64,000 nucleotides of DNA. Origin: Lachnospiraceae bacterium (GTDB lineage Bacteria; Bacillota; Clostridia; Lachnospirales; Lachnospiraceae). Positions 1-64,000 of the stretch are shown one piece after another. Under the pieces are notes generated by a model. It had not been told where the DNA came from, searched no databases, and saw only the letters and a list, made by a program, of their open reading frames with translations. The translations under genes and the position numbers were made by a program. The stretch is taken from the NCBI GenBank assembly GCA_017626095.1, contig JAGAJL010000010.1, positions 1 to 64,000 on the forward strand, read 5' to 3'. Within the stretch, counting starts at the first letter, position 1. Each line of letters starts with the position of its first letter.

Positions 1-117
1 GTCAGATTGAGAATCAGCATGTCCGTACAGCGAAAATACACTTCAGGGAATAAGCGGATTATTTTTGAAGCTAATGTGTTAAGTTTTCAAGGTGCAAATT
101 TAAAAATGTTACTTTAA
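1..117 (+). CDS. C-terminal end of an unidentified protein (partial)
   Basis: A frame open from the left edge runs 38 codons to a TAA at 115-117. It encodes a basic tail, but I recognise no family. A second frame from base 3 is also open and ends at about base 50, so the true frame is uncertain. With only the end visible, no function can be given. Confidence 0.25.
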   Translation, partial: VRLRISMSVQRKYTSGNKRIIFEANVLSFQGANLKMLL

Positions 118-152
118 ATCACCCGATTTGTCGGGCAACTCGTATTATGATG

Positions 153-178
153 TTGGGGTCAAAAGGTATTTTGCCCCC
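153..178. repeat. Hairpin (inverted repeat)
   Basis: GGGG-t-CAAAA pairs with TTTTG-c-CCC around a short loop, with one mismatch. It lacks a clean T-tract and lies just before the REP-like unit, so it may be part of the same intergenic repeat cluster. Confidence 0.4.
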
Positions 179-190
179 ATGATACCAACG

Positions 191-242
191 GATTGCTACG
201 CACTTTGTGCTCTCGCAATCCTAAAACATTCGAAATCCGCCC
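191..242 (+). repeat. REP-like hairpin repeat, copy 1
   Basis: A roughly 52-base unit that recurs at 41917-41969 with only a few differences. It folds as nested stems: GATTGC pairs with GCAATC outside, and GCAC with GTGC inside. It is followed by a conserved tail containing ACATTCGAAAT. It is intergenic and has no open frame. Confidence 0.65.
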
Positions 243-275
243 TTGTAATTGAAATCTGATTTTAAAAACAATAAA

Positions 276-308
276 ACTGCAGCATGCTTTTGGGTGCTGT
301 AGTTTTTT
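276..308 (+). terminator. Intrinsic terminator
   Basis: Stem ACTGCAGCA (276-284) pairs with TGCTGTAGT (295-303), with one G-U pair, followed by six T. It would end transcription entering from the left, before the ABC operon promoter. Confidence 0.75.
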
Positions 309-351
309 ATAGAATAAAAGAAAAGCAAAAATTAAAAGAATCTAAACTCGG

Positions 352-380
352 TTGACATTATTTTCTAAATAGCATATAAA
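352..380 (+). promoter_or_regulatory. Sigma-A promoter of the ABC exporter operon
   Basis: TTGACA at 352-357, a 17-base spacer, then TATAAA at 375-380. The start codon of the first ABC gene is about 70 bases downstream of the expected transcription start. Confidence 0.75.
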
Positions 381-389
381 AATAAAGGT

Positions 390-408
390 AAGTGACACCC
401 TGTCATTT
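390..408. promoter_or_regulatory. Operator-like inverted repeat downstream of the ABC promoter
   Basis: TGACA (393-397) and TGTCA (401-405) around CCC, extended on both sides with one mismatch. It lies at the expected transcription start. The position suits a repressor of the MarR or TetR kind, but no regulator gene is adjacent, so the binding protein is unknown. Confidence 0.5.
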
Positions 409-455
409 GTTTTTTAAAAATGATTCTTGTTTAGACTGATAAAAAAGGAGATAGT

Positions 456-2648
456 ATGGGCAAAATATTCAAAAATTTAATCCCTTATTGGAAAAGTGTG
501 CTGGTTATTTTTATCCTGTTAGTTGTCCAGGCATATTGCGATCTGGAATTGCCGCAATTGACTTCCAACATTATTGATACCGGAATTATCAATGGTGGTG
601 TGGAACATATTATGCCACAGCAGGTTACAAAAGAAACCTATGATATGCTTTCCTACATGATGGATGAGAATGAAAAACAGATATGGGAGGAGAGCTATTC
701 TTTCCGGGACGGAATCTATTATCTTTCTGATTACTCAGAAGATGAATTGGAACAGTTGGATTCGGATATGCTGATTCCCATTACACTTGCCTACCAACTG
801 CAGAACATGCAGAATTCAGATGCCGCAGGTATGTCTGAAATGACGGATATTCCAGCTCTGCCTTCTGAAAATGCGGACGGAGAAATCCCGATGGATCAAA
901 TTCAGCAGATGATTTTACAGGCCAGAGCCGGGGTGGAGAAGATGGTTGAAACCACCGGTGAAAATACAACCAAATCCATGGCACTTCAATTTACCAGGAG
1001 CTGTCAACAAGAGGCCGGCATGGAGGTTGATTCGATTCAAATCCGTTATCTTCTGATGGCCGGACTGAAAATGCTTGCCATGGCTCTTTTGATGGCAGCA
1101 GCCGCTCTTTTGGTTGGATTGTTTGCATCCAGAGTCGGAGCTGATATCGGACGAAAGCTGCGAAACAAGGTTTTTGAAAAAGTAATTGGTTTTTCCAATG
1201 CGGAAATTGACAGCTTTTCAACGGCGTCTTTAATTACCAGAAGCACCAATGATATTCAACAGGTACAGATGTTTACCATCATGATGCTGCGTATGGTTTT
1301 ATATGCGCCGATTATCGGTGTGGGCGGTGTAGTTAAAGTTATCAATACCCAGTCGGGAATGGGCTGGATTATTGTAGTTGCGGTAGTCTGTCTGTTGTGT
1401 CTGATCGGATTTTTAGTTACGGTTGCCATGCCGAAATTCCAGATTATGCAGGTATTGGTTGACCGGCTCAATCTGGTTTCCCGTGAAATATTAACGGGTC
1501 TTTCCGTTATTCGTGCTTTTGGCAGAGAAAAGAAAGAAGAAGAACGATTCGATGTCGCCAATCAGGATTTAATGAAAACACAACTTTTCACAAACCGTGT
1601 CATGGCCGTGATGATGCCCGGTATGATGATTATTATGAACGGAACTTCGATTTTGATTACCTGGGTGGCTGCGAAAAAAATCGATTTAGGCACCATGCAG
1701 GTCGGAGCCATGACCGCTTTTATCATATATGCGATGCAGATCGTTATGTCCTTCCTGTTTTTAACCATGCTTTCCATTATGCTGCCCCGTGCCGGCGTTG
1801 CGGCAGATCGAATTGACGAAGTGTTAAAAACACCTTTGTCTTTAACAGACAAGCCGGATGCTAAGGACTTCCATGTAGGGGAAGGTATTGTCCGATATGA
1901 AAAAGTGTCTTTTGCTTATCCGAATGCGAAGACCGATGTATTGGAGAATATTTCCTTTACGGCAAGGCCCGGAGAGATTACAGCCATTATCGGAAGTACG
2001 GGTTGCGGTAAATCCACACTGGTTAATCTGCTGCCGCGTTTTTATGATGTCAAAGAGGGTTCCGTTACCATTGACGGCGTGGATATCCGGGACATAAAGA
2101 TGGAGGATTTACGGGAATCAATTGGTTTTGTGCCTCAAAAAGGAGTTTTGTTTTCCGGAACGATAGCTTCCAATCTTCGATTTGGTAAGCATGATGCAAC
2201 TGAGGAAGAAATCAAGGAGGCAGCTTCCATTGCACAGGCATTGGATTTCGTGGAAGAAAAAAAGGATGGTTTTGATAGTGCTATTGCACAGGGTGGAAGT
2301 AATGTTTCCGGCGGTCAGCGCCAGAGACTGGCCATTGCAAGAGCAATTGTAAAGAAACCAAAAATCATGGTATTTGATGATAGTTTTTCAGCACTGGATA
2401 TGAAAACGGATGCAGCACTTCGTAAGGCACTGGCAGATAAAATCAAGGATTCTACGGTTTTGATCGTTGCACAGAGAATTAGTACCATTATCCATGCGGA
2501 TCAGATTTTGGTGCTGGATGAGGGAAAAATTGTCGGAATGGGAAAACATGAAGATTTGCTTAAGAATTGTGAAGTATATGAACAGATTGCCAAATCCCAG
2601 TTATCGGCCAAAGAATTAGGACTGAATGAAAAGGAGGCAGCATTATGA
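456..2648 (+). CDS. Heterodimeric ABC exporter, subunit 1 (degenerate ATP site)
   Basis: A half-transporter of 730 residues with an N-terminal transmembrane domain and a C-terminal ATPase. The first membrane helix (about 15-32) is followed by a large inserted hydrophilic segment (about 45-195) before the second helix, which makes the protein longer than the usual 580 residues. Walker A GSTGCGKST is at about 513, signature VSGGQ at about 617, and Walker B is followed by FDDS at about 640. The catalytic Glu after Walker B is Asp, the hallmark of the non-canonical site in heterodimeric exporters such as the TM287/288 type. It overlaps the next gene by 4 bases. The substrate is probably a drug, lipid or peptide; this is inferred from the family only. 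Confidence 0.93.
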   Translation: MGKIFKNLIPYWKSVLVIFILLVVQAYCDLELPQLTSNIIDTGIINGGVEHIMPQQVTKETYDMLSYMMDENEKQIWEESYSFRDGIYYLSDYSEDELEQLDSDMLIPITLAYQLQNMQNSDAAGMSEMTDIPALPSENADGEIPMDQIQQMILQARAGVEKMVETTGENTTKSMALQFTRSCQQEAGMEVDSIQIRYLLMAGLKMLAMALLMAAAALLVGLFASRVGADIGRKLRNKVFEKVIGFSNAEIDSFSTASLITRSTNDIQQVQMFTIMMLRMVLYAPIIGVGGVVKVINTQSGMGWIIVVAVVCLLCLIGFLVTVAMPKFQIMQVLVDRLNLVSREILTGLSVIRAFGREKKEEERFDVANQDLMKTQLFTNRVMAVMMPGMMIIMNGTSILITWVAAKKIDLGTMQVGAMTAFIIYAMQIVMSFLFLTMLSIMLPRAGVAADRIDEVLKTPLSLTDKPDAKDFHVGEGIVRYEKVSFAYPNAKTDVLENISFTARPGEITAIIGSTGCGKSTLVNLLPRFYDVKEGSVTIDGVDIRDIKMEDLRESIGFVPQKGVLFSGTIASNLRFGKHDATEEEIKEAASIAQALDFVEEKKDGFDSAIAQGGSNVSGGQRQRLAIARAIVKKPKIMVFDDSFSALDMKTDAALRKALADKIKDSTVLIVAQRISTIIHADQILVLDEGKIVGMGKHEDLLKNCEVYEQIAKSQLSAKELGLNEKEAAL

Positions 2649-4498
2649 GTGAACAAAAAACATATCACAGACCTCCAAAGAGAAGAGGACACGGACCGGG
2701 CGGCCCCGGAATGATGCCGGTAGAAAAGGCAAAAGATTTCAAAGGCTCCATTAGTAAATTAACTGCTTATATCGGAAGATACAAACTTGCCATTTTTGTT
2801 GTCATGATATTTGCAGTCGTCGGAACTATATTCAATGTTGTAGGTCCCAAAGTATTGGGAAAAGCAACCACAACTCTTTCAGACGGACTGATGGCTAAAA
2901 TTGCGGGAACAGGTGGAATTGACCTAACCAAAATCAGCAGAATTTTACTGTTTGTACTGGCTTTATATGTGGTCAGTGCACTCTTTACCTTTATTCAGCA
3001 TTATATCATGAGCACCATCAGCCAGAAGATCTGCTACCGGATGCGGAAAGAAATTTCGGAAAAAATCAACCGCATGCCCATGAAATATTTTGAAAGCCGG
3101 ACCTATGGGGAGGTATTATCCAGAATTACCAACGATGTCGATACGCTGGGAATGAGTTTGAGCCAAAGCATTAATCAGATTATCACATCAGTAACCACGA
3201 TGGTGGGTGTTCTGGTTATGATGATTTCGATATCTCCGCTTTTGACATTAATAGCACTGTTTATTTTACCGATTTCCATCTCTATGATTGCATTTGTGAT
3301 GAAAAAATCACAAAAATACTTCCGCTCTCAGCAGGAATATCTGGGAGAAATCAACGGACAGGTGGAGGAGAATTTTACCGGACACCTGGTAATAAAAGCA
3401 TATAATAAAGAAGAGGAAGTCATTCGTGATTTTAATAAAACCAATGACCACCTTTATGAATCGGCATGGAAGTCACAGTTTTTATCCGGTATGATGCATC
3501 CCATCATGATGTTTGTGGGAAATTTAGGCTATGCAGCTGTTGCTTTGATCGGAGGGCTTCTGGCAATCAAAGGAACCATTGAGATTGGCGATATTCAGGC
3601 GTTTATCCAGTATGTGAAAAACTTTACCCAGCCGATACAGCAGATTGCCCAGGTTGCAAACCAGGTGCAGTCCATGGCTGCGGCAGCAGAACGTGTTTTC
3701 GAATTCCTCAATGAGGAAGAAGAAAGTCAGATTGTTGAAAATCCTGTCAGTGTTGACAACATTGTCGGAAATGTCTCTTTTGAGCATGTTCACTTTGGAT
3801 ATAAAGAAGACCAGATCATCATTCATGATTTCAGTGCCGAAATCAAACAGGGACAAAAAATTGCCATTGTCGGACCGACCGGTGCCGGCAAAACAACCAT
3901 GGTAAAACTGCTGATGCGTTTCTATGATGTCAATGACGGAGCCATCAAAATTGACGGACATAATATCAAAGATTTTAACCGAAGAGAACTTCGAGATGCG
4001 TTTGGCATGGTATTGCAGGATACCTGGCTGTTTAAAGGAAGCATTATGGAAAACATCCGCTACGGAAGACTTGATGCAACCGATGAAGAAGTCATTGCTG
4101 CAGCGAAAGCAGCGCATGCGCACCGCTTTATTGAAACACTGCCCGGTGGATATGATATGGAATTAAACGAAGATGCCAGCAATGTGTCACAGGGACAGAA
4201 ACAGCTATTGACTATCGCACGGGCTATTTTGGCAGACAATAAAATCTTAATTCTGGATGAGGCTACCTCTTCCGTTGATACACGTACCGAAATACGAATT
4301 CAGAAAGCAATGGATAACCTGATGAAAGGAAGGACCAGCTTTATTATCGCGCACAGACTTTCTACCATACGTGATGCCGATCTGATTTTGGTTATGAAAG
4401 ACGGAGATATTATCGAGCAGGGTACGCACGAGGAATTGTTGGAAAAGAACGGATTTTATGCTAAACTGTATAACAGTCAGTTTGAAGAGGCTTCTTAA
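2645..4498 (+). CDS. Heterodimeric ABC exporter, subunit 2 (catalytic ATP site)
   Basis: A 617-residue membrane-ATPase half-transporter translationally coupled to subunit 1 through ATGA. A basic, Gly/Pro-rich cytoplasmic tail (residues 1-30) precedes six helices. Walker A GPTGAGKTT is at about 409, and Walker B LILDEAT at about 535 has an intact catalytic Glu. The signature reads VSQGQ rather than SGGQ, which belongs to the degenerate composite site shared with the Asp of subunit 1. The two genes thus form one asymmetric pump in the cytoplasmic membrane. Confidence 0.93.
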   Translation: MSEQKTYHRPPKRRGHGPGGPGMMPVEKAKDFKGSISKLTAYIGRYKLAIFVVMIFAVVGTIFNVVGPKVLGKATTTLSDGLMAKIAGTGGIDLTKISRILLFVLALYVVSALFTFIQHYIMSTISQKICYRMRKEISEKINRMPMKYFESRTYGEVLSRITNDVDTLGMSLSQSINQIITSVTTMVGVLVMMISISPLLTLIALFILPISISMIAFVMKKSQKYFRSQQEYLGEINGQVEENFTGHLVIKAYNKEEEVIRDFNKTNDHLYESAWKSQFLSGMMHPIMMFVGNLGYAAVALIGGLLAIKGTIEIGDIQAFIQYVKNFTQPIQQIAQVANQVQSMAAAAERVFEFLNEEEESQIVENPVSVDNIVGNVSFEHVHFGYKEDQIIIHDFSAEIKQGQKIAIVGPTGAGKTTMVKLLMRFYDVNDGAIKIDGHNIKDFNRRELRDAFGMVLQDTWLFKGSIMENIRYGRLDATDEEVIAAAKAAHAHRFIETLPGGYDMELNEDASNVSQGQKQLLTIARAILADNKILILDEATSSVDTRTEIRIQKAMDNLMKGRTSFIIAHRLSTIRDADLILVMKDGDIIEQGTHEELLEKNGFYAKLYNSQFEEAS

Positions 4499-4522
4499 AG
4501 AGATAAATATTGAGGATAAAAC

Positions 4523-5833
4523 ATGAACGAGATTATTTCAAAACTAATTATTTATGGAGATTTACCAAAGGACTGCATCCTGATGGAGCTTGCAGATATC
4601 TGTGCACAGGTTAAATCCCAGGATTATAATAAGGATATCCTGATTACACGCATATATAAACAAATCAAGAAAATACTGGTAATTGCAACGGATTACGGAT
4701 TTGATGACAATCTGTGGCAGAACTACCTGACTTATCTATTGATTACGGATGAAAATCCTTTCAGTATTACCTGTGAAAAGACCGGCGCGCAGAACGGCAG
4801 TGTCAATCACTTTGCAAAAAATGATTTTAAGGCATTTATGGATTTATTCCATTATGATTTTTCTTATCTGGAAAAAGCATTGGATATTGACTGTTTTTCC
4901 ACGCTGTCCGATTATCATGCTATTGGAAAACCTGAGCTTATGTACAATAAAAATGTGAGTGAAAAGGTTCAGGCATTGAGCAAAAAGTTAGCGGGCGCTA
5001 ACAATGAAGATGAATTTTTTGAATATGTAACCGGATTTTATAAAGACTACGGTGTGGGAATGTTTGGACTGAATAAAGCATTCCGCATCGGAAATGTGGA
5101 TGAATTCGGACGTATTACCTTCCAGGCAATTAACAATATGGATAAAGTGATGTTAGATGATTTAATCGGTTACGAAATCCAGAAAAAGAAACTGGTAGAT
5201 AATACCAAAGCTTTTGTTGAGGGTAAAAAGGCGAATAACTGTTTACTGTTCGGTGACAGCGGTACCGGAAAATCAACCAGTATCAAAGCGATTGTCAATC
5301 AATTTTATGATCAGGGACTTCGTATGATTGAGATATACAAGCACCAGTTTAAAGATCTCTCCAATGTGATTGCCCAGATTAAAAACAGAAATTATAAATT
5401 TATTATCTATATGGATGACCTTTCCTTCGAAGAATTCGAGGTAGAATATAAGTTTTTAAAGGCTGTTATTGAAGGCGGCGTTGAAACAAAGCCGGAGAAT
5501 ATCCTGATTTATGCAACTTCAAACCGTCGTCACCTGATTAAAGAGACATGGGGCGACAGAAGTGATGTCCAGGTTGATAACGGCATTCATAAATCCGACA
5601 CCATGGAGGAGAAGCTTTCTTTAGTGCATCGTTTTGGTGTTACCATCAGCTATTCCAAACCTTCGCCAAAAGAATATTTCCATATTGCAACTGAACTGGC
5701 ACACAGAGCCGGAATTCAAATGTCGGATGAAGAAATTCGTGCTGAGGCAAACAAGTGGGAGCTTTCCCATGGCGGAATTTCAGGACGTACGGCGCAGCAA
5801 TTTGTTTACTATCTGAGTGCCATGGAGCAATAA
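4523..5833 (+). CDS. DUF815 family AAA ATPase
   Basis: A 436-residue protein resembling the DUF815 (PF05673) AAA family. The N-terminal 230 residues are helical with no clear motif. Walker A GDSGTGKST lies at about 246-254, Walker B IIYMDDL at about 293, and a sensor-like ATSNRRH follows. The family is a predicted chaperone-like or loader ATPase of unknown substrate. It begins 24 bases after the ABC pair and abuts the next gene, so it is probably co-transcribed with both. Confidence 0.85.
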   Translation: MNEIISKLIIYGDLPKDCILMELADICAQVKSQDYNKDILITRIYKQIKKILVIATDYGFDDNLWQNYLTYLLITDENPFSITCEKTGAQNGSVNHFAKNDFKAFMDLFHYDFSYLEKALDIDCFSTLSDYHAIGKPELMYNKNVSEKVQALSKKLAGANNEDEFFEYVTGFYKDYGVGMFGLNKAFRIGNVDEFGRITFQAINNMDKVMLDDLIGYEIQKKKLVDNTKAFVEGKKANNCLLFGDSGTGKSTSIKAIVNQFYDQGLRMIEIYKHQFKDLSNVIAQIKNRNYKFIIYMDDLSFEEFEVEYKFLKAVIEGGVETKPENILIYATSNRRHLIKETWGDRSDVQVDNGIHKSDTMEEKLSLVHRFGVTISYSKPSPKEYFHIATELAHRAGIQMSDEEIRAEANKWELSHGGISGRTAQQFVYYLSAMEQ

Positions 5834-6892
5834 ATGAAAACGAATATTTTTGTCTGTACCCATAAACCGTTTGAACCCCCAAAAGATCCCATGTATATCC
5901 CGCTTCATGTGGGACATAAAGGGAAAAAAGATCTTGGATATATCGGGGATGATACCGGTATAGAAATTTCAGAAAAAAATCCATATTACAGTGAGCTGAC
6001 CGGTTTATACTGGGCAGCTCATAATTGTTGCGATGCGGATATCAAAGGAATTTGTCATTATCGAAGATATCTGATTAATGAAAACGGTAAAGTGTATTCA
6101 TCAAAAGAAATTGAGAATATCTTATCAGAGTACGATTTGATGACAACGAAAACATTGGAGCTTCGCTCTGCATATTATGATGGATTTGGAGCAGATCACA
6201 ATTTAAAGGATTTAATTTTGGCCGATGAGATTCTAAAGGATAAATATCCGGAATACTATGAGACATATCAAAATCTGGTGCATCAAAATAAAACCTATTT
6301 CGGAAATATGGTCATTTGTAGAAGTGAGTTGTTTGATTCCTATGTAGATTGGCTTTTTTCCATCTTTTTTGAAATGGAGCCTCAAATGGATTTTACCGGA
6401 TATGATGATTACCGAAAACGTGTTTTTGGCTTTATTTCGGAATTTCTTTTGAAAGTGTACTGTATCGTTAATCAATTAAAAGTACATGAATCTATGGTTG
6501 GTATGGTGGGTGAAAAAAAGGAAACTCTGGAAGTAAAAACCCGGCTAGAACATTTTATCATGGAAAAGAAGCTTTCGCAGGCAAAAGAATACTTTTATCA
6601 GGTCGTAAAAAAGCGTCCCGATATTTTGATGGAAGCAAGTGATATCAACGGAGAATTAAAACTGGCAATGCAGATTATTTCGTCCTGCGAACATGAATAC
6701 GAGTTGTATCAGAAAAGTATTCTTGATCATATTGGTACATATAAAGAGCTAAAAGAATATTTTGATATGGTCAATAAAATTACCGTTGCAAAGCAGTTGG
6801 GTATGCTTTCGGAGAGTGAAAACATATGGCTTTTGTCCCATCCGGTATCAGATGTCACAAAAGAGATTTCCGAAATGCTATTTTGTTCTTGA
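5834..6892 (+). CDS. DUF4422 family protein (glycosyltransferase-like)
   Basis: A 352-residue protein starting directly after the stop of the DUF815 gene. The N-terminal part carries DUF4422 features: KTNIFVCTHKPF at the start, an IPLHVG segment, a WAAHN segment and an ICHYRRY motif near residue 75. DUF4422 proteins are usually found in surface-polysaccharide loci and are thought to transfer sugars. The last 120 residues are a helical extension that I cannot assign. The stop codon lies inside the tRNA promoter -35 box. Confidence 0.8.
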   Translation: MKTNIFVCTHKPFEPPKDPMYIPLHVGHKGKKDLGYIGDDTGIEISEKNPYYSELTGLYWAAHNCCDADIKGICHYRRYLINENGKVYSSKEIENILSEYDLMTTKTLELRSAYYDGFGADHNLKDLILADEILKDKYPEYYETYQNLVHQNKTYFGNMVICRSELFDSYVDWLFSIFFEMEPQMDFTGYDDYRKRVFGFISEFLLKVYCIVNQLKVHESMVGMVGEKKETLEVKTRLEHFIMEKKLSQAKEYFYQVVKKRPDILMEASDINGELKLAMQIISSCEHEYELYQKSILDHIGTYKELKEYFDMVNKITVAKQLGMLSESENIWLLSHPVSDVTKEISEMLFCS

Positions 6893-6917
6893 CAAGAGCT
6901 GAATTGTCTTGTAAAAT
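6889..6917 (+). promoter_or_regulatory. Promoter of the tRNA cluster
   Basis: TTGACA at 6889-6894, a 17-base spacer, and TAAAAT at 6912-6917. The TGA stop of the preceding gene (6890-6892) is embedded in the -35 box. The first tRNA starts about 18 bases after the -10 box. Confidence 0.8.
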
Positions 6918-6934
6918 AGGCAATGTCGTGAGAC

Positions 6935-7007
<73 letters not shown>

Positions 7008-7013
7008 CTGCAT

Positions 7014-7084
7014 GCGGGTGTAGTTCAATGGTAGAACACCAGCCTTCCAAGCTGGATACGTGGGTTCGATTCCCATCACCCGCT
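7014..7084 (+). tRNA. tRNA-Gly (TCC)
   Basis: A 71-base cloverleaf. Acceptor GCGGGTG pairs with CACCCGC. Anticodon stem CCAGC/GCTGG encloses loop CTTCCAA, giving anticodon TCC. It lies 6 bases after tRNA-Phe and is probably cut from the same precursor. Confidence 0.97.
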
Positions 7085-7157
7085 TTCACATTGTGATAGG
7101 TTGCTATCGAAACCAAATCGGTTGTATAAGCAATCGTACCACAATGTTTATATATAT

Positions 7158-7234
<77 letters not shown>

Positions 7235-7240
7235 AATTTC

Positions 7241-7280
7241 AACGGAAATGCTTTAGTTTTAAGGCATTTCCGTTATTTTT
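7241..7280 (+). terminator. Terminator after tRNA-Gly
   Basis: A perfect 11-base stem, AACGGAAATGC (7241-7251) with GCATTTCCGTT (7264-7274), then a T-rich tract. It belongs to the element side of attL and ends the tRNA transcript. The integrase stop codon lies in its tail. Confidence 0.85.
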
Positions 7281-8664
7281 ATGCATTTGAAAAAGTGGGG
7301 ACATTTGAGGACATTTTGGGGACAGTTAGTTTCTTACTTTGGAATGCTTTGATGGATACCACATTGGATGCCATATTAGATGCCATATTGTCTGCAACAG
7401 ATGCTGTCGTGACTGCGCTGTTATCAGGCGAATCCATTTCTTGTGCGCCATCTTTCTTCCGTGATAACGCCTCCGTAAGCATCTTGTAACTCTCTGCCTC
7501 TGTCAACGGATTGTAGATATATCCGTAAGTGGTCGACAGGGAAGCATGTCCTAACTGTTCTCTGATGAAATCGATGGGTACGCCATTTGCATTGCACATG
7601 CTGGCGTAGGTCTTTCTTAACTTGTGGGAGCTTTTTACCTGCAAATCAAATCTTTCCGCATACTTTTCCAGCACGTAGTTAATCTGCCTTGAAGTAAGAC
7701 GTTTCCCATCTCTCATGAAGATGTATTCGCTGGTTCTGGGAAGTTTTGCGAGAATCTCCAACGCATCCGGTATCAGATATACAAAACGGTCTGTATGAGT
7801 CTTGGTGTGGTCGGCAACGGTAATTTCGTTTGCTACCTGGTCACGCACTTCTTCACGGACGATATGTATCTGATTCCCTTCGCAGATATCTTCCCATTTG
7901 AGTGCAACCAGCTCCCCCACTCTCAGCCCCATAAAGAAATTCATCTTTACAGCCATGAAAGCAATATCACCAGTCTGCTCATACATCTCATCCAGATAGG
8001 TATTGAGTTTTTCTAGTTCTTCGGTGTTGTAGGTCTGAGTCTTTCCAGTTTTCTTCACCACCTGTCTGAATTTCACGCTAATGCGAATCTTCGGCATTAG
8101 GTTTTCCTGCAGATATTTCATGCGGTAAGCATACTCAAACATGCCATTTAGAAGTGTTTTCAAATTCACCCATTCCTTGTTGGACAGATTGAATTCTCTC
8201 ACGATTCGGTTGCACTCGGTCTCCAGCAGAATCTCCGTTATCTTCAAAATCTGTACCTGATACAGCTTTGAAGAAGCGATATACTTCTTAAAGTGCTGCC
8301 TGTGCCGAAGGATGGTGTTGGGGCTTGTGGTAATCTGCGCCTTGTACGCAATCCACTCCTCAAACAATTCCTGAAGGATTTTCTTTTCAAGGTTCTCCCG
8401 GTCAAGATATAATGGAATCAGCTTATCTAGTAAAGCCTCTTCCGTTTGTGCACGAATGGTCTTTCTCTTGCCATTCCTGTCAGTGTAATTGGTTCTCCAC
8501 CGCTCACCTTCTTTTGAGGGTGGCGTTATGGAGTACGGATGCAGGGCTTTCGCCTGCTCTCTCTTTGATGCCATACACAATTCATGCACTCTATCCAAAT
8601 CGAGTATACCATTAGAAAGCGCATAAGATAAAGTGCTTTGTGCTTCAAAATCTAAACTTTTCAT
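7279..8664 (-). CDS. Tyrosine recombinase (integrase)
   Basis: A site-specific recombinase of 461 residues, starting at the ATG at 8664 with AGGAG upstream. A longer in-frame start at 8793 would read through a terminator hairpin and is unlikely. Domains: an N-terminal DNA-binding segment (about 55-90), a core-binding domain (about 115-200) and a catalytic domain. Catalytic features are Arg in GLRVGEL at about 248, HKLRKTY, the LGHAS box, and a Tyr within GYIY. It would insert and excise the element at tRNA-Gly. The last 45 residues are Ser/Val/Asn-rich with repeated NMASN-like units. Confidence 0.93.
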   Translation of the reverse strand: MKSLDFEAQSTLSYALSNGILDLDRVHELCMASKREQAKALHPYSITPPSKEGERWRTNYTDRNGKRKTIRAQTEEALLDKLIPLYLDRENLEKKILQELFEEWIAYKAQITTSPNTILRHRQHFKKYIASSKLYQVQILKITEILLETECNRIVREFNLSNKEWVNLKTLLNGMFEYAYRMKYLQENLMPKIRISVKFRQVVKKTGKTQTYNTEELEKLNTYLDEMYEQTGDIAFMAVKMNFFMGLRVGELVALKWEDICEGNQIHIVREEVRDQVANEITVADHTKTHTDRFVYLIPDALEILAKLPRTSEYIFMRDGKRLTSRQINYVLEKYAERFDLQVKSSHKLRKTYASMCNANGVPIDFIREQLGHASLSTTYGYIYNPLTEAESYKMLTEALSRKKDGAQEMDSPDNSAVTTASVADNMASNMASNVVSIKAFQSKKLTVPKMSSNVPTFSNA

Positions 8665-8685
8665 AGTTCTCCTAAAAATGAGTAT

Positions 8686-8712
8686 AAAAAAGGCACCGCC
8701 ATAAACGATGCC
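8686..8712 (-). terminator. Terminator in the integrase leader
   Basis: On the minus strand GGCATCG pairs with CGGTGCC and is followed by six T, just 22 bases before the integrase ATG. A second weaker hairpin (AGATT/AATCT, about 8725-8746) lies upstream. Integrase transcription is probably limited by attenuation or shielded from outside reading. Confidence 0.6.
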
Positions 8713-8826
8713 AAACAAAAAGACAGATTCTCTAATTAGAAATCTGCCTCGTGTTAAATATATTGTTTTTGATATTTGTATAATTTCTGTCACCTATACT
8801 TTATCACTTTTGAAAACCTACCGCAA

Positions 8827-8856
8827 TGGACAAAAGGTAGACAAATGGTAGACAAA
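8827..8856. repeat. Short direct repeats beside the integrase
   Basis: Two copies of GGTAGACAAA (8836-8845 and 8847-8856), preceded by a related GGACAAAA. The 11-base period suggests binding sites on one face of DNA, for example arm sites for the integrase or an excisionase. The function is inferred. Confidence 0.45.
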
Positions 8857-8909
8857 ATATTTACAAAACCCCTACAAAATATCGACAGTTTATTAGCCGA
8901 AGGCGTAGC

Positions 8910-9040
8910 TTCTTCAAAATACAATTTGAAGAATTCGAAGGGTTTGGGATATTTCCCAACAAGCAGATTTGCGCAGCAAGTGCAAGGTATATACCTTTGC
9001 ACTGCTTGCCAATTTGCAAAACCTGTACAGGTTTGCATTG
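8910..9040. repeat. Cluster of four hairpins between integrase and regulator
   Basis: Consecutive inverted repeats: TTCTTCAAA/TTTGAAGAA at 8910-8933; TTGGGA/TCCCAA at 8944-8959; a long stem GTGCAAGGTAT/ATACCTTTGCAC at about 8976-9009; and GCAAAACCTG/CAGGTTTGC at about 9015-9035. The last two share CTGCTTGC-like flanks. This 0.5-kb stretch (8794-9310) has no convincing gene. It may be a replication or transfer origin, or a control region. Confidence 0.5.
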
Positions 9041-9200
9041 CTTGCTACTTTTGTGACAGTATAACTGTATCATGTTTGGGATTCGGGGAAAAGCGTGACT
9101 TTGGGTGGATTTTCGGTGGAATGGGGGTGATATTCAGTGGATAATAATATTGATTGATGAAACACATATTGAGTAAAGATGCATGGAATAGCTAATTTCA

Positions 9201-9254
9201 TAATTCAACTATGAGTTGAATTAATTTGAAATTTTCAATAGTAGAGTTATTGAA
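9201..9254. promoter_or_regulatory. Operator-like inverted repeats before the XRE gene
   Basis: TAATTCAACT-atg-AGTTGAATTA at 9201-9223 is a perfect 10-base inverted repeat. TTCAATA/TATTGAA at 9234-9254 is a second one with a 7-base spacer. Both lie 60-110 bases before the XRE-methyltransferase start and are plausible autoregulatory sites. Confidence 0.5.
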
Positions 9255-9310
9255 TAATGCATAAGTTTAATCTATGCTGATATTAGTGATTGATATAAGG
9301 AGGCTGCGCT

Positions 9311-10165
9311 ATGAATCATAATATTGGAGTATATATCGCAAAGAAAAGAAGGGAACTTGGCCTAACACAGCAAAAATTAGCAGAGCAATTGAATGTTTCA
9401 TTTCAAGCTGTTTCAAAGTGGGAAAACGGAACAACAGTGCCTGACACATTATTACTGTCGCAATTGGCATCGGTTCTCAAAACATCAGTGGACACAATAG
9501 TTGGATATAAAGCCGTACCAATCACTGAATATGAAAAAAAGTATGAGGGTCAGGAATACTATTGGGGGATTGCACCTAATCGCCTATGCTATGAAATTAT
9601 GAAACTTAGGCCTCCTGTTAAGCCGTACAAAGTATTAGATATCGGTTGCGGAGAAGGAAAAGATGCCGTATTTTTAGCAAAAAACGGGTACATTGTTTCT
9701 GCATTCGATGCAGCAGAAAAGGGGTTGGAAAAAGCAAGGGAGTTAGCACGATTGCATCATGCGGATGTTAATTTTTTTCAAGCTGACATTAATGAATATG
9801 AGTTAAGTGAGGAGTATGATATCATTTTTTCGAGCGGAGTATTTCATTACCTTACACCGAATCGTAGAGAAAAGTTTATTCAGAACCTGAAAGAACATAC
9901 TACAATGCAAGGAATACATGCATTAAATGTATTTGTCAAAAAACCATTTATCGAAGTAGCGCCGGATAGTGAAGAAGCAGAATTACGAAATGAGCCTTGG
10001 TATTCCGGTGAACTGATGCGATATTATCATGATTGGATATTTCACAAATATGAAGAAGAAATTTTTGATTGTAATAGCGGTGGAATACCACATAAACATT
10101 GTATGAATAGAATGGTTGCAGAAAAGCTATCAGTTAAAGGAGGTGAGAACGATGGTATTGCCTGA
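9311..10165 (+). CDS. XRE regulator fused to a SAM methyltransferase
   Basis: A 284-residue fusion. Residues 7-62 form an XRE-type helix-turn-helix (LGLTQQKLAEQL, then VSFQAVSKWENG). Residues 78-280 form a class I methyltransferase with SAM-binding motif LDIGCGEGKD at about 115, most like TehB-type enzymes. AAGGAGGCTGCGCT precedes the ATG. It overlaps the next gene by 14 bases. A regulator that senses or methylates a small molecule is a reasonable inference; the substrate is unknown. Confidence 0.85.
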   Translation: MNHNIGVYIAKKRRELGLTQQKLAEQLNVSFQAVSKWENGTTVPDTLLLSQLASVLKTSVDTIVGYKAVPITEYEKKYEGQEYYWGIAPNRLCYEIMKLRPPVKPYKVLDIGCGEGKDAVFLAKNGYIVSAFDAAEKGLEKARELARLHHADVNFFQADINEYELSEEYDIIFSSGVFHYLTPNRREKFIQNLKEHTTMQGIHALNVFVKKPFIEVAPDSEEAELRNEPWYSGELMRYYHDWIFHKYEEEIFDCNSGGIPHKHCMNRMVAEKLSVKGGENDGIA

Positions 10166-10961
10166 TTATCATGTACATACAGCATACTCTCCCGATTCAA
10201 AGATGGAACCTGAGGAAGCTATTATTGCCGCAATTTCATCTGGAATTTCGGAAATCTGTTTTACGGAGCATATGGATTTGGGACATCATATGGAATCTTT
10301 TAACCGTGTTCCGGATTTTGAACGAATAGAAAATTCGATTTCGCAGTTGAGAAAGAAGTATCCGAAAATAAACATAGGAAAAGGAATTGAAGTAGGTTAC
10401 ATTTCAGATACTGCCAAACAAACTGCAGCAGTTTTGTCAGGACAGAATTTTGACTATGTTTTGCTGAGTACTCATTGTGTTGATGGGATTGATTGTTATG
10501 TTCCGGAATCTAAGCGGGACAGGGATAAGTTTACCGCTTACAAAAGATACCTCGAAACGGTATATGACTCCGTTATGGATGATAATCTTACGAAGTATTA
10601 CGATTGTATAAGTCATATTGGATATATAGCGAAATGTAACCATTATGAGGATAATGTATTTCCGTATCAGTTATTTCCGGAATTATTTGATGAGATATTG
10701 AGTGAAGTAATCAAACGAGGAAAAGGGATTGAAGTAAATACTTCGGGAATAAACAGAGCGGGACATGTTTTGCCGCATCCAAGCATTATTCGTCGTTATC
10801 GTGAATTAGGTGGACGGATTATCACAATTGGTTCGGATGCGCATAAACCTCAAAATGTAGGTGCATACATTAAAGATGCTATTGATATTATTGCACAAGC
10901 TGGATTTCAAGAAATTACATTATTTAAAAACCGAGAACCGAGTTTTATCAGTATATTATAG
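10152..10961 (+). CDS. PHP-domain phosphoesterase (histidinol-phosphatase-like)
   Basis: A 269-residue metal-dependent phosphoesterase. The start at 10152 is chosen because a near-perfect AGGAGGTGA sits 6 bases upstream; an earlier ATG at 10116 has no good site. The PHP motifs are DYHVHTAYSPDS at the N-terminus, CFTEHMD at about 45, STHCVDG at about 105, and GSDAHKP near 225. There is no histidine operon nearby, so a role in histidine synthesis is unlikely. Coupling to the methyltransferase gene suggests a shared small-molecule pathway. Confidence 0.85.
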   Translation: MVLPDYHVHTAYSPDSKMEPEEAIIAAISSGISEICFTEHMDLGHHMESFNRVPDFERIENSISQLRKKYPKINIGKGIEVGYISDTAKQTAAVLSGQNFDYVLLSTHCVDGIDCYVPESKRDRDKFTAYKRYLETVYDSVMDDNLTKYYDCISHIGYIAKCNHYEDNVFPYQLFPELFDEILSEVIKRGKGIEVNTSGINRAGHVLPHPSIIRRYRELGGRIITIGSDAHKPQNVGAYIKDAIDIIAQAGFQEITLFKNREPSFISIL

Positions 10962-11053
10962 GTATAAGAGGTTCGATGCTTTGGAATTACAAGTGAATCA
11001 TCGAAAAAATATTGCATAAATATATCTATTTGCATATAATAAATGTTAACAGA

Positions 11054-11097
11054 ACCCAACACGCCTCTCAACGATGCGGACCATGTTGGGTCTTTTT
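11054..11097 (+). terminator. Intrinsic terminator
   Basis: ACCCAACA (11054-11061) pairs with TGTTGGGT (11084-11091), followed by CTTTTT. It ends the XRE-PHP transcript. Confidence 0.75.
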
Positions 11098-11126
11098 AAA
11101 TTGTGTCAGCAGTGCTGACACAATTT
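11098..11126. repeat. Perfect 29-base palindrome
   Basis: Fourteen bases (AAATTGTGTCAGCA) repeat exactly inverted around a single G at 11112. It lies directly after the terminator and about 45 bases before the leader RNA promoter. It may be an operator or an additional hairpin. Confidence 0.7.
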
Positions 11127-11172
11127 AGCTGTTATCTTCGAAATGTATTCTATATAAAACGGTGTTTTGAAT

Positions 11173-11202
11173 TTGACGTAGAAACATATTTTGCTATATA
11201 CT
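11173..11202 (+). promoter_or_regulatory. Promoter of the DUF3644 leader RNA
   Basis: TTGACG at 11173-11178, an 18-base spacer, and TATACT at 11197-11202. Transcription would start near 11209, about 120 bases before the DUF3644 start codon. Confidence 0.6.
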
Positions 11203-11208
11203 GAGAAT

Positions 11209-11288
11209 AGTTGAGCATTATCGTTATTACTTGGGCTGGTCAGAAGACCCGGGTCCACCATCCGGCGGGTAAGACACCCGCCTTTTAT
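11209..11288 (+). ncRNA. Structured leader RNA ending in a terminator, upstream of DUF3644
   Basis: About 80 bases. A first hairpin has GGTC-AGAA-GACC (11238-11249). A self-complementary ACCCGGGT and a GTCCACCATCC segment follow. The last hairpin, GGCGGGT (11264-11270) with ACCCGCC (11276-11282), runs into TTTT. This is an intrinsic terminator before the gene, so the RNA is either a free small RNA or an attenuator for DUF3644. I do not recognise it as a known riboswitch. Confidence 0.5.
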
Positions 11289-11329
11289 TCTAGATAGGCA
11301 CTAAGTAACATAAGAAAGGATATACATAA

Positions 11330-12310
11330 ATGCAAAGTATTCAGGACAAGTTAGTTGAAAAATCCAAAGAAGCCTTTTGCATGGCGATAGAATTATATAA
11401 TAAGCCAACGATAAAGTATCGTGTGGAAGGTTTTGCGCTTTTCATATGCAATGCATGGGAACTTATGCTGAAGGCGCATATGATAAAGACAATGGGCGAG
11501 AATAGTATTTATTACAAAGATAATCCGCAGAGAACACTATCTTTGGAAAATTGTGTGCAGAAAGTTTTTACCAACAATAAAGACCCGCTTCGTATCAATT
11601 TAGAAAAAATTATTGAACTAAGAAATACCAGTACGCATTTTATTACTGAAGAGTATGAAATGGTATATGTTCCCTTGTTTCAGTCCTGCGTTTTAAATTA
11701 TAACGAGAAAATGATGGTGTTTCACAATGTGGATATGACTGCTGTGGTTCCACAAAACTTTTTGACATTATCCATAAGCATGAAAGCCCTCGACGAGTCC
11801 GAAATAATTGCGAAATATCCGGAAGAAATTGCAAATAAACTCTTGGTTGCAAATGATTCTATTGCTGATATGATAAATTCGCACAATGACAAATTTGCCA
11901 TTAAGATTGAGCATCACCATTTCATTACAAAAGATAAAGCTAAAGCAACATCGCTTGTCGGAATTGATAATTCCGCTGATGCCAAGGTGAAAATAGTGAA
12001 GGAACTGAAAGACCCTAATGTAACGCACAAATACAGTACAACGAGTTGCGTTGCAGAAATAGGTGCCCGATTAAACCGACTTGGAATTACATTGAGGTAC
12101 GGTGAGGAGACAAAGCGTTTTAACACATACCATTTCAACTTGTTTTGTAAATATTATGGAATAAAAGAGAACCCCAAGTTCTGTTATCAACATCAGTTGA
12201 CTCACACATATGGTTACAGTATACAGACCATAGATTTTATTGTAGAAGAAATAAAAAAAGATCCTGATAACATTATTCAGAATCTTAAAGAGTATTTGGC
12301 AAAAAAATAA
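11330..12310 (+). CDS. DUF3644 protein with HEPN-like Rx4H motif
   Basis: A 326-residue protein resembling DUF3644 (PF12358). The N-terminal helical region (about 10-125) contains R98-NTST-H103, which fits the Rx4-6H motif of HEPN ribonucleases. The middle (about 185-210) is Lys-rich, and the C-terminal 110 residues include a likely helix-turn-helix (VAEIGARLNRLGI). AGAAAGGA precedes the ATG. It lies alone between two structured RNAs in an integrated element, which suggests an RNA-controlled toxin or abortive-infection role. That role is inferred; only the family and motif are seen. Confidence 0.8.
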   Translation: MQSIQDKLVEKSKEAFCMAIELYNKPTIKYRVEGFALFICNAWELMLKAHMIKTMGENSIYYKDNPQRTLSLENCVQKVFTNNKDPLRINLEKIIELRNTSTHFITEEYEMVYVPLFQSCVLNYNEKMMVFHNVDMTAVVPQNFLTLSISMKALDESEIIAKYPEEIANKLLVANDSIADMINSHNDKFAIKIEHHHFITKDKAKATSLVGIDNSADAKVKIVKELKDPNVTHKYSTTSCVAEIGARLNRLGITLRYGEETKRFNTYHFNLFCKYYGIKENPKFCYQHQLTHTYGYSIQTIDFIVEEIKKDPDNIIQNLKEYLAKK

Positions 12311-12393
12311 GCTAACCCCAGGGGCAAAGGAATTCTCAGTCTTACGACTTACTCCCATTCGGGAACCCAGCCTTATCCTTCACGAGTTAACTT
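12302..12393 (-). ncRNA. Candidate small RNA convergent with DUF3644
   Basis: About 92 bases on the minus strand. Its 5' end AAGTTAACTC pairs perfectly (two G-U) with GGGTTAGCTT at its 3' end, followed by ATTTTTTT, so the terminator stem closes the whole molecule. Inside, AAGGA pairs with TCCTT, and two tetraloop hairpins follow: TCCC-GAAT-GGGA and AGTC-GTAA-GACT. No open frame is apparent. It is tail-to-tail with DUF3644 and its terminator tract overlaps that gene's stop region. I do not recognise an Rfam class. Confidence 0.65.
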
Positions 12394-12399
12394 ATTTAT

Positions 12400-12427
12400 A
12401 TTATAACATACGTAAATGAATTGTCAA
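12400..12427 (-). promoter_or_regulatory. Consensus promoter of the convergent small RNA
   Basis: On the minus strand a perfect TTGACA (12427-12422), a 16-base spacer and a perfect TATAAT (12405-12400). The expected start is near 12393. No protein gene follows it on this strand. Confidence 0.8.
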
Positions 12428-12540
12428 TTATACAGGAGAAAATTGTTCGATTTCAATTAAAATTGGGACACTTTGGGGGACTGCTCATGGATAGAGTGCT
12501 TTCCTCCTTGATTTTACTTCTGTTTGTGAGCCATCCCGAA

Positions 12541-12565
12541 TTCGATCCCCGTCTCGCGCTCTTTT
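12541..12565 (+). other. attR, right attachment site
   Basis: Identical over 25 bases to the tRNA-Gly 3' end at 7210-7234. It is not part of a tRNA here: the upstream bases do not continue the cloverleaf. It marks the right end of the element. Confidence 0.85.
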
Positions 12566-12570
12566 TATTT

Positions 12571-12608
12571 CCCGGAAACCCTTGTAAAATGGGCGTTCCG
12601 GGATTTTT
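12571..12608 (+). terminator. Terminator after attR
   Basis: CCCGGAA (12571-12577) pairs with TTCCGGG (12596-12602), followed by ATTTTT. It was probably the original terminator behind the tRNA-Gly end, now displaced by the element. The layout mirrors the one after attL. Confidence 0.7.
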
Positions 12609-12611
12609 AAT

Positions 12612-12652
12612 TTTGTGAAAAGGTGGGTACAGTTGGGGACAGTGGCCCCAAG
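12612..12652 (-). pseudogene. Remnant of the 3' end of a second integrase
   Basis: The bases after the attR terminator resemble the 3' end of the intact integrase gene at 7285-7325 with an 11-base deletion. On the minus strand both contain ACTGTCCCCAA and then TGT-CCCA-CTTTTCA. It supports an older related element in the same site. Confidence 0.5.
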
Positions 12653-12837
12653 CATATGAAATATGCCTGAAAATAGTGATTTGAGATATTCAGAATTCCA
12701 CATAGTTATTTAATGATTGCAAAATATAGAATCAAAATTAAAAACGGAAAACTCGCTGATAAATTATTAATACGGTGTTATACTACTAATAAATAAAAAA
12801 TAAAAACATCAAAAACGTTTATAAAATGGAGGCGTTC

Positions 12838-13992
12838 ATGAAACTTCTTCGTATTACAGCGGAAGGATTACCGCTATTTAAGGAAAAGCTGGATTTGATT
12901 TTTTTTGCGCAACAGAGAGTCGCAGAAGAACAAAAGAATATTCTGTATCCATTATTTTCAAATATTTATTTGAATTCTGCAACTGGATTTATAGGTATCA
13001 ATGCATCCGGAAAAACCTCGGTTTTAAAGGTTATTCTGCTTGCTTTAGAAATAATCAATAATGAGCCGATTAACCATATTGAGACCAGAGATATATTGGG
13101 AGATGCAAAAGAGGTCAAATTAAATATGTATTTCTTTTCCAGAAAGACAAATGAAATTTGTCGGTTGGAAACAATTATTGCATCCAGACAGAGTAAGTCA
13201 GAAGGGACAAATTACAGTATTGTCTCAGAGTTTTTATGGAAAAAGAATGTAGATGAAGTGATTACCCGCAAGGCAATGCTCGATTTTGAGGGAAAAGAGC
13301 CGGTAATAATCAGGAGCAGTCAGGAGGAATTTTTATCTGATGATGTGAGTATCATGATTGCCAGAAATAAAAAGACGAAGGAACACGTGCGTATTGTAAA
13401 TCTCTTAAAATATACGAATGAAAATGTTCTTCCATTCTCAGAAGATATACCTGCAGAGGTTATTACATTTTTGGATCCAACAATCGAGAGACTACATTTT
13501 GATGAAAAGGATAAAAAGACATTAATCCATCTGAAATTCAAAGGGAAAGAGGAAATTATTCTTAACAATCCAGCGGAATTGAATAATTATCTTTCTTCAG
13601 GTACGGTAAAAGGAATGATTACATTTACCTTAGCACAAGAAGTGTTGCAAAATGGTGGATATATTGTTGTGGATGAAGTTGAAAACCATTTCAATAAAGA
13701 AATCGTTACAACACTGATGCGTTTCTTCATGGACAGCAAGTTGAATAAAAATGGTGGCACACTTATTTTTTCTACACATTATCCGGAATTGCTTGATGAA
13801 TATGATCGCAATGATAGTATATTCATTACCAGAAATTGCAATGGTATCACAGTAGAAAATCTATCTAATATACTAAAAAGAAATGATATCAAGAAGAGTG
13901 ATGCATACCAAAGCGGTTTTCTTGAAGGTACGACTCCGACATATGAGGCATATATGCAACTAAAGAAGAGTATCGCCGCCTCCCTTGCATAG
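12838..13992 (+). CDS. AAA family ATPase (OLD/AAA_15-like)
   Basis: A 384-residue single-ATPase protein. The start at 12838 is preferred over 12826 because GGAGG lies 5 bases before it. Walker A GINASGKTS is at about 52, Walker B IVVDEVENHF at about 280, and a FSTHYPELLDE motif follows. The architecture matches ABC-type ATPases encoded with a small nuclease-like partner in defence loci. The partner downstream is broken, so the system may be inactive. Confidence 0.8.
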   Translation: MKLLRITAEGLPLFKEKLDLIFFAQQRVAEEQKNILYPLFSNIYLNSATGFIGINASGKTSVLKVILLALEIINNEPINHIETRDILGDAKEVKLNMYFFSRKTNEICRLETIIASRQSKSEGTNYSIVSEFLWKKNVDEVITRKAMLDFEGKEPVIIRSSQEEFLSDDVSIMIARNKKTKEHVRIVNLLKYTNENVLPFSEDIPAEVITFLDPTIERLHFDEKDKKTLIHLKFKGKEEIILNNPAELNNYLSSGTVKGMITFTLAQEVLQNGGYIVVDEVENHFNKEIVTTLMRFFMDSKLNKNGGTLIFSTHYPELLDEYDRNDSIFITRNCNGITVENLSNILKRNDIKKSDAYQSGFLEGTTPTYEAYMQLKKSIAASLA

Positions 13993-14001
13993 GAGATGCC
14001 T

Positions 14002-14220
14002 ATGGAATTAGCAAAATATAAGGCATGTATCTGCGAGGGTGCAGCTGAAAATGCTATCATGGATATACTTCTGGATTATGGGCTTCTGATTTTTTCCCGT
14101 GAAGAGATGATTGAGGAAGAAGTGATTCGTTGCAGGGCTTACAAAAAGTTTATGGTGAATTATCCGATGTATGTCGTTGGTGTGAAGTTATGTGCATTTT
14201 CGCCAAGAGAAATGACATAA
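14002..14220 (+). pseudogene. Truncated partner of the AAA ATPase
   Basis: Seventy-two codons starting 9 bases after the ATPase stop, with AGGAGA upstream. The N-terminal part (KYKACICEGAAENAIMDI and a REEM-EEEVIRCR segment) looks like the start of the roughly 200-residue TOPRIM-like partner often paired with such ATPases. After about residue 46 the sequence changes character and ends early, so a deletion probably joined it to unrelated sequence. Confidence 0.5.
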
Positions 14221-14396
14221 GTAATATATTGGATGAATTAATTTGTGACAACAGTGTTGACACAAGAAAGTATATGTTTGGTGTTTTGGAAGCTTTTGTG
14301 CGTTTTGGAAATAAAAGTGTAAGGGCAACAGCGACTGAAATGAAGCGTTTAGTTCTATTTACGGAGGCACAGTTTGATGAAAATAGTTATGCTTAA
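14130..14396 (+). pseudogene. Fragment of an unidentified gene
   Basis: An 88-codon frame overlapping the truncated partner in another frame. From about residue 7 onward (VYGELSDVC, then ISNILDELI and MKRLVLF) it reads like a real protein end. I recognise no family. It stops inside the start of the next gene. It is probably the C-terminal end of a gene whose front was lost in the same deletion. Confidence 0.35.
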
Positions 14397-15075
14397 TGGA
14401 CAAAATCATAAAGGAAGTACTTATCATATTGGTCGTCTTATCGCGGATAAAATCGAGGGAGAAAATGAGATTACGGAATTCTTTTTTCCAAGAGATTTGA
14501 ATCATTTTTGTGCAGGATGTTATAAGTGTATTGAAGATGTATCGTTGTGTCCTTTTTATTCTGAAAAAAAGAAGATTCTTGATGCAATAGATACGGCAGA
14601 TATTCTTATTGTTACTACGCCGACTTATTGTATGCATATGTCAGCGCCGCTCAAGTCATTCTTTGATTTGACCTTTGATATGTGGATGTCTCACAGGCCG
14701 ATGAAATCAATGTTTAGTAAGAAGGCGGTTATTGTATCTACATCGGCAGGAGCCGGGGTAAAATCGGCAATGAAGGATGTTGAAGATTGCTTGTTCTATA
14801 TGGGGGTACCAAAGATAATCAAATATGGTATGGCAGTTCAGGCTATGAATTGGGATGGCGTTGCAGCGGATAAGAAAAAATTAATAGAAAAAAAAGCAGA
14901 TATAATAGCTAAGAAACTGTGTTCTAAAACAAAACCATCCGTAGGAATAAAGACAAGATTTATGTTTCATATGATGGGAATGATGCAGAAAAAGGGATGG
15001 AATTCTTCACCGGTTGAGACAGAGTATTGGAAAGAAAATGATTGGCTTGATGGAAAGAGGCCATGGGATGTATAA
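14377..15075 (+). CDS. Flavodoxin-like NAD(P)H-dependent FMN reductase
   Basis: A 232-residue flavodoxin-fold oxidoreductase. The ATG at 14377 has GGAGG 9 bases upstream. The N-terminal MKIVMLNGQNHKGST is the FMN phosphate loop, CAGCYKC is the Cys motif common in this iron-flavoprotein-like family, and TPTYCMHMSAPLKSFFD is the flavin-binding segment. It likely acts in the cytoplasm as a small-molecule reductase. The electron acceptor is unknown. Confidence 0.85.
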   Translation: MKIVMLNGQNHKGSTYHIGRLIADKIEGENEITEFFFPRDLNHFCAGCYKCIEDVSLCPFYSEKKKILDAIDTADILIVTTPTYCMHMSAPLKSFFDLTFDMWMSHRPMKSMFSKKAVIVSTSAGAGVKSAMKDVEDCLFYMGVPKIIKYGMAVQAMNWDGVAADKKKLIEKKADIIAKKLCSKTKPSVGIKTRFMFHMMGMMQKKGWNSSPVETEYWKENDWLDGKRPWDV

Positions 15076-15142
15076 GTGATAGTCTTATTGGATCTTCGTA
15101 ATGTTTGTGTGATAGTAAAGTGAACTTTGATTACTTCTTTTA

Positions 15143-15182
15143 AAATGATACACTTGACAAAAAAGTGTATCATTTGTACAAT
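15143..15182 (+). promoter_or_regulatory. Promoter overlapped by the antitoxin operator
   Basis: A perfect 13-base inverted repeat (AAATGATACACTT at 15143-15155, AAGTGTATCATTT at 15163-15175) covers the -35 box and spacer of a TTGACA (15154-15159), 17-base, TACAAT (15177-15182) promoter. This is the layout expected for autorepression by the downstream HTH antitoxin. Confidence 0.8.
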
Positions 15183-15213
15183 GTAGAAAAACTACAGAAA
15201 GGAGAAGGTATAC

Positions 15214-15585
15214 ATGATCCCCATGGGCAATATAATTGCTCAGAGACTTCATGAAGTAGTGTTAGAAGGGGAACTTGGTATTGATTACACATTTGCTGGA
15301 GATCGCGATAAAAATATTGCTCTTCGTAGAAAATATAAAGTAAACGATGCTAAGATGAAGGAAATACTTTTGGAGATTTCGGAAACACATTATATAAAAA
15401 GTGAACCTAGTACAAATGTTAATCATCCAGATGATGTAGTGCATGTGTTTAAAATTCAAAAAGAGTTGATGCCTAAATTTGAAGAATCTTCTAGCTATGT
15501 AAATGTCTGCATATATGTAAAGATTACATGGCCAGATGGTAAAGAACCAATGTTTATCATTTCATTTCATGAAGATGAAGAGTAG
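15214..15585 (+). CDS. MqsR-family toxin (RNase-like)
   Basis: A 123-residue protein preceded by AAAGGAGAAGG. The C-terminal two thirds matches the MqsR pattern: a helix, then LLEISETHYIKSEPS, a linker, and strands VNVCIYVKIT and MFIISFHEDEE. MqsR toxins are ribosome-independent or ribosome-linked mRNA interferases with a RelE-like fold. It is first in the operon, before a zinc-ribbon HTH antitoxin, the same order as mqsRA. Assignment rests on pattern similarity read by eye. Confidence 0.7.
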   Translation: MIPMGNIIAQRLHEVVLEGELGIDYTFAGDRDKNIALRRKYKVNDAKMKEILLEISETHYIKSEPSTNVNHPDDVVHVFKIQKELMPKFEESSSYVNVCIYVKITWPDGKEPMFIISFHEDEE

Positions 15586-15656
15586 GATTTAATTATCAAA
15601 TTGAGAATCAGATAAAACAAAATACGACAATAATATATAATCTGTGGAGTTGTTAT

Positions 15657-15749
15657 ATGGAAGCAACTTCATGGATTGATATATTCAAAAATAGAGAATA
15701 TAAGAAACGTAAACAAGTAAAAAGGAAAAGCAAGGAGAAGGAACAATGA
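15657..15749 (+). CDS. Small basic 30-residue peptide between toxin and antitoxin
   Basis: A short frame starting at an ATG with GGAG 7 bases upstream and ending in ATGA, so its stop overlaps the antitoxin start. Sixteen of the last 20 residues are Lys, Arg, Gln or Glu. It may be a leader that couples antitoxin translation, a degraded gene, or a true peptide. No homologue is recognised. Confidence 0.4.
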   Translation: MEATSWIDIFKNREYKKRKQVKRKSKEKEQ

Positions 15750-16747
15750 GTGCGGGAAAGAGAGAACTTTTATGCAGTAAATGTTGTAAAAGAGTTTCAT
15801 ATCATATTTTCAAACGCCCTGCAAAAACAATAATTAAAGATATTGAAATTGAGTATGAAGAGTATTATGGCTTATGTGATGAGTGTCAGTCTGAAATTTA
15901 TGTTCCTGGATTAGATGACAGGAATGAGGATGTAATTGAAGAAGAGTTCCGAAAGAAGAAAGATTTAATAACGATTTCTGATATTAAAAAAATACTTGAA
16001 AAATATAATGTTGAAAAAAGACCATTATCTAAATTATTGGGATTTGGAGAACTTACAATAACAAGATATATTGATGGACAGTTACCTTCAGCTAAATACT
16101 CAGATATTCTATTGGAAGTATCAAGAGATGAGCAAAAGATGAAGGAATACGTTGAAGCAAATAAAGAGAAAGTTTCTGCAGTGGCTTTAAATAAAGTAAT
16201 AAGAGCAATTGAAAAGTGTGAAGTAGAAAAGAAATATGATAATTCTGCTGAAAAGATTGCTTTATATATAATAAGCTCTGGAAGAGAAATTACGAATCTT
16301 TTTTTACAAAAAATTTTATACTATGTGAAAGCAATAAGTGAATTATTTGAAGGGAAATCCATAATTATGGAACCATGTGAAGCATGGAAATTTGGTCCGG
16401 TATTTCCGTCTGTTTATGAAAAATACAGAGAGTTCGGTAAGCAGGAAATAGAAATTAGTTTATCTAAAGAATATGTTAATGGATTGCTTACAAAACAGGA
16501 AAAACAAGTTACTGATTATGTAATGAATACATTTGGAATATACAATGCATGGTTTTTGAAGGATTTAACACATCACGAAGAGCCATGGATAGCGGCCAGA
16601 AAAGGATTGTCAGAGGATGATGCAAGCAGGAACTTGATGGACGAAGAAATCATTTCACATTATTTTGCGAAAATAAATGAAAAGTATGATTTAAAAACGG
16701 TAGTTGGTGTAGAAGCGTATATCAACGATATGAAAAAAGAAATGTAA
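15746..16747 (+). CDS. MqsA-like antitoxin with Panacea (SocA-like) domain
   Basis: A 333-residue protein with three parts. Residues 1-52 form a zinc ribbon with Cys at 10, 13, 44 and 47, as in MqsA. Residues 75-135 contain an XRE-like helix-turn-helix (LSKLLGFGELTITRYIDG). Residues 165-310 resemble the SocA-like Panacea domain, including the WKFGPVFPSVYEKYREF core motif. The ribbon and Panacea would neutralise the toxin and the HTH would bind the operator at 15143-15175. It overlaps the small peptide by 4 bases. Confidence 0.85.
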   Translation: MSAGKRELLCSKCCKRVSYHIFKRPAKTIIKDIEIEYEEYYGLCDECQSEIYVPGLDDRNEDVIEEEFRKKKDLITISDIKKILEKYNVEKRPLSKLLGFGELTITRYIDGQLPSAKYSDILLEVSRDEQKMKEYVEANKEKVSAVALNKVIRAIEKCEVEKKYDNSAEKIALYIISSGREITNLFLQKILYYVKAISELFEGKSIIMEPCEAWKFGPVFPSVYEKYREFGKQEIEISLSKEYVNGLLTKQEKQVTDYVMNTFGIYNAWFLKDLTHHEEPWIAARKGLSEDDASRNLMDEEIISHYFAKINEKYDLKTVVGVEAYINDMKKEM

Positions 16748-16812
16748 ATATGTATGTTCTTTCCATTTCGTACAACAAAAATACCATTTCGTGTAAAAAA
16801 ATATTAATTTAT

Positions 16813-16846
16813 AAAAATCTCATCTATAATAGTAGATGAGATTTTT
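16813..16846. terminator. Bidirectional terminator after the toxin-antitoxin operon
   Basis: A perfect 14-base inverted repeat, AAAAATCTCATCTA with TAGATGAGATTTTT, around a 6-base loop. The A/T ends supply a T-tract on both strands. Confidence 0.75.
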
Positions 16847-16918
16847 ATATTTAAGGAAAAATGCACAAAAAAGAAAAGCAGAAAATATGGTAGGCGTTGT
16901 AGCAAAGGAGAAAAGAAG

Positions 16919-17769
16919 ATGAAGAAACTTAAAAAAAGATCTGTGAAACTGGCTGGGGCACATATATTTTTGGAACGCTGCCTTCAGGCAAATATTTTAT
17001 TACTGGTAAATACGATTTCTCCGACCAAAAACTCCATCTCTACATATGTAGTGGAGACGGCACTTATAAGGAGGTGATTTCTTCTGAGCCGTTGTATGAT
17101 TATGCAGGACTGAGCGACAAGCAACTGCTTTGTATTACAAATGGGGAGGGAGACTACGGAAATCTAGCAGGATATGATTTGGAGACAGGAGAAGAGACGA
17201 AATATGGCCCACTACCGGGAATAACGGAAGCGAAATGGCCCGGAGAACCGCAGTTAATGTATGCTGAAAATGATGAAATCTGGTTGCAACTCTCTACTTA
17301 TGAAGGAACCGGTCATTTTTTTTCTCATGACAAGTATGTGAAGATTAAGTGTGGTATACCTGACAGTTTAGAAGAGGTAATCCCTGAGGGCACACCAATA
17401 GAAGAGAAAGACGTAATAAAATCTCCTAAAGTTATATTAAGGGACAAAAAACTAGTCTATGTGGAAGGCGTTCCATATAACGCCTACGTGAATTCGGAGG
17501 GAAATCTGGGAGTCTTTGATGGAAATGGTAACTTTGTAAAGATTGCTTCCGGCTATGACATGTTGGAAGTCCAAAGCGATGGTACCATAATGGACACAAA
17601 ACATTGTGAAGCGGTTGGCGGAGATATTTATCTTGTTAGAAATCGTTTGCAGAGAGCACCTGAGGAGGATATTGGTTGGAGATTTGCCTATCAACGTCTG
17701 GAGACATCAATACTGCGTATTAACATAATGAATGGAGAGTGTATTACAATCGATCACAAAGAGAAGTAG
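16919..17769 (+). pseudogene. Frameshifted remnant of a secreted or regulatory protein
   Basis: An ATG at 16919 with AAAGGAG upstream begins MKKLKK, then a run of seven A marks a frameshift. After it the frame runs open from about 16934 through GTYIFGTLPSGKYFITGKYDF to the stop at 17769. The only in-frame start (GTG 17074) abuts AAGGAG without spacing. The body contains repeated strand-like segments resembling a beta-propeller. Only part of a longer protein seems to remain. Confidence 0.6.
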
Positions 17770-17794
17770 AACGGAATCGTTTTATTCCAATCAG

Positions 17795-17960
17795 TTTTTC
17801 GGATTTGTGTTCCCAATATATTATTAAATGACCGGGTTCAAAACTCAGACTTCGTCTTTAGGCAGTTGAAACCGGTCATTATTTTTGCTCGCTTATGCCG
17901 CTAAGAAAGAAAATTTCTAAAAAATGAACCTGCCACAAAGTTACGACAATATATAAGCAT
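17795..17960 (+). repeat. Palindromic repeat family, copy D (partial)
   Basis: It contains the family core stem (ATGACCGG...CCGGTCAT, 17828-17878) and a diverged right arm (TTATGCCGCTAAGAAA). The left inner arm is missing. Its outer arm at 17796-17821 has an exact 26-base inverted match at 22068-22093 in copy E. Confidence 0.75.
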
Positions 17961-18015
17961 AAGGGCAATATCCTTATGGTCGACTAGAGGGAGAAAGGAA
18001 AAAGGATAACTTGTG

Positions 18016-18555
18016 ATGAATAATTGTGAATTCGAGCAATTTGTCCGGGATAACGGAAAGGACATATTGAGGTTCTGCAGGATGACTTGTGGTGATAAAG
18101 ACGCCGGAGACGAGTTGTACCAGGATACAATGTTAAATCTGCTTAAAAAAAGACAACAATTGGACATCCAACAGAATGTAAAAAGCTATGCCTTATCAAT
18201 ATCCATTTTGCTTTGGAAAAACAAAAAGAAAAAGTATGCGAACAGGAAGCGTTTGATACCTATGGAAAGTATTGATTGTATGGAAAGCGAGGGTAATCCG
18301 GCTATTGCAGATATGTCTGCTATGTCCCCGGAGAGTTGTATCATACAAGAGGATGAAAAGAATATGGTTCAAAGGATAGTTGCAAATTTACCGGAGAAAT
18401 ATAGAATGCCCATACATTTGTATTATTCAGCAGATTTGCCCGTAAAAGAAATAGCAGGAGTATTACAGATACCCGAAGGGACGGTTAAAAGTCGCATGAA
18501 TAAGGCAAAACACTTGTTAAAAAAAGAACTGGAGGCGCTAGGATATGACGGATGA
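18016..18555 (+). CDS. ECF-type RNA polymerase sigma factor
   Basis: A 179-residue sigma-70 family factor of the ECF type. Region 2 (about 8-75) includes CRMTCGDKDAGDELYQDTMLN, and region 4 (about 120-172) includes LPEKYRMPIHLYYSADLPVKEIAGVL and IPEGTVKSRMNKAK, the DNA-binding helix pair. AAGGA lies 9 bases before the ATG; the GTG at 18013 is less well placed. It overlaps the anti-sigma gene by 11 bases. Confidence 0.9.
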   Translation: MNNCEFEQFVRDNGKDILRFCRMTCGDKDAGDELYQDTMLNLLKKRQQLDIQQNVKSYALSISILLWKNKKKKYANRKRLIPMESIDCMESEGNPAIADMSAMSPESCIIQEDEKNMVQRIVANLPEKYRMPIHLYYSADLPVKEIAGVLQIPEGTVKSRMNKAKHLLKKELEALGYDG

Positions 18556-19498
18556 AAGATTAGATCAAATCTTAAAGCAGGCCCTTTCTCCAGAAATTGA
18601 CGATTCAGAAATTCAAATTCGGAGAAAGGTTAGGAATCGAAAAATGAATATGAAAAAAATAATCACATCTGGACTTGTAGCATGTGCAGCACTGACATTG
18701 GTTGTGACCGGAGGATACTTCGGTGGTCATTCAAAAGCAGGAGGAGATGAAACTGTTAATGTGAACGAGGAACATAATGCATTATCGGATGAAACGGCTG
18801 ATGTAAAGGACGGATATAGTGTTGCAGGACATAATCTGTTTGTTATTACAGCAAATGCAGCAGAATTACCGGAGGAAGTTTCTTCCGGAGATGTTGTGGG
18901 ACTTAGCGCCGTTGTGGCACGTGTTGGAAGTTCGGAGTATCTGGATGGCAGATTTGTAATTTCGGGACAAAATATCGAAAAGGTAAAAATTGTTACTGAC
19001 AAATGTAATCTCTATTCGGCAATATCTATTTATGAAGGGGATGCCGAATACGAGAAAGCCCAAAATGCTACAGCAAGCGGTGAAGGTGAAGCGTATGAAA
19101 TGATAGCCGATGCGGATTTTTATTATGATGAAGCGACTGCTAACGAACCAATTCCATATCACTATGAGCATTTGGTAGTAGAAGGTGATACCTATGAAGG
19201 TGCTTATAATGAAAAAATGCTATTCGGTATGTCAATTCCGAAAGAATTGCGGAGCAAGAATGATGATGATCAGGCAGCTTATCACGAGGATGTAGATCAG
19301 GTAAATGGTGCAACGCTTACGATTGAAGTCACATTCCTAGATGGTAGTACGGAAACACATCACTACAAATTAAAAACCGGAAAAATTTTTGTTCCGTCTG
19401 ATGAAAATGGATATCTCCAGTGGGATAATCTTACAAGATTTGTTACATCGGAAGAAGAATGTTACACATATGGATATCTGATGGAGAAGATAGATTAG
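18545..19498 (+). CDS. Membrane-anchored anti-sigma factor
   Basis: A 317-residue protein coupled to the sigma gene. The cytoplasmic N-terminus (1-37) would bind the sigma factor. One membrane helix (about 38-59) precedes a long acidic extracytoplasmic domain (60-317) that contains an Ala-rich ITANAAELP stretch. The outer domain is DUF4179-like in general layout; no motif is certain. It probably senses an envelope signal and releases the sigma factor. Confidence 0.8.
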   Translation: MTDERLDQILKQALSPEIDDSEIQIRRKVRNRKMNMKKIITSGLVACAALTLVVTGGYFGGHSKAGGDETVNVNEEHNALSDETADVKDGYSVAGHNLFVITANAAELPEEVSSGDVVGLSAVVARVGSSEYLDGRFVISGQNIEKVKIVTDKCNLYSAISIYEGDAEYEKAQNATASGEGEAYEMIADADFYYDEATANEPIPYHYEHLVVEGDTYEGAYNEKMLFGMSIPKELRSKNDDDQAAYHEDVDQVNGATLTIEVTFLDGSTETHHYKLKTGKIFVPSDENGYLQWDNLTRFVTSEEECYTYGYLMEKID

Positions 19499-19561
19499 TT
19501 TTGAAATAATTCTGATACAGACAAGCATGCACTAATAGGATCAATAAAATAAATAAAGAGC

Positions 19562-19606
19562 AATTCTTCCATACATTTATTATCATGGATGTGTGGAAGA
19601 ATTTTT
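19562..19606 (+). terminator. Terminator after the sigma/anti-sigma operon
   Basis: AATTCTTCCATACA (19562-19575) pairs with TGTGTGGAAGAATT (19590-19603) with one G-U pair, followed by a T run. Confidence 0.75.
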
Positions 19607-19801
19607 CATGTAAAGTGAAAAATATTGATGTCAGTTAGATGGCCCGCGTTTTTACTATGTATGAGAAATTATTTTAATGGAGACGAAAAGGTTAAATTGT
19701 TACATGCATTTTACTTCTGTTTTACAGCTTATTGGTTGAACTTTTATCATAATCCAAATACTTTAAAAGAGACTGAGAGAATATGTACGTTGGAGGAATT
19801 T

Positions 19802-21280
19802 ATGAATAAAAGAAAAACATTAAAGATTGCATTGCTTCAGGAGTTGACCTTTACTTTTCTTATCCCCTTTTTCCTGGTACTGACAGAATATTATGGAGTG
19901 CCGGATGAAACAGATGCGGAAGCTGTAGCGTTTTATAACAGTATACCTGAGAAATTAAAGCAGGTTTATCGTGCTATGACAAATGGAGAAAGTGGAAGTA
20001 TCATGGCAGAGGATCAGGGGAAGTTGTCACTTTACTCTTATTATCCATTGGGCGTACATAATATGTCTATCTGTATTGTCTCACCTGTTAAAGAGGCATT
20101 TTCTTTGGTTGCCGGACTGCTGTTTGCCATGATCATAGCTGTTTTTATACTTTGTGTGGTTGGATTGGTTGGAACCTTTTTCCTTTCTGCGAAAATGAAT
20201 TCTCTGATACAATGGATTGGTAACCAAACATCAAAGCTCACAAAGGGTAATACGGGCATCGAAGATGAAAAATTAGCTTATGATAAGACACAGGAAATTC
20301 AACATTAAAAAAAAGCAGTGTTCATGTTGGCTGAGAGCCTGCGTAACATCCTAAGTCAGCAGGGAGAACAGTCAAATGAATTAAAGGCAATGGTTGGTAC
20401 GGTTTCGGAAAACGTTGATTTAGCAGATACCAATGTAGAAAATGTTTCAGAAAACTTACAACAGTTTGCTCAGGGAATTGCCGATGTTACAATGATTACA
20501 GAAGAATTGCGCGAAAGCTCTGCGAAAAATCTGAATTTTGCTACAGCTATCGCTGATTATGCAAAAGAAGGTAATTCTTACACCGGGGATATGCGAAAAA
20601 AAGCAGAAAAATTTGAAGAAAATGCAAGAAACGGTCAGATATCTACGCTGGAATTGTTGTCAGAAATCCGGGACAAGTTATCCGTTTCCTTAGAAGAGAG
20701 TAGCAAAGCATCTCTGATTAGTGAGCTGACAAAAGAAATCATGGCAATTTCCAGTCAGACGAATCTTTTGTCCCTGAATGCCTCTATTGAAGCGGCACGA
20801 GCCGGAAATGCCGGTCGAGGTTTTGCAGTAGTTGCTTCAGAAATACGCAGTCTTGCAGAGCAATGCCGCAGTACTGCAGAGAGAATTCAAACAATCAGTA
20901 CAATGGTTAATCAGGCAGTACAAGGTCTTAGCCAGAATGCAGAAGAACTTTTGCAGTATATTGATTCTTCGGTTATGCAGGACTACAAATTCTTTTTTGG
21001 TATAGCAGAAAATTATTATCAGGACGCATCAGAAATTTCTAAAATGATGAATAGATTTTCCTGACATGCCGAGCAGCTTAGAGAATCCTTCGCTGTGATG
21101 GACGAAAGTATCTCCAACATTTCAATAACCCTGGATGAGAATAGCCGGGGAATGGGAGAGATTGTAGATTCTACCACGAAATTTGTACAAACATTGCATG
21201 AAATTAATTCGCAGATTGATTCCTGTGACGGCATCGCTCTGCAGTTACAGGAAAGTCTGGCACAGTTTCAGGATAGATGA
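19802..21280 (+). pseudogene. Chemoreceptor (MCP) with two in-frame stop codons
   Basis: One reading frame from the ATG at 19802 (GGAGG upstream) to the TAG region at 21280 encodes a chemoreceptor. It has a membrane helix near the N-terminus, a short sensory region, a second helix (about 20095-20190), then the signalling domain with [20 protein letters not shown]. Stops interrupt it at 20306-20308 (TAA) and 21062-21064 (TGA). Both sit where one base change gives a sense codon. The sensory part is short for a receptor, so it may also have an internal deletion. Confidence 0.85.
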
Positions 21281-21344
21281 AATCAATAGGCAGCAAAGAA
21301 TTAATATGATGCCATGCAAGTAAACACTTGCAGAGAGGTAGTCT

Positions 21345-21923
21345 ATGTACGACGAGACACAATTAAAAATTATCGATGCAACAATGACCTTAATTATTGA
21401 AAAGGGATATTCCGGAGCAACAACAAAAAATATTGCAGCACTTGCCGGTGTTAATGAGTGTACTATATTTAGACGATTTCGCGAAAAAAAAGAAATCGTA
21501 TTGGCCGCTCTTGAAATGCCTAAATGGAATCCGGGATTTAGAAAAGAGGATTTTGTGTATTGTGGGGAATTAAGAAAGAATTTGATTTCTTTTGCCACAG
21601 TTTATGCTTCTATAGTCACCCCACGGATGATAAAGATTTCCATAGGATTAAGATCTGCGGAGTTGGAAGATGCGGCTCTTTCCGGAATCATGCAGGTTCC
21701 CATGATATTTAAAAGTGTATTGATTGAATATTTTACGATGATGCAAAAGAAAGGCTTAATCAAAGCATGTGATATAGAAGCAATCGCATTACAATTTATA
21801 TCCTTAAATTTTGGATTTGCTTTTTTGAATGCATCCTTTCAGGATAAATTGGTAGGCGTAAGCAAGGAAGAATATATTGAGAGCAGTGTAGAAGTGTTTG
21901 CTAATGGAATAGAGATAGATTGA
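21345..21923 (+). CDS. TetR-family transcriptional regulator
   Basis: A 192-residue TetR-type repressor. Residues 8-52 carry the DNA-binding domain (LIIEKGYSGATTKNIAALAGVNECTIFRRF). The remaining helices form the ligand-binding and dimer domain. AGAGAGG lies upstream. The MATE transporter remnant downstream is the probable former target, now separated from it by a repeat. Confidence 0.9.
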   Translation: MYDETQLKIIDATMTLIIEKGYSGATTKNIAALAGVNECTIFRRFREKKEIVLAALEMPKWNPGFRKEDFVYCGELRKNLISFATVYASIVTPRMIKISIGLRSAELEDAALSGIMQVPMIFKSVLIEYFTMMQKKGLIKACDIEAIALQFISLNFGFAFLNASFQDKLVGVSKEEYIESSVEVFANGIEID

Positions 21924-21939
21924 TAATGTGCCTGTTTTT

Positions 21940-22105
21940 GGCAGGCACAAAAAAATGACCTATGCGCAAGTGGTTACTTGCATGTGCTTTGAAACCGGTC
22001 ATTACATAATACTTTGTGAGCATGCCGCTTAGAAAGACTGGAAACCGAAGTACGAGGCGGTAAAGATATATATTGGGAACACAAATCCGAAAAGGGAAAA
22101 ACAGA
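21940..22105 (-). repeat. Palindromic repeat family, copy E (partial, inverted)
   Basis: Read on the minus strand it has the copy-specific outer arm (22093-22068), then the family left arm (CTTCGGTTTCCA and TCTAAGCGGCATGCTCACAAAG), then a core stem whose loop has been replaced by a different small hairpin (ATGCAAG/CTTGCGCAT). It is inverted relative to copy D, 4.1 kb away. Confidence 0.75.
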
Positions 22106-22134
22106 TTAAAAAATGAATGAGGAGCATTTTTATT

Positions 22135-22319
22135 ATGGATGAAAAAAGAGAGTATTTGAAGAGTATCACGCACTAAAAGCGTTGACAATTATGGCGGTAC
22201 CCGCTATTATCAGTCAGCTTATTACACTGATTTATAATATTGCTGACATTTGTACGATTCTGTTTTCATATGGAGTTTACTTTATGGTGACAAAAAAAGA
22301 ACTTAGAACGCCAAAATAG
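22135..22319 (+). pseudogene. MATE efflux protein, reduced to both ends
   Basis: The ATG at 22135 has GGAG upstream. After MDEKREYL a one-base frameshift leads into EEYHALKALTIMAVPAIISQ, the typical MATE N-terminus, up to IYNIADI. It then jumps directly to a MATE-like C-terminal helix and tail (LFSYGVYFMVTKKELR). About 390 internal residues are missing. Confidence 0.75.
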
Positions 22320-22397
22320 GGTTTAATCTGTCTATTGCTTTTCGTTGTTATGGCATTTAGAATATCCATATAGGATAACGGAGGGGATAAGAAAGGT

Positions 22398-23300
22398 ATG
22401 AAGGTATCGTCTTTTTTACATTTTGCCGGATTTGGTATTAAGACAATTTTATTTAGGAAAAAAGATCCCGTTCTTGGAACAATCATTGTTACTGACAAGT
22501 GTAATTTGAAATGTAAGCATTGCTCTGTGAACAATATAACGGCGATTGTTCATCCATATGAGCAAATACATCAGGAAATGCAGCAGCTTTATTCCATGGG
22601 AATTAGAATTCTTTTCTTTTGTGGTGGAGAAACCTTCCTTTGGAGAGACCAAGATAAAGGACTTCGTGATCTTGTTATAGAAGCAAAAAGAATGGGCTTT
22701 TTAATTGTGAATGTTGTGACAAACGGAACCTATCCGCTTGATTTGCCGGAGGCAGATTTAATTTTGCTTAGTCTTGATGGTGATAAGAAAAGACATAACG
22801 AAGTACGTGGAGATACTTATGATAAAATTATGGAAAATATAAGTAAGGCTACTTCGGACAATATATGCTTCTATATGGCAATAAATCAGATAAATAAGGA
22901 AGCTGTTGGTAAGGTTTGTGAAATTGCAAGAGATACGAAAAACGTAAGAGCAGTTTCTTTTAATTTTCATACGCCTTATCCGGACACAAAGGAACTTGCT
23001 TTGTCCAAAGAAGAAAAGGCGGCCTGTTGTGAAACCATCGGGCAGATGATGAAGGAAGGAGCACCAATTTTTAATCTTAAGAGTGTGTTCCCGTATTTGA
23101 TTAATAATAATTTTCCAACACCTTGTTATCAATGTGTTGTAATGGAGAATGGTAAACTTTCTACCTGCGGAAGATGCATTGAGGTACCCGGTCTTTGTGA
23201 GCAGTGCGGTTACTTTTTTGTGGCAGAATATACGTTGCTTTTCCGGGGAAATATAAAAGTTATCTTAGAGATGATGCGAACATATTTAAAATATGTATAA
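22398..23300 (+). CDS. Radical SAM protein
   Basis: A 300-residue radical SAM enzyme. The cluster motif CNLKCKHC is at about 35-42, GGETFL (the SAM-binding GGE motif) at about 76, and a C-terminal Cys group (CYQC, CGRC, CEQCGYF, about 243-275) could hold an extra cluster as in SPASM-like proteins. It overlaps the next gene region by 8 bases, so the two radical SAM proteins are probably a unit. The substrate is unknown. No precursor peptide is visible. Confidence 0.85.
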   Translation: MKVSSFLHFAGFGIKTILFRKKDPVLGTIIVTDKCNLKCKHCSVNNITAIVHPYEQIHQEMQQLYSMGIRILFFCGGETFLWRDQDKGLRDLVIEAKRMGFLIVNVVTNGTYPLDLPEADLILLSLDGDKKRHNEVRGDTYDKIMENISKATSDNICFYMAINQINKEAVGKVCEIARDTKNVRAVSFNFHTPYPDTKELALSKEEKAACCETIGQMMKEGAPIFNLKSVFPYLINNNFPTPCYQCVVMENGKLSTCGRCIEVPGLCEQCGYFFVAEYTLLFRGNIKVILEMMRTYLKYV

Positions 23301-23322
23301 TTGGGAGAAAATTGGGAGAAAT

Positions 23323-24576
23323 ATGAGTATTATTACGGAGCTTACCCGCATGTGGCTTACCCGTTCCACAAAGCGATTTACATTTAGGAAAGAATATGAT
23401 GAGCAGCTTCCCTTTGCGGAATGTGACAATTTGGGACTATATGTACATATTCCATTTTGCAAGAAAGTTTGTAATTTTTGTCCTTATTGTAAAGTCATTT
23501 ATTCAAAGGAAACCTGTGACAGATATATCAATGCACTCATTCAGGAAATTCATATTGTTGGGCAGCAATATGAATCAAGAAAGAAGGTCACAAGTCTGTA
23601 TTTTGGCGGGGGAACACCGGCTCTGGCAGCAGACAGAATCAAGGAGATCATTGATGCAATCAGGGAATATTTTATCATCACAGAAGGTATTGGAGTGGAA
23701 CTGCATCCGGATAATGTGGCACCGGAGATTTTACGTGTACTGAAAAATGCGGGTGTCACCAAAATCAGCATAGGAATCCAGTCATTTCAACATAAGTTCC
23801 AGGGAATCCTTGAAAGAAACAACATAGATACGGTGTCTATGAGAAATGCATTATCAGAGGTTAGCTTTGAGACTGTATCGATGGATTTTATATTTGCTTT
23901 ACCAACACAAACTTATGAAGATTTGAAGATGGATATGGAAACTGCTTTTTCTCTTGGAGCAAATCATGTGGCAATCTATCCCTTCATCAATTTTACTTTT
24001 ACCAGTAGTAAGGTAAAGCCGCTTCCCAAAAAACAAAAGCGGGAAATGCTGGATAGAATAACGAATTATTGTAAGGAAAAGGGATATGTCAGAAATTCTA
24101 TCTGGACTTTTTCAAGCGAAGAAAGAGCTGGATATTCGTCTATGACAAGAGATAATTTTCTGGGGTTTGGATGTTCCGCTACAACACTTTTAAAAGAACA
24201 GTTTAAGATTAATACATTCTCTATTGAAGAATATTGCAATAGAATTGATGCAAAGAAACTTCCGACATCTTTGACCATTCGTTTTACACTCCGCCAGCGA
24301 ATGGTGTATTACCTTTTTTGGACGGCCTATAGCACAAAGGTTGATTCCCGGGCATTTGAGATGTTTTTTGGCGTGAAACTAAAAAAGATGTATGGATTTG
24401 AACTGAGGCTGGCGAAACTCTTTGGTTTTGTTACGGAAGAAAATGGAATCTATTCCATGACACTGAAAGGCGCATTTTACTACCATTATTATGAGAATTT
24501 CTATACACTTGCCTATATTGATAAAATGTGGGGAATTCTGCGAAAAGAAGCCTTCCCCGAGAAGATAGAATTTTGA
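23323..24576 (+). CDS. HemN/HemW-like radical SAM protein
   Basis: A 417-residue protein of the coproporphyrinogen oxidase-like radical SAM family. The start at 23323 has GGGAGAA upstream; an in-frame ATG at 23293 would overlap the previous gene. Motifs: VHIPFCKKVCNFCPYC, with the CxxxCxxC plus extra Cys, YFGGGTP, and IGIQSFQ. There is no heme gene nearby. The family includes heme chaperones and methyltransferases, so heme synthesis should not be assumed. Confidence 0.85.
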   Translation: MSIITELTRMWLTRSTKRFTFRKEYDEQLPFAECDNLGLYVHIPFCKKVCNFCPYCKVIYSKETCDRYINALIQEIHIVGQQYESRKKVTSLYFGGGTPALAADRIKEIIDAIREYFIITEGIGVELHPDNVAPEILRVLKNAGVTKISIGIQSFQHKFQGILERNNIDTVSMRNALSEVSFETVSMDFIFALPTQTYEDLKMDMETAFSLGANHVAIYPFINFTFTSSKVKPLPKKQKREMLDRITNYCKEKGYVRNSIWTFSSEERAGYSSMTRDNFLGFGCSATTLLKEQFKINTFSIEEYCNRIDAKKLPTSLTIRFTLRQRMVYYLFWTAYSTKVDSRAFEMFFGVKLKKMYGFELRLAKLFGFVTEENGIYSMTLKGAFYYHYYENFYTLAYIDKMWGILRKEAFPEKIEF

Positions 24577-24716
24577 GTAAAATTATAGTGAGTTGGCTTT
24601 GAAATAGTGGGAGAAGATGAACAGGACTATTTCCGAACTAAGAATCTGTAAGATAATACAATCATAGTTAAGGAAAGAATATTAAACAAATGCTAAATTG
24701 CAGAAAGAGATAATAA

Positions 24717-25061
24717 ATGATTGAACCTATATTTTATGCAGGAATCATAATATCCCTCACATGGATGATAGCAACTCTCATTGTAAAAGAGAAAAAAAGA
24801 AAAATATTGATGACACTGGGTGTTGTTGCATGTTTGGTATTATTATTGTACACACGTCAATGGAAATTGTTTGAATATGGCATTATTGGCGGACTTCTTT
24901 TCGGAAGTGTTGGAATTGGTTATAGACAGGACAAATTAAGGGAATTGCAAAAAGAAAACGGCATTGTGCAGACAATGATGATCTGGGTTATTGCTCTTGT
25001 TCTATTTCTAATGTTTTTAGCCGTCTCTACACCGGATATGAACTGGGGAATTAATATGTGA
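24717..25061 (+). CDS. Small membrane protein
   Basis: A 114-residue protein with about four hydrophobic helices (about 5-20, 30-46, 53-70, 85-103). I recognise no family. AGAAAGAG lies upstream. It opens a run of small membrane proteins. Confidence 0.6.
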   Translation: MIEPIFYAGIIISLTWMIATLIVKEKKRKILMTLGVVACLVLLLYTRQWKLFEYGIIGGLLFGSVGIGYRQDKLRELQKENGIVQTMMIWVIALVLFLMFLAVSTPDMNWGINM

Positions 25062-25107
25062 AGGATGTAAAAAATATGAAGTTGACTAAAAAAGATCGGA
25101 GGAATAT

Positions 25108-25590
25108 ATGCAGGAAATAGAGATTCGATGTAAAGGGTGTGGAAAGAAGCTATTAAAATATAGTCAAAGTAGCTTCAGAAAATATGGAAGTCCATTAAAA
25201 AACTGTAAAAAATGCGGAATGCGTTATGCAGATCCAAGATATCATGAAATAGCAATCGAGGGAGTACCAAAGGATACTTTTAGCATTTCTTCCTATCTGA
25301 TTTTGATGCTTTTAGGTGCATTTCTATTATATAGAGGAATTCATTTGTTCAGAATGTATCAGCTTGGAGTGCCGAGTGGCATGCAATTTCTCCTGCCGAC
25401 AGTTTTTGCACTAGGTGGGATTATTTTGGTATTTGGAGGTATATGGGAAATCATAACGATTGTGACAGGAATAAAGGCAAAGAGGTTTGATAAATTACGA
25501 GTGGAATCGGAAATGCGTTTGATGGATCGGACATATGCTTATACGCTTCAGGATTTCGGATATCCAGTTCCGGAAAAGTATTTAGAATGA
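25108..25590 (+). CDS. Zinc-ribbon membrane protein
   Basis: A 160-residue protein. Residues 8-40 carry a CxxC (CKGC) and a second CxxC (CKKC), a zinc-ribbon pattern. Two membrane helices follow (about 62-82 and 95-120), and then a charged cytoplasmic tail. GGAGG precedes the ATG. Function is unknown. Confidence 0.65.
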   Translation: MQEIEIRCKGCGKKLLKYSQSSFRKYGSPLKNCKKCGMRYADPRYHEIAIEGVPKDTFSISSYLILMLLGAFLLYRGIHLFRMYQLGVPSGMQFLLPTVFALGGIILVFGGIWEIITIVTGIKAKRFDKLRVESEMRLMDRTYAYTLQDFGYPVPEKYLE

Positions 25591-25631
25591 TGGGATAATA
25601 TGAGGGGAAAAGCCGAGAGAGGAGAAAAGCG

Positions 25632-26228
25632 ATGAAAAAAAAGATTGGAAATGTATTTCTTATTTTGTTGGGGATTGTGATGCTGCTGTATCTGTTAATA
25701 ACGGCAGTACTTGATCTGACCAATAAAGAGGATTTACATACGGTGCATGTCGATGGAGCATTTGCAATATTGGAACTGGAGCATTCCATTAATGGATTAA
25801 TTCCGATTGGCACAGATTACTATTATGTCGGAGTAGAGGAAGAAACTTTGGATGCTTATTTGATTAAGGCTCCCAAAAACTGGTTGGAAAAGAATTTTGA
25901 TTCCGAGAATATGTCACTTCAGGCAGATGGAATGCAGATTACAGCATTGCTCAAGAAGGTGTCGGATTTTGAAACGGCGAGAGAACTTTCTTCGCGTGCA
26001 TCTCAAATTGAAGAATTGCAGTATCCGTTTGGGACCGAATACTGCCTGGATTTGGGATACAAACAGATGGCAATTAAAAAATTAATCTTATTTGTGTTGT
26101 CAATTATAATAATTATTACAGGGATATCTATTTTCAAAAAGACGAATGATGTAAAACCTGCAGTGGTAAAATGCTGGCTGGTAGCACTAATCATTTGGCT
26201 GGTACTTTTGCTGGGAGTATTTCGGTAA
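25632..26228 (+). CDS. Membrane protein of unknown function (DUF6709-like layout)
   Basis: A 198-residue protein with an N-terminal helix (5-27), an outside domain (about 30-145), and two helices at the end (about 148-165 and 177-196). GAGGAGAAAAGCG precedes the ATG. It lies next to the zinc-ribbon gene, likely the same transcript. Confidence 0.55.
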   Translation: MKKKIGNVFLILLGIVMLLYLLITAVLDLTNKEDLHTVHVDGAFAILELEHSINGLIPIGTDYYYVGVEEETLDAYLIKAPKNWLEKNFDSENMSLQADGMQITALLKKVSDFETARELSSRASQIEELQYPFGTEYCLDLGYKQMAIKKLILFVLSIIIIITGISIFKKTNDVKPAVVKCWLVALIIWLVLLLGVFR

Positions 26229-26286
26229 TAAGATGCTATTTAAAAGGGCAGAAGATGAAAGAAATTAATTACAAAGGAGACTTACA

Positions 26287-26811
26287 ATGAACGATACATT
26301 AAAAGTGCTTGAAACAAGAAGAAGCTGCAGAAACTTTGATCCGGACAAAATGATATCTCAAGAGGATTTAAACGCCATAATCAAGGCCGGGACTTATGCT
26401 CCTACAGGAATGGGCAAGCAAAGTCCCATTATCATTGCAGTTACAAATAAGGAAATGCGCGATATGATATCCAAGGAAAATGCAAAAATAATGGGAACGG
26501 ATAGTGATCCTTTTTATGGGGCGCCTGTTATTCTGATTGTCCTTGCCAATAAAGAAAGCAGGACATATCAATATGATGGCTCGTTAGTGATGGGTAACCT
26601 TTTAAATGCAGCTGAGAGTCTTGGACTTGGCAGTATATGGATTCACAGAGCGAAGGAAGAATTTGAGTCCGATTTCGGAAAGAAGATTTTGGCTGATCTT
26701 GGAATCGAAGGAGATTATGAGGGCATCGGACACTGTGCTCTTGGCTATGCGGCAGAGCCTGCAAAAGCTCCGGCTCCCCGAAAAGATAACTATGTATATT
26801 ATTTAAAATGA
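26287..26811 (+). CDS. Nitroreductase family protein
   Basis: A 174-residue FMN-dependent nitroreductase-fold enzyme. RRSCRNFDPD at the N-terminus, APTGMGKQS (FMN contact) at about 39-47, and GLGSIWIHRA at about 112-121 are typical. It would reduce nitro compounds or flavins in the cytoplasm. The stop overlaps the start of a VanZ fragment. Confidence 0.9.
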   Translation: MNDTLKVLETRRSCRNFDPDKMISQEDLNAIIKAGTYAPTGMGKQSPIIIAVTNKEMRDMISKENAKIMGTDSDPFYGAPVILIVLANKESRTYQYDGSLVMGNLLNAAESLGLGSIWIHRAKEEFESDFGKKILADLGIEGDYEGIGHCALGYAAEPAKAPAPRKDNYVYYLK

Positions 26812-26957
26812 TTGAGACCAGTCAGTTGTTTTTGAATCGTCAGACGGATGTGGATGATTTGATGTTAAATACAGTCGGCGTTATCCTGGGCTTACTGTTG
26901 TATAAATTATTAAATCGGAAGAATAAGTATTTTATAAGAAAATTCAGAGTGGATTAG
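26808..26957 (+). pseudogene. VanZ-like C-terminal fragment
   Basis: Forty-nine codons whose first half (ETSQLFLNRQTDVDDLMLNT, followed by VGVILG) matches the end of VanZ-family membrane proteins. The front of the gene is absent. The ATGA overlap with the nitroreductase is a deletion scar rather than an operon sign. Confidence 0.65.
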
Positions 26958-26968
26958 GAAAATAACAC

Positions 26969-27186
26969 CCTTTTCGGGAAATATATATCTTTGCCGCTTC
27001 ATACTTCGGTTTCCGGCATTTCTAAGCGGCATGCTCACAAAGTATATATTAAATGCCCGGTTTCAAAACTCAGACTTCGTCTTCAGACAGTTGAAACCGG
27101 GCATTATTTTTGTTCGCTTATGCCGCAAGAAATGCCAAGAAACCTCGCCAAATTCCGCGGGTAAAGACATATATTTCCAGAAAAGG
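26969..27186. repeat. Palindromic repeat family, copy A
   Basis: About 218 bases. Outer arms CCTTTTC-GGAAATATAT pair with ATATATTTCC-GAAAAGG with few mismatches. The inner arms (TTTCTAAGCGGCAT with ATGCCGCAAGAAA) come next. The core stem ATGCCCGGTTTCAA pairs with TTGAAACCGGGCAT around a loop with a small CAGAC/GTCT hairpin. It lies between the VanZ fragment and the YdcF gene. Confidence 0.85.
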
Positions 27187-27209
27187 TAAAAAGTAGACTT
27201 TAAAGAAAA

Positions 27210-27809
27210 ATGAAAAGAATAGTTAGTTTTAGAAATGTAATAATAGTTTTAATTATATCATTCTGCATCTACATCATCTGCAATGTGATTTCTATTTGCA
27301 GATATAGTTCCGTCTATGAAAATGAATCCTGCGACGTGGCAATTGTTTTAGGAGCGGCAACAAGTGGTAGTGAGGTTTCTGAGGTATATAAACAAAGATT
27401 GAATCACGCAATGGAACTTTATCAGAATGGCTATGTAAAATATATTATTGTTACGGGCGGTAAGGGTAAAGGGAATCGTATTTCGGATGCGGCTATTGCC
27501 GGAGAGTACCTTGTATCAATGGGTATTCCCGATGAAGTTATTTTGGAAGAAGATACCTCTACAATCACGCAGGAAAATCTTGAAAATGCGAAAATCATAA
27601 TGGAAGAAAACGGGTATGAAACTGCGGCTATTGTGAGTGATCCCTTACACATGAAGAGGGCGATGTTGTTGGCAAAGGATTCCGGAATAGTTGCCATTTC
27701 ATCACCAACAAAGAGCAGCGCTTATAAAACTCTGAAAACAAAGATCCCGTTTGTTGCGAGAGAAGCTTTCTTTTATATAGGTTATAAATGGTATCGTATA
27801 TGGATCTAA
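27210..27809 (+). CDS. YdcF family (DUF218) protein
   Basis: A 199-residue protein with one N-terminal membrane helix (about 9-26) and an outer or cytoplasmic DUF218 domain. It has AIVLGAAT, an IVTGGKG motif and a VSDPLHMKRA motif, as in SanA and YdcF. The family is linked to envelope or vancomycin-related phenotypes. The exact reaction is unknown. Confidence 0.8.
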   Translation: MKRIVSFRNVIIVLIISFCIYIICNVISICRYSSVYENESCDVAIVLGAATSGSEVSEVYKQRLNHAMELYQNGYVKYIIVTGGKGKGNRISDAAIAGEYLVSMGIPDEVILEEDTSTITQENLENAKIIMEENGYETAAIVSDPLHMKRAMLLAKDSGIVAISSPTKSSAYKTLKTKIPFVAREAFFYIGYKWYRIWI

Positions 27810-27856
27810 AGGGTATTAATTGTTGAAAAATGTCACAATTTATGGTAAAGTAACGC

Positions 27857-27941
27857 TTGGTATAAGTCCACAATCGGGTGGACGTCTCTACCAACCACCG
27901 GAATGGTTGACTACCGTGATTTATCGGAGTCACCATTTTTT
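27857..27941 (+). promoter_or_regulatory. Purine riboswitch with overlapping terminator
   Basis: The aptamer runs 27857-27917. P1 TGGTA/TACC-, J1/2 TAA, P2 GTCCAC/GTGGAC, J2/3 GTCTCTAC, P3 CAACCA/TGGTTG and J3/1 AC agree with purine riboswitches. The C at 27911 predicts guanine rather than adenine binding. L2 ends in GG and L3 begins with CC as needed for the loop kiss; each loop is 6 rather than the usual 7 bases. A terminator stem, TGACTaCCG (27908-27916) with CGGAGTCA (27925-27932), then T6, overlaps P3 and P1. Confidence 0.85.
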
Positions 27942-27957
27942 AATGGAGGTATTTATT

Positions 27958-29319
27958 ATGTATGATGTATTAATTGTTGGAGCAGGTCCGGGAGGTATTT
28001 TTACCGCATACGAATTAATTGAGAGAAACCCTGATCTTAAGATTGTTGTGTTTGAAATGGGACACGCATTGGAACAAAGACATTGCCCGATTGACGGAGA
28101 GAAAATCAAATCATGTATACACTGTAAAAGCTGTTCCATTATGAGTGGATTTGGAGGAGCCGGTGCATTTTCAGATGGAAAATATAATATTACAAATGAT
28201 TTTGGTGGCACCCTATATGAGTATATTGGCAAAAAAACAGCTTTGGAACTTATGAAATATGTGGACCGGATTAATCTGGAATACGGTGGAGAGGGAACAA
28301 AACTATATTCAACTACGGGCAGCAGTATTAAGAAAAAATGTATGCAAAATGGCTTATACTTATTGGATGCCTCTGTCAGACATCTGGGTACTGATATCAA
28401 CTATATTGTGCTTAAAAATCTATATGAACATTTAAAGGACAAAGTGAACTTTTATTTTGATTGTACTGTAGAGAAAGTGGAGCATGAAAAGGGAATTTTC
28501 AGATTGCACACATCTAACGGTATTTTTGAGGGTACAAAATGTGTGATTTCTGCCGGACGAAGCGGAAGTAAGTGGATGGAACAGGTATGTCGGGATATGG
28601 ATATCAATACCCGATCCAATCGGGTTGATATTGGAGTGAGAGTGGAGTTGCCTTCCGAAATTTTTGCACATTTAACAGATGAATTGTATGAAAGTAAAAT
28701 CATATATCGGACGGAGAAATATGAAGACTTAGTCCGAACTTTTTGTATGAATCCAAAAGGGGTTGTGGTAAATGAAAACACAAACGGGATTGTTACTGTA
28801 AATGGACACAGTTATGAAGATGCAGCTCGTCAGACACAAAATACGAATTTCGCACTGTTGGTTGCAAAACATTTTTCTGAGCCGTTTAAGGATTCGAACG
28901 GATATGGTGAAAGTATTGCGCGGTTAAGCAATATGTTAGGAGGCGGCGTAATTGTTCAGCGTTTTGGCGACTTAGTCCGCGGGCATCGGAGTACGGAAAA
29001 GCGAATTGCAGAATCGTTTACGGTACCTACACTGAATGCGGCAGCAGGAGATTTGAGTCTTGTGCTACCGAAGCGCATTTTGGATGGGATCATCGAAATG
29101 ATTTATGCGCTGGACAAAGTGGCTCCCGGTACAGCGAATGATGATACTTTACTCTATGGAGTTGAAGTAAAGTTTTACAATATGGAAGTAGAGGTTGATC
29201 CAAATTTGATGACAAAGTATGATGGCTTGTATGTCATCGGTGATGGAAGCGGGATTACGCATTCTTTGTCACATGCCTCTGCAAGCGGAGTTTATGTAGC
29301 AAGAAACATTACAAAATGA
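27958..29319 (+). CDS. FAD-dependent oxidoreductase
   Basis: A 453-residue flavoprotein. GAGPGG (8-13) is the dinucleotide motif. C46PIDGEKIKSC follows, then CIHCKSC, a Cys group unusual for this fold that may bind a metal cluster. SGFGGAGAFSDGK follows. The C-terminal GLYVIGDGSG segment completes the FAD site. The start at 27958 has GGAGG 9 bases upstream. It is preceded by a purine riboswitch, so its product may concern purine metabolism or a purine-derived redox reaction. The substrate is not known. Confidence 0.85.
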   Translation: MYDVLIVGAGPGGIFTAYELIERNPDLKIVVFEMGHALEQRHCPIDGEKIKSCIHCKSCSIMSGFGGAGAFSDGKYNITNDFGGTLYEYIGKKTALELMKYVDRINLEYGGEGTKLYSTTGSSIKKKCMQNGLYLLDASVRHLGTDINYIVLKNLYEHLKDKVNFYFDCTVEKVEHEKGIFRLHTSNGIFEGTKCVISAGRSGSKWMEQVCRDMDINTRSNRVDIGVRVELPSEIFAHLTDELYESKIIYRTEKYEDLVRTFCMNPKGVVVNENTNGIVTVNGHSYEDAARQTQNTNFALLVAKHFSEPFKDSNGYGESIARLSNMLGGGVIVQRFGDLVRGHRSTEKRIAESFTVPTLNAAAGDLSLVLPKRILDGIIEMIYALDKVAPGTANDDTLLYGVEVKFYNMEVEVDPNLMTKYDGLYVIGDGSGITHSLSHASASGVYVARNITK

Positions 29320-29340
29320 TAGTTATTCAAGGACGTTTTT

Positions 29341-29367
29341 TTTGGGGACGGTTAATCCGTCCCCAAA
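29341..29367. repeat. Strong hairpin between convergent genes
   Basis: TTTGGGGACGG (29341-29351) pairs perfectly with CCGTCCCCAAA (29357-29367) around TTAAT. A T8 run lies 5' of it on the plus strand, so it is not a textbook terminator, but it separates two convergent genes. Confidence 0.6.
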
Positions 29368-29374
29368 TCAATAA

Positions 29375-29692
29375 TTACAAATCCGCTTTACCGGAACTAG
29401 AAGGAAGATTGCCAAGATTGTTGTTTTCCGTTCCGTCCGGAATGGATTTTAAATATTCCGTATCTTTTCGGTGTGCAACGCCGACACCCTTAATTTCGCC
29501 TTCTTTTGCGAGGGCAACACCCTCTTCTTTTGAGACGGTATTTCCGTCAGAAAGCTGATAGCCGGTAATTTTACCACTTTCTTTTACAAGTCCTACAATA
29601 TCCTTTGCATCGGATTTGGGTGTGGGGATATCATCTAATGTATTTTTTGCCAATGCGGCAGTAAAATCCTGATCTTTTTCCTGATTCTTCAT
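29375..29692 (-). CDS. DUF3892 family small protein
   Basis: A 105-residue protein whose C-terminal half fits DUF3892: ITGYQLSDGNTVSKEEGVALAKEGEIKGVGVA, then YLKSIPDG. The family is common in Firmicutes and of unknown function. AAAGGAG lies upstream of the ATG. It is convergent with the oxidoreductase gene. Confidence 0.8.
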   Translation of the reverse strand: MKNQEKDQDFTAALAKNTLDDIPTPKSDAKDIVGLVKESGKITGYQLSDGNTVSKEEGVALAKEGEIKGVGVAHRKDTEYLKSIPDGTENNNLGNLPSSSGKADL

Positions 29693-29812
29693 AAAAAACT
29701 CCTTTCATTTCAACAGTTTTTCTATTAGTATGACTGTCAATCTTTTGATTATTCTGGAAAAAAATGTAAAAACCGGGCTGTAATGGAGGCGTGTAAATTT
29801 TTACAAAAAATA

Positions 29813-29842
29813 ATGACAAACTCATTCATAAAAAGGTATAAT
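29813..29842 (+). promoter_or_regulatory. Promoter of the BMP-chemoreceptor operon
   Basis: ATGACA at 29813-29818, an 18-base spacer, and TATAAT at 29837-29842. Confidence 0.65.
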
Positions 29843-29902
29843 GTTACCAAAGTATGAAATATGTAAAAAATGTATATAAATGGTAAAAGAAAGGAAATGC
29901 AG

Positions 29903-31135
29903 ATGAAAAAGAAACTATTGGCACTCATGATGACCGTGTTAATGACGGTTTCACTGTCCGGCTGTGGCAATGATATTATTGTTGATGTGGTAACAAATGA
30001 TGATGTGGAGATGTCCGGGCAGGATATCACAAACGATACGAAGGAAACTCAGGAAGAAAAAGCCGAAGTTGCGGAAACGAATCCAGCAGGTCTTAAGACG
30101 ATCCCGATTGAAGATGTTAAAGTCGGAATTTTGTACATAGGCAGTGCTGCCGATACCTCAGGATATACTTATGCGCATGAACTGGGTATTCAGGGCATGG
30201 TATCCAATCTGGGTATGTCGGATGATCAGGTCATAAGGAAAGAAATGATTGACGACGGAGATAATGAAGCAGTCAAAAAAGCTTTGGATGAATGTATAGC
30301 CGAGGGTTGTAATATTATTTTTACAACCAGTTGGGGATATATGGATGAAACGGCAGAATACGCAGAAGAATATCCGGATATCTACTTTGCGCACGGAACC
30401 GGTTATCTGAGCAATGGAAAGAACTTTACCAATTACTTTGGGCGGATTTATCAGGCGAGATATCTGTCAGGAATTGTTGCCGGATTAAAAACAGAGAGCA
30501 ATCTGATTGGATATGTATCTGCCATGGGAAGTGATAACAGCGAATGCACCGGAGGTATTGATGCATTTGCGATGGGTGTGGAACTGGTCAATCCAAATGC
30601 AAAAGTTTTGGTAGCCGTGACTAACTCCTGGTTTTCACCTGATGATGAGCAAGCCGCTTCCGATGCATTAATCAGACAGGGATGTGATGTTTTGGCACAG
30701 CATGTCGATACAACAGCACCACAGACTTCATCAGAAAAGAACGGAACCTGGGCCATCGGATATAATTCAGATATGAGCAAGGAAACCCCGGATGCTACAC
30801 TTACTTCCGTTATCTGGAACTGGAGTGCGTACTATACTTCTTATGTGAACAGTATTGTTAATGCTACTTATGATGGATCTAATTACTACGGTGGTATGAG
30901 TGAAAGTCTGGTTGGACTGACAGCACTTTCCTCTCTGTGTGAAGATGAAACGCAGGAAAAAGTTACTGAAATGCAGCAAAAAATCCTATCCGGTGAGTTT
31001 GGTGTCTTTGATGGGGAAATCCTTACAAATGACGGAACAACGGTCGGAGAAAGCAAAAAGACGCTGGATGATGCAACAATTACAGGTGGAATTAACTGGT
31101 ATTATCACAATGTAGAAATTGTGGATTGGAAGTAG
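29903..31135 (+). CDS. BMP/PnrA-type substrate-binding lipoprotein
   Basis: A 410-residue secreted lipoprotein. The start at 29903 has AAGGA 7 bases upstream. A signal peptide ends at lipobox LSGC (Cys 21). An acidic linker (about 25-65) precedes a BMP-type periplasmic-binding fold ([49 protein letters not shown]). The family binds purine nucleosides or related ligands. It lacks the permease and ATPase genes that normally follow and is instead next to a chemoreceptor. Confidence 0.85.
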
Positions 31136-31146
31136 GGGGAATTACA

Positions 31147-32862
31147 TTGAGCTTTTTTCGGAATTTAAAGTTACAATACAAGATGATCCTGTTGGCGGTA
31201 TTTCCGGTACTGGTTATGTGTATTGTGGCAATCTTAATCAGTAATACCGTTGTAAAAAATAAACTTTTGGAAGATGCAAAGCAGAAACTGAGAGCAACTT
31301 CCAATGCCGTGCTTGCTGCTTATGATCAAAATACCGGAGATTATTTTTTAAATTCGGCCGGAGATGTCTGGAAAGGAGCATATAATGTTTCGTTATCCAC
31401 ACCGTTTATTGATGATATTGCAAAAAAGACCGGCATGGAAGTAACCTTCTTTTATGGAGATGAAAGACTGGTTACCTCTCTTGTAGACGAATCCGGAGCC
31501 CGGATTACCGGTTCAAAAGCCGGAGAGTTTCTGGTGGAAAATGTTTTGAAAGATGGAAATGATGTCTTTACAAATCGCGTACTGGTAGAGGATGAATTCT
31601 ACTTCGGTTATTTTATCCCGGTACATCAGAACAACAGTGATGAAATAATTGGTATGATTTTTGCCGGAATGCCGACAAATGAAGTCTATGCAAGTCTGAA
31701 TTTGATTAACACGGTATTTTCGGTTGCAATTGTTATAATTTTATTACTGACCGTTTTTGGCTGTACCTTTGTTTCAAGAGAGATTGCAAAGAGTATTCAG
31801 AGTAGTATGGATGTGGTACAGCAGATTTCGGAAGGAAATCTGGATGTTAAAATTCAGAAAAAGATGCTGGAAAGAAAAGATGAAGTCGGTGAATTATCTT
31901 CCAATACGCAAAAGCTGGTAGACAGTCTTTCCAAGATGATTGGTTTGATTTCCAATAATACGATGACATTAAATGCTTCTTCGCAGGAGATGAATGCCGT
32001 TGCCGGACAGGCAAGCAATGCGATGGAAAATATTAACAGTGATCTTCGCAATGTGCTTACCGGTGCAGTAGAGCAGACCGGCAATGCACAGAATATCCGA
32101 CAGAATATTGATAATATCAACAGGCATCTGGAAAAGACACTTGGTGAGGTAGACAAGCTGGCGGATGAGACGCAGAGTATGCTTGATGCCAGAGACAGTG
32201 TGGATAAGTCTTTGGATCAGTTGGATCGCTCCAATCAGGATGTTTTGGCGGAAGTTGAAAATATTCAGAAACAGACAGAGCAGACCAACGAATCGGTGGA
32301 AAGGATTATGGCTGCCGTCACCTATATTTCGGATATTGCCGATCAGACAAACTTACTTTCTTTGAATGCTTCCATTGAAGCAGCAAGAGCCGGCGAGGCG
32401 GGACGCGGCTTTGCCGTGGTTGCGGAAGAAATCAGTAAGCTTGCCAATCAGAGTAATGAAGCATCCATAGAAATATCTCAAATCGTCCAGTTGCTAAGCA
32501 GTAATTCTTCATTGACCATGGAGATTATGAACAATGTTCAGAACGCCATCAATGAGCAAACGAAAAATGTATCGGATACGGCAGACATTTTCAAAGAAAT
32601 GCAGAATCATGTATCCCGTGTAGCTCTCGGTGTTGATTCCATCCGTGAGGCCACTACACATCTGGGTAGTGAAACGGATGAAATCGCTAGAGATATTAAG
32701 AATTTGAGCGATATTGCCCAAAGCAATGAGGATACGGTAAAGGGAACGATTTCTTTCAGTGATGAAGTATTAAATACCGTAAATACCGTGACAGACATGT
32801 CGGTTGAAGTCAGCACATCAGCAAATGACATGGCTGGCGTGGTATCACAGTTTCATATGTAG
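31147..32862 (+). CDS. Methyl-accepting chemotaxis protein
   Basis: A 571-residue chemoreceptor. A TTG start at 31147 with GGGGG 8 bases upstream is preferred over the TTG at 31126. Helix 1 (about 15-36) and helix 2 (about 188-210) bracket an sCache-like sensory domain, then a HAMP segment (about 211-265) and a signalling domain with [30 protein letters not shown]. It is 11 bases after the BMP lipoprotein gene, so the lipoprotein is a likely ligand-presenting partner. Confidence 0.9.
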
Positions 32863-32914
32863 TTAATCTTTGTCTCCGATATCGCAATAATTTAAGAATA
32901 CTAACATAATTTTT

Positions 32915-32947
32915 ATTCCCGATGACAGATGTTGTCGGGAATATTTT
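32915..32947. terminator. Terminator after the chemoreceptor
   Basis: ATTCCCGA with TTGTCGGGAAT, then ATTTTATT. The A/T-rich ends could serve both strands. Confidence 0.65.
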
Positions 32948-33015
32948 ATTAAAAATGTATCTTACAACCCCAAAATGCATGTTACCTTGCCTTTTGTTGC
33001 GTGAAGTATTTTCTC

Positions 33016-33063
33016 ATCATATGATGATGTAAATGCACAAGTACAAGATGCGTTTGTACTTGT
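33016..33063. promoter_or_regulatory. Operator-like palindromes before the hydrolase remnant
   Basis: ATCATCATATGATGAT at 33016-33031 is a perfect 16-base palindrome. ACAAGTACAA/TTGTACTTGT at 33037-33063 is a perfect 10-base inverted repeat with a 7-base spacer. They probably controlled the gene now decayed downstream. Confidence 0.45.
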
Positions 33064-33090
33064 ACAAAACAAACGTAAACGGAGGAAAAC

Positions 33091-33510
33091 ATGAATTATT
33101 TATTATTATTTTTATTTATCGTCGCAGAAATTGCATTTGTGATTTGTACATTTTCAGAAAATGCTCAAAAAGCCATATGGTTTCGCAATCGCTTTTTGAT
33201 TAATGCACTGGAATTTGTGGCTTTTCTGATTTTCGCATTATTTCCGGAATTGATTTTGGATTTCGATTTAAAACACTTATTTTTGTTCTGGTCATCCGTA
33301 TCCTGATATCCGGTATTACTTATTTTTGTAAGCGAAGGGTAACAGGAGACAAGAAAAAAGCATATGCCATATTAAGTGCACTGTTATCCATTGTTTGTAT
33401 TGCTCTTAGTCTTATACCTTCTTTTATCTTTAAAGATTACCGTGGCAGAGAGACAACCGATAGCTATGAGGTGGCAAAGTTCCCTTTGGTAATTTGTAAA
33501 TATATGAGAT
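33091..33510 (+). pseudogene. N-terminal remnant of a membrane-attached alpha/beta hydrolase
   Basis: The frame starting at 33091 (GGAGG upstream) encodes two or three helices and ends at 33306 after a frameshift. In the next frame the sequence continues (LVIRILISGITYFCKRR, LSIVCIALSLIPSFIF, then FKDYRGRETTDSYEVAKF), which resembles the membrane front of acetylhydrolase-type enzymes. The catalytic domain is missing; the next promoter follows at once. Confidence 0.55.
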
Positions 33511-33518
33511 ATTTTCGC

Positions 33519-33547
33519 TTGACATGTTTTGCGCTCTTTGATAAGAT
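33519..33547 (+). promoter_or_regulatory. Promoter of the NiCo riboswitch transcript
   Basis: TTGACA at 33519-33524, a 17-base spacer, and TAAGAT at 33542-33547. Confidence 0.8.
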
Positions 33548-33579
33548 AGCAGAAACTCTTTGCACTGCAAGTTAAATAC

Positions 33580-33690
33580 AGTACAAACTGATCAGGCCAA
33601 AGCAGGATGCTTGGAGCCGGGTTACAATTGTAACAGTGGATGAATCGCCCATGGGACAGTAGATACAAGACTGCTCCTATGGGTTTTTTT
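33580..33690 (+). promoter_or_regulatory. NiCo (czcD) riboswitch
   Basis: AACTGATCAGGC, GAGCCGGG, AACAG and TGGGACAG occur in the order and spacing of the NiCo consensus. A terminator stem, CCCATGGGACAGT (33648-33660) with ACTGCTCCTATGGG (33670-33683) and then T7, overlaps the 3' part of the aptamer. Metal binding should therefore block termination and switch the exporter on, as described for this class. Confidence 0.9.
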
Positions 33691-33800
33691 ATACTTTGCC
33701 GAAGGTCTATTGGATGGTTAAAAATGCATGGGTATAGTGGAAGAGTAGAGGTATATCAGTAAAAATGTATCAGTAAAATGTTTTGGTGGAGGTAAGATGA

Positions 33801-34700
33801 ATGGAAAAAGAAAAGAAATATATTACGGCAGAACAATTTGAAAAAGAAGCGATAAGAGTATCGAATGTAAGTATCATCGGCAATGTGATATTATCACTTT
33901 TAAAACTATTTGCCGGTGTCGTCGCCAATTCATCGGCAATGGTGTCGGATGCCATACATTCGGCATCAGATGTTTTTTCGAGTATTGTAGTTATTATTGG
34001 TGTAAAGCTTTCTGCAAAGGATTCGGATGAAGAGCATCCCTACGGTCATGAAAGAATGGAGTCAGTAGCCGCAGTTGTGCTTTCTATTGTATTGGCAATT
34101 ACCGGTTTGTTTATCGGTCATGCTGCTATTGAAAAATTGACTTCAGGCGTGTATGAGGAGTTAAAAATGCCCGGTGTGCTGGCTGCTATGGCTGCCATTA
34201 TTTCGATTGTCTGCAAGGAGGCTATGTACTGGTATACAAGGCATTATGCAAAAATGTTTGATAGCGGAGCTTTGATGGCAGATGCCTGGCATCACAGAAG
34301 CGATGCATTATCCTCCATTGGTTCCTTAATCGGAATTGTCGGGGCAAGAATGGGCTATAAATGGCTGGATCCATTGGCCAGTTTGGTAATCTGCATCTTT
34401 ATATTAAAAGCAGCATTGGACATTTTCATGGATGCCATGAAAAAGATGGTAGATCATTCCTGCAGCAAAGAAGTCAGCGATGCTATAACGGAATGTGCAA
34501 AAAAACATCCGGATGCACTAGGCATTGCCGGAATTCAGACAAGGGAATTCGGTAATAAAATCTATGTGGATCTGGAAGTATTTGCAGACAGAAATATTTC
34601 TCTTAAAAAAAGCAATGAGATTGCGGAACAGATTCATGATTCTATAGAAAGTGAGTTCCCGAAAGTAAAACATATTGCGGTGGCAATGAAGCCGAAGTAA
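33801..34700 (+). CDS. Cation diffusion facilitator (Co/Ni/Zn exporter)
   Basis: A 299-residue CDF transporter with six helices. The metal-site motifs are SAMVSDAIHSASDVFSS (HxxxD on helix 2) and ALMADAWHHRSDALSS (helix 5). The cytoplasmic C-terminal domain (about 210-299) ends in KHIAVAMKPK. GGAGG lies upstream. The NiCo riboswitch before it indicates export of cobalt or nickel when these are in excess. Confidence 0.93.
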   Translation: MEKEKKYITAEQFEKEAIRVSNVSIIGNVILSLLKLFAGVVANSSAMVSDAIHSASDVFSSIVVIIGVKLSAKDSDEEHPYGHERMESVAAVVLSIVLAITGLFIGHAAIEKLTSGVYEELKMPGVLAAMAAIISIVCKEAMYWYTRHYAKMFDSGALMADAWHHRSDALSSIGSLIGIVGARMGYKWLDPLASLVICIFILKAALDIFMDAMKKMVDHSCSKEVSDAITECAKKHPDALGIAGIQTREFGNKIYVDLEVFADRNISLKKSNEIAEQIHDSIESEFPKVKHIAVAMKPK

Positions 34701-34750
34701 AATTAATTTAATTCATTTCTGAGAAAGGTGCAGTTTAACGTACAGACAGT

Positions 34751-34769
34751 ATACAAACGTTTGTATAAT
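34751..34769. promoter_or_regulatory. Palindromic operator over a -10 box
   Basis: ATACAAACGTTTGTAT (34751-34766) is a perfect 16-base palindrome overlapping TATAAT at 34764-34769. The -35 box is poor. It likely controls the EamA gene through an unlinked repressor. Confidence 0.6.
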
Positions 34770-34851
34770 TAAGTGCTACTTCACCGGAATAATAAAGGAA
34801 TTAAAAAAGAAAATGTACAAAAAGAAAAGGATAAAGAAAGGGCGAATACAC

Positions 34852-35265
34852 ATGTGGTTTATATTTGCTTTATTATCAGCGATTTTTGCCGCTCTGACAT
34901 CGATACTTGCGAAAGTCGGTATTGATGGAGTCAATTCCAATCTCGCGACGGCAGTCAGAACCGTTGTTGTTATCATTATGGCATGGGGAATGGTCTTTTT
35001 AACAAATGCTCAGGGCGGACTTGTAGAAATCAGTAAGAAAAGCTGGTTATTTTTGATTTTGTCAGGACTGGCAACGGGGGCTTCCTGGCTTTGTTACTAT
35101 AAGGCTTTGCAGATGGGAGAAGCATCCAAGGTTGTTCCGATTGATAAACTGAGTGTGGTTTTTACTTTGATTTTGGCGTTTGTTTTTTTACATGAGAAGT
35201 TTACACCAAAATCCCTGATTGGATGTATTCTGATTGCTGCGGGAACTTTAATTATGGTTCTTTAA
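34852..35265 (+). CDS. Half-size EamA/DMT transporter
   Basis: A 137-residue membrane protein with one EamA domain (about five helices) instead of the usual two, so it probably works as a dimer. The ATG at 34852 starts directly at helix 1 and has AAAGGG upstream; an earlier ATG at 34813 would add a Lys-rich tail. It is drug/metabolite transporter-like. The substrate is unknown. Confidence 0.85.
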   Translation: MWFIFALLSAIFAALTSILAKVGIDGVNSNLATAVRTVVVIIMAWGMVFLTNAQGGLVEISKKSWLFLILSGLATGASWLCYYKALQMGEASKVVPIDKLSVVFTLILAFVFLHEKFTPKSLIGCILIAAGTLIMVL

Positions 35266-35432
35266 GACACATACTGTATGAGAACGCGACCGTGGTAAAT
35301 TTAAGAATAACACAATTGTAAAAAGGATTATTTGATATTATAATAGATTGATAAGAAATAGATATGATTTCATCTTTCGATGATTGTGGAAATGACTAAA
35401 ATTCAGTCAGATATCATTGTATAATTAAGAAA

Positions 35433-35455
35433 GTGGCAAAATTTGGTTTTGCCAC
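35433..35455. repeat. Hairpin in the 5' region of the cyclase gene
   Basis: GTGGCAAAA/TTTTGCCAC, a perfect 9-base stem, about 50 bases before the diguanylate cyclase start. There is no clean T-tract. The 35266-35503 gap otherwise holds an AT-rich stretch with a TATAAT near 35420. Confidence 0.5.
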
Positions 35456-35503
35456 TCATATCTTAATTTGAAAACAGAAATGTGATTAAGGGATTCGCGA
35501 CAT

Positions 35504-37738
35504 ATGGAAGAAAACAAAAGAAAAAAACATTCCCAATGGTATAAAGTTGCGCTATTGGTTGTTATAGTCATTGGATTTATGCTGTTGCTGGAATTTGGTA
35601 TTCAGACGATCGGCAATAAAAGAACAGCAGAGAATACTTCGGAAATGCTGCTCAATCAGGTAATCGGAGTATTGAAAAAGAATGATTACGAAGAGACAGA
35701 GCTGTTGGCATCCTTAAAAGAGGATTATATTGTCCGTGCCAAGGCAGTTGCATACATGGTTGACCAAAATGGCACAAAAGAACTTGATGTGGATGATTTT
35801 GTCAAAATGGCTGAGTTAATGTCAGTAGATGAAATTCATCTGTTTGATCGAAAAGGACGAATTTATAATGGATCAAATCCGGAATATTATGGACTGAGTT
35901 TTGATGACGGTGAACAGATTAGCTATTTTTCTCCGATGTTAAAGCATAAAACATTATCAATGTGTCAGGACGTTACACCCAATACCGCAGAGGGTAAGAG
36001 TATGATGTATGCGATTACCTGGAATGATGCCGGCACGAGGATGATACAGATTGGTGTGGAACCCAAACGGTTGTTGAGACAGCTTAGACAAAATAAGATC
36101 GATGTCGTAGTCGATGATATGCCGATGTATGAGGGATTTGAAATCTGTGTTGCCGATAAAACAACCAATGAAATCTATGGTGCTACGGATATATCCAAAA
36201 TCGGTCAGACGTTTTCAGATCTTGGCTTTCAGTTGCCGGAAGAAGATTTAAGCAAACCGTATCATACAATTTATCAGATACAGGGTGATAGGAGTTATTG
36301 TGTTTTCCAAGAATATGGTGATTATATCGTCAGCATCTTTTTCCGGACACAGACTTTTCAGAAAAACACATTGATTTCTTTGGGTGTTGTCTTTATCTAT
36401 TTGTCAGTTGCTGCGATTGCCATTATTTTTATGCTTTCCAAGTTATTCCGGGCTAACAAAGAAAGAGATGAACAGCTTTCGATTCTAAAGTCTATGTCGG
36501 ATATTTATTACAGCATGCATTATATTGATCTGACAAGAAATTCGTTGAAAGAATATACGGCACAGGGGCAGGTGGAAGCAGTCGTTAAAAAGAATAACGG
36601 CGTGGATGCCAAGAAAATGGTACGTGAAGTTATGCAGGCAACCATGACACCGGAATATCTGGATGAAGCACTTGCATTTACGAATCTGAGTACATTGCCT
36701 GAGAGAATGAAAGATAAGAAAATTATCTCCAAGGAATTACTGGGCAGGAATGTCGGATGGATTCAAATGTCATTTATAACTATTGAAGCTGATTCTAATC
36801 ATGTTCCTACGAAAGTCATCTGTTCCATCATGGTTATCGATGAGGAAAAGAGAAAAGAAGAAAGTCTTGTGAAACAATCCAATACGGATGAACTGACCAA
36901 CTGCTTTAACCGTAGAGCCTACGAAGAAGATGTCCGTTCTTATATGGAAGAATTGCCGGAAGACTATTTTGTTTATGTTTCCATGGATGTGAATGGATTA
37001 AAAGCTGTGAATGATACATTAGGGCATGCGGCAGGAGATGAGTTATTACAGGGAGCAGCAAAGTGTATGCTACAGTGTTTCGGTAATTACGGGAGAGTAT
37101 ACCGGACCGGTGGGGATGAATTTGTTGCCATGATTTTTGCAAATAAAGATCGTTTAACCGAAATTAAATTGGACTTCGATGATGTTTCCCTGCACTGGCA
37201 TGGCGATCTCGTAAAAGAGATTTCTGTTTCAACCGGATATGTGACAAAGGCGGAATGTCCTGATTTGGATGTAAGACAGATGGCTGTTCTTGCTGATCAG
37301 AGAATGTATGAAAAAAAGGATGATTATTATCACAACAAAGGGATCAATCGCAAAGGATTGCAGGAAGCACACGAGGTGCTTTGCAGATTGTTTTATAAGA
37401 TATTAAAAATAAACATTACGCAGGATAGTTATGAGATTGTTTCCGTGAACGAATCAATTAAGAGTAATGAAGATGATTACGGAAATCAGATTTCGACATG
37501 GCTATGCGCATTTGCAAGAAGCAATCATATTTGCGAGGAGGACTTGGAAGAATTCCTGAAAAGAACAGATCTTGCATACCTACAGGAGAGTTTTCAAAGT
37601 GGGAAAAAGGTTGTTGATGTTTTGTTCAAAATGCAGATGGAAAACCAGATAAAAAGTGCAATTATGAAGTTTGTCCCAGCTAACGACTATACAGATGATG
37701 ATCAACGCTTGTATTTGTATGTGAGATTTTTTGAATAA
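35504..37738 (+). CDS. Membrane diguanylate cyclase (GGDEF)
   Basis: A 744-residue enzyme. Helix 1 (about 13-33) and helix 2 (about 292-312) bracket a Cache-like sensory domain. The GGDEF domain spans about 460-610 with intact RTGGDEF at about 530, so it should make c-di-GMP. An extra C-terminal helical region (about 620-744) carries no known domain. c-di-GMP output fits the HD-GYP phosphodiesterase at 40730-41809. Confidence 0.9.
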   Translation: MEENKRKKHSQWYKVALLVVIVIGFMLLLEFGIQTIGNKRTAENTSEMLLNQVIGVLKKNDYEETELLASLKEDYIVRAKAVAYMVDQNGTKELDVDDFVKMAELMSVDEIHLFDRKGRIYNGSNPEYYGLSFDDGEQISYFSPMLKHKTLSMCQDVTPNTAEGKSMMYAITWNDAGTRMIQIGVEPKRLLRQLRQNKIDVVVDDMPMYEGFEICVADKTTNEIYGATDISKIGQTFSDLGFQLPEEDLSKPYHTIYQIQGDRSYCVFQEYGDYIVSIFFRTQTFQKNTLISLGVVFIYLSVAAIAIIFMLSKLFRANKERDEQLSILKSMSDIYYSMHYIDLTRNSLKEYTAQGQVEAVVKKNNGVDAKKMVREVMQATMTPEYLDEALAFTNLSTLPERMKDKKIISKELLGRNVGWIQMSFITIEADSNHVPTKVICSIMVIDEEKRKEESLVKQSNTDELTNCFNRRAYEEDVRSYMEELPEDYFVYVSMDVNGLKAVNDTLGHAAGDELLQGAAKCMLQCFGNYGRVYRTGGDEFVAMIFANKDRLTEIKLDFDDVSLHWHGDLVKEISVSTGYVTKAECPDLDVRQMAVLADQRMYEKKDDYYHNKGINRKGLQEAHEVLCRLFYKILKINITQDSYEIVSVNESIKSNEDDYGNQISTWLCAFARSNHICEEDLEEFLKRTDLAYLQESFQSGKKVVDVLFKMQMENQIKSAIMKFVPANDYTDDDQRLYLYVRFFE

Positions 37739-37835
37739 TATTATGAAACCGGAGTCAAAAGGTCATGCGAGAACCAGGCAAGCTGTAATTTAAACAACTT
37801 ATTGTAAAACAGGAGTACAAAAGAGAGGAAACGAA

Positions 37836-39014
37836 ATGGATAATTTTATTTATGAAACACCAACTAAGGTATATTTTGGAAAAGATGAAGAGTTAAAGGT
37901 TGGAAAACTGGTGGCAGAGTATCATCCGCACAAAGTTTTGCTGCATTACGGCGGTCAGTCTGCCCAAAAGAGCGGATTGCTTGACAGAGTCAGAAAATGT
38001 TTAGAAGAGGAGCAGATTGCATATGTTGAATTAGGTGGTGTGGTAGCCAATCCCGAGCTTTCACTGGTTCGTAAAGGAATTGAACTTTGCAAACAGGAGG
38101 GTGTAGACTTTGTGTTAGCTGTTGGTGGCGGATCGGTTATGGATTCGGCAAAAGACATTGCTAACGGAGTAGCCAATCCGGATGTTGATGTCTGGGATTT
38201 TTCTTTGCAAAAGGCAGTGCCGACTAAAACATTGAGAAAAGGAGCTATTCTGACATTGTCGGCAGCAGGTTCAGAGATGTCCAATTCTTGCGTAATTACC
38301 AATGCAGAAACCGGTCAGAAAATGGGATACGGATGTTCCTGCAACCGAATGGATTTTGCAATTGAAAATCCGGAATTAACCTATACCGTAAATGCTTATC
38401 AGACTGCATGCGGTGCCGTTGACATTGCCATGCATACCATAGAGAGATATTTCTGTCCCGGTGAGGATACCTATTTGACGGATTCCATTGCTGAAGCCGT
38501 GATTAAAAGCGTCATGAAAGCAGGCGATGATTGTTTGAAAAATCCTTGTGACTATGAGGCCAGAGCCAATATGATGTGGGCTTCTTCTCTTGCACACAAC
38601 GGATTGACACAGTGCGGCAGAAGCTTTCTTTTAACGGTTCATCAGTTTGAGCACGAAGTGTCCGGAATGTATCCTCAGGTTGCCCATGGCGCAGGGCTCG
38701 CAGCCTTATGGTGCAGTTGGGCAAGATATGTTTATAAAGCAAATATTTCCAGATGGTTACAGTATGCTTCCCGTGTATGGAATTTGGATATTGATTTTGA
38801 ACATCCCGAAAAAACCATAGAAAAAGCCATTGATCTTCAGGAACAGTATTATAAGAATTTGGGAATGCCCACAAGCTTAAGAGAGCTGGATGTGAAAGAA
38901 GAAAGCTTAGAAGCACTTGCACTTGGCTGTTCACGTAACAAGACCCGTGTTTTAAATGGATATATGAAGCTAGGATATGACGAAATGCTTGATATATACA
39001 AGATGGCTTATTAA
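37836..39014 (+). CDS. Iron-containing alcohol dehydrogenase (butanol dehydrogenase type)
   Basis: A 392-residue group III dehydrogenase. GGGSVMDSAKDIA is the NAD(P)-binding motif (about 94-106). The metal ligands are Asp and His in VDIAMHTIERYF and His in HQFEHEV and AHGAGLA. GAGAGG lies upstream. It reduces aldehydes to alcohols such as butanol or ethanol in anaerobes. Confidence 0.93.
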   Translation: MDNFIYETPTKVYFGKDEELKVGKLVAEYHPHKVLLHYGGQSAQKSGLLDRVRKCLEEEQIAYVELGGVVANPELSLVRKGIELCKQEGVDFVLAVGGGSVMDSAKDIANGVANPDVDVWDFSLQKAVPTKTLRKGAILTLSAAGSEMSNSCVITNAETGQKMGYGCSCNRMDFAIENPELTYTVNAYQTACGAVDIAMHTIERYFCPGEDTYLTDSIAEAVIKSVMKAGDDCLKNPCDYEARANMMWASSLAHNGLTQCGRSFLLTVHQFEHEVSGMYPQVAHGAGLAALWCSWARYVYKANISRWLQYASRVWNLDIDFEHPEKTIEKAIDLQEQYYKNLGMPTSLRELDVKEESLEALALGCSRNKTRVLNGYMKLGYDEMLDIYKMAY

Positions 39015-39029
39015 AAACCACATAGTTCG

Positions 39030-39291
39030 CAATCTTTGCGGGATGGCAGCCGCCCATACAGAAATATATATCTTTGCCACTTCATACTTCGGTTTCTGGC
39101 ATTTCTAAGCGGCATGCTCACAAAATATAATTAAATGCCCGGTTTCAAAACTCAGACTTCGTCTTCAGACAGTTGAAACCGGGCATTATTTTTGTTCACT
39201 TATGCCGCTAAGAAATGCCAAGAAACCTCGCCAAATTCCGTGGACAAAGATATATATTTCTGTATGGGCGGCTGCCATCCCGCAAAGATTG
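39030..39291. repeat. Palindromic repeat family, copy B
   Basis: A 262-base palindrome. The outer 47 bases (39030-39076) pair exactly with 39245-39291. About 28 of these (GGGATGGCAGCCGCCC and neighbours) are not shared with other copies. The conserved inner arms and the core stem (ATGCCCGG...CCGGGCAT) match copies A and C. It lies between convergent genes. Confidence 0.9.
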
Positions 39292-39324
39292 GAATCCTTG
39301 TGAGAAACGATGACAGAGAAAAGA

Positions 39325-40125
39325 TTATTTATTACGGCGTATGGTATCTTTAAGTTTTTCGATAACTACGCCGTATTTTACATGTTTAAATTGAGGGAAT
39401 ACCTTCAGATATCTGGTTTCCAGTTCAACGAAAGTCCTGTTTACACCTTTTAATCGTACGATAATGTTTTTTCCTTTTCGGACAATGGTAAATCGATTTA
39501 AACTTTCTTTTTTGGCGTTTAAGATATCCAGACCGTTTTCCACGTGCTCATCCCATGCATCATAAAGAGCTTTACATTTTTTGTTGAGATTACACATGCT
39601 GACTATTGTAAATGTTGCATCGAAGACAAAAATAATGGTAAAACCGATTGCAGCAATTACACGTGATCTCACAGAAAAATGTGACAACATATGTAAAGTA
39701 AGCGGATGCAGCCATTTAATCAAAACCCAGGATACAATACCAAAGAAGAAACCGGACACAACACTGATACGGCCATTGATATTGAGAGGATAATAACTAT
39801 AATCCCAATAGCGGGTACCAAATATTTTTTCCAATGCATAAGAAGTTACATATTCGATTGCACAGATAGACAGACCTGCTAACAAGATGATGCGGAAGCC
39901 ACTTGTAATCCCTTCCAATAAGTACAAGTTCAAAACACAGGCTACACCGTAGATTGGACAATAGGGGCCGATGAAATATCCCCGGTTCATAAAAATACCC
40001 TGTTCACAAAGCGAAAAAATGGTGGACTCATAAAACCACCCTAAAAAACTGTACCACATCAGGACACAAATCAGAGTAGCAAGATCCAGATGTATAAATT
40101 GAAAATTTTGTAAAAAATGTATCAT
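39325..40125 (-). CDS. Putative membrane protein (PF06541, CmpB-like)
   Basis: A 266-residue protein with about six helices and the family pattern FLGWFYESTIFSL, then GYFIGPYCPIYG, and YWDYSYYPLNINGRIS. The C-terminal tail (about 190-266) is charged. It is annotated as a putative ABC permease family but has no ATPase partner, and the function is unproven. It overlaps the HD gene by 4 bases (ATGA). Confidence 0.85.
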   Translation of the reverse strand: MIHFLQNFQFIHLDLATLICVLMWYSFLGWFYESTIFSLCEQGIFMNRGYFIGPYCPIYGVACVLNLYLLEGITSGFRIILLAGLSICAIEYVTSYALEKIFGTRYWDYSYYPLNINGRISVVSGFFFGIVSWVLIKWLHPLTLHMLSHFSVRSRVIAAIGFTIIFVFDATFTIVSMCNLNKKCKALYDAWDEHVENGLDILNAKKESLNRFTIVRKGKNIIVRLKGVNRTFVELETRYLKVFPQFKHVKYGVVIEKLKDTIRRNK

Positions 40126-40592
40126 CTTCGATTTATGGTTTCTCTGGTTGCGCAGATCTTATCAGCGAGGCAGAGAATCCATCCTTCCCTATATTTCGGA
40201 GGACAAGGAGTTAAAGGAAACATATGATGCAAAATCATATTTTCTTCGCGCTTTGAAAGTGTAAAATCTTTTAGTGCTTCCTGCAAAGCCGTTTTGGGAT
40301 GTGTAAATCCATGGATTTGATTTCGCAAAAGTTTTTCATGCCAGTCATATAAAAAATAGTCATGAAGTAAAGCTCCACGGATCAATTCCCTTTCGTTTAC
40401 CTTGATACCTGTCTTTAATGCAATATAATAGGCGGTTGCGGCTACGCGGATACAATGTCGTTTGACAGTTGTATTGCCGTGTTGTATAAATTTATTACAT
40501 TCATGAAAGCGAGAATTTTTGGAAATTTCTTTTAATATGGAATAAAAGATTTCTCTTTCTTCATCACTGAAACACTTTTTTTGTAGATTCAT
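40122..40592 (-). CDS. HD-domain protein
   Basis: A 156-residue HD-superfamily protein. H (VKRHCIRV), the HD pair in GALLHDYFLYDWH, and HHMFPLT follow the HD motif, and ADKICA is near the end. It is probably a metal-dependent phosphohydrolase of unknown substrate. It is translationally coupled to the membrane protein. Confidence 0.75.
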   Translation of the reverse strand: MNLQKKCFSDEEREIFYSILKEISKNSRFHECNKFIQHGNTTVKRHCIRVAATAYYIALKTGIKVNERELIRGALLHDYFLYDWHEKLLRNQIHGFTHPKTALQEALKDFTLSKREENMILHHMFPLTPCPPKYREGWILCLADKICATRETINRR

Positions 40593-40729
40593 AGAATTCT
40601 CCTTGTTACCAATGTAGATATTATATCGGATAATAAATGCAGAATCAACGTTGTATACGCATATTAAAAAGCTTTTGCAGATATGAAAAAATATTCTTGC
40701 AAAAGCTTAATCAGATCTTAATAATTGCA

Positions 40730-41809
40730 TCATATGATTGCAGCTATTTCGACATTGTCCAATAATTTTAAATCAATGAATTTTTCGCCAATCTGGACGG
40801 TGGGTTTGGAAAGGGCAATCGGATTGATATAGATGATACTTCCTTCTAATCCATTGCTTAATCGTACTTTTTGATTTAAAAAAGTATTAACGACATTTTC
40901 CAAAAAAGTTAATAAAAAGCCGGGGTCATATTTGAGCAAACCGTCATTTTCAAAATGAGTAATTACACGAAAAGGACATAAAGCATCACGATATGAACGA
41001 TTACTGGTCATAGCTTCATAAACATCAGCAATGGCTACTAATTGGGCAAAACGTGTAATTTTGTCAGAAGAAAAACCATAGGGATAGCCGGAACCGTCAC
41101 ATCGCTCGTGATGCATTAATGCGGCATTTTTAACCTCATCCGATAGCTGAAATTGAGAAATCATTTTATATGAATGAAGAGGATGGGTTTTGATGACGCG
41201 GAATTCTTCAGGTGTTAATTTGTCGGGTTTTTGGATGATTTCACGAGGAATTTTTAATTTTCCGATATCATGAAACAAACCACAGGCAGTTGCCAGTTCC
41301 CTGTCTTCAGGAGTAAAGTGGAGCCAGCCGGCAAAAATATTACAAATCATTGCAACATTTAGAGAATGTGCATATGTACAATCATCATACTCCTGCATAT
41401 TGAGCATCAAATCCATAATGCCGGTAGGAGAAGAACGGTGATTTATCATCTTTAGAGTGTCTTCCAGAATCACACTTGGATCAAATTCTGAATTTCTTTC
41501 AATCAAAGAATTAAATGCAAATTCCAGCTTTTCAACATTTTTTCTAAAATCTTCCTGAAACACGGCAAATTCGGGAGAAGATTTTACTTTTTGGGCGTAT
41601 GACATTTCTGCACCGCTAGGTACATCCAGATTGGATGATAAAACTACATCTTCCACCCGGATGGAAAAAATATCAAAAGAAAAAATTCTGGCAATTAAAT
41701 TTTCTGTTAGTGCAATCCCCTTTGGAACAACCAACTGACCGTCTAAGGAAAAGACATCTTCCGCTGTGATCATTCCGTTTTTTAGGTCAGAAAGCAATAC
41801 CTTTTTCAT
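40730..41809 (-). CDS. HD-GYP c-di-GMP phosphodiesterase
   Basis: A 359-residue cytoplasmic enzyme. Residues 1-130 are a PilZ-unlike regulatory region. The HD-GYP domain (about 130-300) has HSLNVAMI, CGLFHDIGKLKIP, THPLHSYKM, MHHERCDGSGYP (the GYP box) and ADVYEAMTSNRSYR. All catalytic residues seem present, so it should break down c-di-GMP. A T-rich RBS region with GGGGGAAATTTCT lies upstream. Confidence 0.92.
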   Translation of the reverse strand: MKKVLLSDLKNGMITAEDVFSLDGQLVVPKGIALTENLIARIFSFDIFSIRVEDVVLSSNLDVPSGAEMSYAQKVKSSPEFAVFQEDFRKNVEKLEFAFNSLIERNSEFDPSVILEDTLKMINHRSSPTGIMDLMLNMQEYDDCTYAHSLNVAMICNIFAGWLHFTPEDRELATACGLFHDIGKLKIPREIIQKPDKLTPEEFRVIKTHPLHSYKMISQFQLSDEVKNAALMHHERCDGSGYPYGFSSDKITRFAQLVAIADVYEAMTSNRSYRDALCPFRVITHFENDGLLKYDPGFLLTFLENVVNTFLNQKVRLSNGLEGSIIYINPIALSKPTVQIGEKFIDLKLLDNVEIAAII

Positions 41810-41857
41810 AGAAATTCCCCCATTTCTATTTTATTTATACTCGTTTAATTCATTAAT

Positions 41858-41884
41858 TTGAAACTGCAATTCATGAATTGCGGT
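41858..41884. repeat. Palindromic hairpin before the REP-like unit
   Basis: AACTGCAATTC/GAATTGCGGTT around AT, centred on CAATTCATGAATTG. It is in the 41810-42235 intergenic stretch, which also holds the REP-like unit and a later hairpin near 42150-42185, but no gene. Confidence 0.5.
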
Positions 41885-41916
41885 TTGTAGTCCGCTAATT
41901 TCTTTAGCCCTTTGTC

Positions 41917-41969
41917 GATTGCTATGCACTCTGTGCTCTTGTAATCCTAAAAACATTCGAAATGCGCCC
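41917..41969 (+). repeat. REP-like hairpin repeat, copy 2
   Basis: Same nested stem as copy 1 at 191-242 (GATTGC/GTAATC outside, GCAC/GTGC inside), with substitutions that keep pairing, followed by ACATTCGAAAT. Confidence 0.65.
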
Positions 41970-42235
41970 CAATCGGGCTACTTTCTCATGTTTTGCACTT
42001 TTGATCCTGATATCATTATTATAGTTTCCCCGCACAATAAGAGTCAATCGGTTTCCAAGGAAATCCTAAGGTTTCATTTGAAAAAATGTGGTATGATGAT
42101 ATATGTTAAATATAGTAATCTGAATGTATTATATGATATCTTAGAATTACTTCGTACTTTGTGCTCATGTAAGCACGAAAAGTATGACCTTAAGCCTCTG
42201 GTACTTTATCGATTATGAAAAGGAATAAATTATAT

Positions 42236-44056
42236 ATGAAATTTTTGTTAGTGGCGGTTAACTCAAAATATATTCATACTAATCCGGCATTATTCAGCCT
42301 TTATTCGTATGCAATACATTATCAGCCCGAATTAAAAGAGCACATTTCTTTGGCAGAATACACCATCAATCAGCGAATGGATGAAATTCTAAGTGCAATT
42401 TATAAACAAAAGCCGGACGTCTTGGGTTTTTCGGTTTATATCTGGAATGTGTCCATGGTCTTTACTTTAGTTAAAGAGATTAAAAAAATAATGCCGGGGG
42501 TTCCTATCTGGCTGGGAGGTCCCGAAGTATCATACCGTGCAGAAGAAGTTCTAAATAGTTATCCTGAGCTAACCGGAATTATGATTGGAGAAGGCGAACA
42601 GACTTTTTTGGAAGTATGTGAGTGTTATCGCGAGTTGTATGAGCAACGTGGGAATGCTTTTGCAAATGACGTTGCGGCATTAAAAGAGATTAATGGTCTG
42701 CATTTTCGAGATGGATTGGAATTGTATAAAACGGAAGATAGAAAACTGACGGATTTAGGTGCAATTCCTTTTCTGTACCAAGACTTAAAACCTTTCGAAC
42801 ATAAAATCATTTATTATGAAACGTCGCGCGGATGTCCGTTTCGTTGCAGTTACTGCCTATCTTCCATTGATAAGAAGGTAAGACTTCGTGATATGGAAAT
42901 GGTAAAAAAGGAATTGCAGTTTTTTCTGGATCGTAAAGTACCACAGGTAAAATTTATTGACCGGACTTTTAACTGCAACCATCAACATGCCATGGAAATA
43001 TGGCAATATATCAAAGAGCATGATAATGGAATAACAAATTTTCATTTTGAAATTGGTGCGGATTTATTAAATGAAGAAGAACTGTGCCTTTTGAATTCAT
43101 TAAGGTCCGGTGCCGTACAGATGGAAATCGGCGTACAGACTACCAATGAAAAAACTCTCCGGGAAATTCGGCGCATCATGGACGTTGAAAAATTAAGAAC
43201 GATTGTTGCGAGACTTCACCGGGGAAACAATATCCATATACATTTGGATTTAATTGCGGGACTGCCGTATGAAGACTACGAAAGTTTTCAGAAATCTTTT
43301 TCGGATGTATACCGGATGCATCCCGAGCAATTACAGCTTGGATTTTTAAAGGTCTTAAGCGGTTCGCATATGAAAGAAGCGGAAAAAGAGTACGGGATCT
43401 GCTATACATCGCAGCCTCCGTATGAGGTATTGAGCACAAATTGGATTTCTTATGAGCAGATTTGTCGGCTAAAGCAGATTGAAGAAATGGTCGAAATTTA
43501 CTATAACAGTAATCAGTTTACCTATACCATTCCTTATCTGGAGCAGTTTTTTGAAACGCCTTTTGCTCTCTATGAGGCTCTGGCTGATTTTTATGAAAAG
43601 AAGCACTATTTCATAAATACACCGTCCAGAATGCACCGCTATCATGTGCTTTTGGAATTTGCAGGTGAGGTCTCTGCATGTGATCCGGAATTGGTCAAGG
43701 AACTTTTGACCATGGATGTATATTTGCGGGAAAATGCCAAGAGCCGACCGGAATTTTCTACAGATTTGTCTGCAGACAAAGAGACAATTAATCATTTTTA
43801 CCGAATGGAAGTAAAGCGACGGGAAACAGGATGCCATATTCTCAAAAACTATGAAGAATATGATGCTAAAAGTATGGTGCGGATGACTCACATGGAACCC
43901 TTTACATATGATATTTTCGGAGACAATCCGACCTACCGGAAAAGGGAGAAACGGATATTTGTACTTTATGATTATATGGAGCGAAATCCATTGACATATG
44001 ATGCAAAAATATTGTTTCTGAATGAAGAGGAAATGCTGAGTGATTGTGAAATATGA
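42236..44056 (+). CDS. B12-binding radical SAM protein (DUF4080)
   Basis: A 606-residue protein. The start at 42236 (MKFLLVAVNSKYIH) is preferred over 42215. Residues 1-140 form a B12-binding domain (PDVLGFSVYIWN, WLGGPEVSYR). The radical SAM core has TSRGCPFRCSYCLSS at about 200-215. The last 120 residues resemble DUF4080. The family is widespread in Clostridia, and the reaction is probably a B12-dependent methyl or radical modification. Confidence 0.9.
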   Translation: MKFLLVAVNSKYIHTNPALFSLYSYAIHYQPELKEHISLAEYTINQRMDEILSAIYKQKPDVLGFSVYIWNVSMVFTLVKEIKKIMPGVPIWLGGPEVSYRAEEVLNSYPELTGIMIGEGEQTFLEVCECYRELYEQRGNAFANDVAALKEINGLHFRDGLELYKTEDRKLTDLGAIPFLYQDLKPFEHKIIYYETSRGCPFRCSYCLSSIDKKVRLRDMEMVKKELQFFLDRKVPQVKFIDRTFNCNHQHAMEIWQYIKEHDNGITNFHFEIGADLLNEEELCLLNSLRSGAVQMEIGVQTTNEKTLREIRRIMDVEKLRTIVARLHRGNNIHIHLDLIAGLPYEDYESFQKSFSDVYRMHPEQLQLGFLKVLSGSHMKEAEKEYGICYTSQPPYEVLSTNWISYEQICRLKQIEEMVEIYYNSNQFTYTIPYLEQFFETPFALYEALADFYEKKHYFINTPSRMHRYHVLLEFAGEVSACDPELVKELLTMDVYLRENAKSRPEFSTDLSADKETINHFYRMEVKRRETGCHILKNYEEYDAKSMVRMTHMEPFTYDIFGDNPTYRKREKRIFVLYDYMERNPLTYDAKILFLNEEEMLSDCEI

Positions 44057-44114
44057 AAATATGGGTATAGTGCCAATATAAATTATGGAGATTTTAAAGA
44101 GATCCAACAAAAAG

Positions 44115-44198
44115 ACCACAGATAAAACAACAGATAAAATGACAGATAAAACAACAGATAAAGCAACATCTAAAACGACAGACAAAATGACAGTCAGG
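44115..44198 (+). repeat. Seven tandem 12-base units upstream of nth
   Basis: Units such as ACAACAGATAAA and ATGACAGATAAA repeat seven times, with the last three degenerate. They are in the same frame as nth and would encode a Thr/Asp/Lys repeat (TTDK). Unit number is likely to vary between strains. Confidence 0.8.
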
Positions 44199-44246
44199 AA
44201 AAATAGGCAGGAGAATGACAGTCAAAACTACAGAAAAGGTGATAAC

Positions 44247-44909
44247 ATGACAAAAAGAACAAAAGAGATTTTAGACAAACTGGACGAAGTGTATACAACG
44301 GAGTATAAATGTTATTTAGACCATGACAGTCCATGGCAGCTTTTGATTGCAACGATTTTGAGCGCACAATGTACGGATGCCCGTGTGAATATTGTTACAA
44401 AGGATTTGTTCCAAAAGTATACCTGTCCCGCAGATTTTGCGAATGCAGATTTAAAAGAACTGGAGAAGGATATAAAATCTACCGGTTTTTATCACAATAA
44501 GGCAAAAAACATCATTGCCTGTTGCAAAGACCTGGTAGCAAAGTTTGACGGAGAAGTTCCCGAAAGCCTGGAAGATTTGACCTCTCTTGCGGGTGTGGGC
44601 AGAAAAACAGCCAATGTGATTCGTGGCAATATTTTTCATGAACCGAGCGTTGTTGTAGACACGCATGTAAAACGCATCTCAAAAAAGCTTGGTTTTACGA
44701 AGGAAGATGATCCGGAAAAAATCGAATATGATCTGATGAAGGTTTTGCCCAAGGATCATTGGATTTTATATAATATACAAATTATTACATTTGGAAGACA
44801 GATTTGTTTTGCCAGAAGTCCGAAATGTGAAGAGTGCTTTTTGACAGAGTATTGCAGTTATTATAAGGAACAAAACAAGAAAAAGAGTTCTAAGAAAAAC
44901 GGAAATTAG
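44247..44909 (+). CDS. nth: Endonuclease III
   Basis: A 220-residue DNA glycosylase/lyase that removes oxidised pyrimidines. It has the helix-hairpin-helix LAGVGRKTANVI, the catalytic Asp in VVVDTHVKRISKKLG, and a 4Fe-4S site C-x6-C-x2-C-x5-C (CFARSPKCEECFLTEYC). The start at 44247 has AAAAGGTGAT upstream. An alternative start at 44085 would add a 54-residue TTDK-repeat tail. A Lys/Ser tail ends the protein. Confidence 0.93.
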   Translation: MTKRTKEILDKLDEVYTTEYKCYLDHDSPWQLLIATILSAQCTDARVNIVTKDLFQKYTCPADFANADLKELEKDIKSTGFYHNKAKNIIACCKDLVAKFDGEVPESLEDLTSLAGVGRKTANVIRGNIFHEPSVVVDTHVKRISKKLGFTKEDDPEKIEYDLMKVLPKDHWILYNIQIITFGRQICFARSPKCEECFLTEYCSYYKEQNKKKSSKKNGN

Positions 44910-44915
44910 CAAATC

Positions 44916-45659
44916 GTGGAAAATATGAGAAAAGAGTATGAAAAGTTCACGGTCGTTGATATTGAAACAACCGGACTGGATCCTAAAAAAGATAAGATAA
45001 CTGAAATTGCAGCGATGCGGATAGAAAATGGTAACATCACAGATACTTTTCATACGCTGGTCAATCCCGGGAGAATGTTAGAGGAACGAATTGTAACATT
45101 AACAGGTCTTTGCGATGAAGATTTAAAGAAAGCTCCTTATATTGGAGATGTCATTGGAGATTTTATCAGATTTGAGACAACGGGCTGTTTACTGGGGCAC
45201 AGCATTCTGTTTGATTTTTCGTTTTTAAAAAGAGCGGCCGTGAATGCAGGAAACACATTTGAAAAAACAGGGATTGATACATTGGCTATTTCCAGGAAAT
45301 ATTTAGCGGATCTGGAAAGTCGGTCGCTTCCGTTTTTATGTAAGCATTTTGAAATCCGGCACATCCCACACCGGGCGATGTCAGATGTAGAGGCCACTTA
45401 TGAGTTATATAAGATTTTGTTGCAGAAATTTGGAGAGGCAGAGGATGCAGATAAGCTGTTTGAACCTTCTATGCTAATTTATCAGGTAAAAAAGGAAGCT
45501 CCCATTCAGCCCAAACAAAAGGAGCAGATTAATAGATTTCTGTCCTATTATCATGTGGAAAGCTCATATGATATTAATGCATTAAGCAGAAATGAAGCCA
45601 GCCGGTATCTTGACTATTTAATCAGTCAGTACGGACGTATTCCTCCAAGGCGTGTATAA
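44916..45659 (+). CDS. DnaQ-like 3'-5' exonuclease
   Basis: A 247-residue protein. Exo motifs are VVDIETTGLDP (DxE), GHSILFDFSFL and HRAMSDVEATYEL (HxxxxxD). The last 70 residues lack a known domain. The start is a GTG at 44916 or an ATG at 44925. It follows nth after 6 bases. The last 38 bases overlap the convergent TPR gene. Confidence 0.88.
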   Translation: MENMRKEYEKFTVVDIETTGLDPKKDKITEIAAMRIENGNITDTFHTLVNPGRMLEERIVTLTGLCDEDLKKAPYIGDVIGDFIRFETTGCLLGHSILFDFSFLKRAAVNAGNTFEKTGIDTLAISRKYLADLESRSLPFLCKHFEIRHIPHRAMSDVEATYELYKILLQKFGEAEDADKLFEPSMLIYQVKKEAPIQPKQKEQINRFLSYYHVESSYDINALSRNEASRYLDYLISQYGRIPPRRV

Positions 45660-46230
45660 TGGATTTTTTGGAAACGGATGGGAGATTTTTGGCTGTTTCC
45701 ATCAGTTTATCGATTTTTTCCGTTTCTTGGTGTTTTTTATAGATTTGAGCCAGAAGGAGATAGGTGGCTTTGATATCCGTATTGCTTTCAATGCAGCGTT
45801 CTAACAAAATGCGCGCATTGCTTTCATATCCCGCATCATAGTAAGCGTGGGCTAACTTATTCATGGTGCGTGCATAAAGAGTGTAGTTTTCGTCGTATTC
45901 CATTAAGATATTAAGATTGGGCGCACCATATTCCAATTTTAAATCCGTATTGGTATAACCGGTCAGGTTGACGATTTTTCTTTCGGAAAGATGTTCCAGA
46001 ATACTTATGCAGTCGCTTACGTCGGGATCCTCGGATAAAAGGCTTTTGGGAATATATTCCAGAGGCACTTTGATGTAGGAAAGGTTATCTAAAGATTTTT
46101 TCCTGACAAGGTTTGCTTCTCGCTCCTTTTCCCAAAAATCCGCATATGCTTTTGTATCGATCCGATCGTGTTTTTTTAGCTCGTAAGTCAGCCAGATGAC
46201 GAACACGATGGTTGCCAAAAAAGGGAACAT
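45622..46230 (-). CDS. Membrane-anchored TPR protein
   Basis: A 202-residue protein. One N-terminal helix (3-18) is followed by a charged domain, and then by helical repeats (about 125-200), including LAHAYYDAGYESNARILLERC and LLLAQIYKKHQETEKI, typical of tetratricopeptides. It probably binds a partner at the membrane. It is divergent from the small membrane protein at 46267. Confidence 0.7.
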   Translation of the reverse strand: MFPFLATIVFVIWLTYELKKHDRIDTKAYADFWEKEREANLVRKKSLDNLSYIKVPLEYIPKSLLSEDPDVSDCISILEHLSERKIVNLTGYTNTDLKLEYGAPNLNILMEYDENYTLYARTMNKLAHAYYDAGYESNARILLERCIESNTDIKATYLLLAQIYKKHQETEKIDKLMETAKNLPSVSKKSIIHALEEYVRTD

Positions 46231-46266
46231 CGTTTATAATATCCTTTCGTAAGAAGAGGTGATTTT

Positions 46267-46368
46267 ATGTTTAATAAAAAAGGAAAACAGATTATTTCTG
46301 TCATCATTATCGTAATCCTGATTCTTGCCATGGTACTGCCTTTGGTATTGTCTGTTGCAGGAATCTGA
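46267..46368 (+). CDS. 33-residue small membrane protein
   Basis: An ATG with GAGGTGA 7 bases upstream starts MFNKKGKQ, then a single hydrophobic helix (about 9-29) and a short end. This Lys-rich start and helix fit the small membrane proteins common in Clostridia (DUF4044-like). It is only 36 bases from the TPR start and divergent from it. Function is unknown. Confidence 0.65.
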   Translation: MFNKKGKQIISVIIIVILILAMVLPLVLSVAGI

Positions 46369-46429
46369 TTGACAGCAGTATTCGTAGTTGTGTAATAACT
46401 CAAAGCTATTATAACACATGGAGTAGATT

Positions 46430-48031
46430 ATGAAAAAATTTTTAAATATTATTTGTTTAACGGCAGCTTTTACACTGCTTTTTCTGCATACAGATTTTTC
46501 CGTGTCCGCAAAAGCATTGGATGAAGATGTCATTGAAAGCGGTATCTACATCGGTGATGTGGATGTTTCCGGGCTGACAGCTTCAGAGGCGATGCAGAAA
46601 GTGACCGAATATATGGATACAATCGGTGAAAAGAAATTGACACTGAATGCCATGAATAATAATACAGTTGTGATATCCATGAATGATCTTGAGATTAACT
46701 GGATCAACACAGAGATTGTTCAGGATGCTGTAAAGATTGCAAAAGATGGTAATCTTGTTGCCAGATATAAGGTGAAAAAGGATTTAGAGCATGAGAATTT
46801 GGTTATACCTATGGAATATGAGGTAGAAAAAGATGCTGCATTAAAGATAATTTCTGATAAATGCAAAAAATATAACGTTTCGGCTGAGGATGCGACACTG
46901 ACAAGGGAAGATGGGGAATTCGTCATAGTCCCGGGGCAGGTGGGCGTTGTGATTGATGAAGAGGCTTCCGCAGATGCCATCGTTTCTTTTGTATCAGACG
47001 GCTGGGATGGTCAGGATGCTTCCATAGATTTGGTTGTGGAAACCGATGAGCCCCGTGGTTTGGAAGAAGACCTTGCAAAGGTAAAGGATCTTTTGGGAAG
47101 CTTTACTACAGATTATTCTACCTCCGGTTCCAACCGGTCCGGAAATGTGGCAAACGGATGCAGCCTGATTAATGGTTCTCTGCTTTATCCGGGAGATACT
47201 TTTTCCGTATATGAGGCGGTTAGTCCGTTTACTGCTGACAACGGATATTATATGGCGGGTTCTTATTTAAACGGTTTGGTCGTTGAATCTCTGGGTGGCG
47301 GTATCTGTCAGGTATCGACGACATTGTATAATGCGGTATTGCGTGCAGAGCTTACGGTAAAAGATCGTTATAATCATTCTATGATTGTAACTTATGTTGA
47401 TCCCTCTGCCGATGCAGCGATTTCCGGCACCACCAAGGATTTAAAATTTGTAAACAGTACGGATTATCCGATTTATATTGAAGGATATACCAAAGATAAA
47501 AAGATTACATTTAATATATATGGTGTGGAAACACGTCCCAAAAATCGCAAAGTGACTTATGAAAGTGAAGTATTATCAAAGACTGTACCGCAAGGTGAAA
47601 AGGTTGTTGCGGACAGCGGTCATGGTGTCGGATATATCAGTGTGCAGAGTGCACATGTCGGATATAAAGCCAGATTGTGGAAGGTTGTAACGGTTGATGG
47701 CAAAGAGGAAAGCCGTGAAATCGTAAATGAGAGTTCTTATGCTGCGGTTCCCAGAACGGCGGCAGTCGGAACGGCAACGGCAGATCCCAATCTTTCCGCA
47801 GCTATCAATGCGGCGATTGCATCGCAGAGTATTGATGCGTGTCGGGCAGTAATAGCAGGCGGTGCGGCAGCGGCTGCGCCCACACCGGATGCCAATGCTA
47901 TAGCGGCACAACAGGCGGCTCAACAGGCAGCGGAAGCGGCGGCGGCTCTTGAGGCTCAGCAGGCGGCAGAGGCAGCGGCGGCACAGGCAGCAGCAGATGC
48001 GGCAGCGGCTGCCCAGCAGGCAGCCCAGTAA
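46430..48031 (+). CDS. VanW-family exported protein
   Basis: A 533-residue secreted protein. A signal peptide (about 1-27, ending VSAKA) precedes two YoaR-like repeats (VDVSGLTASEAMQKV and a second at about 120-210). The VanW core (about 225-360) follows with CSLINGSLLYPGD, GGGICQVSTTLYNA and NHSM. A short beta-rich segment (about 375-440) and an Ala/Gln-rich tail (about 485-533) end it. VanW proteins act at the cell envelope. Confidence 0.9.
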   Translation: MKKFLNIICLTAAFTLLFLHTDFSVSAKALDEDVIESGIYIGDVDVSGLTASEAMQKVTEYMDTIGEKKLTLNAMNNNTVVISMNDLEINWINTEIVQDAVKIAKDGNLVARYKVKKDLEHENLVIPMEYEVEKDAALKIISDKCKKYNVSAEDATLTREDGEFVIVPGQVGVVIDEEASADAIVSFVSDGWDGQDASIDLVVETDEPRGLEEDLAKVKDLLGSFTTDYSTSGSNRSGNVANGCSLINGSLLYPGDTFSVYEAVSPFTADNGYYMAGSYLNGLVVESLGGGICQVSTTLYNAVLRAELTVKDRYNHSMIVTYVDPSADAAISGTTKDLKFVNSTDYPIYIEGYTKDKKITFNIYGVETRPKNRKVTYESEVLSKTVPQGEKVVADSGHGVGYISVQSAHVGYKARLWKVVTVDGKEESREIVNESSYAAVPRTAAVGTATADPNLSAAINAAIASQSIDACRAVIAGGAAAAAPTPDANAIAAQQAAQQAAEAAAALEAQQAAEAAAAQAAADAAAAAQQAAQ

Positions 48032-48157
48032 GCAGTTGCTGGAGAACTGGTGCGGTTGCAATTTTAAAATTGAAAATTAAATCAATAATGAGTAATAGCA
48101 AACAATAATAATCAGATGTATTTAGGACAAATGAAAACGTCTGTCAGGGAATAAAAT

Positions 48158-49141
48158 ATGGAAATCGGCAAAGTACCTGAGAACGTTTTAAAACGTTCCA
48201 TTCTAAAGCAAATTAAAACAAAACGCCCCGAAGTTTTGGTTGGTGCCGATGTTGGAGAGGATTGTGCCATCATCGGGCTGCAACCGGATGAGGTTATGGT
48301 TTTATCCACAGATCCGATTACCGGAACCACAAAAGAAATGGGAAGATGGGCCGTTATGATTTCAGCCAATGACATTGCTTCAAGCGGAGCAGAGGTTGTT
48401 GGTGTATTGGTGTGCGCATTACTTCCGCCACGTATTCGGGAAATAAAAATCCGGGAGCTTATGCAGGAAATCGAAGCTTGCTGTCAGGAATTAAATATAC
48501 AGGTTGTCGGCGGACATACCGAAGTGACGGACGCGGTTAACCGCCCGGTTTTATCCGTTACAGGGATTGGAAAAGTCAAAAAAGACCGGATGCTTCCGAC
48601 CAAAGGCGCAAAGCCCGGACAGGATATCGTAATTACCAAGTGGGCGGCACTTGAAGGAACCGCAATACTGGTGAAAGAAAAAGAAGAAGAACTGTTACAA
48701 AAATTTCCCGCGTTTTTAATTGAGGAAGCGAAGGGCTACAGTCAGTATCTTTCTATTATAAAAGAGGCTGCAATCGCCGGAAAGTCCAATGTGAGCGCAA
48801 TGCATGATATCACAGAGGGCGGTGTATTTGGAGCACTTTGGGAGATGGCAGAAAGCGCAGGCGTTGGACTGACCATTGATTTGAAAAAAATACCGATTAA
48901 ACAGGCTACAGTTGAAATATGTAATTATTTTGATGTAAATCCATATGAAATGATGTCGTCCGGGAGCTTGATGTTAGCCGCGGATAACGGTTACGACCTG
49001 GTAAGAGTACTGGAGGAAGCCGGTATTCATGCAGCCGTAATCGGAAAAGTGACAGAAGGCAACGACAGAGTTGTCACAAATGGAGAGGAAACCAGATTTT
49101 TGGAGCCCCCCAAGACGGATCAATTATATAAGGCGTTGTAA
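48158..49141 (+). CDS. AIR synthase-like (HypE/ThiL-related) protein
   Basis: A 327-residue ATP-binding protein of the PurM superfamily. It has VGADVGEDCAII near the N-terminus, STDPITGT (the ATP/metal loop), VGGHTEVTDAVN, and a MHDITEGG motif at about 210. It is close to HypE in layout but lacks the C-terminal Cys of HypE and there are no hydrogenase genes nearby. The substrate is unknown. Confidence 0.85.
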   Translation: MEIGKVPENVLKRSILKQIKTKRPEVLVGADVGEDCAIIGLQPDEVMVLSTDPITGTTKEMGRWAVMISANDIASSGAEVVGVLVCALLPPRIREIKIRELMQEIEACCQELNIQVVGGHTEVTDAVNRPVLSVTGIGKVKKDRMLPTKGAKPGQDIVITKWAALEGTAILVKEKEEELLQKFPAFLIEEAKGYSQYLSIIKEAAIAGKSNVSAMHDITEGGVFGALWEMAESAGVGLTIDLKKIPIKQATVEICNYFDVNPYEMMSSGSLMLAADNGYDLVRVLEEAGIHAAVIGKVTEGNDRVVTNGEETRFLEPPKTDQLYKAL

Positions 49142-49290
49142 ATGTCAGAGAAGTAATGGAATATCATGATACCGGGATTAAAAGTGTATAACAATCTGTC
49201 GGTATCGTGATATCAAAATACGTTTTGATCTTAATATATATGGAAATAAGTATGCCAATGATGGAAAGACAATTAGGAAAGGAATCGATT

Positions 49291-49773
49291 ATGAGAGAAA
49301 AAATCTTAAGCATTATTGAAAAAAACAGCAGAGTTGATATAAAGGAACTGGCTATCATTTTAGGAGTTCCGGAAATTGATGTTGCAAATGAATTAAAAGC
49401 CATGGAAGAAGAAGGCGTTATCTGTGGTTATCATACGCTAATCGACTGGGAGAAGACCAGTATTGAAAAGGTATCCGCATTGATCGAAGTACGTGTAACA
49501 CCTCAGAGAGGACAGGGATTTGATACCATTGCTGAGCGCATTTACAAATATCCGGAAGTTAATTCGGTTTATCTGATTTCCGGAGGATATGATTTACTTG
49601 TTTCTCTGGAAGGCAAGAGTTTAAAGGAAGTATCATCCTTTGTTTCCAATAAGCTTTCTACTCTGGATTCGGTTTTAAGTACCGCAACACATTTCATTTT
49701 AAAGAAATATAAAGACCACGGAACCATTATGACAAAGAAATATGAAGACGAAAGAATGAAGGTGACACCATGA
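49291..49773 (+). CDS. Lrp/AsnC-family regulator
   Basis: A 160-residue regulator. The start at 49291 has AGGAAAGGA upstream. An earlier start at 49207 would add 28 residues without a motif. Residues 1-55 form a winged helix (DIKELAIILGVPEIDVANELKAMEEEGVI); residues 65-150 form the RAM ligand-binding domain. It is coupled by ATGA to the aminotransferase gene and is a likely amino-acid-responsive regulator of it. Confidence 0.9.
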   Translation: MREKILSIIEKNSRVDIKELAIILGVPEIDVANELKAMEEEGVICGYHTLIDWEKTSIEKVSALIEVRVTPQRGQGFDTIAERIYKYPEVNSVYLISGGYDLLVSLEGKSLKEVSSFVSNKLSTLDSVLSTATHFILKKYKDHGTIMTKKYEDERMKVTP

Positions 49774-50948
49774 GAGATCCATTATCAAAACAGATTCGAG
49801 GAATTAAACCTTCAGGAATTCGCAAATTTTTTGATGTCGTAAATGAAATGCCCGATGCTATTTCACTTGGTGTAGGTGAGCCGGATTTTGACACTCCCTG
49901 GCATATTCGTGATGAGGGTATTTATTCTCTGGAAAAAGGACGTACATTTTACACATCCAATTCCGGTCTGAAGGAATTGAAGATTGAAATATGCAACTAT
50001 TTAAAACGCAGTCAGAATTTAGATTATGACTACAACAAACATGTAATTGTAACCGTTGGTGGTTCGGAAGCGATTGACGTTGCGCTTCGTGCCATGCTCG
50101 ATCCGGGCGATGAGGTACTAATTCCCCAGCCCTGTTATGTATCGTATGATCCCTGTACCATTCTGGCAGGAGGAGTTCCGGTTCCGATTAACCTGAAACA
50201 TGAAAATGAATTTCGTCTGACACCACAGGAATTAAAGGCTGCCATTACGCCCAAGACAAAGGTATTGATTATGCCTTTCCCCAACAATCCGACCGGTGCC
50301 ATTATGGAAAAAAAGGATTTAGAAGCAATTGCAGATATCATTATCGAAAACGATTTATATGTCATTTCCGATGAAATCTATGCAGAGCTTACATACAAAG
50401 AAAAACATGTTTCCATCGCAACATTAGAAGGCTTAAAGGAAAGAACCATTTTAATTAACGGATTTTCCAAAGCGTATGCAATGACCGGATGGAGACTGGG
50501 TTATGCAGTCGGACCGTCGGAAATCATTGAACAGATGACGAAAATTCATCAGTTTGCGATTATGTGTGCCCCTACGACCAGTCAGTATGCTGCAGTGGAA
50601 GCTTTGCGAAATGGGGATGATGACGTAGCAGAAATGCGCGAAGCATACAATCAGCGACGTCGATATCTGATGCATGCATTTCGTGAGATGGGATTAGAAT
50701 GCTTTGAACCTTATGGAGCATTTTATGTATTTCCCTGTATCAAAGAATTTGGCATGACCAGCGAAGAATTCGCAACCAAATTTTTGGAAGAGCAAAAGGT
50801 TGCTGTAGTACCCGGCACCGCATTTGGTGACTGTGGGGAAGGATTCTTACGTATCTCTTATGCATATTCTTTAGAAAACTTAAAGATTGCAATCGGAAGA
50901 TTAAATGAATTTGTAACAAAACTTCGTAAAGAGAAAGAGCAGGCATAA
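49770..50948 (+). CDS. Class I aminotransferase
   Basis: A 392-residue PLP enzyme of the aspartate aminotransferase fold. It has GVGEPDFDTPW, NNPTGAI, the PLP-Lys motif NGFSKAYAMTGWRLGY (Lys at about 235), and a C-terminal R in FLRISYAYS. It overlaps the Lrp gene by 4 bases. The substrate specificity cannot be read from sequence. Confidence 0.92.
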   Translation: MRDPLSKQIRGIKPSGIRKFFDVVNEMPDAISLGVGEPDFDTPWHIRDEGIYSLEKGRTFYTSNSGLKELKIEICNYLKRSQNLDYDYNKHVIVTVGGSEAIDVALRAMLDPGDEVLIPQPCYVSYDPCTILAGGVPVPINLKHENEFRLTPQELKAAITPKTKVLIMPFPNNPTGAIMEKKDLEAIADIIIENDLYVISDEIYAELTYKEKHVSIATLEGLKERTILINGFSKAYAMTGWRLGYAVGPSEIIEQMTKIHQFAIMCAPTTSQYAAVEALRNGDDDVAEMREAYNQRRRYLMHAFREMGLECFEPYGAFYVFPCIKEFGMTSEEFATKFLEEQKVAVVPGTAFGDCGEGFLRISYAYSLENLKIAIGRLNEFVTKLRKEKEQA

Positions 50949-50949
50949 T

Positions 50950-51447
50950 ATGAATATCGTATTGCATCAGCCTGAAATCCCGGCCAATACCGGAAACATC
51001 GGCAGAACTTGTGTTGCAACCGGTACAAGTCTGCATCTGATTGAGCCTTTGGGATTTTCGTTGAGTGAAAAAGCTTTAAAAAGAGCGGGAATGGATTATT
51101 GGAAAGATCTGGATGTTCATACCTATATGAATTTTGAGACTTTTTTAAAAGAGAACCCCGGAGCTAAAATCTGGATGGCAACAACCAAGGCCAAGCATGT
51201 CTATTCCGATGTTACTTTCGAACCGAATGATTTTATTATGTTTGGAAAAGAAAGTGCCGGAATACCGGAGGAAATTCTGGTAGAACACGAAGAAACCTGT
51301 ATACGAATTCCCATGGAGCCCGCAATCCGGTCACTGAATTTATCCAATTCGGTTGCCATCGTTTTGTATGAAGCTTTGCGCCAGCAGAATTTTGAATCCA
51401 TGCAGTTAGAAGGAGAACTCCATCGACTGAATTGGAAGGCAACGTAA
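50950..51447 (+). CDS. trmL: tRNA (cytidine/uridine 2'-O) methyltransferase TrmL
   Basis: A 165-residue SPOUT methyltransferase modifying the tRNA wobble base 34. It has NIVLHQPEIPANTGNIGR at the N-terminus, FGKESAGIPEEIL, and IRIPMEPAIRSLNLSNSVAIVLYEA forming the knot. It lies 1 base after the aminotransferase stop. Confidence 0.93.
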   Translation: MNIVLHQPEIPANTGNIGRTCVATGTSLHLIEPLGFSLSEKALKRAGMDYWKDLDVHTYMNFETFLKENPGAKIWMATTKAKHVYSDVTFEPNDFIMFGKESAGIPEEILVEHEETCIRIPMEPAIRSLNLSNSVAIVLYEALRQQNFESMQLEGELHRLNWKAT

Positions 51448-51465
51448 TAATGTTATTAATTGCAA

Positions 51466-51727
51466 TTTTGGGGACATAGTAGGTCGTCCAAGCAGAAAAT
51501 GATATATCTTTGCCGCCTCGTACTTCGGTTTCTAGCCTTTCTAAGCGGCACGCTCACAAAGTATTTATTAAATGCCCGGTTTCAAAACTCAGACTTCGTC
51601 TTCAGACAGTTGAAACCGGGCATTCCTTTTTGTTCGCCATGCCGCTAAGAAAGTCACAAAACCTCGTAAAAGCCGGCGGGCAAAGATATATCATTTTCTG
51701 TTTGGACGACTTGCCATGTCCCCAAAG
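51466..51727. repeat. Palindromic repeat family, copy C
   Basis: About 262 bases. The outer arms (51466-51514, 51680-51727) pair over 48 bases with four interior differences, of which three are G-U compatible. Part of the outer arm (GGGGACATAGTAGGTCGTCC) is unique to this copy. The inner arms and core stem match copies A and B. It lies between trmL and the convergent kinase gene. Confidence 0.9.
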
Positions 51728-51743
51728 TATCGAAAACTTTATT

Positions 51744-53171
51744 TTATTCGTCTTCTTCGTCTATGTCAGAGGGGGCCAGAGAAAAGATGAATTCAGTTCC
51801 AACTCCTTCGGTGCTGACAACATTGATGTTCTCGCCGTGGGAGTGAATAATTTCTTTGGTAATGGAAAGTCCCAGACCGGTTCCTTTTTTATCTTTACCG
51901 CGTGACAGATCTGTTTTATAAAAGCGGTCAAAAATGAGATTTAGGCTTTCTTTCGGAATGCCGATGCCGGTATCTTTTACGGATACAAAAAGTTTCTTGT
52001 GCTTTAATTTTGTTTCAATGGTAATGGTGGAATTGGAATGCGAAAATTTTATCGCATTGTCCAAAAGGTTATATAACACCTGCTGTATTTTATCAACATC
52101 AGCATGTACATACATTTCCTCTCCAGTCAGAATGAGATTAATGGAAATCTGTTTTTTCCGACAGGTTCCCTCAAACGTATCTACGGTTTTGTGAATGACC
52201 TGATTGATATTGAAATCGGAAAGTTCCAAAATCATTCCCTTCGTATTCAGATTGTTTAATGTTAAGAGAGAATTTGTGAGCTTTGTCAGTCGTTCGGTTT
52301 CATTCAGTACGATTTTCAAATATTTTTCATGTAATTCCTGCGGGATGGTTCCGTCAATCATTGCCTCCAGATAGCCCCGGATAGAAGTTAGCGGGGAGCG
52401 GAAGTCATGAGAGACATTGGCAACGAATTTTTTTTGGTTGTCTTCGGAACGGGCAATTTCACTTGCCATGTAATTGAGTGAGCCGGCCAGATATCCCAAC
52501 TCATCATTGCTGTCTACGGAAAATTCATGATGCATGTTTCCGGCGGCATATTGTTCTGTTGCATAAATGATTTTCTTTAATGGAATATAGAAAACTTCCG
52601 TAAAGAAGATCAAAATAATCAAAGACAGAAACAGTAAGACCACCAATGTGATATATGTGATACTCAGATAATTATCACTGCGGCTTCTTAGAGTATCCAT
52701 CGGCTGAAGAATAATGACGTAGCCTTTGATTTTGTAATTGGAAGTAATCGGGGTAAAAACCGTTAGCATTTCCTCATCGTATTGATTGAAGAAATTTCCC
52801 TGCACATAATAAGAGGATGCAGTAACGGAAGGGTCAAAATCTTGAATCATCTGTGGATCTGATAAATTTGGGAGATTTAGGGAATTGACAACCACGGTAC
52901 CGGATGGATTAACAATCCAGATGTCCGCATCCAGATAAACAGACAAGGCATGAAGCTGGGAATAGGCATTTTCCACGGTAATCTGATTGTTGTACAGGTC
53001 ACTGGCATAGGTTTTGGAAATGGTGGATGCCTCCCGGTAATACTGCTCTGCCGTTCTCTTGGTTTCATGATCCAGTGTCAGGGCAGAAGAAACGGTCGCA
53101 ACGGCAATAAAGCCGAAGCAACCGAAAATAATATACGCTAAAAGAAACTTTAAAAAGAGTGTTTTTCTCAT
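51744..53171 (-). CDS. HAMP-type sensor histidine kinase
   Basis: A 475-residue kinase. Helices at about 7-28 and 165-188 bracket an extracytoplasmic sensor domain. HAMP follows at about 190-240. HisKA has VSHDFRSPLTSIRGYLE (His at about 255). The ATPase domain has NLLDNAIKF (N box), DTGIGIP (G1) and GTGLGLSI (G2). It overlaps the response regulator gene by 4 bases. The signal is unknown. Confidence 0.93.
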   Translation of the reverse strand: MRKTLFLKFLLAYIIFGCFGFIAVATVSSALTLDHETKRTAEQYYREASTISKTYASDLYNNQITVENAYSQLHALSVYLDADIWIVNPSGTVVVNSLNLPNLSDPQMIQDFDPSVTASSYYVQGNFFNQYDEEMLTVFTPITSNYKIKGYVIILQPMDTLRSRSDNYLSITYITLVVLLFLSLIILIFFTEVFYIPLKKIIYATEQYAAGNMHHEFSVDSNDELGYLAGSLNYMASEIARSEDNQKKFVANVSHDFRSPLTSIRGYLEAMIDGTIPQELHEKYLKIVLNETERLTKLTNSLLTLNNLNTKGMILELSDFNINQVIHKTVDTFEGTCRKKQISINLILTGEEMYVHADVDKIQQVLYNLLDNAIKFSHSNSTITIETKLKHKKLFVSVKDTGIGIPKESLNLIFDRFYKTDLSRGKDKKGTGLGLSITKEIIHSHGENINVVSTEGVGTEFIFSLAPSDIDEEDE

Positions 53172-53887
53172 AAAAGTACCTCAAATTTGTAACCGATTCC
53201 CCATACGGTGGATAATCTCCAAGCCCCGTGATCCCGGATTTTTTCACGCAATCTTTTGATGTGAACATCCACGGTTCTGGTATCACCGATGTATTCATAT
53301 CCCCAGATCTGATCTAAGAGCTGCTCTCTGGTAAATACCTGATTGGGTGAAGAAGCAAGAAAATACAATAATTCCAGCTCCTTAGGAGGCATTTCCAGAC
53401 TTTTGCCTTTATAAATAACCGAATAATTGGTAAGATTAATGGTCAGATCCGGATATTCCACTTTTTTGATCTTCACACCGGGAGCTGCCGGTTCTTCTAC
53501 AGCGGGCGCAGAGGTGTTTTTAAAGCGTCGCAGTACTGCTTTGACTCTGGCAACCAGCTCCTTGGAATCGAAGGGTTTTTCCATATAGTCATCCGCGCCT
53601 AACTCCAGCCCCAGAACTTTGTCAAAAATCTCACCTTTTGCAGAAAGCATGATAATCGGGACAGTGGAAGTCATACGAACTTCACGGCACACCTGGTAAC
53701 CATCCATGCCCGGGAGCATCAAATCCAGAATAATCAGATTTGGATCAAAGCTTTTGACTGCATCCAGAGCCGATTCCCCATCATAAACAATTTGTGTTTC
53801 AAAACATTCTTTGGTCAGATACAAAGAAATTAATTCTGCAATATTTTCATCATCATCTACAATTAATATTTTTTGTTTGTTAGCCAT
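53168..53887 (-). CDS. OmpR-family response regulator
   Basis: A 239-residue regulator. The receiver has DDDE at 11-14 and phospho-acceptor Asp 55 in IILDLMLPGMDG, and Lys near 105 in EKPFDSKE. A Pro/Ala linker (about 125-145) leads to a winged-helix domain (about 148-239) ending in TVWGIGYKFE. It is the first gene of the two-component operon. Confidence 0.95.
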   Translation of the reverse strand: MANKQKILIVDDDENIAELISLYLTKECFETQIVYDGESALDAVKSFDPNLIILDLMLPGMDGYQVCREVRMTSTVPIIMLSAKGEIFDKVLGLELGADDYMEKPFDSKELVARVKAVLRRFKNTSAPAVEEPAAPGVKIKKVEYPDLTINLTNYSVIYKGKSLEMPPKELELLYFLASSPNQVFTREQLLDQIWGYEYIGDTRTVDVHIKRLREKIRDHGAWRLSTVWGIGYKFEVLL

Positions 53888-54013
53888 TGCTTACCTCCAT
53901 ATAAAAACATATCCTTGAAGCTATCCTTGTTTGATGTATGTGACAAAGAAATTATCTGATTGCTCAAAAGTAAATAAAATACAATGTGAATATGAAAACT
54001 GCTAAACATTAAG

Positions 54014-56386
54014 CTATTTAAACTCAGCAATCGTAACACCCGCGTCTCCTTCGCCGAATTCCCCCAGTCGGAAGGATTTGATGTAGGACTGGCGTCTTAA
54101 ATGGTCGGAAACCGCTTTTCTGAGAGCACCGGTTCCTTTGCCGTGAACAATCCGGACACTGGGAAGATGAGCAACATAGGCATCATCCAGATATTTATCC
54201 AGAGCGGATATTGCTTCATCGCAGGTCATACCCAGCAGATTGATTTCTGTGGAAACAGAAAGACTTTTGGACATCTTGATCTTGGAACTTTGAGATTTTA
54301 ATCTGGCAGGAATGGTAATATCTTCCTCCTGTGCCAGAGATAAATCCCGGATATTGACCTTGGATTTGATAATGCCGCATTGTACAAAAAGATTGCCTTT
54401 TCCATCCGGCATGGAAACCACATAGCCTTCCACACCCAGAGAATGCACCTTTACCTTCTGACCGGCAGATATATCATCTGCGGTCAGGGAACCGACGGGC
54501 TTAGCCTGCGGTTTTATGGAAAGCTTGGCATTCTTTTTGGCAATTTCGGCACCTACCTTCTGGCGTTGTGTTTCCATTTCCTTCATTGGTGTCGCAGAAC
54601 CGTATTTATGGAAATTGCGGATGGTTTCATCTGCAACATCCTTGGCCTTTTGCAAAATGTCTCGCGCTTCTTCATTGGCATCTTTTAAAATCCGCTCACG
54701 CGCCGCATCCGCTTTTTCCTGTTGCTTTTGCAATTGTTCTTTTAAAGCGGATATTTCTTTTTTATGGGTTTCAATTTCAAGCTGTTCTTTTTCAATGGTC
54801 CTGCGGTTTTTCTCCAAATCGGCCAAGACATCTTCAAAACTCTTGTCTTCACTCGAAAGCTGTTCCTTTGCTTTTTCGATGATATCTAAAGAAAGCCCCA
54901 GCTTTTGCGAGATGGCAAAAGCATTACTCTTCCCCGGAATACCGATTAACAGACGGTAGGTAGGAGATAAGGTCTCAACATCAAATTCACAGCTGGCATT
55001 TTCCACGCCGTCTCCGGAAATCGCATAGAGCTTTAATTCGCTGTAGTGCGTTGTTGCCATGGTAAAGATACCCTGGTTATGCAGTCTTGTGAGAATAGAG
55101 ATGGCGAGCGCAGCGCCCTCTGTCGGATCCGTTCCGGAACACAACTCATCGAACAGACATAAACTGTCAGAATCTGCTTCACGTAGAATGGAAACAATAT
55201 TGGTCATATGAGAAGAAAAAGTCGAAAGTGACTGTTCAATGCTTTGTTCATCTCCAATATCGGCAAAAACCTTTTTAAAGATGCGAAGCTCACTGCGGTC
55301 CAATGCCGGTATGTGAAGTCCGGCCTGCCCCATCAGTGTCAATAATCCGACGGTCTTTAGGGAGACAGTTTTACCACCCGTATTGGGACCGGTAATGATT
55401 AACTGGTCAAAGCCGTCGCCTAAATGAATATCAATCGGAACCACGGTTTTTTTGTTTAACAAAGGATGGCGGCCTTTGCGAATCCGGATAATTTTGTTAT
55501 CCGAAAAAACAGGCTCCGTAGCATTCTGCTCTAATGCAAGTTTGCCTTTGGCAAAAATAAAGTCAAGCCGGGTCATCAGCCTTGCGTTTTCACCTATGGT
55601 CTCTGCATATGGCATAAATTCAGCAGAAAGATTCGTCAGGATTCTTTCAATTTCCTCTTTTTCAGCAGATGCTAACTCTTTCAATTTGTTATTTAAATCC
55701 ACAACAGAAGCGGGCTCAATAAAAAAGGTCGAGCCGGTGGAAGACTGATCATGAACCATGCCGGGAACCTGACTTTTGTACTCCGCTTTGACCGGAAGAC
55801 AATACCGGTTGTTGCGCATGGTGATAACAGCGTCCATCAGATATGTCCGCAAAGAGCCATTGACCATGGAATTGAGCTGACTGTGGATTTTATCTCCTGT
55901 CTGGTTGATTTTGCGTCGGATATCTTTTAATGCGGGCGAAGCATCATCGGAAAACTCATCCGATCCGAGAATGCATCTGCGCACCTCTGTGCTCAGGTTC
56001 GAAAGAGGTTCCAGAGCATCAAAGTATTCGGTTAAGGAATCTGTGAATTCTTCCGTGCGGTCACTGCGATTATAATGCTTTACTCTGGCAACATTTTCCA
56101 AAAGTCCGGCAAGGAGCAGTAACTCCTCGGAATTGAGGCTGCCACCGATGGATAAGTGTTTGGTGATAAAGGCGATATCTTTATTGTTTCCAAAGGAAGT
56201 AGAGCCATTGCGTAACAGACGTGCCAAGGCATCGGCAGTCTGTTTTTGTAAAACGCCAATCTTTTCCGGGTCTGATTTGGGGGTCAGGCGTAAGCAAAGG
56301 CGCCTGCCCGGTTCCGAATCTGCATGGGTTGCCAATTGTTCAATTATCTTATCAAATTCTAATATACGAAATGTTTTTTTATTCAT
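54014..56386 (-). CDS. mutS2: MutS2 endonuclease/ribosome-rescue ATPase
   Basis: A 790-residue protein. The N-terminal MutS-like core and clamp (about 1-300), the ATPase with TGPNTGGKTVSLKT (Walker A, about 330), Walker B LCLFDELCSGTDP, and a coiled coil (about 510-600) are present. A KOW-like segment and the C-terminal Smr nuclease domain (about 715-790, with LLGMTCDEAISALDKYLDD and VHGKGTGALR) finish it. MutS2 suppresses recombination and, in B. subtilis, splits collided ribosomes. Confidence 0.95.
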   Translation of the reverse strand: MNKKTFRILEFDKIIEQLATHADSEPGRRLCLRLTPKSDPEKIGVLQKQTADALARLLRNGSTSFGNNKDIAFITKHLSIGGSLNSEELLLLAGLLENVARVKHYNRSDRTEEFTDSLTEYFDALEPLSNLSTEVRRCILGSDEFSDDASPALKDIRRKINQTGDKIHSQLNSMVNGSLRTYLMDAVITMRNNRYCLPVKAEYKSQVPGMVHDQSSTGSTFFIEPASVVDLNNKLKELASAEKEEIERILTNLSAEFMPYAETIGENARLMTRLDFIFAKGKLALEQNATEPVFSDNKIIRIRKGRHPLLNKKTVVPIDIHLGDGFDQLIITGPNTGGKTVSLKTVGLLTLMGQAGLHIPALDRSELRIFKKVFADIGDEQSIEQSLSTFSSHMTNIVSILREADSDSLCLFDELCSGTDPTEGAALAISILTRLHNQGIFTMATTHYSELKLYAISGDGVENASCEFDVETLSPTYRLLIGIPGKSNAFAISQKLGLSLDIIEKAKEQLSSEDKSFEDVLADLEKNRRTIEKEQLEIETHKKEISALKEQLQKQQEKADAARERILKDANEEARDILQKAKDVADETIRNFHKYGSATPMKEMETQRQKVGAEIAKKNAKLSIKPQAKPVGSLTADDISAGQKVKVHSLGVEGYVVSMPDGKGNLFVQCGIIKSKVNIRDLSLAQEEDITIPARLKSQSSKIKMSKSLSVSTEINLLGMTCDEAISALDKYLDDAYVAHLPSVRIVHGKGTGALRKAVSDHLRRQSYIKSFRLGEFGEGDAGVTIAEFK

Positions 56387-56392
56387 GCCAAA

Positions 56393-56421
56393 AGTATAGC
56401 ATACATCAGAAAAAAAGCCAA
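56393..56421 (-). promoter_or_regulatory. Promoter of mutS2
   Basis: On the minus strand TTGGCT (56421-56416), a 17-base spacer, and TATACT (56398-56393). Confidence 0.7.
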
Positions 56422-56427
56422 CGAACC

Positions 56428-56456
56428 TTTACAATAAAAGGCTCTTCCGATATACT
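56428..56456 (+). promoter_or_regulatory. Promoter of the HtrA-like gene
   Basis: TTTACA (56428-56433), a 17-base spacer, and TATACT (56451-56456). It is divergent from the mutS2 promoter, with the -35 boxes 6 bases apart. Confidence 0.7.
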
Positions 56457-56482
56457 GAAACTGAAAAGAAAGAGGGCAGAAA

Positions 56483-57808
56483 ATGGACGAAAAAGAATCC
56501 TATTCCTTTGTGAATGAGACAATCAAAAAAAAGCCGGTTAATAAAAGAAAGCTGTTTAAAAAATCCATGGTTACCATAGTCAGTGCAGTTGCGTTCGGAT
56601 TTATAGCATGTCTGACTTTTTTACTGTTAGAGCCGGTTATCAGCAAGAAGCTGTCACCGGAAGAGATTACCAAGATTGAGCTGCCGGAGACGGAAGATGA
56701 AATCAGTCCGGAAGAGCTTTTGACGGATGAAATCGTCGAGCAGGAAGATGCAGAATTAGAAGAACAGTTTAACTCACAGATTAATGAGCAGATTACGGAG
56801 CAGATTCAGCAGGAAGTCAGTGACAAGGATTTGGCAATCAAGACCTATCAGGCGGCCTACGACGCTTTGTACAAGGTTGCCATGGAAGCCTCCCAGACGA
56901 TAGTGGTCGTTACAGGAGTTTCCACGGATACAGACTGGTTTTTAAATGAAGTAGAAAATATCAATGAAACTTCCGGCGTTGTCATAGCTAAAAGTGAAAA
57001 AGCTTTATATATTCTGGCGGATGTCAATGGATTGCCCGATGCGGAAAGCTATATGGTTACATTTAGCGGAAAAAACATTGTAGAAGCTAATCTTTTACGT
57101 TCGGATCCGGATACGGGACTGGGAATTTTTACGGTTGCCAAAAGCAGCCTGACCAATGAACAGTGGAGCAGTCAGGGAGTCATTGAACTGGCAAACTCGA
57201 AGAAAGCCAATATTGTCGGCAGACCGGTTGTGGCAGTCGGAAGTCCCTTAGGTCAGAGCGGTTCTATCTGCTATGGAATTGTGACATCCAATCAAAAAGA
57301 AATTTCTTATGCGGATTATTATTATAATGTTCTGACGACGGATATCACCGGAAGTGAAACTAATTCCAGCGGAATTATTGTCAATACATCCGGAAAACTG
57401 ATTGGCGTCATTACCTCCGAATCTTCTTCGGCAGCAAGTGGTGCGCTTTTGGCTTGCTTTGGTATTTCTGATATTAAAAAACTTGTGGAGCAGCTCTCAA
57501 ATGAAGAAGATCGCATTTATTTGGGAATTCATGGGGCATCCGTAACAGGAGAAATCCATAATGCGCAAAATATTCCGTACGGTGTTTATGTGACTGAGGT
57601 GGATCCCGGTTCTCCTGCTTTTGACGGCGGAATTAACAATGCTGATGTGGTAATCGCTATCAATGATGTTGAGATAAAAAGTCTGACAGACTATATGAAC
57701 TGTCTGGACAATTTATCTGCGGATGATTTTGTGAAAATAGAGCTTGCCCGTTATGATGGGGAAAAATATGTTACGACGGAAACCGAAATCCGGCCGAAAG
57801 TAAAGTAG
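56483..57808 (+). CDS. HtrA-like PDZ protein lacking catalytic residues
   Basis: A 441-residue membrane-anchored protein. One helix (about 28-50) is followed by an acidic Glu/Gln linker (about 60-110), a chymotrypsin-fold domain (about 125-330) and a PDZ domain (about 335-435). The serine loop reads TNSSGIIVN instead of GNSGGPLVN. The usual His segment reads YILADVNG, with no His. The usual Asp segment reads DPDTGLGIF, with Gly in place of Asp. It is probably a pseudoprotease that binds rather than cuts. Confidence 0.8.
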   Translation: MDEKESYSFVNETIKKKPVNKRKLFKKSMVTIVSAVAFGFIACLTFLLLEPVISKKLSPEEITKIELPETEDEISPEELLTDEIVEQEDAELEEQFNSQINEQITEQIQQEVSDKDLAIKTYQAAYDALYKVAMEASQTIVVVTGVSTDTDWFLNEVENINETSGVVIAKSEKALYILADVNGLPDAESYMVTFSGKNIVEANLLRSDPDTGLGIFTVAKSSLTNEQWSSQGVIELANSKKANIVGRPVVAVGSPLGQSGSICYGIVTSNQKEISYADYYYNVLTTDITGSETNSSGIIVNTSGKLIGVITSESSSAASGALLACFGISDIKKLVEQLSNEEDRIYLGIHGASVTGEIHNAQNIPYGVYVTEVDPGSPAFDGGINNADVVIAINDVEIKSLTDYMNCLDNLSADDFVKIELARYDGEKYVTTETEIRPKVK

Positions 57809-58010
57809 GGCGAAATAAATAAATAGTATATGATTAGAAATGTTATTTGTAAGGCAATAGCTGATAAATAATAAATGCCAAATTTGCTGAATATTAGATA
57901 AAAAATAGGTGATGTATATAAAGAAGATTGTTTTGACAAAATCTTTATAATCGAAATGTAATCGAAACTATAATAAATTTGATTTATAAAAACAATAGAA
58001 TGGAGAAAAA

Positions 58011-58955
58011 ATGAAATATTTAAAAGATTATCACGACGGTGACAGAGTAAACGAAATATATATGTGTAAGCACAAACAATCCGCTGTGACAAAAAACGGA
58101 AAACCCTACGAAAGCGTGATTTTGCAGGATAAGACAGGTACCATGGATGCAAAGATATGGGACCCGTACAGCGGTGGAATTGATGAATTTGATGCATTGG
58201 ATTTTGTGGAAATTCATGGCGATATCACCGTTTTTAATAATGTGCTACAGGTCAATGTAAAACGCGTAAGAAAGTGTCATGAGGGCGAATATAATCCTGC
58301 AGAATATCTTCCCATGACTCCTTTTAATATTGATGAGATGTTTGCTCGCTTAAAGGAAATCATCGCTTCGGTTGAAAATACATACTGCAAACAGTTATTG
58401 GAGTATTTCTTTATCAAGGATGCTGATTTTGCAAAACAATTCTGCTATTCGTCAGCAGCAAAGGCTGTCCACCACGGTTTTGTGGGAGGACTGCTGCATC
58501 ATACCCTGAGCGTGGCAGAGTTATGTATCTTTTATTGCACACGATATCCGATTTTAAACAGAGATTTGCTACTGACTGCCGCAATTTGTCATGATATCGG
58601 AAAAACAAAGGAATTGTCACCTTTTCCGATGAACGATTACACCGATGACGGAAATTTATTGGGACATATTGTGATCGGAAGTGAAATGGTCAGTGAAGCC
58701 GCAAAGACGATTCCCGGATTTCCGCCTGTTTTGCTTGGTGAGTTAAAACACTGTATTCTGGCTCATCACGGAGAATTCGAATACGGTTCTCCCAAAAAAC
58801 CGGCGCTGGTAGAAGCAATGGCATTGAACTTTGCCGACAATACCGATGCCAAGATGGAGACCTTTACTGAATTAATGAACAGTACTGAAGAAACCGGATG
58901 GCTTGGTTTTAATCGGATGTTTGAAAGCAACGTTCGTGCGACGCGGATGGAATAA
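58011..58955 (+). CDS. yhaM: YhaM-type 3'-5' exoribonuclease (OB + HD)
   Basis: A 314-residue protein. Residues 10-95 form an OB-fold nucleic-acid-binding domain (VILQDKTGTMDAKIW). Residues 150-290 form the HD phosphohydrolase core (HHGFVGGLLHHTLS, AAICHDIGKT, ILAHHGEFEYGSP). This layout matches YhaM of Firmicutes, a 3' exonuclease. GGAGA lies upstream. A promoter with TATAAT near 57969 is plausible. Confidence 0.9.
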   Translation: MKYLKDYHDGDRVNEIYMCKHKQSAVTKNGKPYESVILQDKTGTMDAKIWDPYSGGIDEFDALDFVEIHGDITVFNNVLQVNVKRVRKCHEGEYNPAEYLPMTPFNIDEMFARLKEIIASVENTYCKQLLEYFFIKDADFAKQFCYSSAAKAVHHGFVGGLLHHTLSVAELCIFYCTRYPILNRDLLLTAAICHDIGKTKELSPFPMNDYTDDGNLLGHIVIGSEMVSEAAKTIPGFPPVLLGELKHCILAHHGEFEYGSPKKPALVEAMALNFADNTDAKMETFTELMNSTEETGWLGFNRMFESNVRATRME

Positions 58956-58973
58956 AAAAGTAAAGAGAAGAAT

Positions 58974-60443
58974 ATGAAAGAAAAGAAATGTTTTGCAAAA
59001 AATGATAGAGTGACGATTACGATTGAAGATACCGGAATGGACGGCGAAGGCATTGGTAAGGCCGATGGTTTTACTCTTTTTGTCAAAGATGCCGTAGTTG
59101 GTGATGTCATTGAAGCCAAAATAATGAAAGCGAAAAAGAATTATGCTTATGCCAGATTAGAGAAGGTGATTACACCTTCTCCTTTTCGTGTGGAGCCTGC
59201 ATGCAAATTTGCAAGAGTTTGCGGTGGCTGTCAGCTTCAGGCAGTTAGCTATGAGAAACAACTGGAATTTAAACAGAATAAAGTTATCAATGATTTAATT
59301 CGAATCGGGGGTTTTGATGCGAATTATATTAAAAGCATCACGGAACCGATTATCGGAATGGAACAGCCTTTTTTTTATCGAAATAAGGCACAATATCCCA
59401 TTGGGACAGATAAAGAAGGGAATCTGATTGCCGGCTTCTATGCGGGAAGAACGCACTCGATTATTGCAAATACTGATTGTAAGCTAGGGCTAACTATCAA
59501 TCGGCCGATTTTGGAAGAAATACTCGCGTTTATGAAAGAAAAGCATATTCCTGCATATGATGAGATACTGCATCAGGGTCTTGTCCGTCATGTTCTGATC
59601 CGAAGCGGATTTTCTACAGGCGAAATTATGGTTTGCCTGGTAATAAACGGCAAGGACCTGCCGGAAAAGGAAACACTGGTCAAACGACTTTTGCAGATTG
59701 ATTTTGGAAATTATTATTACGATGTAAAAGGTGTGTATACAGAAGGAAAACTTGATCGAAAAGATTGGAAAATCACCAGTATATGCCAAAGCTCCAATAC
59801 ACAGGATACCAATGTCATTATGGGAGATCGCTATGAAGTTATCTATGGTAACGGTTATATTACCGATAAAATCGGAGATGTTGCATTCCGTATTTCACCC
59901 TTATCCTTCTATCAGGTCAATCCTGTCCAGACAGCAAAGCTATATGAAACAGCGTTAGCATATGCTAATTTGACCGGCAATGAGACCGTGTGGGATTTGT
60001 ATTGCGGTATCGGAACCATTTCCCTATTTTTGGCACAAAAAGCTGGCATGGTACATGGTGTCGAAATCATTCCCCAGGCAATTGAAAATGCAAAAGAAAA
60101 TGCAAAATTGAATCAGATTAACAATGCCTTATTCTATGTGGGAAAAGCCGAAGAAGTTTTGCCCAGAGAGTATGAAGAAAACAAAATCCATGCAGATGTC
60201 ATTGTTGTGGATCCGCCCAGAAAAGGTTGTGACGAGAAGTGTCTGGAAACCATGATCAAGATGCAACCGGAACGGATTGTATATGTCAGCTGTGATCCGG
60301 CTACATTGGCAAGAGATTTGAAGTATTTGTGCGGCAACGGATATCAGCTACAGAAGGTGCAGGCGGTGGATCAGTTTGCACAGACGGTGCACATCGAGTC
60401 AGTAATAATGATGCAGTATTGTGGAAAAGAGAAGAAAAAGTAG
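58974..60443 (+). CDS. rlmD: 23S rRNA (uracil-C5) methyltransferase RlmD-type
   Basis: A 489-residue enzyme. An N-terminal TRAM domain (about 8-65) precedes the C-x5-C-x2-C iron-sulfur motif (CKFARVCGGCQLQ, about 80). The SAM domain has WDLYCGIGTISLFLAQ, and the catalytic motifs are VVDPPRKGCD and VYVSCDPATLARD. It follows YhaM after 18 bases. It may be RlmD or RlmCD; these cannot be told apart here. Confidence 0.92.
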   Translation: MKEKKCFAKNDRVTITIEDTGMDGEGIGKADGFTLFVKDAVVGDVIEAKIMKAKKNYAYARLEKVITPSPFRVEPACKFARVCGGCQLQAVSYEKQLEFKQNKVINDLIRIGGFDANYIKSITEPIIGMEQPFFYRNKAQYPIGTDKEGNLIAGFYAGRTHSIIANTDCKLGLTINRPILEEILAFMKEKHIPAYDEILHQGLVRHVLIRSGFSTGEIMVCLVINGKDLPEKETLVKRLLQIDFGNYYYDVKGVYTEGKLDRKDWKITSICQSSNTQDTNVIMGDRYEVIYGNGYITDKIGDVAFRISPLSFYQVNPVQTAKLYETALAYANLTGNETVWDLYCGIGTISLFLAQKAGMVHGVEIIPQAIENAKENAKLNQINNALFYVGKAEEVLPREYEENKIHADVIVVDPPRKGCDEKCLETMIKMQPERIVYVSCDPATLARDLKYLCGNGYQLQKVQAVDQFAQTVHIESVIMMQYCGKEKKK

Positions 60444-60449
60444 GGGTTG

Positions 60450-60468
60450 ACCACAAGATGTTGTGGTT
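60450..60468 (+). terminator. Terminator after rlmD
   Basis: ACCACAA (about 60450-60456) pairs with TTGTGGT, followed by a short T/G tract. It is a weak T-run. Confidence 0.5.
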
Positions 60469-60628
60469 TGAGGGCAAAAATTAGACCGAAAAATGGCCAG
60501 TTTTTGCCCGATTATTTTGCCAGTTTTTAAAGATGCATAGGGGCAAAAAAGTGGTTTTGGGAGTGATTTGGAGAAAAATACAGGAGGGAGTGGTAAGCAA
60601 AGTTAAAAATGAATATGGGTTGGAACGC

Positions 60629-60673
60629 AAGGCGGTACTTATTTTGAAATGAAATAGGTGCCGCCTTATTTTT
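60629..60673 (+). terminator. Leader terminator before the mobile-element genes
   Basis: AAGGCGGTAC (60629-60638) pairs with GTGCCGCCTT (60658-60667) with one mismatch, then ATTTTT. It sits only 17 bases before the next gene start, so it could attenuate that gene. The 246-base gap also holds G-rich and GGGCAAAAA-like repeats. Confidence 0.55.
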
Positions 60674-60689
60674 GTTTATGGAGGTAAGA

Positions 60690-61301
60690 ATGTCAAATTT
60701 ATTTTGTTTAAGTCCGGGACTTCGGATACTGGAAAGGCAGATGCAACAACCGCCGGGGTACAGACCGAGAGGATATGGCATCTGTATCATTGAGGAGATG
60801 GATTGGAAGAGCCGGGGCAACTATTCTGAAATCGTGGATTGTGTTATCAGTCGGATGCAGTTGGAACATCTGAAGAAAAGAGTGGAGGAAATCTTCACAG
60901 AAGTGGATAAGGAACTGATTTTTCGAAGCATAAAACACAGAACTGATTTTTATTCCCTGCTTATGGGAAAGAGATCAAAAACATTACAACACACACCAAA
61001 CTATGCTGCCGCTGTATTTCTTTTGTCAGCGGATGAAGAACTTTGGGATAAGGTATGCAAAAATGTGTTGGATACCGGGATTTACTTTGACCGGGTAAGG
61101 CTTGGAGGTGTGACGCTGGAACAGTATATACTATTCCATGCAGCTAAGGATGTTTATAACGGAACCAAGCATATCCGATTGTCGGAGCTGACAGACCGGG
61201 ACTTGATACCGGATGAGATACTGAGACTCATCGTGAATGCTTTTGTCATCGAGAAGTGTGGTGTGGAAATTGTAAAGCAGGAGGTGGGGAATGCGGATTA
61301 A
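60690..61301 (+). CDS. Mobile-element protein of unknown function
   Basis: A 203-residue protein. The start at 60690 has GGAGGTAAG upstream. It begins MSNLFCLSPGLRILERQM and contains conserved-looking blocks (RPRGYGICIIEEM, KHRTDFYSLLMGKRSKTLQH). I have seen similar proteins in conjugative elements of gut Clostridia, but cannot name the family with certainty. It overlaps the next gene start by 11 bases. Confidence 0.6.
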   Translation: MSNLFCLSPGLRILERQMQQPPGYRPRGYGICIIEEMDWKSRGNYSEIVDCVISRMQLEHLKKRVEEIFTEVDKELIFRSIKHRTDFYSLLMGKRSKTLQHTPNYAAAVFLLSADEELWDKVCKNVLDTGIYFDRVRLGGVTLEQYILFHAAKDVYNGTKHIRLSELTDRDLIPDEILRLIVNAFVIEKCGVEIVKQEVGNAD

Positions 61302-62106
61302 GGTATTAAGTGGAGGAAAAAAATATATCTAACTGCCATTGTCGGATGCGGAATTAAACTTCCAGATGAGGCAGATTGGTATCGAGGAAACGGTACATAT
61401 GCGCAGGCTTGTGGAGGTGTCTGAGAAAGATAATCCCTTGCATCGGTTCGAAGGACAGACTGTAAATATGGATGAGGTTAATTTCTTTGCCAAGCGGATG
61501 GAAAGTTTGACAGAGTATGAAAGAAAAGTTTTGTCAGCGTATGTCACTGATTATGGTGTAGGAACCATGCAGGATTTAATTAATTTGACATTCAGTATGA
61601 AAGGTCTTTCTCTGCTTACAGATTTTTCAGATGCCAGACAGGTCGGGGTACGTCTTTACTTGGATGAGTTCTTGGGAATGTCAGAAGAAGAAAAAGAGCA
61701 GACCAACTTTATAGAGTTTGCAGAAAAGACTTTAAAGGAGAGCCGGGTGGAAGTCCTGCCCTATGGAGTTTTTGTAGATCATGGCTTTGAAATGCAGGAA
61801 GTTTATAACGGAAAAACCTTTCCGGCATACATTGCATCGGACAAGACTGTGGCAGTTGTCGAAGTACAGAATAAAACCGGGGATACGGAGTATTTGTATT
61901 TGCCGACAGATATCTGTTCCATGAACAAGGTAAAGGAGCGGTTGCAGGTACAAGATTATTGGGAAATGAAAGTAACCGGAATCGAAAACCTACGTTTGCC
62001 GGACATCCTTGTACCGATACCGGAGGATTTAAAGGAAATTGAACAGATGACACTGTTTAATGAAATGTGTCAGGCAGTCAAAAATACATATACCGCCATG
62101 TTATAG
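61291..62106 (+). pseudogene. ArdA-like antirestriction protein with early stop
   Basis: The frame begins at the ATG at 61291 (GGAGG upstream) as MRIKVLSGGKKYI, then has a TAA at 61330-61332, and continues in the same frame (LPLSDAELNFQMRQIGIEE) to 62106. The ArdA-like first domain (LVEVSEKDNPLHRFEGQ and VNMDEVNFFAKRM) and a C-terminal domain (about 170-270) follow. Restart on TTG or ATG within the body is possible, but RBS spacing is poor. Confidence 0.6.
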
Positions 62107-62240
62107 TAGCTGGATTCGATAATCTTCTTCAAGTTTACTGTGATGGCGAAAAAATAGCTACTCATCCGATAGCCAAAGGAAAAAACATGGCAGTAATTAG
62201 CAAATATCATTATGATTCGATATCTCACTCGCAGCATGAC
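62105..62240 (+). pseudogene. IS21-like transposase (IstA) fragment
   Basis: A reading stretch after the ArdA-like gene (VAGFDNLLQVYCDGEKIATH, then PIAKGKNMAVISKYHYD) resembles the C-terminal part of IstA-type transposases. It has no start of its own. Assignment is from pattern only. Confidence 0.45.
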
Positions 62241-62268
62241 AAGCGCCGGGATTGGTTTCCCGTCGCTT
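62239..62268. terminator. Hairpin between IS fragment and AraC gene
   Basis: AAGCG-c-CGGG pairs with CCCG-t-CGCTT around an 8-base loop. It could end the AraC transcript, which is convergent, but the T-run is weak on both strands. Confidence 0.45.
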
Positions 62269-62273
62269 GCTTA

Positions 62274-63137
62274 TTATTCGTTATCAAGTTGTTTTCTGTA
62301 ATTGCTAGGGGAGATTCCTTTTTGTTTATGAAATATACGACTGAAGTACAGCGGGTTATCATATCCAACAATTCTTCCAATTTCAGTTACAGAATAAGTG
62401 GTTGTTTCTAAAAGAGTTTGAGCATTGGTCACTCTAGTTGATACAATATACTGCATAGGTGTTGTGCCGGTATATTCTTTAAAGTTTCTAATGAACCAGC
62501 TTATACTCATACCTCGTGAAAGCGCATATTCTTCAATGTTTATTTCAGTATTGTAATTATCGTTAAAGTATTGTGTAGCCAATTCCATCTCATTATCTAG
62601 GTACTCATTTTTCAGAATTCGTTCTTTTGATAATTGTCTGTTAATGGCAATAAGAAGTTGACGGAGAAGCATAGCGATTAATTCTTCGTAGTCAGTCTGA
62701 CAGCGTTGTAGTTCAGATATAATCTTTTTGAAAATTCTTTCATACTCTATTGAAGAGCCGACAAAGAATGTTCTCATATCGTCTTTTATGCCATATTTTC
62801 TTAAAATCATCTTTACATCACTTCCGGTAAAATGAATCCAAAATACTTCTGTTTTATCTTCACCATAGTACTCGTACTTTTGAAATTCCTTTGGTCTATA
62901 GAGAACCATGTTTCCAGCGGATACAACAGTCTCATTTTCTGCATTATCAAAGTGAAAATACGCTTTTCCCGAAGCAATATATATTATTTGGTAATCAACC
63001 CTGCCTCTTGGACGATAAGTAGGCATTTTAGGATGTAAAGAAACTCTATAGTTGCCACAACTGCCTACAATAAGGGGTTTTGATTTATCTTTGAAATCTT
63101 GGTGTGAGTTATTGTAATAACCAGAATTAATATGCAT
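62274..63137 (-). CDS. AraC-family transcriptional regulator
   Basis: A 287-residue regulator. The start at 63137 has GAGGAG upstream; a longer frame to 63239 lacks one. Residues 15-140 form a cupin-like sugar-binding domain (RPRGRVDYQIIYIASGKAYFHFDN). Residues 190-285 form the double helix-turn-helix (IEEYALSRGMSISWFIRNFKEYTGTTPMQYI, VTEIGRIVGYDNPLYFSRIFHKQKGISPSNYRK). It is divergent from the beta-galactosidase gene and probably activates it. Confidence 0.92.
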   Translation of the reverse strand: MHINSGYYNNSHQDFKDKSKPLIVGSCGNYRVSLHPKMPTYRPRGRVDYQIIYIASGKAYFHFDNAENETVVSAGNMVLYRPKEFQKYEYYGEDKTEVFWIHFTGSDVKMILRKYGIKDDMRTFFVGSSIEYERIFKKIISELQRCQTDYEELIAMLLRQLLIAINRQLSKERILKNEYLDNEMELATQYFNDNYNTEINIEEYALSRGMSISWFIRNFKEYTGTTPMQYIVSTRVTNAQTLLETTTYSVTEIGRIVGYDNPLYFSRIFHKQKGISPSNYRKQLDNE

Positions 63138-63339
63138 ATAAACACTCCTCTGCTGAATTTTTATATATTGTATCATTTTGTGCATATTTTGTCTAATTGA
63201 GTTTATAGACTTAAACGGCCAAAATTCATATAATAACATTAGAAATTGGGACGGAGATAAAAGAAGAAGGTATCAGTTAGTTGAAACTGAAATGGGAAGA
63301 GGCATGAAAAAACGTGTATGTCTTAAAGGAGGTTACAAG

Positions 63340-64000
63340 ATGTTAGTGCCAAGATATTATGAGAATCTTTCGATACTACATGAAAACACTATGCCAACAA
63401 GAGCATATTACATTCCTGCATCGAAGAGAATGGATGATTTAGTAGAGCATAGAGAAAATTCAGACAGAATTCAGTTCTTGAATGGAACTTGGAAGTTTAA
63501 GTATTTTGAAAGTATTTACGATGTAACAGAAGCTTTTTATGAAGAGGGATTTAGTATAGAAAGCTTTTCTGATACAAAGGTTCCGGGTGTATGGCAGATG
63601 GATGGATATGATAATCATCAGTACACAAATATCAAATATCCATTCCCTTTTGATCCACCTTTTGTGCCACAGGATATTCCTTGTGGGGAATATGTTTATG
63701 AGTTTGAATATGAAAAATCTGAAAAAACTCCAAAAACATATCTTAACTTCGAAGGTGTAGATAGCTGCTTTTATGTATGGTTGAATGGAAAGTATGTGGG
63801 ATATAGTCAGGTTCCTCATGCAACAAGTGAATTTGATGTTACAGAGTTAATCAAAGAAGGAAATAACAAGATTGCAGTTCTTGTTATGAAGTGGTGTGAT
63901 GGTTCTTATTTAGAAGACCAGGATAAATTCCGTATGAGTGGTATCTTCAGAGATGTATATCTTCTTAAGAGACCTGAGAAAGCGGTTAGAGATTATCGTG
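63340..64000 (+). CDS. Beta-galactosidase, glycoside hydrolase family 2 (partial)
   Basis: A frame with no stop from the ATG at 63340 to the window edge (220 codons). AAAGGAGG lies 7 bases upstream; an in-frame ATG at 63304 is a weaker choice. The LacZ-type N-terminal sugar-binding and sandwich domains are visible: NGTWKFKYFES, GVDSCFYVWLNGKYVGYSQ, and LEDQDKFRMSGIFRDVYLL. The catalytic barrel lies beyond the window. It would cleave lactose or galactosides. The 202-base gap to AraC holds the shared control region. Confidence 0.95.
   Translation, partial: MLVPRYYENLSILHENTMPTRAYYIPASKRMDDLVEHRENSDRIQFLNGTWKFKYFESIYDVTEAFYEEGFSIESFSDTKVPGVWQMDGYDNHQYTNIKYPFPFDPPFVPQDIPCGEYVYEFEYEKSEKTPKTYLNFEGVDSCFYVWLNGKYVGYSQVPHATSEFDVTELIKEGNNKIAVLVMKWCDGSYLEDQDKFRMSGIFRDVYLLKRPEKAVRDYR

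Follow-up and report, generated by a model that had tools for sequence, protein, structure and literature searches.

The window, by which we mean the whole stretch of 64,000 nt analysed here, covers positions 1 to 64,000 (forward strand) of contig JAGAJL010000010.1 from the Lachnospiraceae bacterium assembly GCA_017626095.1 (G000), which comprises 2.7 Mb and is 86.6% complete. Within it, a phage-type integrase gene lies beside tRNA-Gly, and 38 nt of the tRNA-Gly 3′ end are repeated with 89% identity (7203-7240 and 12534-12571). From the integrase at this site and the repeat we conclude that positions 7203-12571 constitute an integrated element, as the first-pass annotation of this DNA had claimed. 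As cargo, the element carries an HTH-methyltransferase gene, a PHP-domain gene and, in last place, a gene for a DUF3644 protein. The main features are as follows:

7203-12571, no strand assigned: integrated element of 5.4 kb, from the tRNA-Gly 3′ end to its repeat
7279-8793, minus strand: phage-type integrase of the element, adjoining tRNA-Gly
11330-12310, plus strand: DUF3644 gene (PADLOC PDC-S19), with HEPN residues 7-179 and REase-like residues 228-320

The DUF3644 protein consists of 326 aa. Residues 7-179 match Pfam DUF3644 (E 4e-60), the C-terminal domain formed by residues 228-320 is EC042_2821-like and REase-like, and in PADLOC the protein matches the phage-defence candidate PDC-S19 (E 5e-145). 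The motif that had been read as the RxxxxH pattern of HEPN RNases is indeed present (R98-N-T-S-T-H103). Of 160 relatives, 157 have RxxxxH between residues 71 and 140, and the remaining three carry 24-37 stops in the matched frame. By profile match and motif the protein belongs to DUF3644, to the HEPN superfamily and to PDC-S19, and judged from its sequence it is a predicted RNase. It is not a member of the ToxN/AbiQ, CptN or TenpN toxin families according to Pfam and NCBIfam, it does not match Abi_2 (PF07751), and no solved structure is clearly related to it by sequence (best E 0.35). A survey from 2013 places DUF3644 and EC042_2821 in the HEPN superfamily (PMC3710099), and the window protein belongs to this same protein family, as it does to PDC-S19. 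In the part of that survey available to us the genomic context is that of R-M operons and an RNA partner is not mentioned, unlike the situation in the window. Throughout the open-licence literature, which leaves out most subscription papers and bioRxiv preprints, DUF3644 and EC042_2821 were encountered only in this survey and PDC-S19 in no article.

At its 3′ end, the DUF3644 gene meets a foldable stretch of 96 nt on the opposite strand, which lies downstream of a promoter-like site and whose terminal T-run reaches the DUF3644 stop codon:

12301-12396, minus strand: convergent structured RNA, candidate cognate partner of DUF3644 (109.2 bits with covariance model R1, of which the window RNA is itself a member)
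12400-12427, minus strand: promoter-like site of the convergent RNA, TTGACA-16-TATAAT, 12 of 12 positions

Relatives of the locus were fetched from genome_contigs (best 80 of 202) and viral_contigs (best 80 of 88). These 160 loci were selected by similarity to the window's clade and are redundant, there being 117 different sequences in 150 RNAs. When searched with a fuzzy pattern that describes both ends of the RNA, 150 of the 160 loci showed a convergent copy whose 3′ end lies 1-60 nt beyond the protein match; the background of this pattern amounted to 20 other, unrelated-looking matches in 1.19 Mb of the same loci, both strands included. Six of the ten misses have no more than 15 nt of downstream sequence, and the other four (L074, L107, L121 and L160) were recovered by R1, which had been built without them. 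With 150 loci identified by pattern, four by R1 and six cut short at the gene, the RNA is therefore present at the DUF3644 3′ end in all 154 loci with enough downstream sequence. The titles of the RNA-bearing genome contigs range from Lachnospiraceae to Treponema, Candidatus Melainabacteria and Paenibacillus. Among curated phages, tblastn located DUF3644 in 46 records; an RNA match was obtained in all 40 records listed, and for the remaining six the genus counts agree with the RNA matches. No Rfam 15 family scored above threshold at the 3′ RNA, the same-strand overlaps below threshold being ncr1015 (24.8 bits of 60, E 1.1) and WT1-AS_7 (15.1 bits of 50, E 0.32), and at the RNA position in seven related loci no family was found at E 0.5. 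Nor was a description of the RNA found in the open-licence literature as delimited above.

The fold was derived from an alignment of 70 RNAs with less than 90% identity (A2; L169 was left out and the window replaces L013). RNAalifold returned 25 pairs, which make up the closing stem P1 (10 pairs), a GG/CC helix of two pairs, P2 and the hairpins P3 and P4, resulting in a three-way junction. In the window the parts of this fold lie as follows:

12384-12393, minus strand: 5′ strand of the closing stem P1 (alignment columns 4-13, placed by hand)
12323-12372, minus strand: three-way-junction core P2-P3-P4, the part carried alone by phages (71.2 bits with model R2, of which the window core is itself a member)
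12309-12318, minus strand: 3′ strand of P1 (columns 91-100, placed by hand)

In the 70-RNA alignment 96.1% of the cells are paired and 16 of the 25 pairs show two-sided changes. Such changes are seen in 175 cells, whereas shuffles give 45.7 and slid versions 11-20, a comparison that favours the fold insofar as the consensus stems from the very alignment used for counting. The pair of columns 7 and 97, for example, is UA in 30 RNAs, AU in 24, CG in 11 and UG in 5. Taken as a single sequence, the window RNA folds in a mildly unusual manner (z -2.3). Transcription signals frame the RNA on both sides. A promoter-like site with at least 9 of 12 positions occurs within the upstream 50 nt of 144 of 149 RNAs, compared with 3.9% of 745 random 50-mers, and in 148 of 150 relatives there is a T-run after P1. 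In the window the T-run occupies positions 12301-12307; together with the P1 3′ strand it looks like a terminator, and this end of the RNA overlaps the DUF3644 stop codon. The first-pass annotation had already marked a convergent 3′ RNA with a consensus promoter and had suggested looking for its recurrence with covarying stems beside other DUF3644 genes; the perfect promoter match, the occurrence in all assessable relatives and the two-sided changes agree with it on both counts. A pseudoknot between GGA (columns 19-21) and UCC (columns 78-80) that crosses P2 was considered and drawn, and was left uncounted; the nested fold was used because RNAalifold gave GGG/CCU within P2, with two-sided changes in two sequences. 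We also considered a role of the RNA as a guide. The region that varies strongly is the P4 hairpin, where the changes covary, and therefore no guide region is visible.

For the core, we built a separate model, R2, which spans 49 positions and rests on 38 DUF3644-linked RNAs with no orphan among them. The association of RNA and protein was then viewed across genomes. An unselected PF12358 search of 299 Bacillota genomes yielded seven genes; all three of the window's clade have the RNA, and the four divergent ones gave no RNA match better than E 1 with filters off. Seven distant plasmid DUF3644 loci were likewise devoid of the RNA with R1 (E 10) and R2 (E 5), so that the divergent loci without RNA come to 11 in total. 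In at least two of the seven plasmid loci, L325 and L331, the 3′ end may be lost, because their shortened genes lie beside an insertion sequence. The RNA was found in six of the 299 Bacillota genomes, and PF12358 is present in three of these six. The window's order is represented in this analysis by 392 genomes, of which 8 encode the protein and 12 the RNA; seven have both (Fisher p 2e-11). The one protein-bearing genome of this order in which the RNA was not matched (G254) shows fragments. In genome G057 the RNA adjoins a DUF3644-like remnant with its middle missing, which was recognized by eye and went undetected by the protein HMM. R2 found eight of the 392 genomes, all of them contained in the 12 found by R1 (four were missed), and detected no bare core in any of the 392, which counts against a wide spread of the bare core.

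On the 5′ side of the gene, a single leader RNA with its own promoter and terminator had been proposed in the first-pass annotation. A promoter-like site (TTGACG-18-TATACT at 11173) and a terminator-like hairpin (11264-11282) are present there, and this side in fact holds two RNAs, both of known types:

11055-11091, plus strand: abiF-like RNA, followed by a T-run (34.6 bits, under the gathering threshold of 37 of RF03085)
11232-11279, plus strand: DUF3800-XI RNA (RF02975; 58.8 bits, above the gathering threshold of 37.8)

Promoter-like sites are unremarkable by number (10 compared with 7.6 +/- 3.2 in shuffles); terminator-like sites number 4, compared with 1.3 +/- 1.2. The abiF-like RNA sits 238 nt upstream of the DUF3644 gene, has a single-sequence fold with z -3.05 and does not recur at relatives: its loop motif was met twice only among the 160, about 3.5 kb from the gene start. 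Rfam searches at loci L002-L009 (E 0.1) returned neither of the two RNAs. A fuzzy DUF3800-XI pattern matched 2 of the 160 relatives, whose proteins share 97% identity with that of the window, and at the Rfam threshold this RNA was present in 1 of 14 near relatives. The anticipated recurrence of a 5′ RNA beside other DUF3644 genes thus failed to appear. In the window's genome, at 86.6% completeness, neither an Abi_2 gene nor a DUF3800 gene was found, and both 5′ RNAs therefore look like orphans.

Copies of the 3′ RNA also exist without the gene. A 22-base core pattern gave 91 stretches in viral contigs, of which 77 were analysed as new loci, three were already among the 160 and 11 lay outside the matches listed. 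All 77 match R1, 44 with DUF3644 and 33 without it (the protein HMM was built without L163, which contains a stop); because the contigs of L203, L230 and L239 end too soon, the orphan fraction is 30 of 74. A second pattern scan produced 41 loci, with an RNA-adjacent DUF3644 gene in 32 and none in nine, and both scans overlap the 160-locus set in part. Among curated phages, S-CoN_Ph18 to Ph24, Javan251, phiSS12 and phiLP081102 have an RNA match and no DUF3644 match, where absence of the gene is judged from Staphylococcus and Streptococcus records, all among the matches listed. The orphans are of two kinds. Those of the first kind are full length, often lie by an integrase and have varying convergent neighbours:

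L313, L226 and L340: full-length orphans with a convergent Abi_2 neighbour
L315: full-length orphan with a convergent TenpIN type III toxin, matched as NCBIfam NF047358, and a 6A RNA just upstream
L303, L272, L273, L179 and L217: full-length orphans with other convergent neighbours (NYN in L303, PGA_cap in L272 and L273, HsdS in L179, DUF2326 in L217)

Such variety suggests that the RNA may have other partners or may merely mark a cargo site. In L226, and by eye in L183, a remnant is all that is left of the gene, and the full-length RNA is kept. The second kind comprises the bare P2-P3-P4 core, which lacks P1, or the core on another outer stem, within phage operons. When 29 orphans were searched for an outer stem, one of at least 10 pairs was found in 11, nine of them with a shuffle fraction of at most 0.03; we claim rebuilt outer stems for some orphans only, because the others were not clearly better than shuffles.

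Many phage cores are placed close to tRNA genes and to the head of late operons. In L258, L244 and L200 a tRNA-like gene whose anticodon has four bases precedes the core by 5-6 nt, and in L250 the core lies between two tRNA genes. The Streptococcus suis phage phiSS12 has the core behind tRNA-Ser; upstream lies a DUF1492 gene (ArpU-type), and on the downstream side there is a gene that is annotated as HNH endonuclease and whose best PHROGs match is the terminase small subunit. Using 7 nt of this tRNA plus the core as query, blastn matched 88 Streptococcus phage records, RefSeq copies beside originals included, and in 70 of these the match covers at least 80% of the query. Nine of these phages were examined; R2 recognizes the core in six (E <= 3e-5), and in L321-L323 it is diverged or degenerate (E 0.1-0.4). 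The eight records fetched show a terminase gene annotated downstream in seven cases and ArpU or DUF1492 upstream in four. A third pattern, made from the streptococcal cores, retrieved 59 viral loci on contigs called streptococcal by likeness alone. DUF3644 is present in none of the 59, an ARAGORN tRNA lies directly upstream of the core in 29 of 55, and an ArpU-like regulator is encoded 118-253 nt upstream in 40 of 48, as determined with one streptococcal seed. An earlier ArpU test had given 10 of 28 orphans versus 0 of 40, with six of the ten positives having served as HMM seeds; minus the seeds it gave 4 of 22 versus 0 of 40 (p 0.013).

The relationship of the phage cores to the DUF3644-linked RNA was assessed with R2 on 42 orphan loci, namely 13 of the 33, 20 of the 59 (one per distinct core) and the nine streptococcal ones, all of which had earlier been selected by core pattern or blastn. 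Each locus gave one match and none further at E <= 1; 39 of the 42 scored at E 5e-18 to 3e-5 and three at 0.1-0.4. Thirty orphan cores were aligned (A4), comprising 24 of the 33 orphans (without L187, L214, L217, L226, L230, L236, L239, L253 and L254) and six of the nine streptococcal loci (without L321-L323). RNAalifold on this alignment alone found P3 only, and the test on orphans takes its fold from the cognate RNAs. With the cognate fold, 92.6% of the cells are paired as compared with 83.7% in shuffles, and there are 36 two-sided changes versus 8.8 in shuffles and 5-16 when slid. These fall on seven pairs, a number reached by 12 of 500 shuffles. An RNA decoy would be a phage copy that keeps the fold and is unaccompanied by the effector, and such copies are what these phages carry.

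We consider it probable that DUF3644 is an HEPN RNase held silent by the convergent RNA acting in trans and that the phage copies are decoys. The strict pairing with an HEPN gene, the strong separate promoter, the compact fold and the uptake by phages together argue that the RNA silences the protein, and the existence of phage copies that consist of nothing but the junction core suggests this core as the part bound by the protein. The first-pass annotation had envisaged RNA control over a toxin-like RNase of the HEPN type, and this is still the best reading; of the two RNAs it invoked, the 3′ RNA, present in 154 of 154 loci, is retained, and the non-recurring 5′ RNA is not. In the mechanism that we propose, a small RNA made from its own strong promoter, convergent at the 3′ end of the gene, would silence DUF3644 in trans. 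It would form a three-way junction (P2, P3 and P4) on the closing stem P1, the 3′ strand of which would double as terminator, and binding of the junction core by the DUF3644 protein would block the HEPN active site. The pair would act in the manner of a type III toxin-antitoxin system or of AbiF-AbiFr: when infection halts host transcription or degrades RNA, the nuclease would be freed and abortive infection would ensue. Phage copies, whether bare core, core on a new outer stem or full-length RNA by an integrase, may be decoys that keep the nuclease off, serving either counter-defence or prophage immunity against DUF3644 elements. Location at the head of the late operon and proximity to tRNAs would supply the core during infection; that the core is released by tRNA processing and that tRNA is the target of the nuclease are guesses.

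Strict linkage and a strong promoter are equally compatible with an RNP subunit, and the RNA could accordingly be an essential cofactor or bait, such that a DUF3644 RNP monitors RNA and is activated upon damage or displacement by phage nucleases or phage copies. We regard this as unlikely, since an activator in a late operon would be of little benefit to phages and the full-length RNA survives beside the gene remnants of L226 and, by eye, L183. Somewhat less probable again is that a single element borne by phages accounts for both the RNA and the phage cores, for example one with a function as late leader or in tRNA processing, and that DUF3644 is cargo inserted beside it. The many gene-less phage copies by tRNAs and the late regulator would fit such an element, as would the varied neighbours of the integrase-side orphans. 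However, all 154 assessable loci of the clade keep the RNA convergent at the stop codon, across genome contigs of diverse titles, some of which may be prophages, and each cognate copy comes with a promoter and T-run of its own, whereas the bare phage cores are without P1.

An action of the RNA on the DUF3644 mRNA, either as 3′-end antisense or as a brake or terminator by convergent transcription (type I-like), would account for its convergent orientation and for the terminator-like end that overlaps the stop codon. We nevertheless find it improbable: RNA and gene overlap by about 10 nt in the window, what is conserved is a fold with compensatory changes, and phage copies with no DUF3644 in the fetched stretch keep the core fold and not the overlap. 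Control of DUF3644 by the 5′ leader RNAs, abiF-like and DUF3800-XI, would have a parallel in AbiF loci, where the same upstream order of promoter, RNA, terminator and gene is seen. As these RNAs were not found beside the other DUF3644 genes, apart from DUF3800-XI in the two 97% identical relatives, the leader was rejected as partner and we hold this possibility to be very remote. Silencing of the protein in trans by the 3′ RNA is the reading that we prefer.

Type III toxin-antitoxin systems such as ToxIN, TenpIN and CptIN combine an RNase-type toxin with a structured RNA and have a role in phage defence; the RNA gene lies upstream, is co-transcribed with the toxin gene and usually contains tandem repeats. 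DUF3644 and its RNA resemble them as a predicted RNase-type toxin with a structured RNA partner and differ in that the RNA is single copy, convergent and 3′ of a gene from another toxin family. A closer counterpart in protein type is AbiF, an HEPN toxin that is neutralised by RCd22 in cis and in trans through direct binding in C. difficile (PMC12373285). To the extent covered by the accessible part of that article, AbiF-AbiFr (RF03085) and the window locus share an HEPN protein with RxxxxH, a small structured RNA with promoter and terminator and a prophage setting. On the other hand, the window protein is of another family (DUF3644 plus REase-like), its RNA has no Rfam match, and AbiFr, as described there, is 5′ and co-transcribed, whereas the DUF3644 RNA is 3′ and convergent. 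RNAs by which phages evade defence have been described as well. Escape mutants of phage PhiTE carry pseudo-ToxI, an antitoxin-like RNA that suppresses the ToxIN toxin (PMC5449768). This, too, is a phage-encoded RNA resembling an antitoxin; in the portion of the article on which we draw it is an expansion that occurred in the escape mutants of a single phage, while cores of the DUF3644 type are structured and occur in many phage records. Racrs (RNA anti-CRISPRs) are solitary phage RNAs that block CRISPR effectors (PMC10651486), and the phage cores are similar in being solitary RNAs that would mimic the RNA with which a defence effector is paired. According to the sections of that article at hand, Racrs imitate CRISPR repeats, which are not involved at the DUF3644 RNA.

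On balance we lean towards a two-sided RNA arms race, in which a three-way-junction RNA would restrain DUF3644 HEPN nucleases on satellites and mini-elements and unrelated phages would repeatedly have taken the 49-position core as an anti-defence RNA, building it into the leaders of late operons and into clusters of tRNA genes. Its production, and perhaps its trimming in the course of tRNA processing, would thereby coincide exactly with the moment at which the nuclease would otherwise fire. The RNA described here is a candidate RNA antitoxin for HEPN defence candidates whose family is widespread and unstudied, and the phage cores constitute a concrete and easily tested class of candidate RNA anti-defence elements. 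They also offer a possible reason why degenerate tRNAs are kept at the head of the late operon in some phages. Finally, an HEPN-RNA pair with an RNA unlike AbiFr may bear on the origin of Cas13-like RNA-guided HEPN effectors from RNA-restrained toxins, as discussed in the available part of a review (PMC12737573).

The DUF3644-type RNA, a structured RNA known from the 3' end of DUF3644 genes and convergent with them, was found convergent also with Abi_2 (AbiF-type HEPN) genes in the following fetched loci:

L313:9540-10544, Abi_2 gene
L226:2026-2979, Abi_2 gene
L340:692-1348, Abi_2 gene

No match to the abiF RNA was obtained in L313, L226 or L340 at E 0.05, and in L226 a C-terminal remnant of DUF3644 is located between the Abi_2 gene and the RNA. 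Abi_2 proteins might be further partners of the DUF3644-type RNA.

At L315:1871-2460, a prophage integrase gene adjoins a copy of the RNA without DUF3644, and a TenpIN type III toxin gene is convergent with this copy. A 6A RNA immediately upstream of the toxin gene is presumably that gene's own RNA. The Staphylococcus phage StB20-like prophage (L272) carries two copies (585-679 and 2415-2512): one accompanies DUF3644, and a PGA_cap (CapA-like) gene is convergent with the other. S-CoN_Ph18 (L273) shares the PGA_cap arrangement. In phages, tRNA-like genes whose anticodon has four bases (CCCC) immediately precede the RNA core (P2-P3-P4) and are perhaps retained as processing signals:

L258:3170-3245, tRNA-like gene
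L244:3817-3892, tRNA-like gene
L200:1776-1851, tRNA-like gene

The integrated element and its surroundings in the window contain:

9311-10961, overlapping genes for an HTH-methyltransferase (TehB-like) and a PHP-domain protein, both element cargo
12826-13992, AAA_21 ATPase gene immediately beyond the element's right repeat (PADLOC AbiLi match, E 2e-29)
15214-15585, small gene matching the MqsR toxin below threshold
15746-16747, Panacea (SocA-like) gene, with the preceding small gene a possible Panacea toxin-antitoxin pair
27838-27933, purine riboswitch, above Rfam threshold
33578-33661, NiCo riboswitch, above Rfam threshold

The element also harbors two RNAs of families associated with other proteins, abiF-like (11055-11091) and DUF3800-XI (11232-11279), and neither protein partner was found in the window's genome, which is 86.6% complete. 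The element may be a collector of antitoxin-like RNAs.
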